Assembly (NCBI GenBank): GCA_012960505.1
Contig: DUBC01000014.1
Span: 16,759 to 80,758 of the forward strand
Origin: Verrucomicrobiales bacterium
GTDB taxonomy: Bacteria; Verrucomicrobiota; Verrucomicrobiia; Verrucomicrobiales; DEV007
DNA length: 64,000 nucleotides
Direction of reading: 5' to 3'
The position numbers and the translations under genes are program-made. Positions 1-64,000 of this stretch are shown here, in pieces. Each line of letters begins with the position of its first letter. The stretch's first letter is position 1. Below the pieces are notes generated by a model that saw only the letters and a program-made list of their open reading frames with translations, made no database searches and was not told where the DNA came from.

Positions 1-872
1 GTTGTTTTTTTGGTTTCAAGGTCAGCCGTTTCTGCTGTCAATTGACTAATGTCCTCGAGGAGTTGAAGTTGTGCCTCCTCGTGCTCTCCTATTTCATTTT
101 CCAGACGATCATAAGCAACGAGAGTCTCTTTTAAATCTTCCTGACCCTTAGTTAGCTTAGTTTGAGCTTTAGTGGTCTTTTCTTCGAGATCTGTCAGCTT
201 CCTTTTTCTATCTTCCAGTTCTTCTGTGATTTCCTTAAGTTCTTCTGTCCTTGCGTCAAGCCCAGCCGCTTCTGCTGTCAATTGACTAATGTCTTCGAGG
301 AGTTGAACTTGTGCTCCTTTCTTTTCTTTGATTTCTACCTCAAGTGAATCATGAGCTGTTTGGCTTTGAAAAAGTTCTTCCTGACTTTCTAACAAGTGAG
401 AATGTGTCTCTTCTAGTTTTTCACCAAGACTCGTAAATTCGGCACTGTTCTTTTCGAGCAGTTCTTTAGTATTGGAAAGTTGAGCTTCTTTCTCATCAAG
501 TTCTTCTGTGATTTCCCTGAGATCTGATTGTTTTGATTCAAGGTCGGTAGTTTCTGCAGTCAGCTGACCAATTTCCTCAAGTAAATGTAGTTGATTTTCC
601 TTCAATTCCTTGGTCTCAGCTTCCAGACGGTCGTAAGTGGTTAGAGTTTCCTTTAACTCTTCCTGGCCTCTTATGAGTTGAGATTGAGTCTCTGAGAGCA
701 ATTCTTCAACTTGAACGAGTTCACTTTTCTTTGCCCTAAGGCCAGTTGTTTCCAGTGTGAGTTGACTGATTTCTTCAAGTAAATGTAGTTGGTTTTCATT
801 CAGCTCCTTGGTTTCAGCTTCCAGACGGTCGTAAGCGGTCAGAGTTTCCTTTAACTCTTCCTGACCCTTGGT
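1..872 (-). repeat. diverged in-gene repeats encoding coiled-coil segments
   Basis: Four related stretches begin with near-identical DNA at about 31, 271, 553 and 751 (for example tctgctgtcaattgactaat at the first two). They are 240, 282 and 198 bp apart, all multiples of three, so the reading frame is kept. A companion block (cagacggtcgtaag and neighbours) occurs near 102, 625 and 822. These are internal duplications within the coiled-coil gene, not a CRISPR array. Confidence 0.75.
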
Positions 873-2894
873 CAGTTGATGCTCATTTGTATCTATAGCC
901 TGTTGGATGCCTTCCAACTGTCCTGCCTCACGGCTTAATCGCTCTCTGAAATCATTTGTTTTTTTCTTTGATTCCTCTAAATCGATGGTTGCTAATTGGT
1001 TCTGTTCTGTTAGTTCATCAGAAATTTTAGTGGCTTTTTCGATGACTTTATTGAGTTCATTATGCTCCTCTTGTATTTTTCCAAGGTGAAGCTCTTCTTC
1101 AGCCAAGAGATCTTGAGCTTTTGCTTTGGAAGTAACCAAATGATCCAATTCCGTTTTTCCGGATTCAAGTAAATGGCGTGTTTCTGAGAGTGTCTGAGTA
1201 GATGTTACCAGCTTGTCTTCTATGGATTTAGATTCAGCTGAAACGATTTCAAATTCAGATTGTAGTTTATTTAATTCTTCGGAAATCTCTTCTTTACTGG
1301 ATAGAAGGTCGGCTAATGATGTCTCAACGGCTTCAAGTCTGGATTCTGTTTCTACCTTATCAGTAAGAGTTTTATTGTAACTCTCGATGTCTAGTTCGAG
1401 AGCAGTTTTTAGCTCCTCAAGTTTTTGATTATTGGTTTGGCCTTCACGGATTTCCTTATCTAGGCATTTTATTTTTTCAGTCTTTTGCTGCAGTTCTTCT
1501 TGCGCCTGATTAAGCTTGGACTTTGTGTCCTTAAATTTATTTTTATCTTCTCGTAACGCTTCAATGTTTTTTATCAGGGACTTCTTTTCTTTAGATAAAA
1601 GGTCTCGATCACTAGATAGCTGCTGAATTTTTCCCTGTAATTCTTTAGCTTCGTTTTCAGCAGCAACTTTATTTTGCTTTTTTAATTCTTTAACTTTATC
1701 GGCATTACTTTGAAGTGAGGAAAACTTATCAGTAAGTTCACTAAATTCTTCTTCGAGCTCCGATTTTAATACCCGGACCTTTTCATAATCGTTAGTTGTT
1801 TCTTGGTATTTAGACTCTGTGGTTTTGATAGCTTTTTGCTTCTCAATTAAGAGCACTTTTGCCGCTTCACGGGCATCCTTGATCTGTTGGACATCAGCTT
1901 CTAATTCCTCCAGAGCCGTTTTAGTCTCCTTATTTGCTAATGCGATTTTATTGGTAGCAGTTGATTCGGCAGACTTAATCGATTTACTTATTTCTGCTTC
2001 GACTACTTTTTGATCTTTTTTTGCCGCGGCAGTTTGTTTTTTGATTGATGAATTTTCCTTATTGAGTCTGATCGATTCTTTTTCGAGGGACTCAATGGAT
2101 AGTATGAGATTTTGTAATTCAGTTTCTCTTTGCTTCAGTTCTAAAATTTTTGCTTTCCTCTTCCTGATCTTTCCCTTCAGGGCATCGGCTTCCTGATCTA
2201 GGATCTTATTTTTCTTTTTATACTTTTTAAGGTGTGACTTTATTTCTTGCGGATTTTCCGCAGCATTAACTTTTAATTGAAGCTTTGAATTAGTGTTTTT
2301 GAGATCAAGAATAGTATTTTGGCATTCAACGATTTGTTTTTCTAATCCCGTTATTTTTACCTCATCTTTATTTGTTTTATAAGCTCTTTGAGGTTTTTTT
2401 GTTTTTTGTATTTTCTGCTCCGGCGGGCTAACTGATAACTTCTCGGCTCTCTGAACTTTTTTTCGCGCTTCAGGGGGCCGGGCTTTAACAAGTTTTGGAG
2501 AGGCGGGTTTTTTAGGAGCGCGAGCAACTGGAGCAATGTCTTTGGGAGCAGGTTGTTTGTCCTCTACATTATGGTCCACACCTTTAACAGTGGCCTTGCT
2601 CGCATCACAGAGAAGTTCAGCTTTGAGTTTACCGAATTGAATTTGATCACCGTTGAATAAGGCTTTTCTTATGACCCGTTCTTCGTTCACCTGAGTTCCG
2701 TTCGGAGAGCTCAAGTCGAAGATTTCGTATTGTCCTTCAGAATGAACAAAAAGAATTTCTGCGTGGAAAGGTGATACGCTTGGATGATCAATGACAATTG
2801 AATTGTTTGGGTCTCGACCAATGGTCGTAAGATCTCCAATCAGTTTAAAAGGAATTATCTTTTTTGGAGATACCTTGAAATGCAATTCAGCCAT
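1..2894 (-). CDS. FHA-domain long coiled-coil protein (C-terminus beyond window edge)
   Basis: I translated this frame directly from the ATG at 2894; it stays open to base 1, so about 964 residues are visible and the C-terminus is missing. Residues about 1-95 form a forkhead-associated (FHA) phosphothreonine-binding domain: the GRD turn near residue 27, a S-x-x-H segment (VSPFHAE) and the closing SPNGTQVN motif are all there. A basic, proline- and lysine-rich linker follows (to about residue 165), and the rest is heptad-rich Glu/Lys/Leu/Gln coiled coil. The last third contains four diverged copies of a segment reading roughly GQEELKETLTAYDRLEAE, then LLEEISQLTAET, spaced 66-94 residues apart. 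No membrane segment or signal peptide is seen, so it is probably a cytoplasmic scaffold that docks on phosphoproteins. The exact role is unknown. No clear ribosome binding site precedes the start. Confidence 0.85.
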   Translation of the reverse strand, partial: MAELHFKVSPKKIIPFKLIGDLTTIGRDPNNSIVIDHPSVSPFHAEILFVHSEGQYEIFDLSSPNGTQVNEERVIRKALFNGDQIQFGKLKAELLCDASKATVKGVDHNVEDKQPAPKDIAPVARAPKKPASPKLVKARPPEARKKVQRAEKLSVSPPEQKIQKTKKPQRAYKTNKDEVKITGLEKQIVECQNTILDLKNTNSKLQLKVNAAENPQEIKSHLKKYKKKNKILDQEADALKGKIRKRKAKILELKQRETELQNLILSIESLEKESIRLNKENSSIKKQTAAAKKDQKVVEAEISKSIKSAESTATNKIALANKETKTALEELEADVQQIKDAREAAKVLLIEKQKAIKTTESKYQETTNDYEKVRVLKSELEEEFSELTDKFSSLQSNADKVKELKKQNKVAAENEAKELQGKIQQLSSDRDLLSKEKKSLIKNIEALREDKNKFKDTKSKLNQAQEELQQKTEKIKCLDKEIREGQTNNQKLEELKTALELDIESYNKTLTDKVETESRLEAVETSLADLLSSKEEISEELNKLQSEFEIVSAESKSIEDKLVTSTQTLSETRHLLESGKTELDHLVTSKAKAQDLLAEEELHLGKIQEEHNELNKVIEKATKISDELTEQNQLATIDLEESKKKTNDFRERLSREAGQLEGIQQAIDTNEHQLTKGQEELKETLTAYDRLEAETKELNENQLHLLEEISQLTLETTGLRAKKSELVQVEELLSETQSQLIRGQEELKETLTTYDRLEAETKELKENQLHLLEEIGQLTAETTDLESKQSDLREITEELDEKEAQLSNTKELLEKNSAEFTSLGEKLEETHSHLLESQEELFQSQTAHDSLEVEIKEKKGAQVQLLEDISQLTAEAAGLDARTEELKEITEELEDRKRKLTDLEEKTTKAQTKLTKGQEDLKETLVAYDRLENEIGEHEEAQLQLLEDISQLTAETADLETKKT

Positions 2895-2950
2895 TATTAG
2901 TTATCGAGATTTTTGGTAAATGATCATTGGTAAATTTGAGTGTTCTATTT

Positions 2951-3550
2951 TTAGAGAGAATCTGCATTCTCTTGAAGATATGATTCAACCCCTTCTTTGG
3001 TGGGCTGCATGTCGGGCTTGGTCGGATTCCAACCTGCCGGGCACACTCCAGCCCCTGAAGCAGTGTGAATAGCCGCGTCAAGTAACCTAAGAATATCATC
3101 AATGTCTCTACCAATCGGTAAATTGTTAACGGTTTCACTTTGCACGATGCCGTCTGGATCAATTATGAAAGTTCCACGGAGCGCGAAAGTGGTGTCTTCG
3201 TGGAGAATATCATAAGCATTTGTTAGAGCTCTGTCTTCATCGCAGAGGAGAGGATAACCGACGGATCCTATACCTCCTTTTTCAATTGGCGTGTTACGCC
3301 AGTTACTGTGCGATTCTGCATCATCAATGGAAACACCCAAGACTTGGGCATCTCGCTTTTCAAATTCACCTACTCGGTGATCGAAAGCGATAAGTTCCGA
3401 TGGTCAGACAAATGTAAAATCTTTTGGATAGAAGAATAGCACAACGTATTTGCCCTTGTAGTCAGACAAAGATACTTCCTTTTCTGAGCCGTCAGGCATT
3501 ACAGCATTGGCCCTGAATTCAGGGGCGGGTTTATTTACAAGAACAGACAT
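2951..3550 (-). CDS. probable selenocysteine-containing 2-Cys peroxiredoxin (AhpC/Prx1 type)
   Basis: Reading from the ATG at 3550 gives [21 protein letters not shown] and so on. The frame meets a single TGA at 3404-3406 (codon 49) and then continues to the stop at 2951, 199 residues in all. The TGA sits exactly where this family has its peroxidatic cysteine: the context is DFTFV-TGA-PSEL, against the usual DFTFVCPTE. Downstream family features are intact: [10 protein letters not shown] near residue 125 with the catalytic-pocket Arg, and the resolving cysteine in GVCPAGW at residue 170. Peroxiredoxins reduce hydrogen peroxide and alkyl hydroperoxides in the cytoplasm. A SECIS-like hairpin lies just after the TGA. 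I infer selenocysteine insertion; a nonsense mutation or a base-call error at that codon is the alternative. No selenocysteine machinery genes lie in the window. An ordinary gene call would show only the fragment 2951-3340. Confidence 0.8.
3366..3380 (-). promoter_or_regulatory. SECIS-like hairpin downstream of in-frame TGA
   Basis: On the transcribed strand the 5-bp stem UCACC/GGUGA encloses the loop GAGUA. The loop starts 29 nt after the TGA (3404-3406). A second short pairing UUC/GAA lies below, across an internal loop. Bacterial SECIS elements are known to be short stem-loops about 16-37 nt after the UGA with a G early in the loop; this one fits, but the stem is short and I could not fold it by computer. 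An alternative hairpin, AUCG-CUUU-CGAU, lies slightly closer to the TGA. Confidence 0.5.
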
Positions 3551-3723
3551 ATAAAAAATAATAGTTTATAAATTAATGAGGGCGATCATTTTGCCCTACT
3601 GATTGATGATATTGCAACAAAACTCGTGAGAATTTCTCACTATATTATGCAATACATTCTGGCTATGGATGTTATGAATCCAGGGCCGGAAATTTAGACT
3701 GATATGCCTTTTTTTGGACTAAA

Positions 3724-4518
3724 TTATGCAGCAGGAATGCTGAGCCAGAAGACAGTCGTATTATCAGCACTGTGAACCCCTAAATTCATTCCCATTTGGC
3801 TAGATAAAACAGCAGCTGTGGTCAGTCCAATTCCGAAATGTGAACTGTTCTTTGAACTATAAAAAGGGTGCCAAATTTGTTTCAGTTTATCAGTTGGTAT
3901 AGTGGTTCCAGAATTTTTCACTAAAATATCGACACAATTTTCTTCGGTTGGAGAAAAATCACCCGGATTATGGATTTCCATGGATGCTTTTCCGTTCGCT
4001 TCGCTAGCTGCATCGGATGCATTCGTCATTAATTCGGACAGAATACTTTTTAGACGTGATGGATCTGCATTCACTTTGGTCACTTGTCTTGGGCATTGAA
4101 TACTTATTGGAATGCCCTGCTTATTAAAGGGTTCTTTGAGATTATCTTCGAGCATCGGCATGAATTCAGACAAAAGTAGTTCTTGCTGAGTAATTTGTGA
4201 ACAGCCACCCGCTGGAAGGATTTGCTCAGACAAATTAGATGCATTTTTAGCCGCCTCTTTCATGTGACTGATGTTTTCTATAACTGTTTCATCCAGAGCT
4301 TCATCCATCATTATTAGGCTCGAGAAACCTTGAATAACTGCGAGTAAATTATTGAGTTTGTGAGTCATACCTCTCAGCAGGAGGGCATAGAATTCGGAAT
4401 TTCCTTGGTCTAAGGGGGTAAATTGATCAGCAAACGTGAAATCAGATTTTGGAGTCACAACGTCTATTGTATTTTCCATAAAAAATATAAGTTTCCACAA
4501 ATTAGTTGTTCGTGGCAT
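3724..4518 (-). CDS. soluble histidine kinase-like protein without sensor domain
   Basis: A 264-residue protein with a dimerisation/phosphoacceptor helix around residues 50-100: THKLNNLLAVIQGF contains the H-x-x-N-N pattern typical of hybrid-type kinases. It is followed by a HATPase domain with an N box (ELMTNASDAA), a G1-like segment (DILVKNSGTTIP) and a G2-like FGIGLTTAAVL. There is no membrane segment, PAS or GAF domain, so the input must come from a partner. No response regulator is adjacent. The start is uncertain: the second Met at residue 14 (position 4479) is also possible, and no ribosome binding site settles it. It could instead be an anti-sigma-type ATPase or an inactive scaffold, but the His is present. 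Confidence 0.75.
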   Translation of the reverse strand: MPRTTNLWKLIFFMENTIDVVTPKSDFTFADQFTPLDQGNSEFYALLLRGMTHKLNNLLAVIQGFSSLIMMDEALDETVIENISHMKEAAKNASNLSEQILPAGGCSQITQQELLLSEFMPMLEDNLKEPFNKQGIPISIQCPRQVTKVNADPSRLKSILSELMTNASDAASEANGKASMEIHNPGDFSPTEENCVDILVKNSGTTIPTDKLKQIWHPFYSSKNSSHFGIGLTTAAVLSSQMGMNLGVHSADNTTVFWLSIPAA

Positions 4519-4652
4519 TTTAGCTAGTCGAAAATATAGAAAAATTCATCGCCGGACGCGGGGCGCATCTCCCACATATTTCTAGCCGATATGAGTTGCC
4601 GGGCTCCAACCAGTCCCAAACGGGGACTAGTGGTCGAGGAAATTTGCGTTAG
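4519..4652. other. non-coding stretch with one inverted repeat
   Basis: No gene seen. The inverted repeat AGTCCC/GGGACT (4612-4617 and 4623-4628, loop of five) lies just upstream of the GC-rich gene remnant. It has no T-run, so it is not a clear terminator. Confidence 0.4.
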
Positions 4653-4826
4653 AAAAGTGGTGTCGAAGTCCGTTATCGCAACGAAACGATCAACGACGCG
4701 CCGGTGCTTCAGGACGCCTACCGTGCCTACAAGGACAATGGCGGCAGCATGAAAGCGCTCCTCACATCGGTGTTGACGTCCGACGCGTTTCTTTATCGGA
4801 CCGTCGCGAGAAGTAATCCATTATGA
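4653..4826 (+). pseudogene. 3' remnant of a planctomycete-type DUF1592/DUF1585-like protein gene
   Basis: After an in-frame TAG at 4650-4652 a GC-rich frame reads KSGVEVRYRNETINDAPVLQ and later GGSMKALLTSVLTSDAFLYR before a TGA at 4824-4826. The last part resembles the extreme C-terminus of large cytochrome-associated proteins (DUF1592/DUF1588/DUF1585 families) common in Planctomycetes and Verrucomicrobia, where a segment such as SLRALIxALVxSDAFxYR ends the protein. Only about 57 codons remain and no start codon or upstream domain is present. Base use is clearly richer in G and C than the flanking genes, particularly at third positions, which suggests relic or transferred DNA. The family assignment is from memory of the motif. 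Confidence 0.5.
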
Positions 4827-4827
4827 T

Positions 4828-5646
4828 TTATTGGAGTCTGATTTCATTTGCAGCTGAAATTTTCAGTATTTCAGAACTCATGCTTGATGGAGGAATGGTT
4901 TTTATCATGAGTTCCCCTTCTTCACCGAAACCACAAGCCTTCCCTATAACTTTTTTGCCGTTTGGAAGTGTAACTTGAATGTTTTTACCATGAATTACAC
5001 TCAATTCTTCAATTTGATTTAAGATGGGATTAAAATTGTTTTTACATTGCCCAATCTCATTATGAATTGAATATAATATAGATTCGGCAATTTGCTCCCG
5101 CATAAGAGGTTTTGCATCATTCTCTATGCGCAATGAAGTTCCAGGAACTTGGAATTGAGGATTCAGATCTTGAGGGACTGAATTAACATTGATGCCGATG
5201 CCGATGATGACTGTGCCAGTAGTATTAGATGGATGACATTCAACAAGGATGCCCGAAACCTTTTTGTTCCCGATGTAAATGTCATTGGGCCATTTGATTT
5301 GTGGCTTAAATTCAGCACTTAGAGCCTTACATATTCCAAGGGCAGCGGCATGTGTTAGGCGGCTCCAATGTGATTGAGCCAGATCTGGACAGATCGCTAT
5401 TGAAAAGAGTAAATCCTTGGAGCGTGGAGATTCCCATTTTCCTCCTCGCCGTCCCTTACCATCACTTTGCCATTCAGTGAAAAGAACGAGTCCTTGGTTC
5501 GTCAATTCAGGATTTCTTTTTACTATATCATGCGTTTCCGCATTAGTTGATGCGCATTTGTCTAGGCTTTTTATGGACCAATGAATACCTTTATCTGAAA
5601 GATTATTTGCTATTTGAGCAACATTGAGTTCCTGGAGATTACTCAT
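4828..5646 (-). CDS. birA: biotin--[acetyl-CoA-carboxylase] ligase
   Basis: A 272-residue biotin protein ligase, which activates biotin with ATP and attaches it to a lysine of the acetyl-CoA carboxylase carrier protein. Family signatures are present: the biotinyl-AMP loop GKGRRGGKWESP near residues 63-75, the KWPND motif near residue 119, and KVSGILVE. The C-terminal SH3-like domain is also present. There is no N-terminal helix-turn-helix, so unlike E. coli BirA it should not repress transcription. The start overlaps the nadC stop by 4 bp (ATGA), so the two genes are probably translationally coupled. The stop is 2 bp past the end of the plus-strand gene remnant. Confidence 0.95.
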   Translation of the reverse strand: MSNLQELNVAQIANNLSDKGIHWSIKSLDKCASTNAETHDIVKRNPELTNQGLVLFTEWQSDGKGRRGGKWESPRSKDLLFSIAICPDLAQSHWSRLTHAAALGICKALSAEFKPQIKWPNDIYIGNKKVSGILVECHPSNTTGTVIIGIGINVNSVPQDLNPQFQVPGTSLRIENDAKPLMREQIAESILYSIHNEIGQCKNNFNPILNQIEELSVIHGKNIQVTLPNGKKVIGKACGFGEEGELMIKTIPPSSMSSEILKISAANEIRLQ

Positions 5647-6500
5647 TGTTGTTGGAAATCCATTGCAAGATCAATGGCTTTAGCAGAATGAGTGAGTGCA
5701 CCTACCGATATACGATCAACACCTGTCTCGGCAATTCCCATGACCGTTTCAAGATTAATTCCACCGCTAGCTTCAAAAAGTATGGTGCCATTGGATAACT
5801 GAATTACCTCAGATATTTGTTCTTTGGACATATTATCCAGCATGATCACATCAATGTGTTTTAGACTAAGAAATTGAATGACCTGAGAAATTTCATCAGC
5901 TTCTAGTTCAACTAACGCATCAGGATACATTTCCTTAAATTCATTGATCATAATCTGCAGTGATTCCATCTTCATATCCGAAGCAAAATGATTATCTTTG
6001 AGCATCGCCATGTCATAGAGGCCATGCCGGTGGTTATATCCTCCGCCTGCTACTACTGCAGCTTTTTCAAGTACCCGCATTCCTGGAGTTGTTTTACGAG
6101 TATCAAGTATTTTGGCTTTGGTACTTGCGATTAATTCAACATACTTCCTAGTCAGAGTTGCGATTCCTGAAAGACGTTGAAGAAAATTAAGTGCAGTACG
6201 TTCAGCGGTGAGTATGCCGCGGGCCGGTCCTGAGGCAGTGAGGATGACTTCGCCAGCAATTACAGATTTTCCAGAAGGAACTCTGACTGCAATATTAATG
6301 TCTGGATTTACTTTATTGAAGACTAGGGCTGCGATTTCTGAGCCAGATATGACACACTCCTCTCCAGCAATAATTTTGCCACAAGCGATAGCAGTTTCGG
6401 AGATAAAAAAATTAGAGGAAATATCACCTCTTTGTCCGAGATCTTCCTTGAGTGCTAATTCAATGATAGAATTTGTTAATGAATTATTATCGGAATTCAT
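5643..6500 (-). CDS. nadC: nicotinate-nucleotide pyrophosphorylase (quinolinate phosphoribosyltransferase)
   Basis: A 285-residue enzyme that converts quinolinate and PRPP to nicotinate mononucleotide in de novo NAD synthesis. The family core is easy to see: LNFLQRLSGIATLT, the substrate-binding DTRKTTPGMRVLEK, NHRHGLYDMAMLKDNH, then VELEADE and the C-terminal FEASGGI and RISVGALTHSA phosphate-binding segments. Length is normal for the family. It is first in a two-gene unit with birA; no nadA or nadB is nearby. Confidence in function is high. Confidence 0.96.
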   Translation of the reverse strand: MNSDNNSLTNSIIELALKEDLGQRGDISSNFFISETAIACGKIIAGEECVISGSEIAALVFNKVNPDINIAVRVPSGKSVIAGEVILTASGPARGILTAERTALNFLQRLSGIATLTRKYVELIASTKAKILDTRKTTPGMRVLEKAAVVAGGGYNHRHGLYDMAMLKDNHFASDMKMESLQIMINEFKEMYPDALVELEADEISQVIQFLSLKHIDVIMLDNMSKEQISEVIQLSNGTILFEASGGINLETVMGIAETGVDRISVGALTHSAKAIDLAMDFQQQ

Positions 6501-6591
6501 TTGCCGATAGGAATTAAAGTCAGTTTAGGTGAAAACACATCATCCTGACTCATTGGGTCAGTCACCATTCATATAATTGTTCCTGCAACTG

Positions 6592-6617
6592 AGTCAGTGC
6601 TCTAAGAGTCACTGACT
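6592..6617 (-). terminator. strong hairpin at the end of the small membrane protein gene
   Basis: The arms AGTCAGTG and CACTGACT pair over 8 bp, and the interior CTC/GAG pairs for three more around a TAA loop. On the minus strand the hairpin begins within the TAG stop of the 58-residue gene. It lacks a clear T-run, so it may protect mRNA ends rather than terminate. A weaker CTGAC/GTCAG repeat follows at 6545-6561. Confidence 0.45.
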
Positions 6618-6792
6618 AATCGCCATAATTTTTTCCTTTTCCTGCCTTTACCATTAACCAAATCAATGCAGCTGAAACCACAAAGAAAATAGCAGATGCC
6701 CAGGGGAAGAATGAACCTGGTTCAAAAACGGCGTTCGGCGCAGCAGCATCTATGGCTTTTTGTTTTATGTTGGCAATCAATAAGGGATCCAT
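6616..6792 (-). CDS. small single-pass membrane protein, 58 residues, unknown function
   Basis: An ATG at 6792 opens a 58-codon frame ending in TAG at 6616-6618. The product begins MDPLLIANIKQKAIDAAAPN, has one clear hydrophobic segment (about residues 30-48, FPWASAIFFVVSAALIWLMV) and ends with a basic tail GKGKNYGD. It fills the gap between nadC and serS on the same strand, and its stop runs straight into a strong hairpin. I do not recognise a family. Codon use looks normal, so I think it is a real gene, but its short length leaves doubt. Confidence 0.55.
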   Translation of the reverse strand: MDPLLIANIKQKAIDAAAPNAVFEPGSFFPWASAIFFVVSAALIWLMVKAGKGKNYGD

Positions 6793-6880
6793 TTTATCAG
6801 GAATTTATATTTTTAATAGTGCGTTAAGATGAGCCAATGTCCAGTAAGTTATGTTATAGGTTGTGGGGAATCAAAGCATT

Positions 6881-8167
6881 TCACGGTTCTGTATTTTTAA
6901 TCAAATCACTTCCAAAGTAGGGCCTGAGGGCAGTTGGTATTTCAATACTGCCATCTGCTTGTTGATAAGTTTCAAGTAATGCGACATAAAGTCTCGGCAA
7001 TGCGGTTCCGGAACCATTCAAAGTATGTGCAAAACGATTCTTACCTGTTTCTGCATCCTTGAAGCGTAATTTCATTCTTCGTGCCTGATAATCTTCAAAG
7101 TTTGAACAGCTTGAAACTTCAAGATATTCATTCTGACCTGGTGCCCAGACCTCAAGATCATAAGTTTTCGCAGCGCTGAATCCAATATCTCCTGTGCACA
7201 ATTCAACGCGCCTATAGTGAAGCCCCAAAGATTCGAGGATATGTTCAGCATCTCCGGTCAAGGACTCCAACTCCTCATAAGATTTGTCCGGATGAACAAT
7301 TTTAACCAATTCAACTTTATCAAATTGATGCATTCGTATCAGTCCTCTAGTGCCTGTTCCAGCGGATCCGGCCTCGCGGCGAAAGCACGGAGTATAGGCA
7401 GTATACTTTATAGGCAAGTCATCTTCGGACAGTATTTTGTCCCTTTCGAGATTAGTTACCGGGACCTCTGCGGTTGGTGCAAGAAAGAGCTGAGTATTTT
7501 CAATCCCATACATATCCTCTTCAAACTTGGGTAGCTGACCAGTGCCGATCATGCAGTCTCTTGCTACAACAAATGGAGGACTAATTTCGGTGTAGCCGTT
7601 TTTTGATGTTTGTTGGTCGAGGAGAAATTGAATTAATGAGCGTTGTAATTTGGCTCCATCGCCTCGGAAAACTGCAAAACCACTTCCAGCTACTTTGGAG
7701 CCAGCCTCAAAGTCAATTAGACCGAGTCTCTCGGCAATTTGAACGTGATTTTCTAATTCATTATGGTGCTCCTTTTTTTCTCCACTTTCCTTGATTAATG
7801 GATTTGCATTTTCATCATCCCCTACGGGACAATTTTCGTGAGGTGTATTAGGTAATGATAAGAGTAGATCGTTCTGAGTTTTATCCGCTTCTTCGACCTG
7901 GTCACTTAGGTTCTTGAGTTCGGCTCCGAGGTTCTTGACTTCAGCTTCTATTTTGGAAGTATCTTCCCCGGCTTTCTTTTTGCTGCCAATTTCTTTTGAT
8001 TTGGAATTCCTTTCTCCTTGGAGCGACTGTTTTTCAGTTTCAAGGTGCCTTCTTTTTTCGTCACACTCCAAAAGCGCGTCAATGAGTTCAGAAGCATTTC
8101 CTCCGCGATTGCGGATTCTTTCTTTGATAAGTTCTGGTTCTTCGCGGATGAGCTTTATGTCAAGCAT
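6881..8167 (-). CDS. serS: seryl-tRNA synthetase
   Basis: A 428-residue class II synthetase, charging tRNA-Ser and tRNA-Sec with serine. The N-terminal about 110 residues form the antiparallel coiled-coil tRNA-binding arm (rich in Glu/Lys/Leu). The catalytic core shows motif 2 (TPCFRREAGSAGTGTRGLIR, near residues 260-280) and motif 3 (NGSGTALPRLYVALLE, near residue 385). The start MLDIKLIREEPELIKERI is the canonical family start. If the peroxiredoxin upstream in the window is a selenoprotein, this enzyme would also supply the seryl-tRNA precursor for selenocysteine. The 235 bp upstream contain nothing I recognise. Confidence 0.97.
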   Translation of the reverse strand: MLDIKLIREEPELIKERIRNRGGNASELIDALLECDEKRRHLETEKQSLQGERNSKSKEIGSKKKAGEDTSKIEAEVKNLGAELKNLSDQVEEADKTQNDLLLSLPNTPHENCPVGDDENANPLIKESGEKKEHHNELENHVQIAERLGLIDFEAGSKVAGSGFAVFRGDGAKLQRSLIQFLLDQQTSKNGYTEISPPFVVARDCMIGTGQLPKFEEDMYGIENTQLFLAPTAEVPVTNLERDKILSEDDLPIKYTAYTPCFRREAGSAGTGTRGLIRMHQFDKVELVKIVHPDKSYEELESLTGDAEHILESLGLHYRRVELCTGDIGFSAAKTYDLEVWAPGQNEYLEVSSCSNFEDYQARRMKLRFKDAETGKNRFAHTLNGSGTALPRLYVALLETYQQADGSIEIPTALRPYFGSDLIKNTEP

Positions 8168-8402
8168 AGGGCTGAAGTGGGTGTAAAAGAAAAATAGGGA
8201 AAGGACATTGACTTTGATCCGATTAAATATCCAGCAATTATTAACTATTTTAGTTCTTCTAGCTTATGTGGATTTTTGCATATTTCCCTGATAATTTTCG
8301 ATTTCTTTAACGTATTCCGTTTGTTGTTTTCAGGCTTTTTGTCCAGAAAACTTTCAAAAATCAATGACTATGGAAGTTGTTTTTTTTCCAGAAGTAGGGT
8401 AA

Positions 8403-9449
8403 TTGCCATTCTTGTCAAACGAATCGACATTTTCCGGACGACACAGGAATAAGACTTTTCTTGTTCTTGTGGGCACGTTATCAGGCATTGCAGCGGCAAT
8501 GAACTCGGTCGCCTCTTCAGGAAAATTACCTACTATTTTAAGTCTTTTGGGAATCATAGTTCTCTGTGCGTTTTTCGGAGCTGTTCTTTTTCCTGTATTG
8601 AGGATGTTTCTGGTTCGGATCGCAAATGGAATAGGGACTAGTGAATCTGCCCTGAAAAGATATGAGTCAGCCAGTGCATGGCCCTTTTCAATTTTTCTTC
8701 TATCATTTCTGGGAGCCTTTGGCGTGCAGTTTAATTTTATCAGTACAGGAATTCTTTGGTGTCTTTTCTTATTTGCGCAGTGGCATTGTCTGAACCGTTG
8801 TACTGATGGGAACATTGGCCAAAATTTATTTCAATCACGCTCGACTCTGGCTGCATTGTTCATGCTGTCAGGAGTGGCCGCATTGATTTATCAAGTCGTA
8901 TGGCAGAGACTCCTATTTACATTGTTCGGGGTTAACATTGAATCTGTGACCCTGATCGTATCTATTTTTATGTTTGGATTAGGTGTCGGAGCCATTGCCG
9001 GTGGTTGGTTATCGGACAAGTTTCCCAAGACGCTTCCTGAGCTTTTTCTTTGGATTGAGATTGGAATTGCAATTTTTGGATTTGTTAGTGTTCCTCTGAT
9101 TCATTATGTGGGAAATGCTGCTTCCGGGTTGAACACATCAGGCATAGCTGCCGTGGTCTATTTGTTACTTTTCTTTCCCACATTATGTATGGGCGCGACC
9201 TTACCAATACTTGTTGCGTATCTTCACCGAGGGAAGGCAAAATTAGGCTCTTCTGTGGGGCTTCTTTATACTTTCAACACGGCGGGTTCTGCCTTGGCTT
9301 GTTTCTTGACTGCCGGTGTTCTTTTCCGTTTCTTTGGTCTTACAGGCTCGGTTTGGTTTGCAGCTTGTTGTAACTTAATGACCGGTCTTTTGGTTTTTAT
9401 TTATTGTAAAAAAAATTCACATAAAGATAACCCGGACCCTACAAATTAA
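8403..9449 (+). CDS. polytopic membrane protein, N-terminal half of MFS/spermidine-synthase-like family
   Basis: A hydrophobic 348-residue protein with roughly eight to nine membrane segments. From about residue 155 it matches the membrane half of fused MFS/spermidine synthase proteins: SGVAALIYQVVWQRLLF, then FGLGVGAIAGGWLSDKF and FPTLCMGATLPILVAY. The catalytic methyltransferase-like domain is absent and follows in the next gene, one base downstream, so the two products may act together. The listed start is TTG at 8403; the first in-frame ATG is at 8499 (residue 33) and I cannot decide between them. Substrate unknown. Confidence 0.7.
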   Translation: MPFLSNESTFSGRHRNKTFLVLVGTLSGIAAAMNSVASSGKLPTILSLLGIIVLCAFFGAVLFPVLRMFLVRIANGIGTSESALKRYESASAWPFSIFLLSFLGAFGVQFNFISTGILWCLFLFAQWHCLNRCTDGNIGQNLFQSRSTLAALFMLSGVAALIYQVVWQRLLFTLFGVNIESVTLIVSIFMFGLGVGAIAGGWLSDKFPKTLPELFLWIEIGIAIFGFVSVPLIHYVGNAASGLNTSGIAAVVYLLLFFPTLCMGATLPILVAYLHRGKAKLGSSVGLLYTFNTAGSALACFLTAGVLFRFFGLTGSVWFAACCNLMTGLLVFIYCKKNSHKDNPDPTN

Positions 9450-9450
9450 C

Positions 9451-11043
9451 ATGTTATCCAATAAAAATATTCATTTTATTGCATTGTTGATGGCATTGTT
9501 GACCGGTGCGATTTCCCTTTCTCAGGAAATTATTTGGGTAAGGGTATTGAGTTTTGCTACGGCGAGTCGACCTGAAACCTTTGCGCACACCTTGGGAAGT
9601 TTTCTCATTGGAATAGCGATTGGAGCAATGATTGGGCGTAGGATCTGTATTTCAAAACAGAACTTCATCTCATCCGCTGCCTGGATGCTTGGACTTTCAT
9701 CGTTCATTTTTTATTTTTCATTGCCGCTCGCCGCCAAAATGACTTCGGCTGATCATTATTGGCCTGTTCTTGGCATGGTATGTCTTACTGCAGCCGTTGC
9801 CGGTGGAATCTTTCCGCTTATATGCCAGTTATCAGCTGTTCAAGGATCTGCGGGGAAAACAGTGTCTGTGGTATATCTGGTTAACATTATCGGTGCAACG
9901 TTAGGGTCTCTTTTTACTGGATTTGTTTTGCTCGATAAAATGCCATTGAACCAGGTTGCAGGGATCACGGCAACTGCAGGTGCGATTGCTGCCGCATTAA
10001 TCTTTGTGATGTCTAAAGCTACTGTCTCGATCCGGTTCAGAGGAATAGCTTTTGCCTTGGTTGTGGCTAGTGCCCCGATCTTTCTTGGTAAATCAATTTT
10101 TTCAGGATTTCTGGAGAATTTGCAATATGAGAAAAAATACCCCAGGGACCAGCCTTTCAAAAAAATAGTTCAGAACAGGAGCGGCATCATTACTGTTGAT
10201 GATGCATTAAATCCGGGAGATGCCGACGTTGTTTATGGGGGAGGTATTTATGATGGTCGATACGCTATAGACCCACGGTCTCCGAACGGTATTCATCGTT
10301 GCTACATGATAGCAGCCCTTCACCCAGAGCCGACCCGTGTCTTGGAAATTGGATTGAGCAGTGGGTCTTGGGCCGCGGCGCTATTAAGGCATGAAGCTTT
10401 GGAGGAGTTGCAGATTGTCGAAATTAATCCCGGATACCTTGACATTATAAAAGACTATGAGGAGCACAGGAGAATAATTAAAAACCCTAAAGTCGAGATA
10501 AATATTGATGACGGACGCCGATGGCTGCGACGTCAGCCTGATAAAGTAAAGTTCGATTTCATGCTAATGAACACTACGTTTCACTGGCGGAGCCACGCTT
10601 CAAATTTACTTTCTGTGGAATTTTTGAATTTATGCAAGAAGCACCTTCGGCCAGGAGGAGTTCTGTTTTATAACACTACGGGCAGTGATGAGGTTGTCCG
10701 TACAGCTGCCGAGGTCTTTGAACATGTAACGATGGTCGGCAATTTTGTAGCGGCCTCTGACAGCCCATTCAGCATTAATTCAGAGCAAAGACGTACAAAT
10801 TTGCTTCGATTCAAGGATGATGACGGATCCTCGACCTTTTTAAGGACAGCCGAGTTTCGATCTGAACTTGACCGGCTAGTTAAAATGGAATTGCCAGAAC
10901 TGGGAACTAGGATGCGATCTTCCAAAGAATTTGATGTGATCACTGACGATAATATGGCTTCGGAGTTTACGAAGAGGAAAGGGTACTGGTTTTCAAAAGA
11001 AAATAGCTGGGCAAATTTATTTCGTAAACTCAAAGAGAATTAA
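9451..11043 (+). CDS. membrane-anchored spermidine synthase-like (SAM-dependent) protein
   Basis: A 530-residue protein with about six membrane helices in the first 215 residues (again SLSQEIIWVRVLSFA, the family opening) and then a spermidine-synthase-like Rossmann domain. In that domain the aminopropyltransferase/methyltransferase glycine loop is VLEIGLSSGSWAAAL, the acidic strand end is IVEINPGY, and INIDDGRRWLRR matches the conserved DDGRxxL. The active-site region reads FMLMNTTFHWRSHASNLLS, so the classical D-x-S/D pattern of true spermidine synthases is altered and the substrate may not be a polyamine. It lies 1 bp after the preceding membrane gene and overlaps folA by one base. Confidence 0.75.
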   Translation: MLSNKNIHFIALLMALLTGAISLSQEIIWVRVLSFATASRPETFAHTLGSFLIGIAIGAMIGRRICISKQNFISSAAWMLGLSSFIFYFSLPLAAKMTSADHYWPVLGMVCLTAAVAGGIFPLICQLSAVQGSAGKTVSVVYLVNIIGATLGSLFTGFVLLDKMPLNQVAGITATAGAIAAALIFVMSKATVSIRFRGIAFALVVASAPIFLGKSIFSGFLENLQYEKKYPRDQPFKKIVQNRSGIITVDDALNPGDADVVYGGGIYDGRYAIDPRSPNGIHRCYMIAALHPEPTRVLEIGLSSGSWAAALLRHEALEELQIVEINPGYLDIIKDYEEHRRIIKNPKVEINIDDGRRWLRRQPDKVKFDFMLMNTTFHWRSHASNLLSVEFLNLCKKHLRPGGVLFYNTTGSDEVVRTAAEVFEHVTMVGNFVAASDSPFSINSEQRRTNLLRFKDDDGSSTFLRTAEFRSELDRLVKMELPELGTRMRSSKEFDVITDDNMASEFTKRKGYWFSKENSWANLFRKLKEN

Positions 11044-11552
11044 TGAAGCTGTCCCTCATTGCCGCGATGGATGAGAGAAGACTCATTGGTAGCATGAACG
11101 GAGGCCTTCCGTGGCAGGGCATTGAGCGGGACAGGGAACATTTTCGTTCCTATGTTAAAGGAAAAGCATTACTGCTTGGGAGAAAAACTTATGAGGAAAT
11201 GGAAGGTTGGGTTGATTCAGATCATAGTCTTTATATTCTTACAAGGAATCGGAATTATGTGTCGAAAACCTCCGCAAGAGTCGCGTTCTCTTTTGATGAG
11301 GTAATCAGTCTGGCTGAAAAAGAAGCCGTGAGTGAACTTGTCGTTTGTGGTGGTGCGGCAATTTATGAACGAGCTATCAATTCTGCAGATCTAATCGTTC
11401 TTACAATTCTACACACTACATTTACGGTCGAAGGGACCCCTAAATTTTTCCCTGATTGGGACACTAAAAGATTTAGTGAAATTTCGAGACAGAAATTTGC
11501 CCCTTCAGAGAAGAGTGATTTTGGTATGTCTATCGTGCATTTACAATCTTAG
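11043..11552 (+). CDS. folA: dihydrofolate reductase
   Basis: A 169-residue reductase producing tetrahydrofolate from dihydrofolate with NADPH. Visible signatures are LSLIAAMDERRLIG, the substrate loop NGGLPW, the acidic active-site residue in ERDREHF, GRKTYEEM for NADPH binding, and VVCGGAAIYERAI. The start ATG overlaps the preceding stop (TAATG), so it is coupled to the membrane pair, which is an unusual partner for folA; thyA is not adjacent. The gene ends convergently with pbpC. Confidence 0.92.
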   Translation: MKLSLIAAMDERRLIGSMNGGLPWQGIERDREHFRSYVKGKALLLGRKTYEEMEGWVDSDHSLYILTRNRNYVSKTSARVAFSFDEVISLAEKEAVSELVVCGGAAIYERAINSADLIVLTILHTTFTVEGTPKFFPDWDTKRFSEISRQKFAPSEKSDFGMSIVHLQS

Positions 11553-11628
11553 CGATTTGAGTGCACCTTTTTTCGAGGCCAATGGGTTTATCATAATACC
11601 AAGTAATGCCATAGAGCCTATTGTCCGT

Positions 11629-13890
11629 TTAACGAACCGTGATCTGTGCAGTGCTACTGCCATTCTTGGTGCTGGCTCTAATCAAATAGGTGCCTGGGCT
11701 AAGAGTTAGGTAAGGATCAATTAGGGAACGGCCATTCACTTTCCATCTAGTTTGATGGGCATCGGATGACAGGGTGATTCTTTGCTGATCAGCAGGTATT
11801 TCATGATCTATAAGAAAAATAGAACCGTCACTGGGGCTCAGTATCCTTGGTCCTCCTGTGAGTGGTGGCCTGACTTTGGCCGAGAGATAATTATCCTTTG
11901 TCGAGCACCAGCCGGCATATTCTTCAGGTAATTGGATATTACCATTCGAATCATAAAATTTCATCGAGCCTTTCGAAGGTTCAGTTCCTGACAGAAATAT
12001 TTCTTCTATCAATCTTTTTGTATGCTTGCAAGGCAAGAGTCCGGTAAGACTATCAATCTTTATTCGTGCAGCTGTACTATTAGCCAGGGGTTGTGATCCT
12101 TTGGATTTTGCCAAATAGATAAACATTTCTTTCCATGCCGGGGCAGCGCTTTCAATGGTCAGTGAACCATCCATGGTCCTGCCATTCAGATTTCCAAACC
12201 ACACTGCAACTGTATGATTTTTATCATAACCGACTGTCCATGCATCACGATATGAACTGCTTGTTCCTGTCTTGACCGCTGTACGATGGTCCTTGATGTG
12301 TAAGCTGGAGTGCCGGCCGAATGAAGAGGACCGAGCCTCATTATCAGTGAGAATGTCTGTAATGATTGTTGCTGATTCCTTGGAAACTATTCTCTTAGGT
12401 TTGATCATTGTTTCTTCAGCAAAAACAGGAGAAAGAACTAGACCGGACCGGGCAATATTAGAGTATGCCGAAGTCAGGTCGAGGAGCCGAATCTTACGAT
12501 TACCTAAAATAAAACCAGCCCCTAGATCATCGATTGATTCATGCGTTTTTATTCCGAACCTAGTTGTAAAATCAAAACTTTTCCTTGGCCCTGTAAGGCT
12601 CAAAGCATAGACTGCGGGAACGTTCAATGATGATGCGAGAGCATGGCGCACACGCACGGGTCCACTGAACTTGCGGTTGAAATTCTTTGGTTCGTAGGCT
12701 TTAAATTTAGAAGAAACAGAGTCCGCAGTGTCAGGCAATAAGCTTGAGGCCGTGAAATTCCTTTCCTCAATACCCAATAAATAAACGAAAGGCTTTAGAG
12801 TCGAGCCGGCCTGTCTCCATACTAGGGACGCATTGTATGATTCTTCTGATGAACCGTCATTGGTGCTTACAGATGAAATTGCACGAACATTTCCTGAGGC
12901 ATTTTCAATCACAACCATTCCCGCATTGCGGACACTGTGTCGGTTCAGTAAGTCGAGTTGTTTTGCAAGTATATCATCGGCTCTTTTTTGAATTGACGAG
13001 TCTAGGGTTGTCAGAGTTGGTTCATTCTTGGAGATATTGTTGTTATTTTTTAACATCGCTTCCACGAAAGCCGGCGCTGATGATGGAGGCAATTTGCGGT
13101 GAACCAGAGGAGGATTAGCAGCTAGCCTTTCGGACTGTGCCGTCGTTAGTATGTCGAGCGATTGAAGCCTTTTAATGGATCTCAAATATTTTGAATTGGC
13201 ATTTTCTGGTCTTAACCAGGGGTTGTAATTTGTCGGAGAATGAGGTAATCCGGCTATAAAAATGGATTCGGCCAGAGTAAGAGCGGATGCGGATTTTCCA
13301 AAATAAGCCCAGGCGGCTGCCTCAGGTCCTAGTCGACGGTTCCCATAGTCCAATCGGTTCATGTAGGATTCCAATATTTTTTCTTTATCCCACACCCGTT
13401 CTAATTTCAAAGCAGATAAAGTTTCTCGAATCTTTGATTTTAAGGAACGGCCTTTCCGCTTATTTGCTAACTTAACGGTTTGCTGACTGATTGTTGATGC
13501 ACCTGAAAGATGGTCAGCATGTGTGAGGGTTCGGTAAGCAGCAGCAAATACAGCATAAAAATCTATACCGTTATGGAATTTGTAACGATGATCTTCTAAT
13601 GCAATTGTGATTTTTGGCAGATGCTGTCCCATTTTTGTTATAGGTACGGGCATCTGGACTCTGGCCTCATTACTTGAGATCTGAGCGATAATTTTTCCTT
13701 CACGATCAAGTAGCACCGGGGTTCCATTCACGTCTGAGAAAAGATTTTCAGGTAGAGGAGTTCGATTCACAGCAATCTCTAAGAATAAAGAAGTGGTCCA
13801 CAAAATGATTGGGACAAAAATGAAAAAAAACAAAACGAACCGTTGAAGAAAAATCCTTCTCTTTGAAAATAGAGAATTAGATCCATTCAT
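11629..13890 (-). CDS. pbpC: penicillin-binding protein 1C
   Basis: A 753-residue bifunctional murein synthase with one N-terminal membrane anchor (about residues 15-35). The glycosyltransferase domain has the catalytic EDHRYKFHNGID near residue 97 and GASTISQQTVKLA. The transpeptidase domain has RQAGSTLKPFVYLL (the S-x-x-K serine), SSLNVPA (SxN) and KTGTSSSYRDAW (KTG). The C-terminal about 85 residues form the BiPBP_C domain (ILSPSDGSIF, VNGRSL) typical of PbpC. Its start overlaps the alpha-2-macroglobulin stop by 4 bp. The A2M/PbpC pairing is known from many bacteria and is thought to couple protease trapping to wall repair. Confidence 0.95.
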   Translation of the reverse strand: MNGSNSLFSKRRIFLQRFVLFFFIFVPIILWTTSLFLEIAVNRTPLPENLFSDVNGTPVLLDREGKIIAQISSNEARVQMPVPITKMGQHLPKITIALEDHRYKFHNGIDFYAVFAAAYRTLTHADHLSGASTISQQTVKLANKRKGRSLKSKIRETLSALKLERVWDKEKILESYMNRLDYGNRRLGPEAAAWAYFGKSASALTLAESIFIAGLPHSPTNYNPWLRPENANSKYLRSIKRLQSLDILTTAQSERLAANPPLVHRKLPPSSAPAFVEAMLKNNNNISKNEPTLTTLDSSIQKRADDILAKQLDLLNRHSVRNAGMVVIENASGNVRAISSVSTNDGSSEESYNASLVWRQAGSTLKPFVYLLGIEERNFTASSLLPDTADSVSSKFKAYEPKNFNRKFSGPVRVRHALASSLNVPAVYALSLTGPRKSFDFTTRFGIKTHESIDDLGAGFILGNRKIRLLDLTSAYSNIARSGLVLSPVFAEETMIKPKRIVSKESATIITDILTDNEARSSSFGRHSSLHIKDHRTAVKTGTSSSYRDAWTVGYDKNHTVAVWFGNLNGRTMDGSLTIESAAPAWKEMFIYLAKSKGSQPLANSTAARIKIDSLTGLLPCKHTKRLIEEIFLSGTEPSKGSMKFYDSNGNIQLPEEYAGWCSTKDNYLSAKVRPPLTGGPRILSPSDGSIFLIDHEIPADQQRITLSSDAHQTRWKVNGRSLIDPYLTLSPGTYLIRASTKNGSSTAQITVR

Positions 13891-16800
13891 TTGTGATCGA
13901 CAAAAAGAGTTGTTTTATTCCCAAGGCCATTGAATCGAGGTTCATACATTGGTGTTATCGTGCAGGCAGGCCAACTAAACTGACCAGCTGAACTGACCCG
14001 GGCAAGGAGAGAGTAAGTACTTTCTCCCTTCTTCAAACGGTTAAAGTATAAATTTGCACTGCTGTCTCGTAGTTCTGAATAATCAAGATGAAGCCCTTGA
14101 TTATTGGCGTCCTCAGGCAGTGAATAAAATGCGGCCACTTGTGCCAGATTAAAGTTTACGACTTCAAGGGAAGCTGCCAATTCATCAGTTACTGCTACGA
14201 AGTAATGATCTCGTTCACTTAATAAGCGATAAGTGATCATTATTTCGTCTCCAATCATTAGCGGATTATCCGGAGTTCCCGCTCTCTTCGCATTGGTTAG
14301 ATTTTTAATAATGCGCTCTATTCTAATACCTCTGTCTTCTCTCTTGGAATTCTCTGCATTTCTTAAGACCGAAGCATTTGCCAGATAATAGGTAGGATGA
14401 TTATCATTTTTAAGTTTGATGGTGTTAAGATTTCTGAGCGGTTGTTTATTCCATGCAACTGATAATTGGTTCTCTGATATAAGATCGGCTTTTATAATTT
14501 CCTCTTTGAAAGGTTCATAATTATCCTTCTCCATCATCGATCTTATAGACATTAGAAGCCAAAGATTTTCCTGAGTTGATAAGTTTCTAGAATCGTCCAT
14601 GACAGAGAGTATTTGTTTTCGGAACATAGGTTCTTTTTTCTCTTTCCACTGGGCATTCGAAACCGTATTGAGGGCAATGTATTTGACTGCGTTGGAGCGA
14701 TTTGTGGAATAAAAGCTATTAGGATCAAAGGCTTCCTTAGGTGTAAGGTCACTAATTTCGCTGGCGAGTAATTGGCTCTCTTCTTGCATGATTGTGTAAG
14801 CGTTCATTGCCAGAGCAAGAAATGCGCGGGACTCATCCGTTAGAAGATTTCGGTTCAAATAAAGCTCTTCGATAGCGCCAACCGGTTTCTTATTTGAACG
14901 GAACTTGCTATCTACAAATGCTGCAAATGCTCTCAAATTTCCATGATCCTTGGTTCGGCCCTGGATGATAGAATTGAGGGCCATCTCAAGATTTATATCA
15001 AGCCCTGCAGGGATGTTATAATTTAATTTTTTGCATTCATTAACAAGCCATGCTGCTTGGATAGTTACGTATGAATTGGGCGATGATGAACCTGACCAGT
15101 AGGGAAGGAATCCTTTATTGTTTAAATTTTGGGCAATATAATTAATCCCCTTTTCGATAGTGGTTCTATAATTCTGATGCCTTTTTCCAAGAGTCGGAAG
15201 ATATTGGAGCAGATCAGCTAACTGGATATATCCAAGCAATTTACTAGTCCTTTGCTCAAAGCAACCATGGGGATATTCAAGCAATTCAGGTAGCCCCTGA
15301 AGTTTAGGCAGAAAGGGTGAACGTGAAAACGTGATACCAAAAGTACCCTCAGACTTTTCCCATATTTTAGGTGCTGCTTTCGAGAAGACGAATTCCGTCT
15401 CGTTCTGAGGAATTTTTCCGTAAGTGCCTGTCCTTTGAATGATTCCAGGCCTAAGAACAGGTAACGTGATTTCGACCTCGTCCGTGATCTCGGATCTTCC
15501 GAGGATACTGGCTTTGAAAAGCACTTTAACTTCTGAGATCCCCTTTTTGACTTTGGCTCTGAGGTTAAATGTGCCTGGAACATTTTTATTAAGAGGGCCG
15601 ATTTCGTATTGCTCTTTTTCAAGGCTCGTTATCCCTTTCCCGGGTTTGCAACTGATCAGAACTGTGGCATTATCCATTACTTTTTGTCTGGCAATGGCTC
15701 TGAAAACAATTTCATCTTCGTTTCGGATAAATCTAGGCAGTGCCGGTTCAATCATCAGTCCTTTACTGACCTCAAAACTGGATTGTCCTTTTCCGAATTG
15801 ATGATCCTTTGTTTGAGCGACTGCCGTGACTCGGAAAGATGTAAGATTATCAGGTGCCTTGAATTTAAAAATGGCCTTTCCCTCGTTATCTGTTCTGAGT
15901 TCGGTTCTCCAAAACGCACGGGCGAGGAAATTAGAACGTGGCCGTTTTTTCTGTTGGCCATCCCCTGATCCACCACCACCAATAAGAAATCCTTTTTCTG
16001 TTACGTCTGCTTCCTCAAATCCTTCAATATGATTATCAAGGGCATGATAAGTCGCAACGTTGTGTGGGCGGAACGGGTAAAATTTGGGAATGATTGGGGG
16101 GAGTTCCCAGTATCCTAGGCGAAGGACGGCTTCGTCCACGGCCATGACGGTTAGATCCGCATCAGTTATAGGTTTGCCCTTATTGGTGACAATGATGGTT
16201 CCGGTGCCATTATCTTGCGGTTCAATCTGTGATTGATCCATTACCACATTGACGTCCAACTTTAGCTCTTCACGTAAGACTCTGAGTTCAACACGACCGA
16301 ACCGTTCGGAGGGAATCTTTTCCGGACCTCCTGGCCTAATAAGGTAAACTGTTGCGTGAGCGTTCGGAAAATAATCTTTCCTGATCGGAATATCAATTCT
16401 GCTTGCATTGTGTTTAAGGTCCAAAACGAACTGGTCAATGATTTTGTCCGTTTCAATACTGACCCAGGCCTTGCCTCCGAAAGGTGCTTCCAACGCGAGG
16501 GTTGCAGTTTCACCGGGATGATATGTTTTCTTGTCTATGGATATATTGAATCCGTCCCTGCCGCGAATCGGATACCTTGCCCTGGCCTCACCTGCCAGAA
16601 GGACTGAGTCACTGCAGCGAAGGAAATCTCCCTTCAACTGACAGACAGCAACATAACGGCCAGGATGACCATCGACACTGATGTCCAATGTTTCGTCATC
16701 AGTCAGCGGTAATTGGTTAGTGAAAGAGGCAACCTTAACATGCTCATTATAGTTCCGGTATCTGAAAATTCCTTGACCGAGCTCTTCTTTCACCGTCCGT

Positions 16801-19355
16801 GCTTCGATTCGGTAAATATCACTTATCACTTCTTTACCACTAGTGATTTGGTTGTTCGGGCCGATAGTCGTGAATTTGAGCTTAAGTGAAGGTTTAGCTT
16901 TTTTGTAATTTGGCTCCAGATCAATGCCCAGGACCTGATCATGAGGTTGCAAATAACCGGATAGACCATTAGAAATAGTCCTACCCTCAGGAGAGATCAC
17001 ATCGACCAAAAAATGAAAATTGTATCTTGCCCTGCTCAAGGAGTCTTTTTCCGGAATTTCGAGTTCTAATAATCCTGAGCCGTTTTTATCGAGCCTGATC
17101 TCTCCTTCGGACGATTTCAGGTATGGCTTGGCGAATGGAACCTTGGAATAGTGATCATACGTTATGCCTGCAATATTTCTAGGTATGTAGTCTTCTCTCC
17201 AGTTAATCGACCATCGGGCAATTGCACCGCTGTTGGGTGATCCATGGAAGTAATTGGATTGAATTGCTAAACGCGCAGTGTTCCCCCCAAGCTCACTTTG
17301 ATTTCTGATATCGATCTCGAACAAGGGAACCCTGTATTCTTCCACGCGTATGTAATGATTACTGTAATTGTTAGTGCTTAACCGATATCCGCCAATCTTA
17401 ACATCCTTGGGTATGATCCATTCTGTTTCCCATCCTCCAAATTTATCGGTTTTGGTTTTGCCTTCCGATACAATTTTTCCATTGTAACCTTCGGATATTT
17501 TCCAGGAAACAGGAACATTCACAGTATTAATAAGCTCTCCTGCTTCACTTAGCCGAACGATACCTTTGAACTTCGCTGTGGAACCTGGCCTGTAGAGATT
17601 ACGATCCGAAAATATAAGACTTCTGGGCTTATCTTTTTTCGTTCCTGAACTTACCCACCCAGAGTTGTAAAAAGTCTGCTGATTAATGAATGCAACTGCT
17701 GTCCCTCCTCCAGGGGAATCAATCAGAAGGTGACTGGCATTTAGCGCATTTTTGCGATTAAGTAAATTTCTGTCAAAATGACAGATGCCTTCATCATCAC
17801 TGATTGAGGTGCCGAGTAGAGTATTATTACTGGTCACAAGACGCGTCTTCAGTCCTGAGACTGAATCTGCGTCAGACATTTTCTGTATTTTGGCAATAAG
17901 CTCATTACTGGTCTGCTTTTGTGAAACAAAGAGTTCAGTAAAGAAAATCACTGATCGGTTAGCGATCAGTTTATTGGACTTTGTTGGAGCTGAAACCTCA
18001 AGTAAGTAAGCACCGTTCGGAAGAGGCCCTTTCTTTTTAGGTTTCCATTCGATGTCCTGATAAACGCTCTCATTTTCAGGGGCTCCAGGAACCTCTCCTT
18101 CAGCAATGCTTTGCAGTGCTAACTGATCAACCAAAAGTTCTCCTGTTTGGTAGAGACGCTGCCGGGCCACTCCTATTTTATGTTCAGGAATCTTGGCTAA
18201 GCGCCAGCGAGTTTGCCCGGTATTTGCATGAAGAAATTTCATTTTAAACCCGAGCGCCGAACGGGTATAATACATAGTGCTCGGAAAGTAGATCGAAGGT
18301 CGCAGACCATCGAATTTGACTAGTTTTATTGTGTCTTCACCCATTGCATATCCTGAAATTCCCAACAGCTTAGAACCGACATGGACTGTATAAGTTTCTT
18401 TAGGATTAAACTCACCTCGTAATCTAACAGTTCTACGTTCAACTATTTGCTGCAGGCCTAGAACATGCGGTTCTACTCTTATGACTGAATTTTTAATACT
18501 TTTCTGATCAACTCCCTGATTAAATTTGAGGATAATATCAATGGCTCCAAAAACATCCTGATAAGTTTCAGCAGTTTTGAGTTTCAAAGGTTCCGTTTTT
18601 CCTAATGGAAAAACTTTTACATAAGGAATGAGCGTTTTACTGGCGGCATCTTTAATTCCATCAATAACAAGATCGATATTACAATTTACCGGGAGAGGTT
18701 TTACTGGCTGAACTAAAAAAGAATGGCCTTCAGTTGGAGCTTTTGGATCTTTTTTCTTTGGCTCGGTATTAAGCGCCGGCAGGAAAATCTCGCAATCAAA
18801 TCGCTCACGGGTCAGATGATTCTGAAAATAAATTGTTTCACGAGCACCTAAGAACTGGACATTGTAATTAAATAATAAAGGGACACTGGGCCTATATTCG
18901 AGGCTGGCACTGTTAAGACGAAATTTTGTCCTTACATTAAGCTCATGCGCCTTAAATGAACGGTCAATCCATTGATCATAATTTAAGGGATTGCCGTCCA
19001 ACTTGGTAAGATTAGGGGCAAGTATTGCCTTGTATGACTGACCCGGAATAACCGGGCCCTTAATCCTGTAATGAACTTCAGTCTGGCTTTTCCAATTAAA
19101 ATCATATTCCAATTTAGGTTTAAAAATTAACGGATTAATGGTGTTTGAATGTCCGATACTTTCTGGCTTAATCATAGATTCCGGAAAGTAGAGAGTCATG
19201 GTTTGGCCCGTCCGTATATCCCCGGATCCAGGCTTCAACCTGATGGAATTGTTGATTTCCTGAGCATGCGTGAATGCTCCATTTGTGCTGAGAATTCCAA
19301 TTAATAGGATAGATCTTAACATGGAAGGTATCAGTGCTGAGACGATATGATTCAT
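13887..19355 (-). CDS. bacterial alpha-2-macroglobulin with thioester
   Basis: A 1822-residue secreted protease-trap protein. It starts with a signal peptide (SMLRSILLIGILSTNGAFTH) without a lipobox, so it is probably periplasmic rather than a lipoprotein as in E. coli YfhM. Repeated beta-sandwich MG domains fill the first two thirds; SLIFSDRNLYRPGSTAKFKG and YHPGETATLALEA are typical MG2/MG-type openings. The thioester motif GCFEQ is at residues 1364-1368 (Cys1365), followed by an alpha-alpha toroid with YWSGSSSPNSYVTIQAAWLV and the C-terminal receptor-like domain. Attacked bait would release the thioester to bind proteases covalently. It overlaps both neighbours by 4 bp and so forms one operon with the TPR protein and PbpC. 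Confidence 0.95.
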   Translation of the reverse strand: MNHIVSALIPSMLRSILLIGILSTNGAFTHAQEINNSIRLKPGSGDIRTGQTMTLYFPESMIKPESIGHSNTINPLIFKPKLEYDFNWKSQTEVHYRIKGPVIPGQSYKAILAPNLTKLDGNPLNYDQWIDRSFKAHELNVRTKFRLNSASLEYRPSVPLLFNYNVQFLGARETIYFQNHLTRERFDCEIFLPALNTEPKKKDPKAPTEGHSFLVQPVKPLPVNCNIDLVIDGIKDAASKTLIPYVKVFPLGKTEPLKLKTAETYQDVFGAIDIILKFNQGVDQKSIKNSVIRVEPHVLGLQQIVERRTVRLRGEFNPKETYTVHVGSKLLGISGYAMGEDTIKLVKFDGLRPSIYFPSTMYYTRSALGFKMKFLHANTGQTRWRLAKIPEHKIGVARQRLYQTGELLVDQLALQSIAEGEVPGAPENESVYQDIEWKPKKKGPLPNGAYLLEVSAPTKSNKLIANRSVIFFTELFVSQKQTSNELIAKIQKMSDADSVSGLKTRLVTSNNTLLGTSISDDEGICHFDRNLLNRKNALNASHLLIDSPGGGTAVAFINQQTFYNSGWVSSGTKKDKPRSLIFSDRNLYRPGSTAKFKGIVRLSEAGELINTVNVPVSWKISEGYNGKIVSEGKTKTDKFGGWETEWIIPKDVKIGGYRLSTNNYSNHYIRVEEYRVPLFEIDIRNQSELGGNTARLAIQSNYFHGSPNSGAIARWSINWREDYIPRNIAGITYDHYSKVPFAKPYLKSSEGEIRLDKNGSGLLELEIPEKDSLSRARYNFHFLVDVISPEGRTISNGLSGYLQPHDQVLGIDLEPNYKKAKPSLKLKFTTIGPNNQITSGKEVISDIYRIEARTVKEELGQGIFRYRNYNEHVKVASFTNQLPLTDDETLDISVDGHPGRYVAVCQLKGDFLRCSDSVLLAGEARARYPIRGRDGFNISIDKKTYHPGETATLALEAPFGGKAWVSIETDKIIDQFVLDLKHNASRIDIPIRKDYFPNAHATVYLIRPGGPEKIPSERFGRVELRVLREELKLDVNVVMDQSQIEPQDNGTGTIIVTNKGKPITDADLTVMAVDEAVLRLGYWELPPIIPKFYPFRPHNVATYHALDNHIEGFEEADVTEKGFLIGGGGSGDGQQKKRPRSNFLARAFWRTELRTDNEGKAIFKFKAPDNLTSFRVTAVAQTKDHQFGKGQSSFEVSKGLMIEPALPRFIRNEDEIVFRAIARQKVMDNATVLISCKPGKGITSLEKEQYEIGPLNKNVPGTFNLRAKVKKGISEVKVLFKASILGRSEITDEVEITLPVLRPGIIQRTGTYGKIPQNETEFVFSKAAPKIWEKSEGTFGITFSRSPFLPKLQGLPELLEYPHGCFEQRTSKLLGYIQLADLLQYLPTLGKRHQNYRTTIEKGINYIAQNLNNKGFLPYWSGSSSPNSYVTIQAAWLVNECKKLNYNIPAGLDINLEMALNSIIQGRTKDHGNLRAFAAFVDSKFRSNKKPVGAIEELYLNRNLLTDESRAFLALAMNAYTIMQEESQLLASEISDLTPKEAFDPNSFYSTNRSNAVKYIALNTVSNAQWKEKKEPMFRKQILSVMDDSRNLSTQENLWLLMSIRSMMEKDNYEPFKEEIIKADLISENQLSVAWNKQPLRNLNTIKLKNDNHPTYYLANASVLRNAENSKREDRGIRIERIIKNLTNAKRAGTPDNPLMIGDEIMITYRLLSERDHYFVAVTDELAASLEVVNFNLAQVAAFYSLPEDANNQGLHLDYSELRDSSANLYFNRLKKGESTYSLLARVSSAGQFSWPACTITPMYEPRFNGLGNKTTLFVDHK

Positions 19356-21181
19356 TGTGAAGTTGTCTGTAACGATGAGAAACAGGCCTTATAAAGGTCG
19401 TTTATTTTCTGATTGTATTGAATCTCCAGATAAGCCTTGAAGCTTTGTGATGCTTCCTCAAAATTTCCGAGACTGATTTGGAGCCGTCCTAGTTTCTCAA
19501 GGGCCTGAAGGTGAGTCGTCTCGCCACCCAAAAACATATCAAAGCGAATGTCCGAACTGGTACCGTTGCCCTGGTGAATTTCAGCTGCAATCACATTAGT
19601 GCCGGCAGAAAAAGATGATGACGGTAGCATGACCTCTTTCCAGCCAGATTCATCACTGACCGTACTGCTGGCAAAAGTAGTAAATGAAGCTTGCAAAGCT
19701 AGATTCTGACGGATCGCCTCTTTGCCATTGATATAGACAGCGATCCCGTCATCATATTTGACTCTGAGGAGGAAATTAGAAAATAGGGACGGATCAAGCA
19801 CTTCAACACTGGTCCGAAAATAAGTAGTAGGATATTTCGAAGAAGAGTTTGGCCCAAAACTGAGTGTTGTTCCGGACCCTTCATCATCACTTCCATATCC
19901 AAGTTCGGAAGGTCCGCTAGACCATGCTGAATCATCAAAATCCTTAGCCCTCCATGCACTTCCCTGATTAGATCCATTGTCAAGATACCTCCAACGGTAC
20001 CCGCTGGAAATGTACGTGACCGGAGTAGGTTCTTGATTAAGGATCCGCTGCAATGCTGTTCGAGCATCCTTTGTTTTACTTTTTCCGATTTGAATAGTTG
20101 CAAATAATAGCAGTGAAGGGATGTGATCAGGATTCGTATCCATTGCCATTTTCAGATCTAAAATTGCAAGATCGGTTTGTCCTTCACGGTAGAGAATTTC
20201 TGCCCTTTCCGATAAAGCCTCAGCACTTCTTTTTTCTGTAATTGTTTTTTCTAGATGCTCCAGTTTGGTAAGAAATTGCTGACCCGGATTCTTTCGTTTG
20301 TAGGAATACCTCCAAAAATTGAGACCCAATTGATCTGAAGCTTCTTTGGCCTTTCCGGCATTAGCTAATATGATACCCAGTTGATATTTGACCCACAAAG
20401 AATCAGGCCGAACTGTTACAGCTTTTTGGGCATCTTCGATGGCAAGTTGATCGATGACTGATTCATTAAAAATCCATGCGCGATAGAGCAAATGATTTGC
20501 ATTAGTAGGGTCTTTTTTCAAAGACGAATCAATATTAATTAACCTAATTTTTGCCTTTAAGAGTTTGTCATATGAGGGATTCCATTTTTTGGCTTGATTA
20601 CTGCTCGGGAATGACTTTCTTAGCCTCTTCGTAAATTGATCGATTGCATCCCAGTCGCGGTTTCTAAGATTTAGATTTATGATTCTAAAGAGGTCCTCAG
20701 GCTGATTCCTTAATTGTACAAGCTTTTTTAGGTAAGCTGGTTCTTTTTGCTTGTTAAAGTTTTTGCTTTGGTATTCTACGAAGCTTGCCAGGACCGAGGT
20801 CCGATCAGGATCGATTTGTAGAGCGCGTTTCCAGTAATCGAGAGCCTTTTGCGAATCCTTGGGTTCATTGCTTTTTTTCAGTTCAATGTCACCGAACATT
20901 TCAAGAACTTCAGCGTCTTCTTGACTTAGAAGTTCGGACAAATGAACAAGCGTTTTTTCGCATTCTGAGAATGAATGATTTTGGAGTTGAGCGCGTCCTA
21001 ATTTTCGCAGGAGAAGTATATCTTCCGGATTCTTATCAAGCATTCGCCGAGTGATTTCAACGATCGCAGTCGTGTCAGAGGCGGTTTCAGCCCTTTTCAG
21101 TTGTGATTTTAGGTCGGCTTTGACACAGGGCAATAAGCAGAGGTTTAAAATGAAGAGGTAAATGATTTGGAATAAATGCAT
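19352..21181 (-). CDS. secreted TPR protein with internal galactose-binding-like domain
   Basis: A 609-residue protein with a signal peptide (LFQIIYLFILNLCLLPCVKA). TPR-like helices fill about residues 25-380. A beta-sandwich module occupies about residues 390-555: it opens with YRWRYLDNGSNQGSAWRAKD, contains YFRTSVEV and LRVKYDDGIAVYINGKEA, and closes with NVIAAEIHQGN. That module is common in surface proteins of Planctomycetes and Verrucomicrobia and resembles carbohydrate-binding galactose-binding folds. One more TPR follows at the end. It is first in the three-gene operon with alpha-2-macroglobulin and pbpC and may link them to the wall or outer membrane; that role is inference. Confidence 0.8.
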   Translation of the reverse strand: MHLFQIIYLFILNLCLLPCVKADLKSQLKRAETASDTTAIVEITRRMLDKNPEDILLLRKLGRAQLQNHSFSECEKTLVHLSELLSQEDAEVLEMFGDIELKKSNEPKDSQKALDYWKRALQIDPDRTSVLASFVEYQSKNFNKQKEPAYLKKLVQLRNQPEDLFRIINLNLRNRDWDAIDQFTKRLRKSFPSSNQAKKWNPSYDKLLKAKIRLINIDSSLKKDPTNANHLLYRAWIFNESVIDQLAIEDAQKAVTVRPDSLWVKYQLGIILANAGKAKEASDQLGLNFWRYSYKRKNPGQQFLTKLEHLEKTITEKRSAEALSERAEILYREGQTDLAILDLKMAMDTNPDHIPSLLLFATIQIGKSKTKDARTALQRILNQEPTPVTYISSGYRWRYLDNGSNQGSAWRAKDFDDSAWSSGPSELGYGSDDEGSGTTLSFGPNSSSKYPTTYFRTSVEVLDPSLFSNFLLRVKYDDGIAVYINGKEAIRQNLALQASFTTFASSTVSDESGWKEVMLPSSSFSAGTNVIAAEIHQGNGTSSDIRFDMFLGGETTHLQALEKLGRLQISLGNFEEASQSFKAYLEIQYNQKINDLYKACFSSLQTTSQ

Positions 21182-21444
21182 TTTTATGAGAGGAAAACTA
21201 ATGGTTAGAAGTAGTACGTAATCATAGCGGCCTAGCTTTCAAACGAAATACAATTAAAAAGCATCTTCATGTATAGATACAAAACATAGAGTTACCGTTT
21301 AAGGTCGGTAAAGATTTGGCAGGGAATTTAATAAGGCAAATTTAATTATATTCATATATTAATATAATTGTTATAAAGTTGTTAGTATGCATCCCTTTGC
21401 TATGTGTTTAGCATAACAGGAACAACGCCCCGTTTATCTATATT
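21182..21444. other. divergent intergenic region, AT-rich
   Basis: This 263-bp gap separates the divergent TPR/A2M operon and the ruvX operon and must hold both promoters. It is very AT-rich near 21335-21375, with runs such as tatattaatataattg. I cannot assign a -10/-35 pair with confidence and see no gene in it. Confidence 0.4.
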
Positions 21445-21867
21445 TTGAAAGCCCTGGGAGTAGATTATGGAGAAGTCCGCATTGGAATTGCATATAGCGA
21501 TGATTTGGGGATGTTTGCCCATCCGCTTGAAACGGTTCAGGCTTGCGAAGCGAATCCAATTGCAAGAATTGCTGAAATTGTTGCCCAACGAGCAATTGAA
21601 ATCATAGTCATTGGCATGCCACGCAGTCTCGATGGTTCATACGGCAAAGCAGCGCAAAAAGTATCAGATTTTGTCGATAAAATCACCAGTGCCATGCCAA
21701 CTATTAAAGTGGTCACCCAAGATGAAAGGTTCACTACTATTTTGGCTCAACAAAAATTACATGATGCTGGGCATACTATTAAAAGTAGCAGACATTTAAT
21801 TGATCAGGCGGCCGCAGTTGAAATTTTGCAGTCATATCTTGATGGAAAAAAAGATGAACCTAGTTAA
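21445..21867 (+). CDS. ruvX: Holliday junction resolvase-like / pre-16S rRNA nuclease YqgF
   Basis: A 140-residue RNase H-fold nuclease. The first acidic strand reads ALGVDYGEVRIGIAYSD, the middle motif is VIGMPRSLDGSYG, and the last is TQDERFTT. YqgF in E. coli matures the 5' end of 16S rRNA; Holliday junction cutting was the older proposal. The start is TTG at 21445, the only start that keeps the first beta strand at the N-terminus. It leads a plus-strand run of housekeeping genes. Confidence 0.93.
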   Translation: MKALGVDYGEVRIGIAYSDDLGMFAHPLETVQACEANPIARIAEIVAQRAIEIIVIGMPRSLDGSYGKAAQKVSDFVDKITSAMPTIKVVTQDERFTTILAQQKLHDAGHTIKSSRHLIDQAAAVEILQSYLDGKKDEPS

Positions 21868-21939
21868 TGACCGAGAAAAGTTTATTTTTTAACGGCTTTT
21901 GACAAAGAGACATTAGGAGGCGACTCTAATTTTATTATA

Positions 21940-22482
21940 ATGAAGCAAGTTCTTCTAGGAGTTTCAGGTTCAATTGCTGCTTACAAGTCTGCCGACATTG
22001 CGAGTGCTTTGACTAAGAGTGGGCACTCAGTGACCGTGGTTATGAGTGACGAGGCTAAAGAATTTATTACTCCATTAACTTTACAGGTCCTTTCAAAGAA
22101 TCCTGTTTTTACCAGTTTTCACGATGAGAAGCAAAGTTCGAGACCTGGGCATATTGAGGTGGCAGATCGTTCTGATCTTATTCTTATTGCGCCAGCAACG
22201 GCAAACACAATAGCGAAGTTTGCCAACGGGATTGCGGATGATCCATTAAGTTCAATTTATCTCGCAACACTCGCTCCTGTAATCATTGCTCCAGCCATGA
22301 ATGGTAAGATGTGGAATCATCCGGCAACGCAAGAGAACGTCGAAAAATTAGTTTCTCGGGGTGTGCAGTTTATAGGTCCTGATGAGGGAATGCTCGCTTG
22401 TGGATACGAGGGCATTGGAAGGATGTGGCCAGTTGATGGGATACTTGATTCGGTAAATAAGATCCTCTCAACGGACAATTAG
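21940..22482 (+). CDS. coaC: phosphopantothenoylcysteine decarboxylase (CoaC, stand-alone)
   Basis: A 180-residue flavoprotein that decarboxylates 4'-phosphopantothenoylcysteine in coenzyme A synthesis. It shows the flavin-binding VSGSIAAYKSAD, LILIAPATANTIAKFANGIAD, the PAMNGKMWNHPA substrate-binding clamp with its Asn, and the conserved Cys in MLACGYEGIGRM. In most bacteria this is the first half of a bifunctional CoaBC protein; here it ends before the synthetase domain, which is the next gene 15 bp later. An AGGAGG occurs at 21915-21920 but lies 19 nt before the ATG, too far to be a normal ribosome binding site. Confidence 0.93.
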   Translation: MKQVLLGVSGSIAAYKSADIASALTKSGHSVTVVMSDEAKEFITPLTLQVLSKNPVFTSFHDEKQSSRPGHIEVADRSDLILIAPATANTIAKFANGIADDPLSSIYLATLAPVIIAPAMNGKMWNHPATQENVEKLVSRGVQFIGPDEGMLACGYEGIGRMWPVDGILDSVNKILSTDN

Positions 22483-22497
22483 AGATTAATTTTATCT

Positions 22498-23133
22498 GTG
22501 CGTATCCTCATAACAGCTGGACCGACAAGAGAGCCAATTGATCCTGTAAGATTTTTGAGCAATCGTTCGACTGGCAAGATGGGATATGCAATTGCAACTG
22601 CTGCAGAATTGCGTGGCCATGAAGTCTTATTGGTCAGTGGTCCAGTTAATGTCCCTACTCCAGGAGGCTGTCATATTGTTTCTGTAGAGACGGCATCACA
22701 AATGTATGATGAAGTAATGGAGTGCTCCAAAGGATGTGATGCGGCAGTAATGGTTGCAGCTGTTGCCGACTACACACCCAGAGAAACGAGCCCACAAAAA
22801 CTTAAAAAATCCGGGGATCAGAACATTAAACTCAAACGAACTAAGGACATTTTAGGTTCAATGCGTCAGATTTTTGAATTCGATGGAGTGTTAGTCGGAT
22901 TCGCAGCAGATACCGAGGAATTGCGGGAAAATGCATTATCGAAGATGAAGAGCAAGGGTTGTGATTTCATTGTTGCCAATGATGTTTCACGCAAGGATAT
23001 AGGATTTGAATCTGATCAGAATGAAGTCACGGTCTTTCAAAGTGACGGATCAAAGGATCACATTAAAAAATGTTCTAAGCAGGACATTGCAGAAAAAATT
23101 CTCGATAAAATAGAATCATTGTTAAAAGGATAA
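22498..23133 (+). CDS. coaB: phosphopantothenate--cysteine ligase (CoaB, stand-alone)
   Basis: A 211-residue synthetase joining cysteine to phosphopantothenate with CTP. ITAGPTREPIDPVRFLSNRS is the diagnostic N-terminus, and the core has GKMGYAIA, MVAAVADYTP and KLKRTKDIL, then LVGFAADTEE and DFIVANDVS. The start is GTG at 22498. It is the C-terminal half of the usual CoaBC fusion, here as a separate gene directly after coaC. The stop is immediately followed by the ATG of the next gene. Confidence 0.93.
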   Translation: MRILITAGPTREPIDPVRFLSNRSTGKMGYAIATAAELRGHEVLLVSGPVNVPTPGGCHIVSVETASQMYDEVMECSKGCDAAVMVAAVADYTPRETSPQKLKKSGDQNIKLKRTKDILGSMRQIFEFDGVLVGFAADTEELRENALSKMKSKGCDFIVANDVSRKDIGFESDQNEVTVFQSDGSKDHIKKCSKQDIAEKILDKIESLLKG

Positions 23134-23895
23134 ATGAGTGAATTTCTAGAAATAGCCAAGAAAGCGGCACAGGCCGCGGGCCAATTATTGAAGGATAATT
23201 ATGGGAAAGATAAAGTCGTAGATGCATTTGAAGAGCATGACATCAAATTACAACTGGATGTTATGAGCCAGTCTTTAATTTCGAACTTAATTTTGGCTGC
23301 TTTTCCTGACCACTCTATTCTTGGTGAAGAAGGTGATGCTGGATCCGAGAGTGGTGATTATCAGTGGATCATTGACCCCATTGACGGAACCGTGAATTAT
23401 TTTTTCGGCATTCCACATTTTTGTATTTCAATAGCACTCCGCCAACAATCAACAGATGAATGGATCCTTGGTGTGATATATGACCCTATGATGGATGAAC
23501 TTTGGGTCATTGATGTTGGAGGCGAGCCGACATTGAATGGTTCTCCAATATCAACGAGTGATCGTGGAAAAATGTCTGAAGCAGTGGTGACTGTAGGGTT
23601 TTCCAAGACCAAAGATGCGATGGAGGCAGGTTTTATCCGTTACCGTGAAATTTCTTCTCAGGTCAGAAAATCCCGCATGATGGGAAGTGCCGCACTTGCA
23701 TTAGCTTATATTGCTTGTGGAAGGCTAGATGCTTATATAGAGGAAGTGATTAGTTTGTGGGATATTGCTGCCGGTAAATTGCTGGTAGAGGCTGCAGGAG
23801 GGAGGGTCGATCTTACTGATAGTAAGGTAACGAAAGGCAAACTTTCAATTTGCTCGTGGAACGGTAAGTTACCCCTAGACAATACACTTTCATAA
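23134..23895 (+). CDS. inositol monophosphatase family phosphatase
   Basis: A 253-residue magnesium-dependent phosphomonoesterase of the IMPase/SuhB/HisN/CysQ superfamily. The metal sites are all present: SILGEEGD near residue 67, WIIDPIDGTVNYFFG near residue 85, and LWDIAAGKLLVEAAGG near residue 208. The exact substrate (inositol phosphate, histidinol phosphate, or PAP) cannot be told from sequence alone. It starts on the base after the coaB stop and sits 5 bp before ispF, so the five genes from ruvX probably form one transcript. Confidence 0.9.
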   Translation: MSEFLEIAKKAAQAAGQLLKDNYGKDKVVDAFEEHDIKLQLDVMSQSLISNLILAAFPDHSILGEEGDAGSESGDYQWIIDPIDGTVNYFFGIPHFCISIALRQQSTDEWILGVIYDPMMDELWVIDVGGEPTLNGSPISTSDRGKMSEAVVTVGFSKTKDAMEAGFIRYREISSQVRKSRMMGSAALALAYIACGRLDAYIEEVISLWDIAAGKLLVEAAGGRVDLTDSKVTKGKLSICSWNGKLPLDNTLS

Positions 23896-23900
23896 TAATC

Positions 23901-24377
23901 ATGACATCAAGATCAGGAATAGGATATGACGTTCATCGGTTAGTAGAGGGAAGACCCTTAGTGCTTGGTGGTGTGAACATCCCCTGGGACAAGGGCCTTG
24001 ACGGGCACTCTGATGCTGATGTCTTAAGTCATGCCATTGCGGATGCCATTCTGGGAGCAGTAGGTGCTCCAGACATAGGATATTTTTTTCCTCCTTCAGA
24101 TGAATCAATCAAAGGAATCAGCAGTATGAATATTCTCCAAAAAGCGGCGCAGGAAGTGGCCAATCGAGGAGGAACAATTATTAATATCGATAGCAGTTTG
24201 ATAGCGGAGGAACCAAAGATTCTGACTCATGCTGATGCAATGAAAGGAAATATTTCTCAAGCACTTGGATTAGAAATAGAACAGATTGGCATTAAGGCTA
24301 CGACCAACGAAAGGATGGGTTTTGTTGGTAAAGGTGAAGGAATGGCGGCCATGGCAGTTGCTAGTGTTGAGATTTAA
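23901..24377 (+). CDS. ispF: 2-C-methyl-D-erythritol 2,4-cyclodiphosphate synthase
   Basis: A 158-residue enzyme of the non-mevalonate isoprenoid pathway, making the cyclic diphosphate from CDP-ME 2-phosphate. Zinc ligands are seen in GIGYDVHRL and in LDGHSDADVLSHAIADAILG. DIGYFFPPSD and the C-terminal KATTNERMGFVGKGEGMAA complete the signature. The length is standard. The gene ends convergently with the 1241-residue protein, 45 bp away. No ispD is adjacent. Confidence 0.96.
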   Translation: MTSRSGIGYDVHRLVEGRPLVLGGVNIPWDKGLDGHSDADVLSHAIADAILGAVGAPDIGYFFPPSDESIKGISSMNILQKAAQEVANRGGTIINIDSSLIAEEPKILTHADAMKGNISQALGLEIEQIGIKATTNERMGFVGKGEGMAAMAVASVEI

Positions 24378-24422
24378 CCGTGGTGATCGGTTATGAGGGT
24401 CGCATAATGCTTGTCCACTGTA

Positions 24423-27400
24423 TCAGACTGCTCGGTTGACCCATTCTTCTGCAATGTCTTTTAGGTTGAGAGACCGGTCATCTTCTCGATCAAAATATTG
24501 CTTTTCAACAGATGCAATGGATTCATTTAATTGTAATTGAACGTTTTCGGGAAAATCTTTTTTTTCATTAATTTTACGCAATAGGCCAAGAACAGAAAAA
24601 GGTGTAATTTCATTTGGAACATTAAAGTCGGCAATCTTTTCCTTGTTTCCTGAACTTGTCAGGCTTCGTCGTTTAAGTTTCACGGCTATTGCTCCTAGAA
24701 TAAGGACTACAAGTAGAGCCAATCCAATCCATTTTGAATTTTTCTGACCGTACCTTTGTTCTAAGAGAATGGTTTGACTAGTAGCAACTAAATCAGCGTC
24801 ATCATAACGCTGAAAAAGCATTTCCTTAGTTTCGGTTGCTTGTTCTGGAAAACTAAACTCAAGAGCAGAGTCATTTGCGGCTGTTTGTGTTTTTGTGAAC
24901 GTGAGTATCCAGTTCCTTTCAGTGATGGGACTTCCCTGTTTAGATTCTGCATCTAACCTAGCTATGGAAATCTCTCCCCCAGATGAATCGGTTCGGGTAA
25001 AGTTATCTAGGCTTGGCTTAAGTAATTGGTCTAGTTCTGGAACCAGGCCATTGGAGGAGGCTTTAACTTCAACTTTGAGAAGGCCCTGATCAGCTTCTCT
25101 CTCATCGAGTATTTGAACGATTTTAAGGTTTTCGGTGGGACGAGGGTCACCAATCTTGGGCTTAGAATCGATTGGAATTTGAGCAGTGGCTATTGGAAGA
25201 ATCACATATCCTCCAGTATCTAGAAAATCCAGATCAATCTGCATCGAAGGTATCTTGTCAACTTCAGGAGTGCGTGCCTTAAGTAAAACATATGCGTATG
25301 GCGTGACGCGCCATCCTTCTTGCCCTGCCCCTCTCGAAGTGACTTTGCTGTCGTGGAATGTAACTGACATAACATCGAAGTGTTCTGAAAGTGTTGAGCG
25401 GGTAATGCCCTCGAATTTCTCGCGATAATTCTGAGTTGGTCGACCATAGTTATAGGCGTAGCTGGAATTATTTTGATTTGTAAGGTATTTGGAGAAGCCG
25501 CCAGATTCGCGTTCTATTTCTTTGGTATGGCGAATGTCAACGAAGACTCCGAACGGTGATTCATGCCCGACAGTGCTTGAACCGTCGATCCTTGCCACGA
25601 GCTGGATTTCGGTAGTCAGGTCATTATAGTAATTAAATAGCTTTTGTGCTTCGCTAGCCTTTTCATGTTCACCGGCTATTGATAGGCCATGACGAAGATA
25701 ACGCTGTTTGAGTTCTGGTTTCACTGAACTGATCCTCGCTGCGAGAGCATTTGCAAAGCGGGCTAAGTGCCGCTCTGCGGATTTGTTAGGTAAACCGGCA
25801 AGAGCAGTTTTGATTTGTTCAATTTGTCGAGGAGCGGGGAGTTGTGTTTCGCGAAGTGCACTCAGATCACTTGCACCTAAGGCAGCGTAGAACCAGTGCT
25901 CAAAGGCTTCGGTCGTTTCTTCTTCCTCATTGTCAGGTGAAGTCGAGATGTATAGTTCAGCAGCCTTTGAGAACATTTCATAACTGTTCTTTCGATCGAT
26001 AGTATAAGTGGAGCTCTTTTTCGATTCCTGTTGGAAGTTGATTTTATCGAGTGCCAGACAGGCTCTTCGTAGATGGAGGCGCCAATCTTCAGGATTAGCT
26101 TCAATTGTTTTCCCCAGAATATCATCTATGCCTTCATATCCTGCTATTACTTCGGCAAGGATTTCATCATCTTTGCGTTTTGTCTTCGCATCTTGCTGTG
26201 TTTTAGGATCGCGCCAGACTGTCGCTAGGTTGACTCGCATAGTATTAGCTAAAGCTGCAACAGTTTTCGGGCTCATGTCCTTAAAGGTTCCGAACACTTT
26301 GGTGATCGCGGTCATTTTATATACCTCGGCACGGCTATGAATTTTAGTAAAGGCTTCGGCGAGCTTGTCCTGGTTAATTTCACCTATCGGTAAGGATTGT
26401 AATTTACCCACCCAATTAGCCAATTCGGTCAGGCTGCGTTCTTGCTTTGAGCGAGTTAGGGGGATGGAATTTGCTCTTTGATTATATCCATACATATAAC
26501 CGTACCGATAAGTACGGTTGCGATTCGCATTGGGGTTATGATTATCGGCCCAGACACGCAAAAATTCTTCGGCCAGACGTTTTCCGGTTTCGGGATAATT
26601 AGCAGAAACTTTCTGGATGTAAGGAAACGCTTCTTCCGGTTCGTTCACTTTAAGATATAGCTGAGCATATAGAGTAGAAAACTGTGGTTGCAGGTCATCA
26701 TCAATTTGACGGATCCAGTTTTCATTTGGGCGCACTTTGAGGAGTTCTCCGGAGGCGATTGGTCCGGGCACATTACCCGGAGTGGCTGTAGAATTCACTT
26801 TAGAGTTTTCGTAATACATGTTGCCGTACTGATCCCATCGCATTCTCGGACTAATTGTTTTTGATGCGTCCCGCTGATAGCTGTAAGAGGCTTCGGAGAG
26901 CCAATTCAAAGCAAGTATATTTAATATCTCGGACCACTCGTTGAGTTTAATTTCACTGATTTCAAGTAACGATTCTGTTGCAGTTTTTTGTAGAGTGAGT
27001 CGCCGAAGACGCGCAGAGGACGAAGGTTCTGATCTGCCGCTTGAGGTGAGGGCCCCAATCGTTGCAAGCACTTCACGACCAAGTTTAGCGTCTCCAGTGA
27101 AGCTTTCACTTAGCCATTGTGCTCCTTTTTCCTCTTCAACTTTAGGGGCAAGATCTACTGCCCTTTCAAGGGCAGACTCTTTACTTGCTTGAATAGTTTT
27201 TGGATTGGCTAGAATTAATTGAGTGGCTTTCCAGGCCAAGCCAAGATGCCCTTCTTTGGGTTCTTTTGCATGAAGAGCTAAATGATAATTTGCAATAATA
27301 TCGAGTTCATTGGGATCATCCGAATCATCGATCTTTGGCAGGAATTTTCCTGCTTCGGCTGCTAGTCCAGCACTGATTAGCAGTCTGGCTGCTGTCATGC

Positions 27401-28148
27401 GTTTTTTACTGTCACTGGAGCCGCCAATTTTTTTTGTTCCCTTTTCCAGTAAGGTAACAACGGTATCAGGAAAGTGACCCCGGGAGAGCGCTGTTTTCAA
27501 TAAACGTCCTAGCTTGGGTATTGTAGTTTTTTCATTGAGATCAACTGGACAGGCATCCCCTAAATATAGTATGTCTGTAGGAGAGAGGAGATGCTTTTCG
27601 GCATATGCCATGTTCCGCGGTGGCGACACTTTTCCGGGCGTTACACTTGCAGATGGTATCGTTCTTGTGGGTCTAATGCGTGGCGGTAACGCGAGAGTAT
27701 CTAACAGACTCAGGTAAGCCTTATTTGCGTTTTCGGTTTTTTTAAATTGAGATGAAAAAAAGTCCGCTACTCCATTCCAATTGCTCTTAGTTAGATTTTC
27801 AGCTAGTGACTCAATTGCAATGTCTGCTGCGCTTTTTGGCTGATTTGCAGTTCCCTTGTCCTTTTTGTCTTGGTCAATATTTCCTAAGTTTCTTAGAAGT
27901 GATGATGGTCGCCGATCAATCAATACCTTAGGAAGTTTTGCAAGGATAAGGGCATCAACATCAACGGGGCGAGGTTCTGGTTTTGCCGCATCTGTGGATG
28001 CATTTTTGGATGGGATTTGGTTGATAGGACCACTCAGAGTTTTTTTATTTTCGGACGGCGGTATGACTTTAGTGCCTCGATTTTGAGCTACTAAAAGTGA
28101 ACCAATGGATAACTGCAACGCGATACTTGTGAGGAAGAGTCGTCTCAT
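24423..28148 (-). CDS. large secreted, membrane-anchored protein of unknown function
   Basis: A 1241-residue protein beginning with a signal peptide (MRRLFLTSIALQLSIGSLLV). A long helical, TPR/HEAT-like body makes up most of it (for example RHLARFANALAARI), with two tyrosine-rich low-complexity patches (about residues 545-570 and 900-920, YRYGYMYGYNQ and SSYAYNYGR). A beta-rich region follows, then one membrane helix (KWIGLALLVVLILGAIAVKL near residue 1150) and an approximately 70-residue cytoplasmic tail. I recognise no catalytic motif. It is the last gene of the MoxR/VWA operon, and its ATG follows directly on a TAA in an upstream open frame. It may be a periplasmic scaffold for the VWA proteins. 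Confidence 0.75.
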   Translation of the reverse strand: MRRLFLTSIALQLSIGSLLVAQNRGTKVIPPSENKKTLSGPINQIPSKNASTDAAKPEPRPVDVDALILAKLPKVLIDRRPSSLLRNLGNIDQDKKDKGTANQPKSAADIAIESLAENLTKSNWNGVADFFSSQFKKTENANKAYLSLLDTLALPPRIRPTRTIPSASVTPGKVSPPRNMAYAEKHLLSPTDILYLGDACPVDLNEKTTIPKLGRLLKTALSRGHFPDTVVTLLEKGTKKIGGSSDSKKRMTAARLLISAGLAAEAGKFLPKIDDSDDPNELDIIANYHLALHAKEPKEGHLGLAWKATQLILANPKTIQASKESALERAVDLAPKVEEEKGAQWLSESFTGDAKLGREVLATIGALTSSGRSEPSSSARLRRLTLQKTATESLLEISEIKLNEWSEILNILALNWLSEASYSYQRDASKTISPRMRWDQYGNMYYENSKVNSTATPGNVPGPIASGELLKVRPNENWIRQIDDDLQPQFSTLYAQLYLKVNEPEEAFPYIQKVSANYPETGKRLAEEFLRVWADNHNPNANRNRTYRYGYMYGYNQRANSIPLTRSKQERSLTELANWVGKLQSLPIGEINQDKLAEAFTKIHSRAEVYKMTAITKVFGTFKDMSPKTVAALANTMRVNLATVWRDPKTQQDAKTKRKDDEILAEVIAGYEGIDDILGKTIEANPEDWRLHLRRACLALDKINFQQESKKSSTYTIDRKNSYEMFSKAAELYISTSPDNEEEETTEAFEHWFYAALGASDLSALRETQLPAPRQIEQIKTALAGLPNKSAERHLARFANALAARISSVKPELKQRYLRHGLSIAGEHEKASEAQKLFNYYNDLTTEIQLVARIDGSSTVGHESPFGVFVDIRHTKEIERESGGFSKYLTNQNNSSYAYNYGRPTQNYREKFEGITRSTLSEHFDVMSVTFHDSKVTSRGAGQEGWRVTPYAYVLLKARTPEVDKIPSMQIDLDFLDTGGYVILPIATAQIPIDSKPKIGDPRPTENLKIVQILDEREADQGLLKVEVKASSNGLVPELDQLLKPSLDNFTRTDSSGGEISIARLDAESKQGSPITERNWILTFTKTQTAANDSALEFSFPEQATETKEMLFQRYDDADLVATSQTILLEQRYGQKNSKWIGLALLVVLILGAIAVKLKRRSLTSSGNKEKIADFNVPNEITPFSVLGLLRKINEKKDFPENVQLQLNESIASVEKQYFDREDDRSLNLKDIAEEWVNRAV

Positions 28149-28326
28149 TTAACCAAGTCGGGAGAACTGATGTGGTTTGTAATTTGTACGTTGGGCAAGT
28201 CCTTCAGGATCACGATCCGATCCCGTCCGGTGGAGGAGCTTGGCCCGCGCCGCGAGAGTCAGCAGGCTTTTTACCGGTTTTACTTTTTCCGGCCCGACCG
28301 GGCCTGGTTCCGCTTCCGCAGCCCCG
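28149..28326 (-). pseudogene. out-of-frame coding-like tail of the TPR gene
   Basis: In the +1 frame relative to the TPR gene, 59 sense codons run from NDGAAEAEPGPVGPEKVKP to a TAA that abuts the next ATG. The frame has G-first codons and GC-rich third positions, which looks coding, but there is no convincing start codon of its own. The stretch is richer in G and C than the surrounding DNA. It is best explained as the end of the TPR protein separated by a one-base shift, either real or a sequence error. Confidence 0.45.
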
Positions 28327-28914
28327 TCATTGGCTAGGCAGAGGCAAGCCCTGAAGTTCATCCAAATCGATCCGCGCAAGTTTTATTGAGGCTTCAAGAT
28401 TTTCGACTAATTGATCGGCCGATTGCTGCTTCCCTTCACTCTTTGCAAATTCGGCAGCTGCATAATAATTTTGGCGTGATGATTCAATGACCGGTTCCCA
28501 CACTTCACGAGAGTGCCCTTCGAGCCTCATCAGCCAAGTAATGTAATACTGGGCATTGGCTAGAGTTGATTTTGTATCAGCTGCCAGCTGTGGTTCCGTG
28601 TTTTCATCTAGTGCTGATAACATTGAAAGAAGATCCTTATAAGCTTCCGGGAGTTGTGAGCACTGCATCTGTGCTTTGGCTTTTTCCAAGCGTAACCTGT
28701 TGTTTGTAGAAATATTCTCCTTTGGCAATAAACTGATCGCTTCATCAAACTCGATTACAGCTTCAGCAAATTCTTTATTCATTAAGTGCTTCTCTGCAAA
28801 ACCAATGTGTGTGGCTGCCTGATCAATTTTAATGCTTTGTTGCCCAGGACCAAAATGATAAGCCGCTGCACCAAGTGGAACGAGTAGCCAAATAAAGATG
28901 AAGAACTTACGCAT
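28327..28914 (-). CDS. membrane-anchored TPR-like protein of the VWA operon, apparently truncated
   Basis: A 195-residue product with an N-terminal anchor (KFFIFIWLLVPLGAAAYHFG) and helical TPR-like repeats (FAEKHLMNKEFAEAVIEFDE, then KAKAQMQCSQLPEAYKDL). It ends at a TGA (28327-28329) after LQGLPLPSQ. Shifting by one base at this point opens a proline/glutamate-rich frame that runs to a TAA immediately before the next gene's ATG, so I think the gene originally continued to 28149. Its place matches the TPR partner (BatC/BatE-like) seen in other MoxR/VWA operons. Confidence 0.75.
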   Translation of the reverse strand: MRKFFIFIWLLVPLGAAAYHFGPGQQSIKIDQAATHIGFAEKHLMNKEFAEAVIEFDEAISLLPKENISTNNRLRLEKAKAQMQCSQLPEAYKDLLSMLSALDENTEPQLAADTKSTLANAQYYITWLMRLEGHSREVWEPVIESSRQNYYAAAEFAKSEGKQQSADQLVENLEASIKLARIDLDELQGLPLPSQ

Positions 28915-28964
28915 GATTAAAGGGACGTTTTATTATGTTAGTCTCTGGATCGACATGTTCAAGT

Positions 28965-31196
28965 CTAAACCTTTTTATTATGGAACAGCTTTAAAAGTGA
29001 GGGAAGTATAATGAGATCAGCAATGAGTGCTGTACTGAGTGTTGCGCAAGCAACTGCAGTGAAAGCGCGATACATAGGAAGTGAACTGAAAAGAACACTT
29101 CCCAGTCCGCAGAGCATGACAACCGTGGTAGCTATAAGGACCTGTCCTACACGCATAAAACTACATTCGAGGGCCTGATCGATATTGAGGCCATTTTTCC
29201 GTTCGGCCTGATAGCGGCTCAGGAAGTGGATTGCATCATCAGCAGCGATGCCGAGACAGATTGTGAAAGCACAAACAATTTCAAGAGATAGTGGTAATTC
29301 AAAGGCAGCAAGAACGGCAGCACATGCCAGCAGTGGAAATAGATTTGGAATCATGGCTATTAACCCAATCCGCAAAGAACGGTAGGCGATTGTTATCATG
29401 ATAAGGATGATAATGGCTGCGGCAGCGAGGCTACGGGCCAAATCATTAAGCATGCGATGGACATATCGCCCCCAACCGACAGCTCCTCCGGCCAATCCAA
29501 ACTTATAATCAGGATGTTTCTTACTCAGCTTCTGAAGTTTATTTTCTAATCTCTCATAGACGGGTGTGTATTGAGCGACCCCGAGGTCCTGTATCCGGGT
29601 AATGACGACTGCTTTTTTAAGGTCAGGACGGTAAAGAGGCTTAATTAAATCTGGAGGCGCTCGTTTCAAGAGCGGCATACGTAAAGAAAGATCTTTCCCA
29701 AGACCAGGCAGTGAGGAAAGTACCCCCCGTATCGATAAGGGTTGGCTTAAAAGTTTTTCCTCTTTAACCATTTCTTCAATGCTGGCAATGATAGGTACAG
29801 GGTCACTGTCATCGGATTCCCATTCGGCAACTATGCGGATGGCCTGTATTCCTCCTAGGCTTTTATCAGCCTCTATGAGTGCTGCTCCACTTTCGCTTTT
29901 GTCTGGCAGTTGATTGAGCAGATACATGTCCGGCTTAAGAGTCGAAGTTAGCCATCCAAAGAGAATTGTAAGAATAACAGAAACAGTTACCACCCACTTA
30001 GAGTGTTTAATGACAGATCTTATGAATTTCAGGAAAAATCCTTTTCCCGGGACCGAGTCTAATTGCAGAGATTTTTTGCCAGTTTCGATTTTGTGTTTGA
30101 ATGGTAACAGGCCAAGTAATGGTAATAAGAGAACCACAGCTATGAATGTGATCAGTGTGCCGACTGCACAGTCTCTTCCAAAATCACTAATCATGTTTGC
30201 TTCTGCAACGGTGAGGGAAGCAAATCCCGCGGCAGTCGTTAAAGCTGATAACATACATGGGAGTCCCAATTTACGCATTGAAGCAGCCATAGATTCTTTA
30301 GCACAAAACCCTTCGCTGAGCTCTCGACGAAACTGAAAAACAATGTGAGCGGCGTTAGTGAACCCAATCATGGTCAAGATGATGGGCATTATTACCATAG
30401 AGAGGCTATTGAGGCGTTCATTAGTGAAACCAAGCATTCCAATGGTCCAGAAGACGCCAACTGCGGGAGGCAAAGTGACTATTAGAGTCATCACTAAGCC
30501 GCGAAAAAATATAAGAGCAAGTATTACAGAAAGAACATAGCCTATGATTTGAAAGCGTAATTTTTCAGTTTTCATGGCATCACGACGGGCAATATCAATC
30601 GGAACTCTTCCGGTCAGTTTAACTTCCAGTTTTGAACCTTGTAGAGCCTTAGTGGCCTCAGCTCTAATGAGATTAAGAACATCACTAATCTTTTGATTTT
30701 TTGTCAGCTTTAAACTTAAAGGGACCAAAGAAGTTCGCGCGTCTGAAGACAATAAATTTCCCGCGACTATGGGATGATTTAGGGCCCTTTTCCGGCACGC
30801 CTTGCGTTTTGATTCAGAGTCATTTTTATCTGGAAACAAGGGCAACTTAAGTAGTCCAATTCCGTATGAAGGTATTTGATCAAAGCTGAATGCCCGAGAG
30901 ACGCTTGGAATTTTTCTTACCGCTTTTAATAGATTCTTATAAGATTGAGCAGTGCCCTTTTCAAACAAGTCACCATTGTCATCCCTATGAGTAATGAGTA
31001 TGAGAACCTCCGATCCGTCAGGCCCGAATTCACGGGTCACTTTTTTAGTAAATTCGTAATCAGTTTTTGTGCGGGAATTTTTAATATTACGATCTCCACG
31101 CTCAGATAAGTTTCCGTAAAAAGAAAAACCGCTGATAACTGCAAATAAAGCAATCGCTAACCATGGACGATGAACAGGGATTTCTGAAAATTTCAT
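28965..31196 (-). CDS. RND superfamily (MMPL-type) membrane exporter
   Basis: A 743-residue protein with the RND layout: one N-terminal helix, a large periplasmic loop (about residues 40-215), five helices (SVILALIFFRGLVMTLIV to VVLLLPLLGLL), then the same pattern repeated with a second loop and ITIAYRSLRIGLIAMIPNLF and GIAADDAIHFLSRY. The GLGIAADD-like DD pair in the second half is typical of MMPL and patched-like proteins. The substrate could be a lipid or hydrophobic compound. It overlaps the upstream VWA gene by 4 bp, so it belongs to the same operon, which is a less common partner for MoxR/VWA systems. Confidence 0.88.
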   Translation of the reverse strand: MKFSEIPVHRPWLAIALFAVISGFSFYGNLSERGDRNIKNSRTKTDYEFTKKVTREFGPDGSEVLILITHRDDNGDLFEKGTAQSYKNLLKAVRKIPSVSRAFSFDQIPSYGIGLLKLPLFPDKNDSESKRKACRKRALNHPIVAGNLLSSDARTSLVPLSLKLTKNQKISDVLNLIRAEATKALQGSKLEVKLTGRVPIDIARRDAMKTEKLRFQIIGYVLSVILALIFFRGLVMTLIVTLPPAVGVFWTIGMLGFTNERLNSLSMVIMPIILTMIGFTNAAHIVFQFRRELSEGFCAKESMAASMRKLGLPCMLSALTTAAGFASLTVAEANMISDFGRDCAVGTLITFIAVVLLLPLLGLLPFKHKIETGKKSLQLDSVPGKGFFLKFIRSVIKHSKWVVTVSVILTILFGWLTSTLKPDMYLLNQLPDKSESGAALIEADKSLGGIQAIRIVAEWESDDSDPVPIIASIEEMVKEEKLLSQPLSIRGVLSSLPGLGKDLSLRMPLLKRAPPDLIKPLYRPDLKKAVVITRIQDLGVAQYTPVYERLENKLQKLSKKHPDYKFGLAGGAVGWGRYVHRMLNDLARSLAAAAIIILIMITIAYRSLRIGLIAMIPNLFPLLACAAVLAAFELPLSLEIVCAFTICLGIAADDAIHFLSRYQAERKNGLNIDQALECSFMRVGQVLIATTVVMLCGLGSVLFSSLPMYRAFTAVACATLSTALIADLIILPSLLKLFHNKKV

Positions 31197-32176
31197 TTTT
31201 TAGTGTCCGAATTTGAGCGGATCCCGACACGCCATTGGGTACCAAAAGAATTTAATATCAAAGGGAGTGCAGTTAGGATCAGAGAAGATATTACTATCGC
31301 TATCAAAGCGTATTCTCGTCTGGTCATTTTTTCGATAGCACTTTTTTCCTCAACTGAAACAAGAGATGAAATCGTTTCGCTTGGGATATGCTTCACGTTT
31401 CCATCATGGTAAGTGCCATTCAGCCGTAACGCTATCTGCCTAAGAGTTGAAGCATCCTGTTTAGAGTTTTGGCCGTCCAAGAAGGTTCCCTTTATTGGGT
31501 TACCAACCCCAATAACTAATATTCCATTGACTGATCTTGGCATCTTTGGAATTCCTACAGAAGGAACAGTGTCACCGTCCGAAAGCAGAATAATCGTTGT
31601 GCTGTCTTGGCGCCATTGCCTAGAAATTTCGGCTGCAAGATTGAGCCCATCAAAGAGGTGAGTTTTACCGGCTTCAAATGCAGTATACATGTCCATGCCA
31701 TCAAGAAAATTTCGCACTACTTCTGCGTCCTTAGTATCCACAACTACCGGCTTTGCTCCATTATATACCGCAATCAGAGAAAGCCTCATTTGTTCGACTC
31801 TGACCCTCTTAAAGAACGATTCCATTAATTCAAAAACGCGTTCGCGCCTTCTCTTTACCCCGCCCTCACCGGCGTCTTTTATTTTCATGCTAGGAGACAC
31901 GTCGAGGACAATTACAATGTGCCGTATTTCATCAGGATCAACTGCCTTGGCTTTGTGAATCTTAGGCTGGATGGTTAGAAGAGTTGCAAGGCCCCAAATT
32001 CCTAAGGATACCGCCACACATCTTGTTGCCGGTGCTATTCGCGCCCATGATGAAGGAAGGGCCGAAGGACCAAAGGATAAGATCGCAATGTTTTTGATAC
32101 GGCGTGAATGTATCATCTCAGCTCCAATTGTAAGTACAAGAGCAGCCAGCGCTGAAATTTCCGGATTCACTACCAT
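31193..32176 (-). CDS. VWA-domain membrane protein (BatB-like)
   Basis: A 327-residue protein with membrane segments at the N-terminus and at the C-terminus (YALIAIVISSLILTALPLIL) flanking a von Willebrand factor A domain. The metal-ion-dependent adhesion site is intact: VVLDVSPSMKIKDAG gives DxSxS near residue 95, and ILLSDGDTVPS gives the later Asp. It overlaps the upstream VWA gene by 7 bp and the RND gene by 4 bp. The BatA/BatB proteins work with MoxR ATPases, probably in assembly or stress tolerance of envelope complexes. Confidence 0.85.
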   Translation of the reverse strand: MVVNPEISALAALVLTIGAEMIHSRRIKNIAILSFGPSALPSSWARIAPATRCVAVSLGIWGLATLLTIQPKIHKAKAVDPDEIRHIVIVLDVSPSMKIKDAGEGGVKRRRERVFELMESFFKRVRVEQMRLSLIAVYNGAKPVVVDTKDAEVVRNFLDGMDMYTAFEAGKTHLFDGLNLAAEISRQWRQDSTTIILLSDGDTVPSVGIPKMPRSVNGILVIGVGNPIKGTFLDGQNSKQDASTLRQIALRLNGTYHDGNVKHIPSETISSLVSVEEKSAIEKMTRREYALIAIVISSLILTALPLILNSFGTQWRVGIRSNSDTKK

Positions 32177-33090
32177 GGTGTATAACGTAAACCGAAGAGA
32201 CTCAGTAAAAACATTAAGGCTATAGAGGTTCCTGTCATCACATAGGGTTTAAAATTGTCCATCGACTCGGCACCTATCCTCTCGATTTTAGTTTTCTGCA
32301 TTTTGTCAATTCGAGTAAATATTGCTTTGAGGGCCGATGGGTCACCGGCTGCAAAGACTTCACCTCCGGTCCGATTAGTTATGGTTAATAACTGTGCTGG
32401 AGGCGATCCAGGAGCAATGTGAATGGCATATGTAGAAATATTATTAGCTATAAGTTTATTGGCTATCTCAATGTCTTTGCCTCCTCCAAGGTCAGCACTG
32501 TAACCGTCTGATAAAAGAATAATGAGGCGATCACCTTCTTCGCGTTCCACTAACAATTTGGAGCATTCTTCAAGGGCTAGACCGATTTTAGTTCCTCCTC
32601 TGAACCAGATAGGCAGGCGTGTCGGGCCTAAAAAGTCGGTTGCATATCCGAAGGCCGACGGGTCAGAAGTTAGATGGATCCAGTGCAAGAAATGATCACC
32701 AAAAACAGTTAATCCGAAAGCATCTTCTTCACGATAGTTAATAAATTCATTGATTGCTTCCATGGCTGCCTCGTAACGGTTCCCATCGCCAAAAGGCGCC
32801 GTCATGCTGCCGGACACATCAAGAGCAAATTGAATATTGGTTAATTTTTTTTTAGTTTTTGGATCAGAGAGTTGTTGAGGTCCTGCCAGTAGAAGTACCG
32901 CAATTGCTAACAACAAGGCTGGTAATGAGGCAGTCATTTTAAGTATGTATTCCCATAGTCGATTTCGGGTCATTAGCGATTCATCTACGGGAATCACGAC
33001 CTGATGGCCATTGCCATTTTTGCGCCAGATCCAAAACAGTAACGCGGCCGGAATCGCAAGCAATATGAGGACTGGGGAGTGGGCAAACAT
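32170..33090 (-). CDS. VWA-domain membrane protein (BatA-like)
   Basis: A 306-residue protein with the BatA plan: two N-terminal helices (PVLILLAIPAALLFWIW, then PALLLAIAVLLLAG), a VWA domain with a full MIDAS (FALDVSGSMTAPFG, GGTKIGLALEEC and ILLSDGYSADLGG) and a C-terminal helix (SIALMFLLSLFGLR). It is paired with the next VWA gene, overlapping by 7 bp. Gene order after MoxR and DUF58 matches aerotolerance (Bat) operons known from Bacteroides and Leptospira. Confidence 0.88.
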   Translation of the reverse strand: MFAHSPVLILLAIPAALLFWIWRKNGNGHQVVIPVDESLMTRNRLWEYILKMTASLPALLLAIAVLLLAGPQQLSDPKTKKKLTNIQFALDVSGSMTAPFGDGNRYEAAMEAINEFINYREEDAFGLTVFGDHFLHWIHLTSDPSAFGYATDFLGPTRLPIWFRGGTKIGLALEECSKLLVEREEGDRLIILLSDGYSADLGGGKDIEIANKLIANNISTYAIHIAPGSPPAQLLTITNRTGGEVFAAGDPSALKAIFTRIDKMQKTKIERIGAESMDNFKPYVMTGTSIALMFLLSLFGLRYTPW

Positions 33091-33112
33091 TTAATAGATA
33101 TTTTTCTATAAT

Positions 33113-33904
33113 TCAGTCAATTTTTGGTTCGCGGTAAGGCTTGAGAAGAGCATCTAAATCAGAAGGCTCTTCTGGATTTGGACAATGGAACCAAGACTCA
33201 AGTTTTTCAAACAGCGGTGCCGCTTCTGGGTGCGCTTTAATTTTAGATAGTGCCGTGCTAGGCGATTCATTCGTGAGATTCATCCGTTGTCTCCAAAAAA
33301 TAATAAGTGTTCTTTCTAGCCTTGCTTGACCTTCCTTTCCAAGTTTTCCTTTTCTGGCAGCTTCTACCAGAGGTCGTAAAATTTCTGCTGGGCTGAGCAG
33401 CTCAGGACTAGAAGACTCCATCAAGTTCAATTTTTTACGAGCACCAAATATTAGTAATAAGAATCCTATTAACCAGAAAGCAGCTCCGAAAATCAATAGA
33501 TGTTTGTATTTTATGAAACGAGGCAATTTTCCATCGTCTGGTGGGTTAGGCTTCATCCGTTCTGGTGCTAAGGATGATTTGAACGTTACCGGCAGAGTAG
33601 GCGGATCAGTCATTGGTTTTTTATCCTTGCCTTGTAAATAATCGCCTAGGTCAAAGGATCCTGCTTCTAGCCCATAATATTCAAAATCGTATCGGAAAGA
33701 GTTACCATGCGGATAAACTGATGTGATACGTAAGACAATAGCTGATTCTTTGTTCAGAGGCTTGGGTTCTACTTCAGGACCTGGAATGACGTAATCTTTT
33801 ATTTGTATCTTGATACCAAGAGGTGCGGCTTCCTGCTTCAGCTCATTGGCTATGAGGTAGGGAAGGGTAAAAGATAAGATGCCAATAAATAGTGATCTTT
33901 TCAT
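33113..33904 (-). CDS. BatD-like single-pass membrane protein
   Basis: A 263-residue protein with a signal peptide (SLFIGILSFTLPYLIANEL), a periplasmic beta-rich region (about residues 25-140), one membrane helix (LLIFGAAFWLIGFLLLIFGA near residues 137-156) and a helical cytoplasmic domain with many charged residues (ILRPLVEAARKGKLGKEGQ). The architecture resembles BatD or DUF4381-type proteins that sit between DUF58 and VWA genes in Bat operons, though it is shorter than most BatD. It starts 2 bp after the DUF58 stop. No enzymatic motif. Confidence 0.6.
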   Translation of the reverse strand: MKRSLFIGILSFTLPYLIANELKQEAAPLGIKIQIKDYVIPGPEVEPKPLNKESAIVLRITSVYPHGNSFRYDFEYYGLEAGSFDLGDYLQGKDKKPMTDPPTLPVTFKSSLAPERMKPNPPDDGKLPRFIKYKHLLIFGAAFWLIGFLLLIFGARKKLNLMESSSPELLSPAEILRPLVEAARKGKLGKEGQARLERTLIIFWRQRMNLTNESPSTALSKIKAHPEAAPLFEKLESWFHCPNPEEPSDLDALLKPYREPKID

Positions 33905-33906
33905 GG

Positions 33907-34776
33907 CTAGCGTGCTCCTCGACTAAGTACAGCGCGAGATTTAAAGAAATGACGTAACTTATGCGCTATGGGTTCATTGGTGAGAAGTTGTAAGTAATCA
34001 ATGCCAGACTTCTTTAGCTCTTCAGCAATGAATTTAGAATCAGTGAGTTTGACTTTGTTTTTTGTGATTCCTGTGATTCCTGTTTCAGCTTCTCTTGTTT
34101 TCACGAATCCAGCACCTTGTATCCCTGATTCTATTGGATCAATCAGCTGCAGAGCAACGCAATCATGTTTTTGTGCTGCGAGTTTGAGTGCCGGCATGGC
34201 TGTAGAATCGTGCAGATCCGATATGACAATAATCATAGATCGGCTCGTTAAAATTGGCATAAGCTCGGCCAGGCGAGAACCAACGCGGGTTGGTTCATCG
34301 ACACGATAGGATCGTAGTTTAAGTAGCCATTGCAGTATGCGGTCAGCAGATAGACTTGGCCTTACAAATAAATCACGTCCCCCCGCTCCGATCACTCCGA
34401 CCGGACTTATCCGATCCAGTGCGGCGAATGCGATTCCTCCAGCGATTCTTATGGCCGATGCATACTTACTAATATTTGTAGAAGTAACTGTCATCGAAGC
34501 GGATGTATCGATGAGCAAGTAAATGGGCATTTGTTTCGGAGCTTCGTATTCCTTAACGTGAAACTTTCCTGTGCGGGCAGTGACTTTCCAATCTATTGAT
34601 TTGATTGGATCACCAATCTGATACGCTCGTGATTGTACATATTCTATACCAGATCCGAGGAACGTAGATCGATCGCTACCGTATCCTATGTCATCGGCCA
34701 ATTTCTTTATTGCGATGATGAATTGTCGCGAGTCAATTGGATCACAGGAATCGAGGAAATTTTCAGTCATTTGCAC
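33907..34776 (-). CDS. DUF58 domain protein of the MoxR/VWA operon
   Basis: A 289-residue soluble protein. The N-terminal part shows the DUF58 signature: YQIGDPIKSIDWKVTARTGK, followed by HVKEYEAPKQMPIYLLIDTS. That continues into an A-domain-like DTSASMTV motif and IIVISDLHD, so it is a VWA-like fold carrying a MIDAS-type DxSxS. DUF58 proteins are constant partners of MoxR ATPases and are thought to be their substrates or adaptors. It follows MoxR by 44 bp and is 2 bp ahead of the BatD-like gene. Confidence 0.88.
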   Translation of the reverse strand: MQMTENFLDSCDPIDSRQFIIAIKKLADDIGYGSDRSTFLGSGIEYVQSRAYQIGDPIKSIDWKVTARTGKFHVKEYEAPKQMPIYLLIDTSASMTVTSTNISKYASAIRIAGGIAFAALDRISPVGVIGAGGRDLFVRPSLSADRILQWLLKLRSYRVDEPTRVGSRLAELMPILTSRSMIIVISDLHDSTAMPALKLAAQKHDCVALQLIDPIESGIQGAGFVKTREAETGITGITKNKVKLTDSKFIAEELKKSGIDYLQLLTNEPIAHKLRHFFKSRAVLSRGAR

Positions 34777-34820
34777 AATAGGATTCGACGCAAAAATGAA
34801 TGAGATAATTATAAATGATA

Positions 34821-35798
34821 TTATCCCATAGTTTTTAGAATGTCTTCTAAGACATCTATAGTATTCATGCCTTCGGCTAAAGCTTCATAATTAAGACGCA
34901 TGCGGTGCAGGAGGACATCCTCAGCCAACGCAAACAAATCTTCAGGTATTGCGTAGTCTCGCTCATGAATGAGTGCTCGTGCCCGTGCACCTTTAATGAG
35001 GGCTATGCCAGCTCTGGGGCTTGCTCCGAGTTCAATGTGCGAATGATTCCGGGTCCGACTAACGAGCTCGACGACATGTTTAATGAAGACTTCGCTAACA
35101 TGAATCTTGTGTACGGCATCAATCACAGATATTAAGTCATTGGCTTCTCCGACAGGATCTTCGGAAACAATATCAAATTCAGTGTTAGCTACTGCCCCTC
35201 CTCCTTCTTTTTGAATACCAAGATTCAAGTTCCTGGTTAATATTTCTTCTTCTTCGACTGGAGTTGGATATTGGAGCCGATGACATAACATGAATCGATC
35301 GAGTTGAGCTTCGGGCAATTCAAATGTACCACTTTGTTCGATGGGATTTTGTGTTGCAATAACGAGGAAGGGCACAGGAAGACGATACGTATTGTCTCCT
35401 ATGGTAACTTTGCGTTCTTGCATTGCTTCTAGTAGTGCTCCTTGAACTTTTGGAGCTGCGCGATTTATTTCATCTGCAAGTAGAAGGTTAGTAAATACGG
35501 GACCTTTGTGTGTAGTGAATTGTCCACTTGCCTGGTCAAGAATTTCAGATCCGAGGATGTCCGATGGCAATAGATCGATCGTAAATTGAATTCTTGAGAA
35601 CTCTAAGTGAATGGCTTTGCCAAGGGCATTTACTAAAAGAGTTTTTGCGAGTCCTGGCATCCCTTGGAGCAGAATATGACCGCTTGTGAAGAGAGCAATG
35701 AGCAAGCGTTCTACAACGACATTTTGTCCAACAACGACATTTGATATCTGTTCACGGATTGCTTGAATGTAAGATGCGTGATTGTTATAACTAACCAT
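34821..35798 (-). CDS. MoxR family AAA+ ATPase
   Basis: A 325-residue ATPase with Walker A GMPGLAKTLL near residue 40, Walker B LLLADEINRA near residue 105, sensor 1 (LVIATQNPIEQSGTF) and the lid domain with ASPRAGIALIKGARARAL. MoxR proteins act as chaperone-like ATPases that use VWA partners to insert metals or assemble complexes. This is the first gene of an eight-gene operon ending at 24423. No ribosome binding site is visible before the ATG (cctgccctagtaaa). Confidence 0.95.
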   Translation of the reverse strand: MVSYNNHASYIQAIREQISNVVVGQNVVVERLLIALFTSGHILLQGMPGLAKTLLVNALGKAIHLEFSRIQFTIDLLPSDILGSEILDQASGQFTTHKGPVFTNLLLADEINRAAPKVQGALLEAMQERKVTIGDNTYRLPVPFLVIATQNPIEQSGTFELPEAQLDRFMLCHRLQYPTPVEEEEILTRNLNLGIQKEGGGAVANTEFDIVSEDPVGEANDLISVIDAVHKIHVSEVFIKHVVELVSRTRNHSHIELGASPRAGIALIKGARARALIHERDYAIPEDLFALAEDVLLHRMRLNYEALAEGMNTIDVLEDILKTMG

Positions 35799-35893
35799 TT
35801 TACTAGGGCAGGACTAGAGAGGTTGTTTATCCTAGTACAGGGTTTCCCATTTTCAGATAAGAAAATGAGAAAATTAAAATTTTATGTGGAGCG

Positions 35894-37021
35894 CTAAGAA
35901 CGCTCATCAATGGGGAGTATCGGGGGTTGAGAATCAGCTCCGATATAATCAGTCAGTGGCCGATAAAGACGATTATCATCAAGTTGTTCTAATACTTGAG
36001 CCGTCCATCCACTTGCCCTGCTAATAGCAAATATAGGGGTAAATAGATCCGTTGGTATTCCGAGACTGTAATAAACTGTTGCAGAATAAAAATCGACATT
36101 AGCATTCAGTCCTTTGCGCTCTTTCATGATGTTCGCTATGCGCTCCGACATATTGATCCATTTTGGATCACCAAGTTCTGCTGTTAGCTTAATTGCCATT
36201 TTGCGCAGGTGTGGAGCTCGTGGGTCAAGTACCTTGTAGACCCGGTGACCGATGCCCATTATTTTTTCTTTGCGCTCAAGTTTGCCTTCAACATATGAAT
36301 CCACGGCATCTTCAGAACCGATTTCTTCCAGCATTTGTATGACCCCTTCATTCGCTCCGCCGTGCAGAGGCCCTTTTAGAGTTCCGATTGCTGAAGTGAT
36401 GGAGGAATAAATATCACTGAGAGTTGCAATGGTGACTCGAGAACTGAATGTTGATGCATTCATTCCATGATCAGCATGTAATATATAAGCGACGTCGAGT
36501 GTTTTTGCTGCATCATCAGAAGGTTCTTCTCCATTAATAAGATACAAAAAGTGAGCAGCTTCACTAAGATCGTCCCTAGGCTCAATGATTTCTAATCCTT
36601 GTCGACAGCGGTGAAACGCAGCCACTATTAGCGGGATCTTGGCAACAATTGCTAATGCGCGTTCTTCATTCAGTTTTCGGTTCTGATGTTCTCCCCTTTG
36701 ATCATAAAGCCCAAGCATTGATACGCCTGTACGTATAATATCCATTGGTCCGGCATCTTTAGGTGATGATTTAAGAAAATCTACGATTCCTTGAGGAAGG
36801 TTTCTGTTAGCACGTAATGTTGAAGTTAGTGCATCCAATTCTCCACGGTTCGGTAATTGACCGCGATGAAGCAAATAAAGAACTTCTTCAAAGGAGGTAT
36901 TTTCGACAAGATCGTCAATGGTATAGCCAAGATAGGATAATTTACCTTCTTGGCCTTGAACGTTACTGAGCTTGGATTCGTTGGCTATGATTCCTTCTAG
37001 TCCTTTTGCTGCTAATGCCAT
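35894..37021 (-). CDS. gltA: citrate synthase
   Basis: A 375-residue TCA-cycle enzyme joining acetyl-CoA and oxaloacetate. The catalytic histidines and arginines are in ILHADHGMNASTF (near residue 180), PLHGGANEGV (near residue 220) and MGIGHRVYKVLDPRAPHL. The C-terminal FTPIFAISRASGWTAQVLEQ is complete. Length places it with the smaller dimeric (CitZ-like) type rather than the NADH-sensitive hexamer. It lies downstream of sucD on the same strand after a 172-bp gap. Confidence 0.96.
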   Translation of the reverse strand: MALAAKGLEGIIANESKLSNVQGQEGKLSYLGYTIDDLVENTSFEEVLYLLHRGQLPNRGELDALTSTLRANRNLPQGIVDFLKSSPKDAGPMDIIRTGVSMLGLYDQRGEHQNRKLNEERALAIVAKIPLIVAAFHRCRQGLEIIEPRDDLSEAAHFLYLINGEEPSDDAAKTLDVAYILHADHGMNASTFSSRVTIATLSDIYSSITSAIGTLKGPLHGGANEGVIQMLEEIGSEDAVDSYVEGKLERKEKIMGIGHRVYKVLDPRAPHLRKMAIKLTAELGDPKWINMSERIANIMKERKGLNANVDFYSATVYYSLGIPTDLFTPIFAISRASGWTAQVLEQLDDNRLYRPLTDYIGADSQPPILPIDERS

Positions 37022-37193
37022 GATTATTGTTATTGGGGGATGCTTAATTAGCTCTTTAAAGTATTTATATAAGATGGGGCGAGAAGAATATCGAAGAGCT
37101 GGACACTTGCAAAGGGCTTTTATACCTCTCTTATATGCAGTTTAAAGTTTTAGCCTTTTTAGCAGCACATCACCAAGTTTTCTTAATTTTTTT

Positions 37194-38084
37194 TCACAAA
37201 ATATTAGCCAAAGTAGAACCCATGTCTGATGGGGTTTCAGCTACAGCGATGCCTGCTTCTCTCAAAGCTTCCTTCTTTGCTGAAGCAGTTCCTTTTCCGC
37301 CAGAAATAATGGCGCCGGCATGACCCATTCGTCGTCCAGGAGGAGCCGTTGCTCCAGCAATGAAGGCAGCTATGGGCTTATTGCAGTTCTCTTTGGCCCA
37401 GGCCGCAGCTTCTTCCTCAGCGCTGCCTCCAATCTCACCAATCATAATTATTGATTCAGTATCTGGGTCATCATTAAATAGTTTCAGAATGTCCAAATGA
37501 CTGGTCCCATTGATCGGATCTCCTCCAATTCCCACACAAGTGCTCTGACCGAGTTCAAGAAGAGTTGTTTGCCACACGGCTTCATAGGTTAGTGTTCCAG
37601 AACGAGAGACAACCCCAACCGAACCCTTTTTGTGAATGTATCCTGGGGCTATGCCAATACGGCATCCTCCAGACGATTCGGGCCCATCTCCTGGCGTCAC
37701 AATCCCAGGACAGTTTGGTCCAATAAGTCTAGAATGACTACCTTCCATCATTGAGCGAACTCGCATCATGTCTGCAACGGGTATGCCTTCGGTAATTGCT
37801 ACAATGAGGTCCATGCCTGCATCTACAGATTCCATAATGGCATCACCAGCGAATGCAGGAGGAACAAAGATTGCCGAAACCTTTGCTCCTGTTTCTTTCA
37901 TGGCTTCGTCTACGGTGTCGAATATTGGAACTTTGGATTCAAAGACTTGTCCCCCCTTGCCTGGAGTGACTCCTGCAACTATTTGGGTTCCGTATTCTAA
38001 GCTGAGCTGCGCATGCGTAGCTCCGAATCCACCGGTAATTCCTTGTATAAGAACTTTTGTATCTGGTTGCACTAAGATAGACAT
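37194..38084 (-). CDS. sucD: succinyl-CoA synthetase, alpha subunit
   Basis: A 296-residue subunit binding CoA and carrying the phosphorylated histidine. [20 protein letters not shown] is the CoA-binding start, [12 protein letters not shown] follows, and the active-site [17 protein letters not shown] holds the phospho-His. It forms a complex with SucC and makes ATP (or GTP) from succinyl-CoA. Unusually it is separated from sucC by a QueD-like gene that ends 12 bp upstream of its start. Confidence 0.96.
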
Positions 38085-38096
38085 AGTAAACAGTTG

Positions 38097-38633
38097 TTAT
38101 AAATCGTTGATTGAAAGGTCAGAGCGGTTCCACCAATGATCGGCACCGCTGGGCAAGAACTTAGTTATATCAGCACAGTTAAATCTGACAGCATTTGTTG
38201 GAGTTTCCTGAATTTGTAGCCCAACACAAATTAAATCTTCTTCCTTGGTTTTAAGAAAAGAGCTTAACTTTGCATAGTAGCAAGCAGATCTGATTTCGGT
38301 TGTAGGGTCACCAGGTGTAATGAGAAGCCGAGATAAAAGATCAGGTTCATTTTCTTTAAAATATGTAATGATAGGATCTTTTGAACTGACATGAAAGCTA
38401 TGATCTACTGATCCATCAATCCAATCAAACCAAAGGCCCTTCGCCTCTTCAAACTCGACAAGCATATTAGTATCAGCATCCAGTTTACGATTTTTATGAC
38501 TGGCAATTTCAACAGTCACAAGTTCATCATGTCCATGCGGAATCTTACAATTTGGAGCTGCCCCACTGATGAGCCGATGCCCCATTGAGTAGCGACGCGA
38601 AAAGCGAAGAGTGATGTCGTGATTGTCGGTCAA
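38097..38633 (-). CDS. 6-pyruvoyltetrahydropterin synthase / QueD family protein
   Basis: A 178-residue protein with a zinc-binding and catalytic site like QueD/PTPS: FSRRYSMGHRL (His19), NCKIPHGHDE (catalytic Cys29, His33 and His35), VDHSFHV (Asp/His motif) and a C-terminal IQETPTNAVRF (substrate-binding Glu). Such enzymes rearrange dihydroneopterin triphosphate toward queuosine or biopterin. It is longer than E. coli QueD (about 120 residues). It lies between sucC (39 bp away) and sucD (12 bp away), so it is co-transcribed with the succinyl-CoA synthetase. Its own pathway partners (queC, queE) are not in the window. Confidence 0.82.
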   Translation of the reverse strand: MTDNHDITLRFSRRYSMGHRLISGAAPNCKIPHGHDELVTVEIASHKNRKLDADTNMLVEFEEAKGLWFDWIDGSVDHSFHVSSKDPIITYFKENEPDLLSRLLITPGDPTTEIRSACYYAKLSSFLKTKEEDLICVGLQIQETPTNAVRFNCADITKFLPSGADHWWNRSDLSINDL

Positions 38634-38672
38634 TTTAAAGGATTTTAAGTTAAATTAATTAATTTTTAATGA

Positions 38673-39854
38673 TCAGACATTGATGGCTTGGACGGCTTTT
38701 TCGGCGGCATCAGATAAATCATCTGCCGCGATCAGATTGACTTCAGAATTTGCCAGCGTTTGTTTCCCTGCTTCTACATTATTACCCTCGAGCCGGACCA
38801 CTAACGGAATGTTTAAGTCTACCTGTTTACATGCTCCAACAATTCCATTTGCAATTACATCACAATCCATTATTCCACCGAAAATATTGACCAGAATACC
38901 TTTCACATTTGAATCTCCCAGAATGATTTTAAAAGCATTCGTGACTTGTTCTTCGGTTGCACCTCCACCCACATCTAAAAAGTTAGCGGGCTCTCCACCA
39001 AAATGTTTGATGATGTCCATTGTTGCCATTGCTAGCCCGGCACCATTGACTAAGCATGCGATATTGCCATCAAGGCCGATATAATTCAGACCAAATTCTG
39101 AGGCTGCAACTTCTCTTGGATCTTCTTCTGAAGGATCACGTAAGGCTTCAATTTCAGGTTGCCTGTATAGAGCGTTGTCATCGAAACCAAATTTTGCATC
39201 TAGTGCGAGGACTTGACCGTCAGGTGTTGTAACTAAAGGGTTAATTTCAACTAACGAGCAATCGCATGATATAAAGAGCTTATAGAGAGCTCTTAACAGA
39301 TTTCCAAACTGTTTGGCGGTGTCTCCAGCAAACCCCAGATTAGATGAGATTTTTCGGATTTCATAAGGTTGCAGTCCAGCCAAAGGATGTATGGTTTCGC
39401 GGATGATTTTTTCAGGTGTTTTTTCGGCTACTTCTTCAATGTTTACTCCACCTTCTGTAGAGGCCACGATCACGGGCGCGCGGCTTTCTCTGTCCATAAG
39501 TATAGCCAGATAATATTCTTTTGAAATGTCTACGGCCTGCGCAACCATGACTTTGTTAACGACCTTACCTGAATCACCTGTTTGGTGTGTTACCAAGACT
39601 TGGCCAATCATTTGTTTGGCAATTATCCCAATTTCTTCTGCACTTTCAGATAAGTGCACACCACCTTCAAAGCCATTTTTAAAGTTACCTTTTCCCCGAC
39701 CTCCTGCATGTATTTGAGCTTTTATTACAACTTGTCCGGTTAGCTCTTCAGCAATTTGTTGAGCTTGTTCCGCCGTTTCAGCTACGCGTCCCTGTGGTGA
39801 GGGCACACTAAATTGCTCAAATAGCTCCTTGGCTTGGTATTCGTGTATATTCAT
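38673..39854 (-). CDS. sucC: succinyl-CoA synthetase, beta subunit
   Basis: A 393-residue ATP-grasp subunit. The start [20 protein letters not shown] is canonical; [20 protein letters not shown] binds nucleotide, [13 protein letters not shown] and [13 protein letters not shown] carry metal-binding residues, and [18 protein letters not shown] is the power-helix region. It binds ADP/ATP and succinate and partners SucD. It heads the sucC-PTPS-sucD unit. The 49 bp to the next upstream gene are short, so a shared promoter with the upstream pseudouridine synthase is possible. Confidence 0.97.
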
Positions 39855-39903
39855 TCCTTAGTTTGTGAAGCGATCGAAATCTTAGGGGGCGGAATACCGG
39901 TGG

Positions 39904-40632
39904 TCAAGAAGCGGCTCCACAAGTTTTAAATGAATTTGGTATTGGAGCTTCCCATTTTCCAACTCCTTCTAGTGACATGCGGTGACAATGTAATGCTTGG
40001 CGGGGCAGGATCAGCTCAGATTCCAATTCTTTGGTCCATCCGTTTTTAATGAATTCGAGATAACTGTTTTCATTCATACCATAAATTTTATCCCCAACAA
40101 TAGGGAGATTGACATGCAATGAGTGGACTCGAATTTGATGCATTCGACCAGTTTCAGGCATCGCTTTCAATAAGGAAAAAGGTTCGAATTTTTCCATTAA
40201 TTCAAATTTAGTGATACTAGGTTTTCCGTCAGGGTGAGGAATTTGTTTTACCCATATTTTAGATTCTTCTACTTCACCTGCTCTCAGAATAGGAGCTTCT
40301 ACTGTAAATTTTTTTTCTTTAGGTGTTCCATGAACTAGCGCCAAGTATTCTTTTTTTATTTTATGTTGCTGCATGGCAATGCCAAATTGCCTGGCTGTAT
40401 GCTTATTTTTTGCGACAATCACAATGCCACTAGTTTCCCTGTCTAATCGATTAATAATCGATAATCGCGCTCCGTTCGCGATATCATAGGCTAGAAGATC
40501 TTTGATGCCATCTAACAGCGTTGGCGGATTGCCTGGAACGCAAGGATGAACGAGTAGTGGAGCAGGCTTATTTACAACAATGAAATCTTCTGTTTCACAG
40601 AGAACTTCAAAGTTTGTATTATTTACAATCAC
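39904..40632 (-). CDS. RluA-family pseudouridine synthase
   Basis: A 242-residue enzyme that isomerises uridine in rRNA or tRNA. The catalytic aspartate is in IINRLDRETSGIVIVAKN (near residue 63), and ALVHGTP and ETGRMHQIRVHSLH are the expected family motifs. VNKPAPLLVHP is the characteristic N-terminal strand. There is no S4 domain, so it is closer to RluA/TruC than to RluC/RluD. Target site unknown. Confidence 0.92.
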   Translation of the reverse strand: MIVNNTNFEVLCETEDFIVVNKPAPLLVHPCVPGNPPTLLDGIKDLLAYDIANGARLSIINRLDRETSGIVIVAKNKHTARQFGIAMQQHKIKKEYLALVHGTPKEKKFTVEAPILRAGEVEESKIWVKQIPHPDGKPSITKFELMEKFEPFSLLKAMPETGRMHQIRVHSLHVNLPIVGDKIYGMNENSYLEFIKNGWTKELESELILPRQALHCHRMSLEGVGKWEAPIPNSFKTCGAAS

Positions 40633-40688
40633 ACTGGTGTATTTGTGGGATTGCGCGTTGTGAAAACGTAAAAACTTTTACAATGAGC

Positions 40689-40958
40689 TTAATCCTCTGA
40701 ATCCTCGTTCTTCAGATAATCTGAAACATTTTGTAATGCATCAATTAGTTCCTGCAGGCTTTCTTCAGGGACCATGATGGTGTCACGCCTTCCTCTCACG
40801 TCTTCTGTAATTTTAAGAAAACGCCCACGATCATTCGCTTTCAGATCAACAAAAAAAACTTTACGGTCAGAAAATATCTTTTCTGTATAAAGTGGTTCGT
40901 CGCTTCGGCGTCTGTAACCTCCACCGTTATCTTCTTCTTCTTCTTCTTCTTCAAACAT
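40689..40958 (-). CDS. PUR-domain small nucleic acid-binding protein (DUF3276-like)
   Basis: An 89-residue protein. A short acidic, low-complexity start (MFEEEEEEEDNGGGYRRRSD) is followed by a single PUR repeat: LYTEKIFSDRKVFFVDLKAN, then RGRFLKITEDVRGRRDTIMV, and a C-terminal helix ESLQELIDALQNVSDYL. PUR proteins bind purine-rich single-stranded DNA or RNA; related forms are common in Bacteroidetes, spirochaetes and Verrucomicrobia. It probably acts as a dimer and an RNA regulator; the targets are unknown. Confidence 0.75.
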   Translation of the reverse strand: MFEEEEEEEDNGGGYRRRSDEPLYTEKIFSDRKVFFVDLKANDRGRFLKITEDVRGRRDTIMVPEESLQELIDALQNVSDYLKNEDSED

Positions 40959-41085
40959 GCCAAGTATGGGCTTTCCTCTATTATTTAATTATTTGGATTG
41001 GGGTGAGAATGCTAATACTGTATGTTATCTTCGCAAGTATCAATTCATCATTTTATTATTTGCAGAATTAAATGTTGCGAAGAAA

Positions 41086-42051
41086 TCACGAAGTAATACC
41101 ACAGGAATGACGAGCTCTTTTTAATGTGGCTGAGGCTGCTTCCCTTGCCCGGGCAGCACCCTCTTTAAGAATATTTTCAATGTATTGAGGATCCTCACAG
41201 AGCTCTTTTCTTCTTGCGCGCATTGGTTCAAAATATTCCCAAAAAGCTTCAAACAAACGCTTTTTAAAGTCTCCATAACCAACGCCCCCTTTCAAAAAAT
41301 CATCTTTCATTTCTTCTAATTGTTGATCCGATGCTACTAGGCTAAATAGATCTACAATAATCGAATTCGATGGATCCTTGGGATCTTCGACCGGAGTCGA
41401 GTCGGTCGTGATTGACATGATTTTTTTTCTTGTAGCTTTCTCCTCACCAAATAGCTCCAAAATATTCCCATAACTTTTACTCATTTTTTGACCATCTAGC
41501 CCAGGGACCCGCGCTTTGTCTCCTCGAATTTTTGGTTCCGGAATAACAAAGACATCACCGTAAAGGTTGTTGAATTTAGTCGCTATATCACGAGTCACTT
41601 CCAGATGTTGCTTTTGATCATCACCTATAGGAACAACGTTGCTGTCGTAGATAAGAATGTCTGCTGCCATTAATACTGGATAAGCAAATAGACCATGCGT
41701 TGCTTCAAGACCACGTTCTGTCTTATCTTTATAAGAATGACAACGGTTCAAAAACCCCATTGGAGTTACGGTACTCAAAAGCCAGGATAATTCAGTTACT
41801 TCTGGGACATCAGACTGCTTAAAAAAAACGGCTTTGTTGGGATCTAAACCACAAGCCAGAAAATCAACCGCAACGTTGCTGACATTTTCTTTCAAGGCAT
41901 CAGGGTCTTGAACAGTTGTCAATGAATGATAGTCCGCAATAAAATAGAAGGCTTCTCCTTCTTCTTGTAGACGAATAGAAGGCTGCATCATGCCGAAGAA
42001 GTTTCCCACATGAAGTCTGCCGCTTGGTTGAATGCCGGATAGAATACGCAT
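41086..42051 (-). CDS. trpS: tryptophanyl-tRNA synthetase
   Basis: A 321-residue class I synthetase. The HIGH-equivalent PSGRLHVGNFFG is at residues 10-21 and the KMSKS loop is GLDGQKMSKSYGN near residue 195. GDDQKQHLEVTRDIA and the C-terminal helical region with ARAREAASATLKRAR are complete. It is transcribed away from the sigma factor at 42464, and the 412-bp gap between them must carry both promoters. Confidence 0.97.
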   Translation of the reverse strand: MRILSGIQPSGRLHVGNFFGMMQPSIRLQEEGEAFYFIADYHSLTTVQDPDALKENVSNVAVDFLACGLDPNKAVFFKQSDVPEVTELSWLLSTVTPMGFLNRCHSYKDKTERGLEATHGLFAYPVLMAADILIYDSNVVPIGDDQKQHLEVTRDIATKFNNLYGDVFVIPEPKIRGDKARVPGLDGQKMSKSYGNILELFGEEKATRKKIMSITTDSTPVEDPKDPSNSIIVDLFSLVASDQQLEEMKDDFLKGGVGYGDFKKRLFEAFWEYFEPMRARRKELCEDPQYIENILKEGAARAREAASATLKRARHSCGITS

Positions 42052-42463
42052 TTATCTTATAGGGTTATGATCCAGACCATATTTAAAGTGTCAAGTTTAG
42101 TACTGCACACTAAATAAAATTATGAGTGCGCCAATTAGGGTTTATTTTATCATCGGCTATGAATTCTAGGTAGAGTAATATCTAAAGAAGAAATATTGAA
42201 ATAGCATTGGAGGATTATCGGGGCTGATGACTCGGAGAAGCTTAATTTCCAATTATTAGTGAAAAAAGATCATTATTAGTAAGTTTTTTATTTCTATTTG
42301 ATCTAAAGTATTGATCTTAATGGTTGTAGGATTCTGATGACTAAAAAATAGTGATTAGTTTGTGACCTTTGATGGGGTTAATGACATCTAAATAGTGAGT
42401 AAGGTTAATTTTATGATAATTGATTTTACAATCCATTCAGGGACAGCCTCATAATAATCTGCC
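42052..42463. other. 412-bp divergent intergenic region
   Basis: No gene, tRNA or clear repeat is seen. It is AT-rich, with several short direct motifs (attattagt twice near 42256 and 42271). It must contain the promoters of trpS (leftward) and of the ECF sigma factor operon (rightward). An autoregulated ECF promoter is expected but I could not identify one. Confidence 0.4.
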
Positions 42464-43042
42464 GTGGATGCGTTAACTGATGATGAATTGGTTGCTCGGT
42501 GTAAGACTGAGTTACCTTATAACGTTACCGCATACCGAGAACTTTTGAGGCGCCATGAACCTTTAGTCTATAGAAGTTGTTTAAAAATGCTCGGTTCTGT
42601 TCAAGATGCTGAAGAAGCTTGCCAAGATGCATTCTTGCAGGTTTTCCATAAGCTTGGTCAATTCGAGGGCCGTTCAGCTTTTAAGACTTGGCTTTATCGT
42701 ATCGTCTATAATCGTTGCATCGAGAGCCGTAGAAAAGATGCCCGCCGCAATGAGAATCATGCGAAGCTGGTAGAAGAAATAACTCAGGAAGAAATTGCTC
42801 GCGAAGATCCTGATATGAAAAATGCACTGACCGGAAAAGTTCATGAAGTCATTGCCAAGATGAGCGGGGAAGATTGTCGCCTCGTAACATTAAGATATGT
42901 TTCCGGGCTAAGCCTACAAGAAATAGCTGATGTTCTTGAAATCGGATTGAGCGCTACTAAGATGCGGTTATATCGTGCGCAGGAGAAATTTAAGGAAATT
43001 TATAATGATTTGGATACTGGAGAGGAGACAGAAGAGGCATGA
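42464..43042 (+). CDS. ECF-type RNA polymerase sigma factor
   Basis: A 192-residue group 4 sigma factor. Region 2 spans about residues 20-90 with YRSCLKMLGSVQDAEEACQD and the -10-recognition helix TWLYRIVYNRCIESRRK; region 4 lies at about residues 125-180 with the HTH LRYVSGLSLQEIADVLEIGL. The start is GTG at 42464. The adjacent gene overlaps it by 4 bp and is the natural candidate for its regulator. A mechanosensitive channel gene follows, suggesting an envelope or osmotic signal; that link is inference. Confidence 0.92.
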   Translation: MDALTDDELVARCKTELPYNVTAYRELLRRHEPLVYRSCLKMLGSVQDAEEACQDAFLQVFHKLGQFEGRSAFKTWLYRIVYNRCIESRRKDARRNENHAKLVEEITQEEIAREDPDMKNALTGKVHEVIAKMSGEDCRLVTLRYVSGLSLQEIADVLEIGLSATKMRLYRAQEKFKEIYNDLDTGEETEEA

Positions 43043-43374
43043 TAAGTGATGCACAATTTCTTGAGCAGGATGCGCAAATCCTAAATATTTTTAAGAAGGA
43101 AGGTTCATCATTAGATAGTACTCGTGTTGATTCTGAAGCAGAGAGGGTGCCGCGAGATTTAACTATTGAAGATTTAAGAAGAATTGACCGGATTGTTCAA
43201 AAAGCAAAATTTAGCGTCGTAGCGAAACATTCTATGAGTTTTCTATTTAAAACGATTGGAGTAGGTGCGTCTGAGTTGGCTTTAGCGTTTATTGGCGTTG
43301 CTAAAAGTGCAAATTTAACTGCCGGATCAGTGAATGCCGAAGAGCACGAAAATAATCGTGTCGATAATGAATAA
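43039..43374 (+). CDS. small protein coupled to ECF sigma factor, putative regulator
   Basis: A 111-residue protein whose ATG overlaps the sigma factor stop by 4 bp. The N-terminal half is charged (RVPRDLTIEDLRRIDRIVQK); a moderately hydrophobic stretch (FLFKTIGVGASELALAFIGV, about residues 67-90) could be a membrane segment; the tail is acidic. It lacks the HxxxCxxC zinc motif of ZAS anti-sigma factors. By position it may be the anti-sigma factor of a new type, or an unrelated small protein. No family recognised. Confidence 0.65.
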   Translation: MISDAQFLEQDAQILNIFKKEGSSLDSTRVDSEAERVPRDLTIEDLRRIDRIVQKAKFSVVAKHSMSFLFKTIGVGASELALAFIGVAKSANLTAGSVNAEEHENNRVDNE

Positions 43375-44344
43375 TTTATTTAACCTTAATGAAAAACCAA
43401 TGATGACATTGCTTGCTCAAGCCGCACAAGGGACCAATCCAACTAATGGTTCAGAAACCCAAAATAGTTGGGTGAATTCTCTATTAGTTCAATTGAATCA
43501 AATGGTTGATGAATTCACGGCGTTCATACCGAAATTGCTGACTGCCATTATTCTTTTATTAGTTGGGGTAATTATTTCAACGCTCGTAGCGCGAGGAACA
43601 CGGTTCTTGTTAGAAAAGTTTGGAGGTTTGCTAAAAGAGAAATTTGCAAATAACCCAATTATTCAGAGATCAGGTTTTTCGGGAATGTTTTTCCGTGCAA
43701 ATACTCATGCACCTTTTTCAATTATTGTAAGTAAGAGTCTTTTTTGGATTCTTATAATTATGTTTTTGAGTTCTTCTGCTCGTTCACTTGGACTTGAGCA
43801 GATTTCAGCACCCCTTAGCGGTTTAGTAAGCTTCTTGCCTCAGGCCATTACGGCTCTAATTATATCGGTAGCTGGTTTCATTATAGGCGACCTTGTCAGA
43901 GGCTTTGTAATTAATAGAGCCAAGAAATTAGGCCTCGACTATGCTGGTGCTTTGGCGAACCTCGTCTATGCCTTCATACTGGTTCTGATCATGACTATAG
44001 CCATCGATACTTTGGGCGTAGATACTATTCTTATCCGACATACTGTTGAGATATTGTTGCTTGGAGCTGCTATAGCTACGGCCCTTGCTCTTGGACTAGG
44101 GATGCGGCCCTTAGCGCAGAACATTGTTTCTGGAGTCTATGCCAGAGACCTTTATCCGGTCGGCACGAAAATAAAATTCAAAGGAAATGACGGGCTCGAA
44201 GGCAAAGTGGTATCAGTTGGCCCAGTAACAACTCAGATAGAGACGGATTCGAACAATTCAGTAAATATTCCCAATAGTTCAATTGTTGCTGAGATTGTTG
44301 AGACTGAAAAAAATAAAAGCAGTGAGGTAGGCGATTCCGAATAG
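43367..44344 (+). CDS. mechanosensitive ion channel family protein (MscS-like, TM-helix repeats)
   Basis: I prefer the ATG at 43367, which overlaps the preceding stop and gives 325 residues; an in-frame start at 43334 would add 11. The protein has about five membrane helices arranged as conserved TM-helix repeats (FIPKLLTAIILLLVGVIIST, then SFLPQAITALIISVAGFIIG), followed by the MscS pore-like helix (LGAAIATALALGLGMRPLAQ) and a short beta domain (AKDLYPV-like ARDLYPVGTKIKFKG). This matches the CmpX/TM_helix subgroup of small-conductance channels. Co-transcribed with the ECF sigma factor, so a role in osmotic or envelope stress is plausible. Confidence 0.85.
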   Translation: MNNLFNLNEKPMMTLLAQAAQGTNPTNGSETQNSWVNSLLVQLNQMVDEFTAFIPKLLTAIILLLVGVIISTLVARGTRFLLEKFGGLLKEKFANNPIIQRSGFSGMFFRANTHAPFSIIVSKSLFWILIIMFLSSSARSLGLEQISAPLSGLVSFLPQAITALIISVAGFIIGDLVRGFVINRAKKLGLDYAGALANLVYAFILVLIMTIAIDTLGVDTILIRHTVEILLLGAAIATALALGLGMRPLAQNIVSGVYARDLYPVGTKIKFKGNDGLEGKVVSVGPVTTQIETDSNNSVNIPNSSIVAEIVETEKNKSSEVGDSE

Positions 44345-44359
44345 GTTGTGAACGTGACT

Positions 44360-45706
44360 CTAAGGTCCTTGAACACACGGAACAATTATCGCTTCGCTCA
44401 TACCATGGATGATTTTTTTATCGGAAGGCACTAGCGTTGCCATAACGCCCCCAAGTTCTGCTCTGCAATTTGAGGAATTTTCTTCACTTAAAAAATAATA
44501 CGGACAGATCCTTGCTCTCACATCAATTGATTGACTCTTTTCCATTGCTTCATCCCAATAGCTATGTTCAAAGACACGAGCTTTCTTGAATCTTTGCATA
44601 ATCCATGGCCTGTCAGGAAAATCATGTATGGCTAATTCAATGGCTTCTTTCCATTCATTTGCAGGCATGTCGCTACCGATTCGAACGCTACGACTTCCCC
44701 AAGCTAATTCTGAGAACCCACTAATTTTCATTACTAAATTTCTTTCCTTTTGCGAAAATCCAGCAAGTTGATGCCAATCATTGATACCTAAATTTGGCAA
44801 TTCTGCATGATGAGGTATTGGGCTCGGATCTATTATCCAGCTGAAGGGAAAATAATCAGATAATCGTTTTAAATGGTTTTGTCTTATTTGTGCTGCCCAA
44901 TAATTCAGCAGAGGTCGTGAATGAAACAAAGCACTCCACATTTTTTCTTCCATGTATGGTTTGAATGGAGGCGTAATGTCGATTTGGCTATTGGCTGCGG
45001 CTTCAAATAAATCATTAGCTGAGGGTATATTCTCCAGATCAAAAAGCTCGAAGAAACGATAAACGGCCCGATCGCTTATTTGATATTGTTCTGCATCGAG
45101 AACATTGAAATTAATTGAACTGAAACGACTATTGAGCTCTTCGGATAACCATTCCATTTCAGGTCGGTATTCAGAGGATTCTTGACTTATCAAGATATCG
45201 GCTCCTTGCGGAAGGATAGAGGCGAAGCCATCCAGCATCCCCGTTGAAGAACCTAAAACATCATAACCTAAAGTTGAGTAGGTTTGGTTCAACCAAGCCG
45301 TAAGGCCGATTCCTCCAGGAATGCTGTCAAGTTCTGTAATTGCAAAGCCATTCTCGGTCCATATTAGATCAGGGCGAATAATCCTGGGCAAGGAATTGCT
45401 AAAGGTTTTATGACGACCCTTTTCAATTAGGTCGGCAGGTTTGCCTGCATCAAGATAAGAGCACACCCAGTCAGGCGCTTTGTTTTTGACACTCTGATTA
45501 TAAATCGTATTGGAAGCTTTAAGAAAATTGGCCAATAGATGACCAAGAGAATTGAGTTCCTTTGTGATTTTCTTTGGTAGAGCAAGTGGCTCTGAGGATA
45601 TTCTCCATTTCTTATTTGCAAAGAGACCTGATTTCGGAAAAGCCCTCCGAATGGTATTAACCCGTTCCTTGGCAGTGGCATTTGAAGTTGCCCCCATTTT
45701 TGTCAT
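44360..45706 (-). CDS. uncharacterised protein, possibly ATP-grasp-like
   Basis: A 448-residue soluble protein that I cannot assign firmly. A central segment RPDLIWTENGFAITELDSIP with GGIGLTAWLNQTYSTLGYDV resembles the opening of circularly permuted ATP-grasp enzymes (glutathionylspermidine synthase-like), where a Glu-x-Asn or Glu-x-Asp pair follows a glycine loop. The later NLVMKISGFSELAWGSRSVR and RPWIMQRFKKARVF could be the nucleotide-binding lysine strand and the hinge (the IMQ/VLQ-type segment). No membrane segment. It is convergent with the MscS-like gene and upstream of nothing obvious. A role as a ligase is a hypothesis only. Confidence 0.6.
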   Translation of the reverse strand: MTKMGATSNATAKERVNTIRRAFPKSGLFANKKWRISSEPLALPKKITKELNSLGHLLANFLKASNTIYNQSVKNKAPDWVCSYLDAGKPADLIEKGRHKTFSNSLPRIIRPDLIWTENGFAITELDSIPGGIGLTAWLNQTYSTLGYDVLGSSTGMLDGFASILPQGADILISQESSEYRPEMEWLSEELNSRFSSINFNVLDAEQYQISDRAVYRFFELFDLENIPSANDLFEAAANSQIDITPPFKPYMEEKMWSALFHSRPLLNYWAAQIRQNHLKRLSDYFPFSWIIDPSPIPHHAELPNLGINDWHQLAGFSQKERNLVMKISGFSELAWGSRSVRIGSDMPANEWKEAIELAIHDFPDRPWIMQRFKKARVFEHSYWDEAMEKSQSIDVRARICPYYFLSEENSSNCRAELGGVMATLVPSDKKIIHGMSEAIIVPCVQGP

Positions 45707-45737
45707 TTTCGAGTGATAATAAATGTATAGAAGGGCA

Positions 45738-46337
45738 TTACTTCATGCTTCGAAGTGCTGCACGAATTAACTCGTCAGAATCAATTGACTCTGTATTTGA
45801 ATCTGCAATTTTATCGACTGCTTTAATTGCCTCACTTTGTTTATAACCTAGAGAAATTAGTGCGAGTACTGCGTCATTAATGATTCCTTTTTTTCCGTAA
45901 GCTCCTTCTTTAGCTGCGGTCCAGACTGCCGTGACGCCGATCTTATCTTTTAATTCAAGAATTATACGTTCGGCTGTTTTTTTTCCTAGACCGCTGATTT
46001 TTGAAAGGACGGGAATGTCCCCATGAATTACCGCATTCTTAAACTGGTCAACGGACATTCCAGTTAATACGGCCAGTCCAAGTTTTGGCCCAATTCCAGA
46101 CACGCGAGTTATTAGTAAACGAAACAAGTCTCTTTCGTCATTAGTAGCAAAACCATAAAGTGTCTGTTCTTGTTCACGGACGTGAAAATGAGTTAGTATA
46201 CGGACCTTTTCTCCTATAGGAGGCATCGTGTCACTTGTGGAAAGGGGAACTAAGACTTCATAGCCTAATCCGCTAACATCGATAGTTAATCTTCCAGGAA
46301 GAAGTTCTGCGAGACAACCGTCCAGATAAGTGATCAT
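45738..46337 (-). CDS. ruvA: Holliday junction branch migration protein RuvA
   Basis: I start at the ATG at 46337 (199 residues, MITYLDGCLAELLPGRLTID), because family members begin this way; the frame extends 12 codons further upstream without support. The OB-fold domain is followed by two helix-hairpin-helix motifs (LLITRVSGIGPKLGLAVLTG and VLSKISGLGKKTAERIILEL) and the C-terminal RuvB-binding three-helix domain (ALISLGYKQSEAIKAVDKIA). RuvA tetramers bind Holliday junctions and load RuvB. Neither ruvB nor ruvC is adjacent. Confidence 0.95.
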   Translation of the reverse strand: MITYLDGCLAELLPGRLTIDVSGLGYEVLVPLSTSDTMPPIGEKVRILTHFHVREQEQTLYGFATNDERDLFRLLITRVSGIGPKLGLAVLTGMSVDQFKNAVIHGDIPVLSKISGLGKKTAERIILELKDKIGVTAVWTAAKEGAYGKKGIINDAVLALISLGYKQSEAIKAVDKIADSNTESIDSDELIRAALRSMK

Positions 46338-46440
46338 AAGATTAAAAGGAAAGGAGCAATAAGAATATCGCAATAACCTTTTTTAAATTCATTCAATGGC
46401 CCATCTTGATCATCGGCAAATTAATGTGAAAATTTACTAG

Positions 46441-47082
46441 ATGAGCTATTTTCGTAGTTTTGGTTTTATTGTGATAAGTTTGTTTTTTGTATGGGTTTCT
46501 CATGCAGATGATAAGACTGGGGTCAAAGATGCTAATTTGGAAAGTAAGAAGCAAAAGCTTTTGCTTCTTATTGAGCCTCGCAACATGAGATCACCGGTTT
46601 CCATGATTATTCCAGGAGCACGGAATACAGTCTATAGCGCAGGATACATGGGTTCTTTAGGCGTTATTCACTATAAAGCTGAGGAATTTCGAAGAAATTT
46701 TAAGTATGGCTGGAAACAATTTCGTGAAGATGCACTTAAAGATGCGGCTAAACATTTAGAGAAAATAAGTCCGGTACTGATAAAAAATCCTGAAAATATG
46801 ATTGAATATGTCTTGATCCAATCGCAGAACCCTTTGACTCCGAGCACTATTATTTTACCTCAATTTCATGAGAAATTTAGAGATCTTCTGGGTCCGGAAT
46901 TGTTAGTTATATTGCCTAATCGATCGACAATTTTAGTTTTTTCCGAATCTGAAAATAATTTAAATCTCTATAAAAAAACATTCATTAATATGTATACAGA
47001 TTCAATTTATCCGGTTAGTAGGGAAATATTCAGAATTAATGACAGTGGTATTCGCGCGATTGGTGATTATGGGGCTAAATAA
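46441..47082 (+). CDS. secreted protein of unknown function
   Basis: A 213-residue protein with a signal peptide (FGFIVISLFFVWVSHADD) and a mixed alpha/beta body (VSMIIPGARNTVYSAGYMGS, then PENMIEYVLIQSQNPLTPST and LLVILPNRSTILVFSE). The body has the look of a small regular domain with no cysteines or obvious catalytic residues. I recognise no family. It lies between the ruvA gene (divergent, 103 bp away) and the next small gene, with 152 bp after it. Confidence 0.65.
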   Translation: MSYFRSFGFIVISLFFVWVSHADDKTGVKDANLESKKQKLLLLIEPRNMRSPVSMIIPGARNTVYSAGYMGSLGVIHYKAEEFRRNFKYGWKQFREDALKDAAKHLEKISPVLIKNPENMIEYVLIQSQNPLTPSTIILPQFHEKFRDLLGPELLVILPNRSTILVFSESENNLNLYKKTFINMYTDSIYPVSREIFRINDSGIRAIGDYGAK

Positions 47083-47111
47083 ATTAAAATTATTCAATTA
47101 TTCAAAAGCAA

Positions 47112-47140
47112 CTGGCATTTTTTGATAATTGGATTATAAT
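47112..47140 (+). promoter_or_regulatory. possible sigma-70-type promoter
   Basis: CTGGCA (47112-47117) and a perfect TATAAT (47135-47140) are separated by 17 bp, upstream of the 107-residue gene at 47235. The -35 matches only four of six consensus bases. The predicted transcript would begin near 47147 and have about 88 nt of leader. Confidence 0.35.
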
Positions 47141-47234
47141 ATGCGCCTTCAATCGCTGAATATTACTTCCATTGCACCATTTAGGGTCAAAATTCATGGT
47201 AATGTGACGCTTTTTGTGATAGAATACATTAAAT

Positions 47235-47558
47235 ATGGCTACAACACGCAGAACCCGGTTTTCCCGGAGAATCCCTGATCACGTAACCGATGAATTGGTT
47301 GTTGTGCTCAAAGGAAATGATACGGCTTTACAGTTTAATAATCTTTTTGAACTCGTATATGAGAACCTCAAAGCAAAGAATGCCGTAAGTGGCGGAGAAG
47401 AAATGCTTCGTCTTCGGGCTTACGAAAAGCTTCAGAACCTTGTTACCCGAGGATTAGTAGAAAAAAGTGGTAAGGCTTACACAGGTCTAGACGGTATTGA
47501 AAAAGCTTCTAGTGCTTATGTTGCTGCTCAACAAGCAAAGCAGCAGGCTAGTAAGTGA
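47235..47558 (+). CDS. small conserved-looking protein, possible winged helix
   Basis: A 107-residue basic protein: the N-terminus is positively charged (MATTRRTRFSRRIPDHVTD), then helices with LVVVLKGNDTALQFNNLFEL, and LRLRAYEKLQNLVTRGLVEK reading like the recognition helix and wing of a small DNA-binding fold. It has its own strong terminator 15 bp after the stop, so it is probably transcribed as a single, perhaps abundant, gene. No family recognised; a nucleoid or RNA-binding role is possible but unproven. Confidence 0.65.
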   Translation: MATTRRTRFSRRIPDHVTDELVVVLKGNDTALQFNNLFELVYENLKAKNAVSGGEEMLRLRAYEKLQNLVTRGLVEKSGKAYTGLDGIEKASSAYVAAQQAKQQASK

Positions 47559-47573
47559 TTCATATTTTTTGAA

Positions 47574-47606
47574 AGAGGGCCACTGATTGGTGGTCCTCTT
47601 TTATTT
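47574..47606 (+). terminator. rho-independent terminator
   Basis: AGAGGGCCAC (47574-47583) pairs with GTGGTCCTCT (47590-47599), one G-T wobble, with loop TGATTG. TTTTATTTT follows. It ends the 107-residue gene. Confidence 0.85.
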
Positions 47607-47682
47607 TGTAATGGAAGTATTGAATTTCACCTTGAACCGTGAGGTAAATAATAGGATCGTTTGAGTCAATCCCAATAAAGAA

Positions 47683-48060
47683 ATGTTAGATCAATATTTG
47701 CCGGTACTTATGCAATTGAGTGTTGCTACTGGTTTTGCCGTATCCACTCTACTAATTAGTGTTCTGTTGGGTAAGAGTGCAAAAAGTAACGCGATTAAAG
47801 ATAGCGCTTACGAGTGTGGGATGCTTCCTATCGGAGATGATAAGCCGAGATTTAGCGTGAAATTCTATGTCATCGCGATGCTCTTTGTTATTTTCGATAT
47901 TGAAGTTGTTTTTATGTATCCATGGGCCGTTACCTTTAAGAATTTCTTGGCAAATGGACAAGCGGCGATGGTTTTCTGGAGCATGTCAGGGTTCGTGGGA
48001 ATTCTTCTAGTAGCTTATCTCTACGCATTGAAAAAAGGCGCGCTTAGCTGGAAGTCATAA
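47683..48060 (+). CDS. nuoA: NADH-quinone oxidoreductase subunit A, orphan
   Basis: A 125-residue membrane subunit of complex I with three helices. The family block is clear: SAYECGMLPIGDDKPRFSVK, then FYVIAMLFVIFDIEVVFMYP, and AYLYALKKGALSW at the end. It normally leads nuoBCDEFGHIJKLMN, but here it is alone: a terminator precedes it and a convergent aminotransferase gene overlaps its last 17 bp. The remaining subunits must lie elsewhere in the genome or be missing. Confidence 0.93.
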   Translation: MLDQYLPVLMQLSVATGFAVSTLLISVLLGKSAKSNAIKDSAYECGMLPIGDDKPRFSVKFYVIAMLFVIFDIEVVFMYPWAVTFKNFLANGQAAMVFWSMSGFVGILLVAYLYALKKGALSWKS

Positions 48061-49333
48061 GTTCCCTTTCTAACCACTGAGCAGAGAAAAGCATTTCCTC
48101 TTCAGAAATTGTAAAGGGCGGAGCAAACGCGATCACATGGCCTCCAGGCCCATCTGCTAATGTTATTAGCCCGGACTTGAGTGCACTAGGTATAATTTTT
48201 GAGGCGAGTGGCCCGTTTGGCTTGCCATTATGATCTATTATTTCTAGACCCAGCATCAGTCCCATCCCGCGAACTGATCCCTTTGTTGCGGCTTTAATAT
48301 TTTTTAGGAGTTCTTTAAAACGGTTACCTTTATGAGTGACTTCTGATGAGATTTCCGGATTCGAATGTATTTCTAGAGAGGCCAAGGCCATAGCACATCC
48401 TCCAGGATGGCCAAGAAAAGTGGAAGTATGGATTGCTTCTCCATCCGACTCTGGCCAGTGATCCATGATTGTAGCTTTGCCGATGCAGGCAGAAATTGGG
48501 AAGCCTCCCGAGAGGGCCTTACCAAGACAAATAATATCAGGTATCACATCCGAGTGTTCGCATGCAAAGAGCTTACCGGTGCGATTTAGACCAGTGTAAA
48601 TCTCATCAATAATTAATAAGGCCTTATGCTCATCACATAAGGCACGCAATGAAGGCAGAAAATCATTTTCCGGCACTACTTTACCTCCCCTACCAAGGAT
48701 AGGCTCAACGATAATTGCACCAATGCTTTCATTTAATAGAGTATCCCTTACCTGATCGAGTCCGTGATTTCCATAAGGCACAATATTTCCGAAGTCTGAT
48801 AGTTGTTTGATAAAAGGATCCTTGAACCTTGGCATTGCGCCAGCAGATAAGCTGCCAAATCCCGTACCATGATAGCAACCTTCAAAACTAATAACACCAT
48901 GCTTTCCGGTTGCTAGTGTGGCAGTCTTGAGGGCGCTTTCAATTGATTCTGATCCTGAAGAATTAAGTATGGTTTTAGCCTTGTTGCCCGTCCAACGTTC
49001 AAAAGTTATTGAACTGAGTTTTTTACAAAGGTTCACTTTTTGTGCTGTCGGATGAACGTCTCCCATCCCATGCATTAGATGCTTGGACTGTTCATTGAAT
49101 GCAGAGATTAGTTCAGGACATGAATGGCCAAGGGATGATACTGCGAAAGCGCTGGTAAGATCTAAGAAGCGGTTTTCATCGACATCCCAAACATTTGTAT
49201 CTTTTGCTCTGTCCCAGAATATAGGGAAATCATTCGAAACATAAGTGATGTTACGCGATTCATATTTGCGCAGGTTTTCTGCAAGAGCACGTGAATTGGG
49301 CCCTGGTATTTCGGTGATGATTTCTGGGAGCAT
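48044..49333 (-). CDS. class III aminotransferase (4-aminobutyrate/acetylornithine type)
   Basis: A 429-residue PLP enzyme. It shows LNSSGSESIESALKTA and FEGCYHGTG (PLP phosphate and ring contacts), the acidic ALLIIDEIYTGLNRTGK, and the PLP lysine in IICLGKALSGGFPISA. RGMGLMLGLEI and a complete C-terminus follow. Class III members include GABA, ornithine and glutamate-1-semialdehyde aminotransferases; I favour the GABA/acetylornithine group but the substrate is not settled. Its 3' end overlaps nuoA on the opposite strand. Confidence 0.88.
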   Translation of the reverse strand: MLPEIITEIPGPNSRALAENLRKYESRNITYVSNDFPIFWDRAKDTNVWDVDENRFLDLTSAFAVSSLGHSCPELISAFNEQSKHLMHGMGDVHPTAQKVNLCKKLSSITFERWTGNKAKTILNSSGSESIESALKTATLATGKHGVISFEGCYHGTGFGSLSAGAMPRFKDPFIKQLSDFGNIVPYGNHGLDQVRDTLLNESIGAIIVEPILGRGGKVVPENDFLPSLRALCDEHKALLIIDEIYTGLNRTGKLFACEHSDVIPDIICLGKALSGGFPISACIGKATIMDHWPESDGEAIHTSTFLGHPGGCAMALASLEIHSNPEISSEVTHKGNRFKELLKNIKAATKGSVRGMGLMLGLEIIDHNGKPNGPLASKIIPSALKSGLITLADGPGGHVIAFAPPFTISEEEMLFSAQWLERELMTSS

Positions 49334-49398
49334 GGAGACACACAGTTTGTCTAGTGCCTTCCATCCAAAGGACTCAGATCTTAATAAATGATATAAGA

Positions 49399-50565
49399 TT
49401 AGTGGGCCTTACAGAATTCTTCTAATCGGTCCAATCCTTCCTTAATGATGGGCAGGCTAGCAGCATAGCTGATACGGATACTATGATCATTTCCAAACGC
49501 AACGCCAGGGACCGTGGCAACCTGCATGCGGCTAAGTAATTTTTCAGCAAAGTTGACGGATTTAATCCCTGTCTTTTCAATGTTAATGAGAAAATAAAAT
49601 GCACCGTCGGGTTCGATTGTTGAAACATTTGCTATGCTATTTAGTCGGCCAAGCACGTACTGACGACGGATATTATATTCTTCAACCATATCTGTGATTT
49701 CAGATTGATCTCCGGTCAGCGCTGCAATTGCACCGAACTGAGCAAATGTAGTTGGGTTTGAAGTGCTATGGCTTTGGATAGTGTCAATGGCATCTGCAAT
49801 TTCCTTAGTTGCTGCGGTATACCCTAAACGCCAACCTGTCATTGAGTAGGCTTTTGAAAATCCATTAATAGTAATCGTGAGTTTACGAATCTCATCACTG
49901 ATCGATCCGATGCTAACATGTTCAGACTCCCCGTAGATTAATTTTTCATAGATTTCGTCAGAAAGTATGAGGATGTCCTCTGATGCTGCAACTTCGCCTA
50001 TGGCAGTCAATTCCTCTCTTGTGTAGACAGCGCCAGTGGGATTATTTGGAGAGTTAATAATAATCATTTTGGTTGATCCCGTCATAGCATCATCAAATTC
50101 CTGAGCTGTTATTTTCCAATTATTTTCCTGCTTAGTCTCGACAAATACAGGCTCAGCTCCGACCGCTCTTACCATTTCTGGATAACTGGTCCAATATGGG
50201 GCAGGAATGATGACTTCATCACCAGCGTCGCAACATGCCATTATTGTATTAAAACAGGAGTGCTTTGCGCCGCAGTTGACTACTATTTCATTAGGTTCAT
50301 AATTTAATTGGTTCTCTTCTCTGAGCTTTTTGGAGAGTCCTTTACGAAGTGCTAGTAGGCCAGCGACGGCAGTATATTTGGTTTGTCCGTCTTGAAGAGC
50401 ATCGATGGCTGCTGATTTAATGTGCTGAGGCGTATCAAAATCTGGTTCCCCTGCACCTAAATTACATACATCAATTCCCTCTTCGCGCATTTGTTTTGCC
50501 TGACTCGTGATGGACAGTGTGAGGGACGGTGAAAGATCTGCTATGGTTTCTGCTATAAATTCCAT
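49399..50565 (-). CDS. class I aspartate-type aminotransferase
   Basis: A 388-residue fold-type I PLP enzyme of the AspC/PATase (1-gamma) group. CNLGAGEPDFDTPQHIK opens it. Contacts are seen in NSPNNPTGAVYTREE (PLP ring), LSDEIYEKLIYG (acidic residue), and ITINGFSKAYSMTGWRLGYT (PLP lysine in SKAYSMTG). It ends with RISYAASLPIIKEGLDRLEE. Likely aspartate or a related amino acid aminotransferase; substrate range is not settled. It follows purT after its terminator, 188 bp away. Confidence 0.9.
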   Translation of the reverse strand: MEFIAETIADLSPSLTLSITSQAKQMREEGIDVCNLGAGEPDFDTPQHIKSAAIDALQDGQTKYTAVAGLLALRKGLSKKLREENQLNYEPNEIVVNCGAKHSCFNTIMACCDAGDEVIIPAPYWTSYPEMVRAVGAEPVFVETKQENNWKITAQEFDDAMTGSTKMIIINSPNNPTGAVYTREELTAIGEVAASEDILILSDEIYEKLIYGESEHVSIGSISDEIRKLTITINGFSKAYSMTGWRLGYTAATKEIADAIDTIQSHSTSNPTTFAQFGAIAALTGDQSEITDMVEEYNIRRQYVLGRLNSIANVSTIEPDGAFYFLINIEKTGIKSVNFAEKLLSRMQVATVPGVAFGNDHSIRISYAASLPIIKEGLDRLEEFCKAH

Positions 50566-50610
50566 GATATTTTAGAGACTCTTTTGAGGGGTGTTGAATT
50601 GAATGGTATA

Positions 50611-50648
50611 ATTTACAAATAAAAAAGGCTTCCGCTTACGGAAGCCTT
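50611..50648 (-). terminator. rho-independent terminator of purT
   Basis: AAGGCTTCCG (50625-50634) pairs perfectly with CGGAAGCCTT (50639-50648) around loop CTTA. On the minus strand the stem is followed by a T-run (complement of 50621-50626 and onward), so it terminates purT transcripts. Confidence 0.9.
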
Positions 50649-50673
50649 CGGGGCTAATAAATGATCTGTCGAG

Positions 50674-50697
50674 CTTCCGCCGTAGCGTTTGGCGGAG
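50674..50697. repeat. second inverted repeat beside the purT terminator
   Basis: CTTCCGCC (50674-50681) pairs with GGCGGAG (50691-50697) with one bulged base and a nine-base loop. It shares the CTTCCG core with the neighbouring terminator. It has no T-run; it may be an mRNA-stabilising hairpin or a small palindromic repeat unit. Confidence 0.4.
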
Positions 50698-50753
50698 TCC
50701 TCTTCTAGCTCATTGAAAATTAGATTCAAGTTAAAAGTACAAAATTGCCAATC

Positions 50754-51932
50754 TTAAAGGACAACCTGAACTGCTGAACTTGCCTTAATTGCCTTATCCT
50801 TCGCGTTCTCGAGAGATTCTCCGCGAGCAATGGCAACACCTAAGCGCCGGCGACCGGAAATACTAGGTTTACCGAACAAACGAATTTGGGTATCTGGCTC
50901 TTCTAATGCTGCAGAGATATTATTAAACATGATCTCTTCTGAATTTCCTTCTCCTAGTATCACGCTGGATGCTGATGGTCCGTGTTGATTAATGTTGGGG
51001 ATGGGAAGACCTAGAATGGCTCGGGCATGCAGCGCAAACTGTGAGAGGTCCTGAGAAATTAGTGTAACGAGTCCAGTGTCATGAGGCCGAGGTGAAACTT
51101 CGCTAAAAATCACATCATCACCCTTGATGAATAATTCAACGCCAAATATACCATATCCTCCGAGACTAGAAGTGATCTGTTCGGCCATTCGTTTAGCTTC
51201 TTCAGCTGCAGAGTCAGACATGGGCTGAGGTTGCCAGCTTTGACGGTAATCACCGTCTGTTTGTACATGTCCGATAGGTTCACAGAATGAGGTGCCATTA
51301 CAGTGACGCACAGTGAGCTGAGTGATTTCATAATCAAAATCTACAAATCCTTCGACAATTACTTTTCCAGCCCCAGCCCTTCCTCCTTCCTGAGCGTATT
51401 GCCAAGCACTGTCAATCTGGTCTGGAGATTTTATAGTACTTTGACCTTTTCCAGATGAGCTCATGATAGGCTTAACAACGCAAGGGATACCAATTTCTTC
51501 GATTGCCGAATCAAATTCTTCTTTGCTGGCAGCAAATTTGTAAGGTGATGTTTTGAGTTGAAGTTCCTCGGCAGCTAGTCGGCGAATACCTTCGCGATCC
51601 ATTGTTAGTTTTGTGGCCCTTGCAGTAGGGATAACATTAAACCCTTCACTTTCGAGATCGACTAAAGTGTCCGTTGCAATGGCCTCAACTTCAGGAACTA
51701 TCAAGTGAGGTTTTTCTTTTTCCAAAACGGCCCTTAACTCATCAGCATTCAGCATATCGATACTGTAGGACCGATGAGCTACCTGCATGGCTGGTGCATT
51801 GTCATACCTATCAATGGCAATGACTTCACATCCGTATCGTTGCAGTTCGATTACCACTTCTTTTCCGAGTTCCCCTGATCCACAAAGTGCGACTCGAGTA
51901 GCATTAGATGTTAGTGGTGTACCAATGTTCAT
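50754..51932 (-). CDS. purT: formate-dependent phosphoribosylglycinamide formyltransferase
   Basis: I start at the ATG at 51932 (392 residues, [20 protein letters not shown]), which matches PurT; the frame extends 19 codons upstream without support. PurT uses formate and ATP to formylate GAR in purine synthesis, instead of PurN. The ATP-grasp fold shows [35 protein letters not shown] and [26 protein letters not shown] closes it. Length is normal. Confidence 0.95.
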
Positions 51933-52157
51933 AATCTTAATGAGGATGTTTTCTTCCTGAGTCTTATGGATTAAATGCAAAGACGACAATCACAATCTTT
52001 GATAAAGAGGTTGCAGAATTGTAACGATAAATCCTCTAAAACGATCAATTTATTGTTTTTTCCACATGGGCAATTCCAGTCTTTTTACTGGATTTTTACT
52101 AAGATCGATCAGCCGTAAGACCAGAATAGATCTAAATTACATAACTTATTTCTATAT

Positions 52158-52199
52158 AAAAAAAGCGATCCTCTCAATGAGACGACCGCTTTTTATTTT
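52158..52199 (-). terminator. rho-independent terminator of recA
   Basis: AAAAGCGATCCTCTC (52161-52175) and GAGACGACCGCTTTT (52179-52193) pair around AAT with two or three mismatches. The minus-strand transcript ends in a T-run (complement of the A-run at 52158-52164). It lies 17 bp past the recA stop and could also work in the other direction. Confidence 0.85.
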
Positions 52200-52215
52200 G
52201 ATATGTATACGCAAC

Positions 52216-53361
52216 CTAGAATTCTATTGATTCCTCCTCCTCCTCCTCGTGTCCGCTCAGAGAATTTTTAACTAATTGTTCAATTTCTGCGTACATTTTT
52301 TTATCTTCTTTCAATGCATCCTTAGTCGCGTCTCTTCCCTGCCCAAGCTGTTCACCCTTGTAGCTGAACCATGACCCACGCTTCAGTAATATTCCGTGTT
52401 CGAGTGCAAGGTCGAGGAGTGAACCAACTGCTGAAATACCTTCATCATACATAATGTCAAACTCAGCTTCAGTGAATGGAGGAGCGACCTTATTCTTTAC
52501 TACTTTGAGTCGTGTGCGATTTCCTACGACTGTTCCATCTGTATGTTTAATGGCACCAATTCTACGAATGTCCACGCGAACTGAACTGTAGAATTTAAGC
52601 GCTCTGCCACCAGGTGTTGTTTCAGGACTGCCAAACATGACACCGATTTTTTCTCTGATCTGATTTGTGAAAATGCAGGTCGTTCTGGCCTTAGCAATGA
52701 TCGAAGTTAATTTTCTCATTGCAGCACTCATTAGTCTTGCTTGTGCTCCAACTGTTGAATCGCCAATTTCACCATCAAGTTCTTGTTTAGTGACCAGGGC
52801 AGCGACTGAATCTAATACGATTATATCTAATGCATTTGACCTGACAAGAGTTTCTACAATGCGTAGAGCCTCTTCTCCTGAACTGGGTTGTGACACTAAT
52901 AAGTTGTCCATATTAACACCCAGTTTTTTTGCGTATTGAGGATCAAGTGCGTGCTCTACATCAACGAATGCTGCCAATCCTCCATTCTTTTGTGCTTGCG
53001 CGATAACTGTTAATGTTAGTGTCGTTTTCCCTGATGATTCTGGACCATATACTTCAACGATTCTTCCTCTTGGAAATCCTCCAACACCAAGTGCTCGATC
53101 TATCAGTAAGTTACCGGTCGGAATGACATCTACATCCACTCGGTAACCATCTCCCATTCTTATGATCGAACCTTCGCCATAATCTTTCTGAATTTGTTGA
53201 ATGGCTAGATCCAAATTCTTTGCTCTCATCGAAGTCACTTTAGCGGCTGCGGGATCTTCCTTAGCTTTGGTATTTGTTTTTTTCGTGTCAGGCACCTCTT
53301 TTTTCGTGTTAATTTTGGGTGTCGATTCTGTCTTTTTATTAGGTATAGCTATTGCAGGCAT
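52216..53361 (-). CDS. recA: recombinase RecA
   Basis: A 381-residue recombinase. An unusual 45-residue Lys/Thr/Pro-rich leader ([15 protein letters not shown]) precedes the normal start of the core, [19 protein letters not shown]. Walker A is [10 protein letters not shown] near residue 102; then [50 protein letters not shown], and the acidic tail [12 protein letters not shown]. It coats single-stranded DNA and drives strand exchange and the SOS response. It ends at a strong terminator and has an inverted repeat 25 bp upstream of the start. Confidence 0.97.
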
Positions 53362-53385
53362 ATTGTAACGTATTATGTAATTTAG

Positions 53386-53406
53386 TGAACATATATACAG
53401 TGTTCA
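53386..53406 (-). promoter_or_regulatory. inverted repeat upstream of recA, possible SOS operator
   Basis: TGAACA (53386-53391) and TGTTCA (53401-53406) are perfect inverted repeats with a 9-bp spacer, 25 bp upstream of the recA ATG. LexA half-sites containing GAAC/GTTC are known in several phyla, and a TGTTC-N4-GAACA motif has been reported for Verrucomicrobia; here the arms fit but the orientation and spacing differ. Regulatory role is inference. Confidence 0.35.
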
Positions 53407-53535
53407 AAAATACAGTTACGGCAAGTAATTTATTCCTAAAATTTCAGATTTCCTTATATTTTAGCGAAATTAACTCTGATATTCAATCCTCAACTATCCC
53501 TTATAGACTACTAAAAGAATTTTTACTGTTCTTTT

Positions 53536-54525
53536 TTAGCGAATGAGCTGCTCGAACGTTTGAAAGTAAATATTCGCCATTTTAAATATTTGCCAAATCA
53601 CGACAATCACAATCAGTAGGTATGCAACTTTTGGAAAAATGACTTCCATTTTTTTTGAGGAGGATTCGGCCTCATCAGTAAAAATAATTGCCCATTTTTT
53701 GAGCTCAACATCGAGTGTTCCAGATTCTTCACTTGTTATGTAGGCTCGAGCAAAAACGGGAGGAAAATTATCTGGTTCGTTTGCAAGGACCGGGCCCACT
53801 GGATTACCAGCATCGATGCTGGGCAGAATTTTTTCTTTCGTGCACCGAAGTATTCGACCACTTGCAGACGCTTCTGCAGCAGCAAGAATAGAAGATGAAA
53901 CGCTATGACTAGAAATGAGATAAGTGCGCAGAATCTGGGTAAATCGTGACAGTGCAAAAGATTTCCGCACTTTCCCAAGGATAGGGATTCTATTTAAAAA
54001 AGCATCAAGCGATGGAGACCTTTGCGATTTGCGATTAGCAGTTTGAAAGCCGAAATAAAAAATTGTGCCGATCAAATAAACAACCAACAAGGTCGTGAGA
54101 ACATTCATTGCTTCGCTTGCAAAGTCTCGACTCTGCGCCGTTTTAGCTAGTGCAAGTAGAATGATTCCAAAGTGCAATAATAAGATCGGATAAATTAGAC
54201 CAGCTTTGATTTTTTTCTGAATGCTGTTCTTCAGATTAAAATATCGCGATAGATGATTAAAAATTTCTGGTATTTGCCCGGATTTTTCTCCTGCATTAAT
54301 TAGAGATATTTCTAATGGACTGAGCTTGGAAGAGAGGGAGTTAATGGTTTCTGTCAGCGATTTTTTTGATTCGATACCATTGATTATTTCCTTCAGGAAA
54401 TTTGCTTGTCTGCTAGGAGGTCGTGTGTCCAGTATGGCTTCAGCTGCATTATTTATGGGAAAACCTGCTTCAGAAAGTTTTGCTAGTTCGCTGTAAAGAA
54501 GGTACTTGTCGCGGTCGTTCAGCAT
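53536..54525 (-). CDS. type II secretion/type IV pilus inner-membrane protein (GspF/PilC family)
   Basis: A 329-residue protein with two GspF domains. The first has SLTETINSLSSKLSPLEISL, LINAGEKSGQIPEIFNHLSR and the membrane helices at IYPILLLHFGIILLALAK. The second has YITSEESGTLDVELKKWAII and the final helix AYLLIVIVVIWQIFKMANIY. It is the platform protein of pilus or secretion machines. It stands alone here (no GspE, GspG or pilin gene adjacent), and is divergent from ribD by 66 bp. It is shorter than PilC (about 400 residues). Confidence 0.88.
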   Translation of the reverse strand: MLNDRDKYLLYSELAKLSEAGFPINNAAEAILDTRPPSRQANFLKEIINGIESKKSLTETINSLSSKLSPLEISLINAGEKSGQIPEIFNHLSRYFNLKNSIQKKIKAGLIYPILLLHFGIILLALAKTAQSRDFASEAMNVLTTLLVVYLIGTIFYFGFQTANRKSQRSPSLDAFLNRIPILGKVRKSFALSRFTQILRTYLISSHSVSSSILAAAEASASGRILRCTKEKILPSIDAGNPVGPVLANEPDNFPPVFARAYITSEESGTLDVELKKWAIIFTDEAESSSKKMEVIFPKVAYLLIVIVVIWQIFKMANIYFQTFEQLIR

Positions 54526-54591
54526 GGCGAAAACAATTTTTCTGTTTTACTATTCATTAATCCGGTCAGTGTGGCTAACTGATTTTTTATT

Positions 54592-55626
54592 ATGAGTGAT
54601 ATTAATGACGAAAAGGATATTGGCTTTATGAAGGTGGCATTGCGTGAAGCTATGAAAGGAAAGGGTCTTACTAGTCCTAATCCTGTCGTGGGTTGTATCA
54701 TAGTGAAAGGTGGGAAAATTATATCCAAAGGCTACCACCGTAGTGCGGGTTCTCCACATGCAGAAGTTGAGGCCATTAATAAGGCCTCGGCTAAATCTTT
54801 AAAAGGTTCAACCCTTTATGTGACTCTTGAGCCGTGCTCGACTCATGGTAGGACCCCGCCCTGTGCTGATTCTATAGTTAATGCTGGTATTAAGCGGGTG
54901 GTTTACGGAAGCAATGATCCCAATCCTGTTCATCGGGGCAAAGTAAAAAGATTATTAAAAAGAAAAGGCATTCATGTGACGGAAGGCATTTTACAGGAGA
55001 GCTGTGCAAAATTAATTAGGCCTTTCAGAAAATATATTACGACTGGTTTGCCATGGGTAGTGGCAAAGGCCGGGATGAGTATTGACGGCCGTCTTACTAG
55101 GCCAGCAAAAGAGGGTCAATGGCTGACTAGTAAAGAGTCTATTGCAGATGCACAAAAGGTACGCGGAGAGGTGGATGCAATTATAGTGGGAGCTGGAACG
55201 GTTCGTGCAGATGATCCTAGACTAACTATTCGTGATCCTAAAATTCTCAAACGAGGCAAGGTGCAGCCCTGGAGAGTGATTATTACTCGTAGTGGGAATT
55301 TATCTAATAAGGCTAAGGTTTTTACTGACAGATTAAATGACAGAACTCTCTTATATGAGAGGAAATCATTGAAAGCAGTGTTGAAGGATTTGGCCGGCAA
55401 ATATAATTGCATGAATGTTATGATCGAAGGAGGCGGCAAGTTATTAGGGGAGGCTTTCAGAAAACAGCTAGTTGATGAGGTCTGTTTTTATATTGCTCCT
55501 ATGATTTGCGGAACTAAATGCACGCCAGTTGCGGATATTGCTTTTCCAAGCTCAGCACAATTATCCGATACGACGGTCAAGAGGATCGGTGAAGATCTAC
55601 GAGTTAGAGGATTAGTAAGGAACTAG
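54592..55626 (+). CDS. ribD: bifunctional riboflavin biosynthesis deaminase/reductase RibD
   Basis: A 344-residue enzyme. The N-terminal deaminase domain has the zinc ligands in SPHAEVEAINKA and LEPCSTHGRTPPCADS; the C-terminal reductase has WVVAKAGMSIDGRLT, IIVGAGTVRADDPRLT and NVMIEGGGKLLGEAF. It converts the GTP cyclohydrolase II product in two steps of riboflavin synthesis. No ribE or ribBA is nearby and no FMN riboswitch is visible before the ATG; only 66 bp separate it from gspF. Confidence 0.96.
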   Translation: MSDINDEKDIGFMKVALREAMKGKGLTSPNPVVGCIIVKGGKIISKGYHRSAGSPHAEVEAINKASAKSLKGSTLYVTLEPCSTHGRTPPCADSIVNAGIKRVVYGSNDPNPVHRGKVKRLLKRKGIHVTEGILQESCAKLIRPFRKYITTGLPWVVAKAGMSIDGRLTRPAKEGQWLTSKESIADAQKVRGEVDAIIVGAGTVRADDPRLTIRDPKILKRGKVQPWRVIITRSGNLSNKAKVFTDRLNDRTLLYERKSLKAVLKDLAGKYNCMNVMIEGGGKLLGEAFRKQLVDEVCFYIAPMICGTKCTPVADIAFPSSAQLSDTTVKRIGEDLRVRGLVRN

Positions 55627-55661
55627 ATCCCGACACCCATTTATCCTATGATGTTTATCAT

Positions 55662-56477
55662 TTATTGAGTTTCTTCAATTTTGCGGACCGCTTCTTGAAG
55701 TAATTCTTCATCCATATTTATAAGGTTCGATTCGTCAGGGAAATTTCCCTCTTTAACGTCCCTAATGTATTCAGTGAAGGCAGCAATACGTTCATTTTGT
55801 AACCGTTTATTTTCGGCGGAAAAGTTGCGATATGCTTTGGCGTGTCTGGGTAATCTTTCGTCGTAATCTCCTAGAATATCGTCAGAAAAGAGAAATTGTG
55901 TATCGCAACCGGTTCCTGATCCTAAGGACATCAGAATCATCGTGGTTTTTGAACTCAGGTAAGTTGCCAATTGTTGTGGGATCACTTCAAATTCAGCTGC
56001 GTAAGCACCTGCATTTTCTAGTTCTTTCATCTGATCATAAAGGAGTTTCGCTTCATTTACTGTTTTTCCAATGGCCCTGTAATTGGTCCATGTCACATGC
56101 CTTGGTATCATTCCGAGGTGACCGACCACGGGAATTTTTTCATTACACATTTTTTCTATTATGCTGGTGCTTGCCGAGCAATAGACAGAACTTGCTCCAA
56201 TTTCGAGAGCCTTGAATGAAACTTGAATAGCTTCTTCAGCACTTGCCATACCATGAGGAGTTGCTACCGAAATAAAACTACTAGGGGCTGCTTCAATGAT
56301 GCGAGGTAATCTTAACTGGGCTTCCGTTGAGTCAAAACTACAGCTCATAAGATCGACGCCTGCCTCTTCAGCGGCAGCAGCTTCTTCGGGAGATTTCACG
56401 TGGATATGAGTTAGGCACCGAGTCCCCTTTAATTTTTGGAGGTCATAAACTGTGTATTTTTTTCTGGGTCTTAACAT
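55662..56477 (-). CDS. PanB-like (ketopantoate hydroxymethyltransferase family) protein with altered active site
   Basis: A 271-residue TIM-barrel protein related to PanB. Matches: KKYTVYDLQKLKG, AGVDLMSCSFDSTEAQ with the metal Asp at residue 49, IPVVGHLGMIPRHV (His120), ENAGAYAAEFEVIP (catalytic Glu164) and SLGSGTGCDTQFLFSDDILG. Departures: the VGDS loop is SFDS, the second metal-binding Asp region reads SVATPH, and the usual VKIEGG (Lys and Glu) reads VYCSAS. The alpha-ketoisovalerate-binding lysine is therefore gone. It may act on another oxo-acid or a phosphoenolpyruvate-like substrate. It is downstream of prmA on the same strand (66 bp). Confidence 0.65.
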   Translation of the reverse strand: MLRPRKKYTVYDLQKLKGTRCLTHIHVKSPEEAAAAEEAGVDLMSCSFDSTEAQLRLPRIIEAAPSSFISVATPHGMASAEEAIQVSFKALEIGASSVYCSASTSIIEKMCNEKIPVVGHLGMIPRHVTWTNYRAIGKTVNEAKLLYDQMKELENAGAYAAEFEVIPQQLATYLSSKTTMILMSLGSGTGCDTQFLFSDDILGDYDERLPRHAKAYRNFSAENKRLQNERIAAFTEYIRDVKEGNFPDESNLINMDEELLQEAVRKIEETQ

Positions 56478-56543
56478 GGTCTCATTAATGAAATATTAGA
56501 GTGCGATGCAATTGGCAATAGATAAACGATCATTGTTGTCTCT

Positions 56544-57413
56544 TTAATCTTTGTGATAATGCATGCTTACCCATTTACCTTTCCGATATATGATTGGATT
56601 TGTTAAGGAGGTTTTTTGGGCGCTTTCAATAACACTATTTTCGTGTTCCCTCAGAATACCAGATAATATCAAGTTTCCTCCAGGCGCTAATGCATTGAAT
56701 ATCTTGGAAAGGTTTGCGTTAAGGACATTGGCAAAAATATTAGCAGTGATGATGTCCCAGCATTTTTTTTTCTTTGGTTCCCATTCGAAGAGATCGGCTT
56801 CATAAATGAATATGCCAGATGTTTGATTCCTGGAGATATTACGTTTTGCGATACTGATAGCAGTCGAATCAAAATCAAAACAGTCGACCATTTTTGAACC
56901 GAGTATTTTTGCAGCGATAGCCAATATGCCTGTGCCTGTTCCGATATCACACAATGACCATTCTTTATTATTTTTGTTATGTTCTTTTGCAAGGTCCACA
57001 AGTAACCGGAGACAAGTCGAAGTTGTTTCGTGGTCTCCGGTCCCGAAAGCGAGAGCAGCTGGTATTGAAATCACATCACGACCTTCAAAGCGGTCACAGA
57101 TTTTTTTAATTTCTTTTGGGTCATCTGTGTCAGTGATAATGAGCCGGTCTCGAATCTTTATTGGAGGGCGTTTAGAGGAAGCATTCAGTTTTACCCAATC
57201 TTTAATTTTTAGTTTTGATAATTGCCCACCAAATTCATTTAAAAGATTTTGCCCGTCATTTTTATCATCACAATAAACTTCGATACGGAACCTTTTTTTC
57301 CCGGGCAGCTCAGTGATGACGGCATTGGTTTGAGCTAGACCCAAGAACCGCTCTTCCAATATCGACTGTTTGCTAACAGGACTCATCTTTGACCAAACAA
57401 ACATCCTTTTCAA
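56544..57413 (-). CDS. prmA: ribosomal protein L11 methyltransferase
   Basis: A 289-residue SAM-dependent methyltransferase that trimethylates ribosomal protein L11. The C-terminal Rossmann domain carries the diagnostic AFGTGDHETTSTCLRLL, the glycine motif LCDIGTGTGILAIAAKILG, and ITANIFANVLNANL (the NPPY-type N-x-x-x). The N-terminal L11-binding domain is shorter and diverged. The start at 57413 is likely but a Met at residue 4 is also possible. Followed 66 bp later by the PanB-like gene. Confidence 0.92.
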   Translation of the reverse strand: MKRMFVWSKMSPVSKQSILEERFLGLAQTNAVITELPGKKRFRIEVYCDDKNDGQNLLNEFGGQLSKLKIKDWVKLNASSKRPPIKIRDRLIITDTDDPKEIKKICDRFEGRDVISIPAALAFGTGDHETTSTCLRLLVDLAKEHNKNNKEWSLCDIGTGTGILAIAAKILGSKMVDCFDFDSTAISIAKRNISRNQTSGIFIYEADLFEWEPKKKKCWDIITANIFANVLNANLSKIFNALAPGGNLILSGILREHENSVIESAQKTSLTNPIIYRKGKWVSMHYHKD

Positions 57414-57429
57414 TTTACTGAGTTAACAT

Positions 57430-57454
57430 AAAAAAAGGCCCTTCATGAGGGCCT
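57430..57454 (-). terminator. rho-independent terminator of tRNA-Gly
   Basis: AGGCCCT (57436-57442) pairs with AGGGCCT (57448-57454) around TCATG. On the minus strand the stem runs into a T-run (complement of 57430-57436). It ends the tRNA transcript and lies between the tRNA and prmA. Confidence 0.85.
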
Positions 57455-57467
57455 CTATTATGGAAAA

Positions 57468-57542
57468 TGGAGCGGGTGATGAGATTCGAACTCACGACTT
57501 CAACCTTGGCAAGGTTGCGCTCTACCCCTGAGCTACACCCGC
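57468..57542 (-). tRNA. tRNA-Gly, anticodon GCC
   Basis: The minus strand reads a full cloverleaf. The acceptor stem GCGGGTG/CACCCGC, D arm GTAGCTCAGGGGTAGAGC, anticodon stem-loop AACCTTGCCAAGGTT with anticodon GCC, and the T arm with GTTCGAATC are all present. The discriminator is T and the 3' CCA is encoded (57468-57470). It reads all GGC/GGT codons. A terminator follows directly. Confidence 0.97.
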
Positions 57543-57562
57543 TTTTCCATGTGCGGGTAGGG

Positions 57563-57590
57563 AGTTTAGCCGTACCGGGTCCCTCTTCAA
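57563..57590 (-). promoter_or_regulatory. possible tRNA-Gly promoter
   Basis: On the minus strand TTGAAG (57585-57590) and TAAACT (57563-57568) are 16 bp apart, about 20 bp ahead of the tRNA 5' end. Each is a partial match to the -35/-10 consensus. Confidence 0.4.
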
Positions 57591-57695
57591 GATTTTTTTG
57601 GGTTTCAAATAGCTATGAATTCTCCAAACCAGTGAAGATTCATCTCAAAATCATGCAAATTTGGATAATGACTAGCCTTTTAAGTAATTAAAATA

Positions 57696-59033
57696 CTATG
57701 CAAATTTTCTAGGTTTGCGATGCACTAATGCATGAGCATCCGAGTGATTTGTTATTTTCATTTCCTCTTGGTTCCAAATGAGTTTTTGCCCGTGGAAACG
57801 ATTTGCAATATTGCCAAGCAATGTTGTTTCGGTGAGAGGAACTGCGAAGTCGAAATTAGAAGTGGTCTTATCTTTTCCGAGACAAGCATCAACAAATGAG
57901 TGGTAATGGCTTCGACCTTTGAGCTTGGGCCTAGTCAGCCCCTTGTTTCTTGAATAAGGAACCAACTGAGGACCGCCGACATGAGGCAATAAGAGATTAC
58001 CGGTCTCTCCGATAAAGAGGCTTCCTCCACCAGGAAGTTGCCGGTCATCTTTCTCAAATCCTGCTAATTTTCTTGGAGGCTTCTTTCCGCCATCGTACCA
58101 TCGAACGGCGATCCTGTCTCCGGCCGTCCATTTAGTGCCTGGAAAATCATATTCGTAAGTTGCCCATGCTGGCCAATTTTCGGTGTTCCATTTTTCATTT
58201 TGAGCCCAATCATCAGGTACTCCAGTCGCAATAACGCTCCCGGGCGCTGTGAGCTCAAGAGCTTTGAATGGTGAGTCCATGATATGACACATAAAATCAC
58301 CTATTGGCCCGGTCCCAAAGTCCTGCCAGCCGCGCCAGTTAAAGGGATGATAGATTCCGTTTTTAAATGGCCGTTCTGCAGCCACTCCAAGCCACTTATC
58401 CCAGTCCAAAGTTTTTGGGATCGGGTCAGCACCCGGAGGTCTGCCCTGACGAGGGAAAGATGCTCCAGACCATGCGTGTACTTCTTTTATCTTACCGATG
58501 ACTCCGCTCTGGATGAGCATTACTGCTGAACGGTATTCAATGCTGGATTGGATCTGATTGCCCATTTGGGTGACAACTCCTGCCTTTTTGGCAGCTTGCC
58601 CCATGGCTCGGGCTTCGGAAATTTTGTGAGCTAGTGGCTTTTCACAATAGACATGCTTTCCCCGCTTCATTGCAGCGATGGCAACGCTCGCATGCATATG
58701 ATCAGGTATTGCCACTTGCATTGAATCAATTTTATCATCTTCATTTGTAAGTAGTTCACGCCAGTCCTGATACTTGCGTGCGTTAGGAAATTTTGCAGCG
58801 GCTTTAGACATTCGTGCAGTGTCGACATCACAGATAGCAGTTACATTGACATTGGGATGAGATGAGATGTTGCTCAGATCGCTCCAACCCTGCCCATCAC
58901 AGCCTACGACAGCATGACTTAATTTTGAGTTTGGAGATGCAGAAGAGAGTAAATTTGGGATCACTACCGGAACAGTGGCCACGAGCGATGATCTCTTGAG
59001 AAAGCGTCTGCGTGATGTTTGAATAGAAGACAT
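57696..59033 (-). CDS. Tat-exported Gfo/Idh/MocA family oxidoreductase
   Basis: A 445-residue protein. It begins with a twin-arginine signal (SRRRFLKRSSLVATVPVVI), so it is folded with its NAD(P) before export. The Rossmann domain has VVGCDGQGWSDLSNISSH, TAICDVD, and HVYCEKPLAHKISEARAMG with the catalytic Lys. The C-terminal domain reads WHKWLGVA-like WDKWLGVAAERPFKNGI and FNWRGWQDFGTGPIGDFMCH. The family is much expanded in Planctomycetes and Verrucomicrobia and probably acts on sugars in the periplasm. The substrate is unknown. Confidence 0.92.
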   Translation of the reverse strand: MSSIQTSRRRFLKRSSLVATVPVVIPNLLSSASPNSKLSHAVVGCDGQGWSDLSNISSHPNVNVTAICDVDTARMSKAAAKFPNARKYQDWRELLTNEDDKIDSMQVAIPDHMHASVAIAAMKRGKHVYCEKPLAHKISEARAMGQAAKKAGVVTQMGNQIQSSIEYRSAVMLIQSGVIGKIKEVHAWSGASFPRQGRPPGADPIPKTLDWDKWLGVAAERPFKNGIYHPFNWRGWQDFGTGPIGDFMCHIMDSPFKALELTAPGSVIATGVPDDWAQNEKWNTENWPAWATYEYDFPGTKWTAGDRIAVRWYDGGKKPPRKLAGFEKDDRQLPGGGSLFIGETGNLLLPHVGGPQLVPYSRNKGLTRPKLKGRSHYHSFVDACLGKDKTTSNFDFAVPLTETTLLGNIANRFHGQKLIWNQEEMKITNHSDAHALVHRKPRKFA

Positions 59034-59146
59034 AAATAGATAATGTTATTAACAGACCTTATCTGCGAGAAAAATCGACTCCAAATGAATATGCCTACGA
59101 GTTGAAGTTATTTATTTAAAAGCTATCATTTTAATTTTGAAACTTC

Positions 59147-59935
59147 ATGTCCGATAAATTAGCTGAAATTATATCTCATAAGAGGCAAGAGATTGAGCCC
59201 CTAATCCAGAGAGCTGAAAAGCTCAGGTATGCGGCATTGGAAAGGAATGAATTCAAGTCATTAGCTTCCGCAATAAATGTAGGTTCTGACCGACTCGGGC
59301 TCATTGCTGAGGTCAAGAAGGCGTCGCCTTCCGCTGGTATAATTGCTCAGGATTTTGACCCCGTCAATCAGGCTAAGAAATATGCTGATGCTGGCGCTAG
59401 TGCCATTTCTGTTCTTACTGATGAAAAGTATTTCAAAGGCAAGCTAGAATATCTGAATCAGATACAACAGGTCGTTGACGTTCCGGTTCTGAGAAAAGAT
59501 TTCATAGTCCATGAATCACAGATCTATGAGGCTTCAGTTGCTGGAGCTGATGCTATCCTTCTAATAGTCGCTGCTCTGAGTCAGGAGGACCTGGAGAGGC
59601 TTTTTGATTGTGCTAATACCTATCAGTTGGAAGTCCTAATGGAGGTCCATGATTTACCTGAACTTGAGAGGGCACTGAAGACTGATGTGAAAATTATTGG
59701 AGTGAATAATCGTAACCTGAAAACATTTGAGGTTGATCTAAAAAATACTGAATTAATCAGTGAGGAAGTTCCTGAAGATATTCTTTTTGTGAGTGAGAGT
59801 GGAATCAAAACGCCTCAGGATGCTTCTCTCGTTGCTAGCTGGGGAGCAGACGCGGTTCTGGTAGGTGAAATTCTCATGAGGGCCGATGATGTTGCTTCGA
59901 CAGTGAAGGAGATCATGGAATCACCTACCTCTTAG
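59147..59935 (+). CDS. trpC: indole-3-glycerol phosphate synthase
   Basis: A 262-residue TIM-barrel enzyme of tryptophan synthesis. The family residues are LIAEVKKASPSAGIIAQDFD, LRKDFIVHESQIYEA, VLMEVHDLPELERAL, INNRNL-like VNNRNLKTFEVDL, and FVSESGIKTPQDASL. It is stand-alone; no other trp gene is near. It is convergent with the PBP1A gene, with only 4 bp between the two stops. Confidence 0.96.
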   Translation: MSDKLAEIISHKRQEIEPLIQRAEKLRYAALERNEFKSLASAINVGSDRLGLIAEVKKASPSAGIIAQDFDPVNQAKKYADAGASAISVLTDEKYFKGKLEYLNQIQQVVDVPVLRKDFIVHESQIYEASVAGADAILLIVAALSQEDLERLFDCANTYQLEVLMEVHDLPELERALKTDVKIIGVNNRNLKTFEVDLKNTELISEEVPEDILFVSESGIKTPQDASLVASWGADAVLVGEILMRADDVASTVKEIMESPTS

Positions 59936-59939
59936 CGTC

Positions 59940-62075
59940 TTAATTAGGCTGAAACAAGCGCTTCAGAACTCTTAAACGGTTTGGTTTTTCTTTACCACTT
60001 TTAGTAATTTTTTGATTCTCATGAACATGGCAAAGATGCTTAGGGATCAGATCATGAGGTATCTTTTCGCGGTAAGTATTCCCTGATTTTTTGCAGTTCC
60101 TTCCTGGTAGTTGCCCACTTGTCCGGCAAAGAGTTAATTCAGTCATTGTAGAAGAACTGATCATCTCGTTTGCTGGATAACCGTACTTTTCACAAGCGAA
60201 CATTATTCTTGTCCAGATCGGCAAGGCAACGTTACTCCCGTAAGCGCCAGAAATGATGGTCTGAGGCTCGTCAAGACCTGCCCACACACCGCACGTGACT
60301 TTGTCAGTGAAACCAACGAACCAAGTGTCTTTGAAGTCATTCGTTGTGCCGGTCTTTCCTCCAGCCGGCTTACGGAATCCGAGGGACCTTGCCCGGGCAC
60401 CTGTACCGTCAGCCGATACTACTTTTTCAAGAACTTTTGCAGTTACCGCACAAGGAGCTGACGGCAATGCCGGGTAACTTTGTGCTGCTGCCCGATAGAA
60501 AACTTTTCCACTACCATCTTCAATATAATTAATAGTGAAGGCTGGAACTCGACCTCCATTATTAGGAAATACTGTGTATGCGCTAGTTAAAGATTCGAGA
60601 TCGCAGTCGAGATTTCCTAGAAATAACTGAGGGGTTATTTTTTCATCAGCAATATTTATGCCGACGTTAGCAGCGGTCTTTGTAACGGATTTCATTCCGG
60701 CAATGTTACCGACCCTGACGGACATTGTGTTACGGGATTTCATCAGACCGTAACTGGCACTTTGTAATCCCATCGATTTACGATCAGCATTTTTAGGGTT
60801 CCAAGCCACATCAATGCTTTTGATTTCCCCTTCTCTCAGTGGACCATCATCAATGAGTGATCCGGGCATGAGTCCTGCATTAAATGCAGCAGTATAAACG
60901 AAAGGTTTGAATGCTGAGCCGATTGGCCTTTTCGCTGTGGTTGCTCGGTTGAATAGGGAATGTTTGATGCTCCTGCCGCCTACAATGGCGAGGACCGCGC
61001 CGGTTTCGTTATTGAGTAATACTGCAGCGCCTTGAAGATAATTGGGAGTTCCTTTGGCTCCTCTTAGTTCGAATTGCTTTTTTGTTTGATGTTTATAACC
61101 GGGCCATTTTTCAATGGATAAGAGGCCTTCTTCAATTGCTTTTTCGGCTACTCTTTGAAGACGGAGATCAATACTGGCATAGATTTTGAGCCCACCGTCT
61201 TCGGCATTTGACTCGCTCAGAGCGTCATTCAGGTCCCGTCTAATAGCATCCAGCGCATAGCTGTTAATGGATTTCTTTTGAACGGGCCTTTGTTTTAGGA
61301 CGCGAACGCGCTGAACCATCGATTTTTTAAAATCCTTGTTCTGTATGGCTCCTTCAGAAAGCATTCTTTTGAGGACAGTTTTACGTTCTGAGTTAGCATC
61401 ATCGTAATGACGGAAAGGTGAAAAACGGTTCGGACCACGGATGATGCCGGCCAACATTGCGGATTCACTCAGAGTCATCTCTGAGGCTCTTTTACCAAAG
61501 TAGGAAAGGCTTGCCATTTCAACGCCATAGATGCCTGAGCCAAAAAAGATTCTGTTCACATAAAATTCTAGTATTTGTTCTTTCGTGTAATTTTTTTCAA
61601 TTCGGCGAGCCAGCATCACTTCGATTAATTTTCTATGAAGTGTTTTTTGGGTCATCAATTCCCGGAAGCTGTTCCTTGCAAGTTGCATTGTGATGGTGCT
61701 TGCGCCTTCTCGTTTGTTCCTAAAAACGTTGCGGTAAGCTGCCCTGAAAACACCGGTAGGATCAATGCCTCCGTGGTCATAAAAGCGGGCATCCTCTCGT
61801 ATTAAAAGAGCTTTCACAAAGTGTTGGGACACTTGATGAATCGGAACGAACCTCGCCCCCGTGCCATGCAATTTACCAATTTCATTACCATGGCAGTCGA
61901 AGACTACTGAGCTTCTAGGCATTATCCCGAGTTTTTTCAGGTCATAATTTTTTGCCATCAAGGAGTAAACTCCGAGCACCACACCAATTCCTATGAGGGC
62001 AATGAGCCCGCACAGTGTTCCAAGCTTTAGGATGAGTCGGATCCTGCCAAAGCGTTTAAGCTTTTTTTTGCACAT
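59940..62075 (-). CDS. bifunctional penicillin-binding protein 1A
   Basis: A 711-residue class A murein synthase with one N-terminal anchor (LIALIGIGVVLGVYSLMA). The glycosyltransferase domain has REDARFYDHGGIDPTGVFRA (near residue 92) and GASTITMQLARN. The transpeptidase domain has RPIGSAFKPFVYTAAFN (S-x-x-K), SRNTMSVRVG (SRN), and GGKTGTTNDFKDTWFVGFT (KTG). No C-terminal BiPBP domain, unlike the pbpC product elsewhere in this window. It cross-links peptidoglycan in the cell wall. The basic tail (RLRVLKRLF) is of unknown role. Confidence 0.95.
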   Translation of the reverse strand: MCKKKLKRFGRIRLILKLGTLCGLIALIGIGVVLGVYSLMAKNYDLKKLGIMPRSSVVFDCHGNEIGKLHGTGARFVPIHQVSQHFVKALLIREDARFYDHGGIDPTGVFRAAYRNVFRNKREGASTITMQLARNSFRELMTQKTLHRKLIEVMLARRIEKNYTKEQILEFYVNRIFFGSGIYGVEMASLSYFGKRASEMTLSESAMLAGIIRGPNRFSPFRHYDDANSERKTVLKRMLSEGAIQNKDFKKSMVQRVRVLKQRPVQKKSINSYALDAIRRDLNDALSESNAEDGGLKIYASIDLRLQRVAEKAIEEGLLSIEKWPGYKHQTKKQFELRGAKGTPNYLQGAAVLLNNETGAVLAIVGGRSIKHSLFNRATTAKRPIGSAFKPFVYTAAFNAGLMPGSLIDDGPLREGEIKSIDVAWNPKNADRKSMGLQSASYGLMKSRNTMSVRVGNIAGMKSVTKTAANVGINIADEKITPQLFLGNLDCDLESLTSAYTVFPNNGGRVPAFTINYIEDGSGKVFYRAAAQSYPALPSAPCAVTAKVLEKVVSADGTGARARSLGFRKPAGGKTGTTNDFKDTWFVGFTDKVTCGVWAGLDEPQTIISGAYGSNVALPIWTRIMFACEKYGYPANEMISSSTMTELTLCRTSGQLPGRNCKKSGNTYREKIPHDLIPKHLCHVHENQKITKSGKEKPNRLRVLKRLFQPN

Positions 62076-62243
62076 TAAAAATTGCCTTAATTAAGGGGGA
62101 AAAGGAATCTTACAATCGTTTATATTTATAAAAATTCAAGATTTCATAATAAAATCACAACTTCCAGAGCTTTTGCAGTAATTGATCTTATCTTCATGGT
62201 CGTGAGCTTGTAGTTGGACTCATAAAAGTGTCATAGTTTAAGA

Positions 62244-64000
62244 ATGAAAACTTGTGCTTTTCTTTCCATCTTTCTGGGAACCCTTCCTCTATTAATTTCC
62301 TCTCCTCGGACTCTTCCCGAGGGAAGCGTGCTCGAAGACAAGAGACTCTTGGCTCTGAAGGATTTGCATGGTTATTTCCCTTTTGCGCCCCCCCAATCAG
62401 TCGAAGAATGGTCTCATCGTTCAGCGAAAATAAGACACCAACTAAAAGTAGCGGTTGGCCTTTATCCTGAACCCAGTAAGTGTCCGTTGAATGCTGTTAT
62501 CAGGGACAGGACAGATCATGGTGACTTCACTGTTGAGAAAGTTTTCTTTGAAACATTGCCCGGTTATTATCTCACCGGAACATTGTACCGCCCCAAGGAT
62601 TCCAACAAAAAACGACCCGGGGTTCTTTGTCCTCATGGGCACTGGAAAGATGCCCGTTTTTATGATGCAGGTGAAGCAAAGGCAAAGCAGCAGATGGATA
62701 AGGGAGCAGAATCAAATATTGAAAGCGCTCGTAATCCATATCAGGCACGATGCGTTGGACTTGCCCGGCTCGGATGCACTGTTTTTCAATATGACATGAT
62801 TGGCAATTCCGACAATCATCAGATCTCTTATGAGATTGCGCATAAGTTTGCAAAGCAGAGACCGGCAATGATTTCAGAAAATAAATGGGGACTGTATAGT
62901 CCTCAAGCCGAGTCTCATCTGCAGAGCATTATGATGTTACAGACATGGAATTCGATTCGCGCCATAGATTTTATGCAGGAGGAGCTTGAGGACGTTGATC
63001 CGGACCGCATAGCTGTGACCGGAGCGAGCGGAGGGGGAACACAAACTTTCATGGTTTCGGCTCTTGATCCGAGAGTCAAAGTTTCAATGCCGGCTGTGAT
63101 GGTCTCGACTGCGATGCAAGGAGGATGCACTTGTGAGAATGCTGCCCTTCTTCGTGTTAATGAAGGGAACATCGCGTTTGCTGCCTTATTTGCCCCTAAG
63201 CCACTGGGTCTGACTACGGCCGATGACTGGACCAAGGAAATGGCCACTAAAGGATTTCCTGAGCTGAAGAAAACTTACCAGATCCTGGGTGCTCCTCAGA
63301 ATACTATGCTTCATAATCGTATTGAATTTGGACACAATTATAATCTGCCTTCACGGCAGGCTATGTATGGCTGGTTCAATAACTATTTAGGCCTTGGATC
63401 CAAGGAGCCGGAAAATGAAAGGCCCCACACTAGACTCAGTAAAGAAAAGCTGAGTGTTTGGGATAAGGAACATCCGATGCCTCCCGGAGGAGATGAATTT
63501 GAAATCAAATTATTGCAATCACTCGCCAAGGACATTCGAAAGAAAGTCAAATCTGATCCAAGGATCGCGCGTATGGGATGGGATGCTATCCTGGATTCGG
63601 ACCTCAAAAGATGTGTCGATGTTGAATGGGATCTCGTTGTTAAAAATCAACGAGACGGGTATCTGGAAATGGCCGGGATCATCAAGAATGTAACTTGTGA
63701 GGAACAGGTTCCGGCAATCTTTCTTTATCCTGATTCTGACTGGAACAAGAGGGCCGTGATCTGGTTAAGCCGTTCAGGAAAGGATGGCCTTTATGAAGGT
63801 AATGAACTTAAAAAAGAGGTTAAAAAATTACTCCTCGGTGGCAATGCAGTTTGCGGTATAGATCTTTTCATGCAGGGCGAGTTCCTTAAGGACGGGAAAG
63901 AGTCTAAGGCTACAAGGCGAGTCAACAATAATCGGGAAGCGACTGCTTACACTTTTGGTTATAATAGTACGCTCTTTGTTCATCGGGTCCGTGACGTTCT
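62244..64000 (+). CDS. secreted alpha/beta hydrolase, acetyl xylan esterase-like (partial at window end)
   Basis: Read from the ATG at 62244; the frame is open to base 64000 (585 codons), so the C-terminus is missing. A signal peptide is present (CAFLSIFLGTLPLLISSPRT). The hydrolase core includes PGYYLTGTLYRPKD, VLCPHGHWKDARFYDAG, TVFQYDMIGNSDNHQI, and the nucleophile elbow VTGASGGGTQTFMVSALDPR (Ser in GxSGG). This resembles acetyl xylan esterase-type and related hydrolases of Planctomycetes and Verrucomicrobia that cleave plant or algal polysaccharide esters. The substrate is inferred by family only. Confidence 0.8.
   Translation, partial: MKTCAFLSIFLGTLPLLISSPRTLPEGSVLEDKRLLALKDLHGYFPFAPPQSVEEWSHRSAKIRHQLKVAVGLYPEPSKCPLNAVIRDRTDHGDFTVEKVFFETLPGYYLTGTLYRPKDSNKKRPGVLCPHGHWKDARFYDAGEAKAKQQMDKGAESNIESARNPYQARCVGLARLGCTVFQYDMIGNSDNHQISYEIAHKFAKQRPAMISENKWGLYSPQAESHLQSIMMLQTWNSIRAIDFMQEELEDVDPDRIAVTGASGGGTQTFMVSALDPRVKVSMPAVMVSTAMQGGCTCENAALLRVNEGNIAFAALFAPKPLGLTTADDWTKEMATKGFPELKKTYQILGAPQNTMLHNRIEFGHNYNLPSRQAMYGWFNNYLGLGSKEPENERPHTRLSKEKLSVWDKEHPMPPGGDEFEIKLLQSLAKDIRKKVKSDPRIARMGWDAILDSDLKRCVDVEWDLVVKNQRDGYLEMAGIIKNVTCEEQVPAIFLYPDSDWNKRAVIWLSRSGKDGLYEGNELKKEVKKLLLGGNAVCGIDLFMQGEFLKDGKESKATRRVNNNREATAYTFGYNSTLFVHRVRDV

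What the first reader, a model, noticed from the sequence alone, without database searches (positions are those of the whole stretch)
28149..28380. Probable frameshift separating the TPR protein from its tail in the VWA operon
The TPR frame stops at 28327, but a one-base shift there opens a coding-like, GC-rich frame of about 59 codons. That frame ends in TAA directly before the ATG of the next gene, which is the expected operon junction. The stop is TGA followed by C, the poor-termination context also seen at programmed +1 sites. Possible explanations are a sequence error, a mutation, or true recoding.
Basis: partly seen in the sequence, partly recalled or inferred. Interest (0 to 1): 0.5.

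Follow-up and report, generated by a model that had tools for sequence, protein, structure and literature searches.

The report
Hidden selenium-containing protein in stress operon
What looked like a broken bacterial gene is most likely an intact one whose internal stop codon is read as the rare amino acid selenocysteine, revealing a selenium-containing protein in a stress-linked operon.

Summary
The stop at 28327-28329 is real, but there is no frameshift. Frame 0 continues past the TGA for 38 codons to a second stop at 28210-28212.

The TGA is most likely selenocysteine (Q-U-x-G-C):
- All 17 homologues in the window's family carry exactly one in-frame TGA.
- Nine homologues with Cys at the site lie in genomes without SelA above cut-off; three more diverged Cys forms do have SelA.
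- The window's genome has tRNA-Sec, SelA, SelB, and a SelD with its own in-frame TGA.
- A hairpin with a GGUC loop follows the TGA in 41 of 44 TGA genes examined and in 0 of 9 Cys genes, with compensatory stem changes.

The protein is a membrane helix, a TPR-like domain and a flexible tail, in a MoxR-DUF58-VWA-VWA operon resembling the Bat aerotolerance operon. Planctomycete relatives share it, some with two in-frame TGAs. It is not in a 2026 inventory of 119 selenoprotein families or in NCBIfam. Selenocysteine decoding is strongly supported by comparison; no protein was measured. The redox role is inferred. Haft and Tolstoy 2025 was not held.

The parts
28210..28914 (-). whole selenoprotein gene, 234 codons read through UGA196, plus stop TGA
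   Evidence: homologues over the full length
28327..28329 (-). UGA codon 196, most likely selenocysteine
   Evidence: in-frame TGA in 17 of 17 family matches, TGC in five relatives
28213..28326 (-). 38-codon tail RGCGSGTRPGRAGKSKTGKKPADSRGAGQAPPPDGIGS in frame 0
28289..28307 (-). SECIS-like hairpin CC(A)GGCCC[GGUC]GGGCCGG; loop starts 27 nt after the UGA
24423..28148 (-). downstream gene, 1241 aa, no Pfam match; follows the TPR gene in relatives
28965..31196 (-). MMPL/RND-type membrane protein, in the operon only in near relatives
31193..32176 (-). VWA protein 2 (BatB-like)
32170..33090 (-). VWA protein 1 (BatA-like)
33113..33904 (-). 263-aa protein, no Pfam match
33907..34776 (-). DUF58 protein
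34826..35774 (-). MoxR AAA ATPase (stretch scanned; exact ends not set)

Best explanation
The gene at 28914..28210 (-) encodes a 234-residue selenoprotein. UGA at codon 196 is decoded as selenocysteine by SelB and tRNA-Sec, directed by a hairpin with a GGUC apical loop starting 27 nt after the UGA. The product has an N-terminal membrane helix, an all-helical TPR-like domain and a flexible C-terminal tail with the motif Q-U-x-G-C. It is a steady partner of a MoxR/DUF58/VWA/VWA module that resembles the Bat stress operon. Shown by computation: conserved in-frame TGA, conserved coding tail, Cys at the site in relatives, hairpin with covariation, machinery in the genome, operon. Inferred: that Sec is really inserted, that the tail faces the periplasm, and that the U-x-x-C pair (U...U in some planctomycetes, C-x-C or C-x-x-C in Cys forms) does thiol/selenol redox chemistry for the operon's membrane complex under oxidative stress.
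For: Frame-0 tail under purifying selection, variable sites 4/3/29 by codon position. Exactly one in-frame TGA in 17 of 17 family matches, also G107; 31 planctomycete genomes with one or two TGAs. TGC at the site in five relatives and Cys in four planctomycetes. Own genome: tRNA-Sec 61.2 bits (ARAGORN), SelA (22), SelB (21), SelD with in-frame TGA (23), all over cut-off. SelD over cut-off in 18 of 18 TGA carriers and 1 of 11 others; SelA 14 of 18 versus 1 of 11 and, in planctomycetes, 31 of 31 versus 3 of 11. GGUC hairpin in 41 of 44 U genes, 0 of 9 Cys genes, 42 of 4100 shuffles; 94.3% of cells paired, 28.6-45.7% when slid. Operon in relatives. Structure model.
Against: No protein or selenium was measured. 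Five of 18 TGA carriers lack a tRNA-Sec of 55 bits or more (G001, G002, G004, G184, G113; completeness 53-88%); SelA is over cut-off in only 3 of the 5 planctomycete genomes. Three diverged Cys forms (G643, G630, G664) lie in genomes that do have SelA, and G030 has the machinery but no U. The 71-nt fold around the UGA prefers another structure, and the selD hairpin of the same genome does not put GGUC in the loop in its best fold (-9.1 versus -7.2 kcal/mol). In four two-TGA genes the first UGA is 39 nt from the loop, outside the published 16-37 nt. TPR fold rests on a moderate model; Pfam TPR_2 only E 0.25, Foldseek best E 2.8e-3. The redox role has no direct evidence.
Confidence: 0.93

Rival explanations
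1. Programmed +1 frameshift at the TGA makes a C-terminal extension in the shifted frame.
For: The shifted frame is open for 59 codons and ends just before the next ATG; it is open for 42-134 codons in all 18 TGA homologues.
Against: Differences in the stretch are synonymous in frame 0, not in the shifted frames; the frame meets the next ATG in only 2 of 18.
Confidence: 0.01
2. Sequence error or recent mutation broke a longer gene.
For: None beyond the single window.
Against: The same TGA, at the same place, in 17 of 17 family matches from separate assemblies and in many planctomycetes.
Confidence: 0.01
3. The UGA is read through, but by a near-cognate tRNA (leaky stop) or a reassigned code, not as selenocysteine.
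For: A conserved in-frame tail needs only read-through.
Against: UGA ends this gene and three neighbours; relatives have Cys at the site; the Sec machinery goes with the TGA; a SECIS-like hairpin is conserved.
Confidence: 0.04
4. Selenoprotein, but the Cys/Sec tail binds a metal ion or cluster for the operon rather than doing redox chemistry.
For: Several Cys forms are Cys-rich, such as QCKCKGCCNGVC and QCNGCCSGKC.
Against: The single-U forms of the main type mostly keep one further Cys (UxxC) or a second U, which looks more like a redox pair. Not tested.
Confidence: 0.3

Closest known systems
Bacterial selenoproteins as a kind (Table 1 of PMC13188914, 119 families or subfamilies)
   Same: In-frame UGA with Cys homologues, downstream stem-loop within the published model, UxxC motif, Sec machinery in the genome
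   Different: No listed family is a TPR-like protein of a MoxR/VWA operon; NCBIfam has no model that reaches its cut-off on P0001, L094 or L097 proteins
Bat (Bacteroides aerotolerance) operon: MoxR, DUF58, VWA and TPR genes
   Same: MoxR, DUF58 and two VWA genes in a row, with a TPR-like gene after them
   Different: No BatD match in Pfam; TPR only by weak fold match; a 1241-aa unmatched protein follows; selenocysteine tail, which the passages read in PMC11834572 do not mention
Double selenoproteins listed in PMC13188914 (for example MbdU, TsoB with UxxxxU)
   Same: Some planctomycete relatives have two in-frame UGAs a few codons apart before one hairpin
   Different: Different protein family as far as names and domain ids tell (not compared by sequence); the second U stands where single-U forms have the Cys of UxxC

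Membership tests
Bacterial selenoprotein | in-frame UGA with a conserved coding tail | tested here: met
Bacterial selenoprotein | Cys at the same site in some homologues | tested here: met
   TGC in G025, G131, G115, G110, G080; Cys in G672, G884, G766, G823
Bacterial selenoprotein | SECIS: loop 3-9 nt with G in the first two places, upper stem 4-16 bp, 16-37 nt from UGA, <= -7.5 kcal/mol (PMC13188914, section 5) | tested here: met
   window: GGUC loop, 5 bp plus 2 bp below a bulged A, 27 nt, -12.2 kcal/mol; covariation; four relatives at 39 nt fall outside
Bacterial selenoprotein | SelA, SelB, SelD and tRNA-Sec in the genome | tested here: met
Bacterial selenoprotein | selenium in the protein | not testable with these tools
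   needs 75Se labelling or mass spectrometry
Bat operon | MoxR, DUF58 and VWA genes together | tested here: met
   neighbourhoods (MoxR looked for in the window only)
Bat operon | TPR protein (BatC/BatE type) | tested here: inconclusive
   Pfam TPR_2 E 0.25; Foldseek TPR domains among top hits, none at E <= 0.001
Bat operon | BatD | tested here: not met
   no Pfam match for the 263-aa or the 1241-aa protein; a diverged BatD is not excluded

The most novel reading that the evidence does not exclude
A selenoprotein family missing from current inventories makes a Bat-type MoxR/VWA membrane complex selenium-dependent in Verrucomicrobiota and Planctomycetota: a membrane-anchored TPR-like scaffold holds a flexible tail with one or two selenocysteines as a mobile redox arm. 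The poorly understood chemistry of Bat operons would then be a specific selenol/thiol exchange at the cell envelope.
Probability: 0.35. Interest if true: 0.78.

Novelty: new member of a known kind. Interest (0 to 1): 0.62.

Why it matters
Standard ORF calling ends this gene at the UGA, so a conserved reactive motif in a stress-linked operon is hidden. Recognising it adds a candidate selenoprotein family spanning two phyla, with single-U, double-U and Cys forms that largely follow the presence of the machinery, and it gives MoxR/VWA (Bat-type) operons a concrete reactive residue to test.

Tried and rejected
Mobile GC-rich insert: the 196-base stretch has no second copy in the genome (best other match E 0.196) and relatives carry it too. 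Known RNA family: Rfam at E <= 10 gave five matches, all far below gathering scores. +1 frameshift and sequence error. UGA reassignment: UGA ends this gene and three neighbours. Viral contigs and plasmids: no relatives. Literature listings showed me no paper on a TPR or MoxR/VWA-operon selenoprotein; each lists at most 25 papers. PMC13188914: sections 5 and 7 (parts 1-2 of 3, with the whole Table 1) and passages read. PMC9312934, PMC12013277, PMC5029168, PMC2398784, PMC11834572: passages only. PMC4807772: section 17 and passages; its selenoprotein table S9 was not seen. 'Hypothetical protein GOS_A' of PMC2398784 could not be compared, its figure not being held.

Rows dropped before counts: of 55 matching planctomycete genomes, 13 with weak matches (best E 1.6e-7 or worse) were not taken into. 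Only the 30 best matches have loci, so the hairpin count covers 3 of the 12 CU-type genes (L130 was missed by my pattern), and the CU motif was read in 4 of 12. The 9 Cys genes leave out the three diverged Cys forms L127-L129. L111 and L112 code identical proteins (as far as the tree used them) and L113 a nearly identical one, so the 41 are not independent.

Full report
What was claimed. Both are in the sequence: ORF 28914..28327 (-) ends in TGA, and the shifted frame DGAAEAEP...FSRLG ends in TAA just before the ATG at 28148.

What is there instead. The ORF matched 12 of 37 related genomes. Frame 0 after the TGA reads RGCGSGTRPGRAGKSKTGKKPADSRGAGQAPPPDGIGS and stops at 28210-28212, and this frame-0 tail recurs in relatives; in G025 the TGA is TGC, LPKQ-C-KNCKSG. 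Among seven same-genus homologues the tail has 4, 3 and 29 variable sites at codon positions 1, 2 and 3; summed over pairs of sequences, codon differences are 273 synonymous and 50 non-synonymous in frame 0, against 17/309 and 26/296 in the shifted frames.

Distribution. The read-through protein P0001 matched 12 of 387 genomes of the phylum and 17 of 74 of the family; all 17 hold exactly one in-frame TGA, and G107, of another family in the order, does too. Of the other homologues, five have TGC at the site (G025, G131, G115, G110, G080) and six have neither U nor Cys there (G030, G122, G136 with a Cys nearby; G411, G426, G515); one further match (G422, E 9.6e-4) was set aside. Genome contigs gave 11 loci from 106 candidate stretches: six Verrucomicrobiales or Verrucomicrobia MAGs, five planctomycete MAGs. 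All five planctomycete loci have two in-frame TGAs: QUQGTUSG in L094, L096 and L097, QUAGU in L095, QUKGSGTU in L098. A scan of 343 genomes around G581 (the genome of L094) gave 55 matches; 31 of these genomes have TGA, 19 of the main type (4 with two TGAs) and 12 that score like the four whose motif, C-U, was read. Some genes are Cys forms (G672, G884, G766, G823; diverged: G643, G630, G664).

Machinery. The own genome has tRNA-Sec (61.2 bits; ARAGORN tRNA-SeC(tca)), SelA about 1.5 kb further on the contig, SelB and SelD with its own in-frame TGA, all over cut-off. Of the 18 TGA carriers, SelD is over cut-off in 18, SelA in 14, SelB in 12, and tRNA-Sec at 55 bits or more in 13; 55 bits is my threshold, since the family's cut-off of 47 is passed by 134 of 239 genomes and by 5 of 14 control genomes. 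Of the 11 non-TGA homologues each protein is over cut-off in one, G030; the three f44 genomes were not in the tRNA search. In the planctomycete set SelA is over cut-off in 31 of 31 TGA carriers and 3 of 11 others, the three being the diverged Cys forms. Of the five genomes of L094-L098 it is over cut-off in 3, a fragment below it in one, absent in one. Thus nine Cys-form genomes lack SelA over cut-off and three have it.

SECIS hairpin. In the window CC(A)GGCCC[GGUC]GGGCCGG starts its loop 27 nt after the UGA and folds at -12.2 kcal/mol, 6 of 200 shuffles as good. A GGUC-loop hairpin of at least 3 bp, 15-40 nt after the UGA, occurs in 41 of 44 U genes examined (40 with 4 bp or more, 35 with 5 or more), at 18, 21, 27, 33 or 39 nt; the other three are CU-type genes whose fold has a hairpin with GUU in the loop. 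It occurs in 0 of 9 Cys genes and 42 of 4100 shuffles. The loop Gly codon is GGT in 41 of 41 against 77 of 371 other Gly codons (2 of these unread); since hairpins were picked for that loop, this is partly built in. In genes with two UGAs the second lies 18-21 nt from the loop, the first 27-39 nt (from the sequences). On 23 hairpins (21 distinct) all five pairs change on both sides; 94.3% of cells pair, 28.6-45.7% when slid; 0 of 500 shuffles reach the percentage paired, the cells changed on both sides or the covariation score, 7 reach the number of pairs changed on both sides and 37 the number of further pair types. The window meets the model quoted in PMC13188914. Contrary points: the 71-nt fold around the UGA prefers another structure, and in selD of this genome CCCGGUCGGG follows the UGA with its loop at 17 nt, but the best fold pairs it differently, -9.1 against -7.2 kcal/mol.

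Protein and operon. AlphaFold2 on 11 sequences: mean pLDDT 75.4, helices between 2 and 187, tail 192-234 below 50, so residue 196 lies in a flexible tail. Foldseek: best E 2.8e-3, none at 0.001, TPR domains among the top hits with other helical proteins such as 14-3-3. Upstream genes are MoxR, DUF58, a 263-aa protein, two VWA proteins and an MMPL protein; downstream a 1241-aa protein without Pfam match. In 22 neighbourhoods the 1241-aa gene follows in 21, the second VWA precedes in 21, the first VWA is seen in 20, DUF58 in 18, the 263-aa gene in 18 and MMPL in 3; L083 lacks the upstream genes in over 9 kb, and L096-L098 are cut by contig ends. Sec and Cys forms share the order. On a quick tree of 63 rows the U label needs 5 changes, at least 3 by well-supported branches.

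Function. Passages of PMC11834572 tie Bat operons with MoxR, DUF58, VWA and TPR genes to oxidative stress in other bacteria. A U-x-x-C, U...U or Cys-rich tail on such a partner suggests thiol/selenol redox work at the membrane; metal binding stays open. This step, and the orientation of the tail, are inference.

Novelty. Table 1 of PMC13188914, read in full, names no such family; NCBIfam gives no match over cut-off for three members; the listings show no paper on it. Haft and Tolstoy 2025 and Haft 2023 are not held, though that table cites both and tabulates families from them. I file it as a new member (family) of a known kind.

Noticed in passing
L068 (G000:C2:143520-144446): SelD of the window's genome is itself a likely selenoprotein (in-frame TGA, CG-U-AAK), with CCCGGTCGGG just downstream, the same core as in the window's hairpin, though its best fold differs.
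   Followed up: partly
L130-L133 and eight further genomes without loci: A second subfamily has the motif LPGG-C-U-QGSG and another hairpin (GUU loop); all 12 genomes have SelA over cut-off.
   Followed up: partly
L094-L098, L111-L113: Two in-frame TGAs in one gene, 3 to 6 codons apart, before a single hairpin: candidate double selenoproteins.
   Followed up: partly
window 28965-31196: An MMPL/RND-type gene stands inside the operon only in the window's genus and one sister genus (3 of 22 surveyed neighbourhoods besides the window).
   Followed up: no
L058, L061 (G018, G214) and L104 (G581): In the quick tree two genomes of the window's family group with a planctomycete (support 94), suggesting gene transfer between phyla or misbinned contigs.
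   Followed up: no
L127-L129 (G643, G630, G664): Diverged Cys forms (such as LPKDCSCNCNNLSQRKR) in genomes that do have SelA.
   Followed up: no
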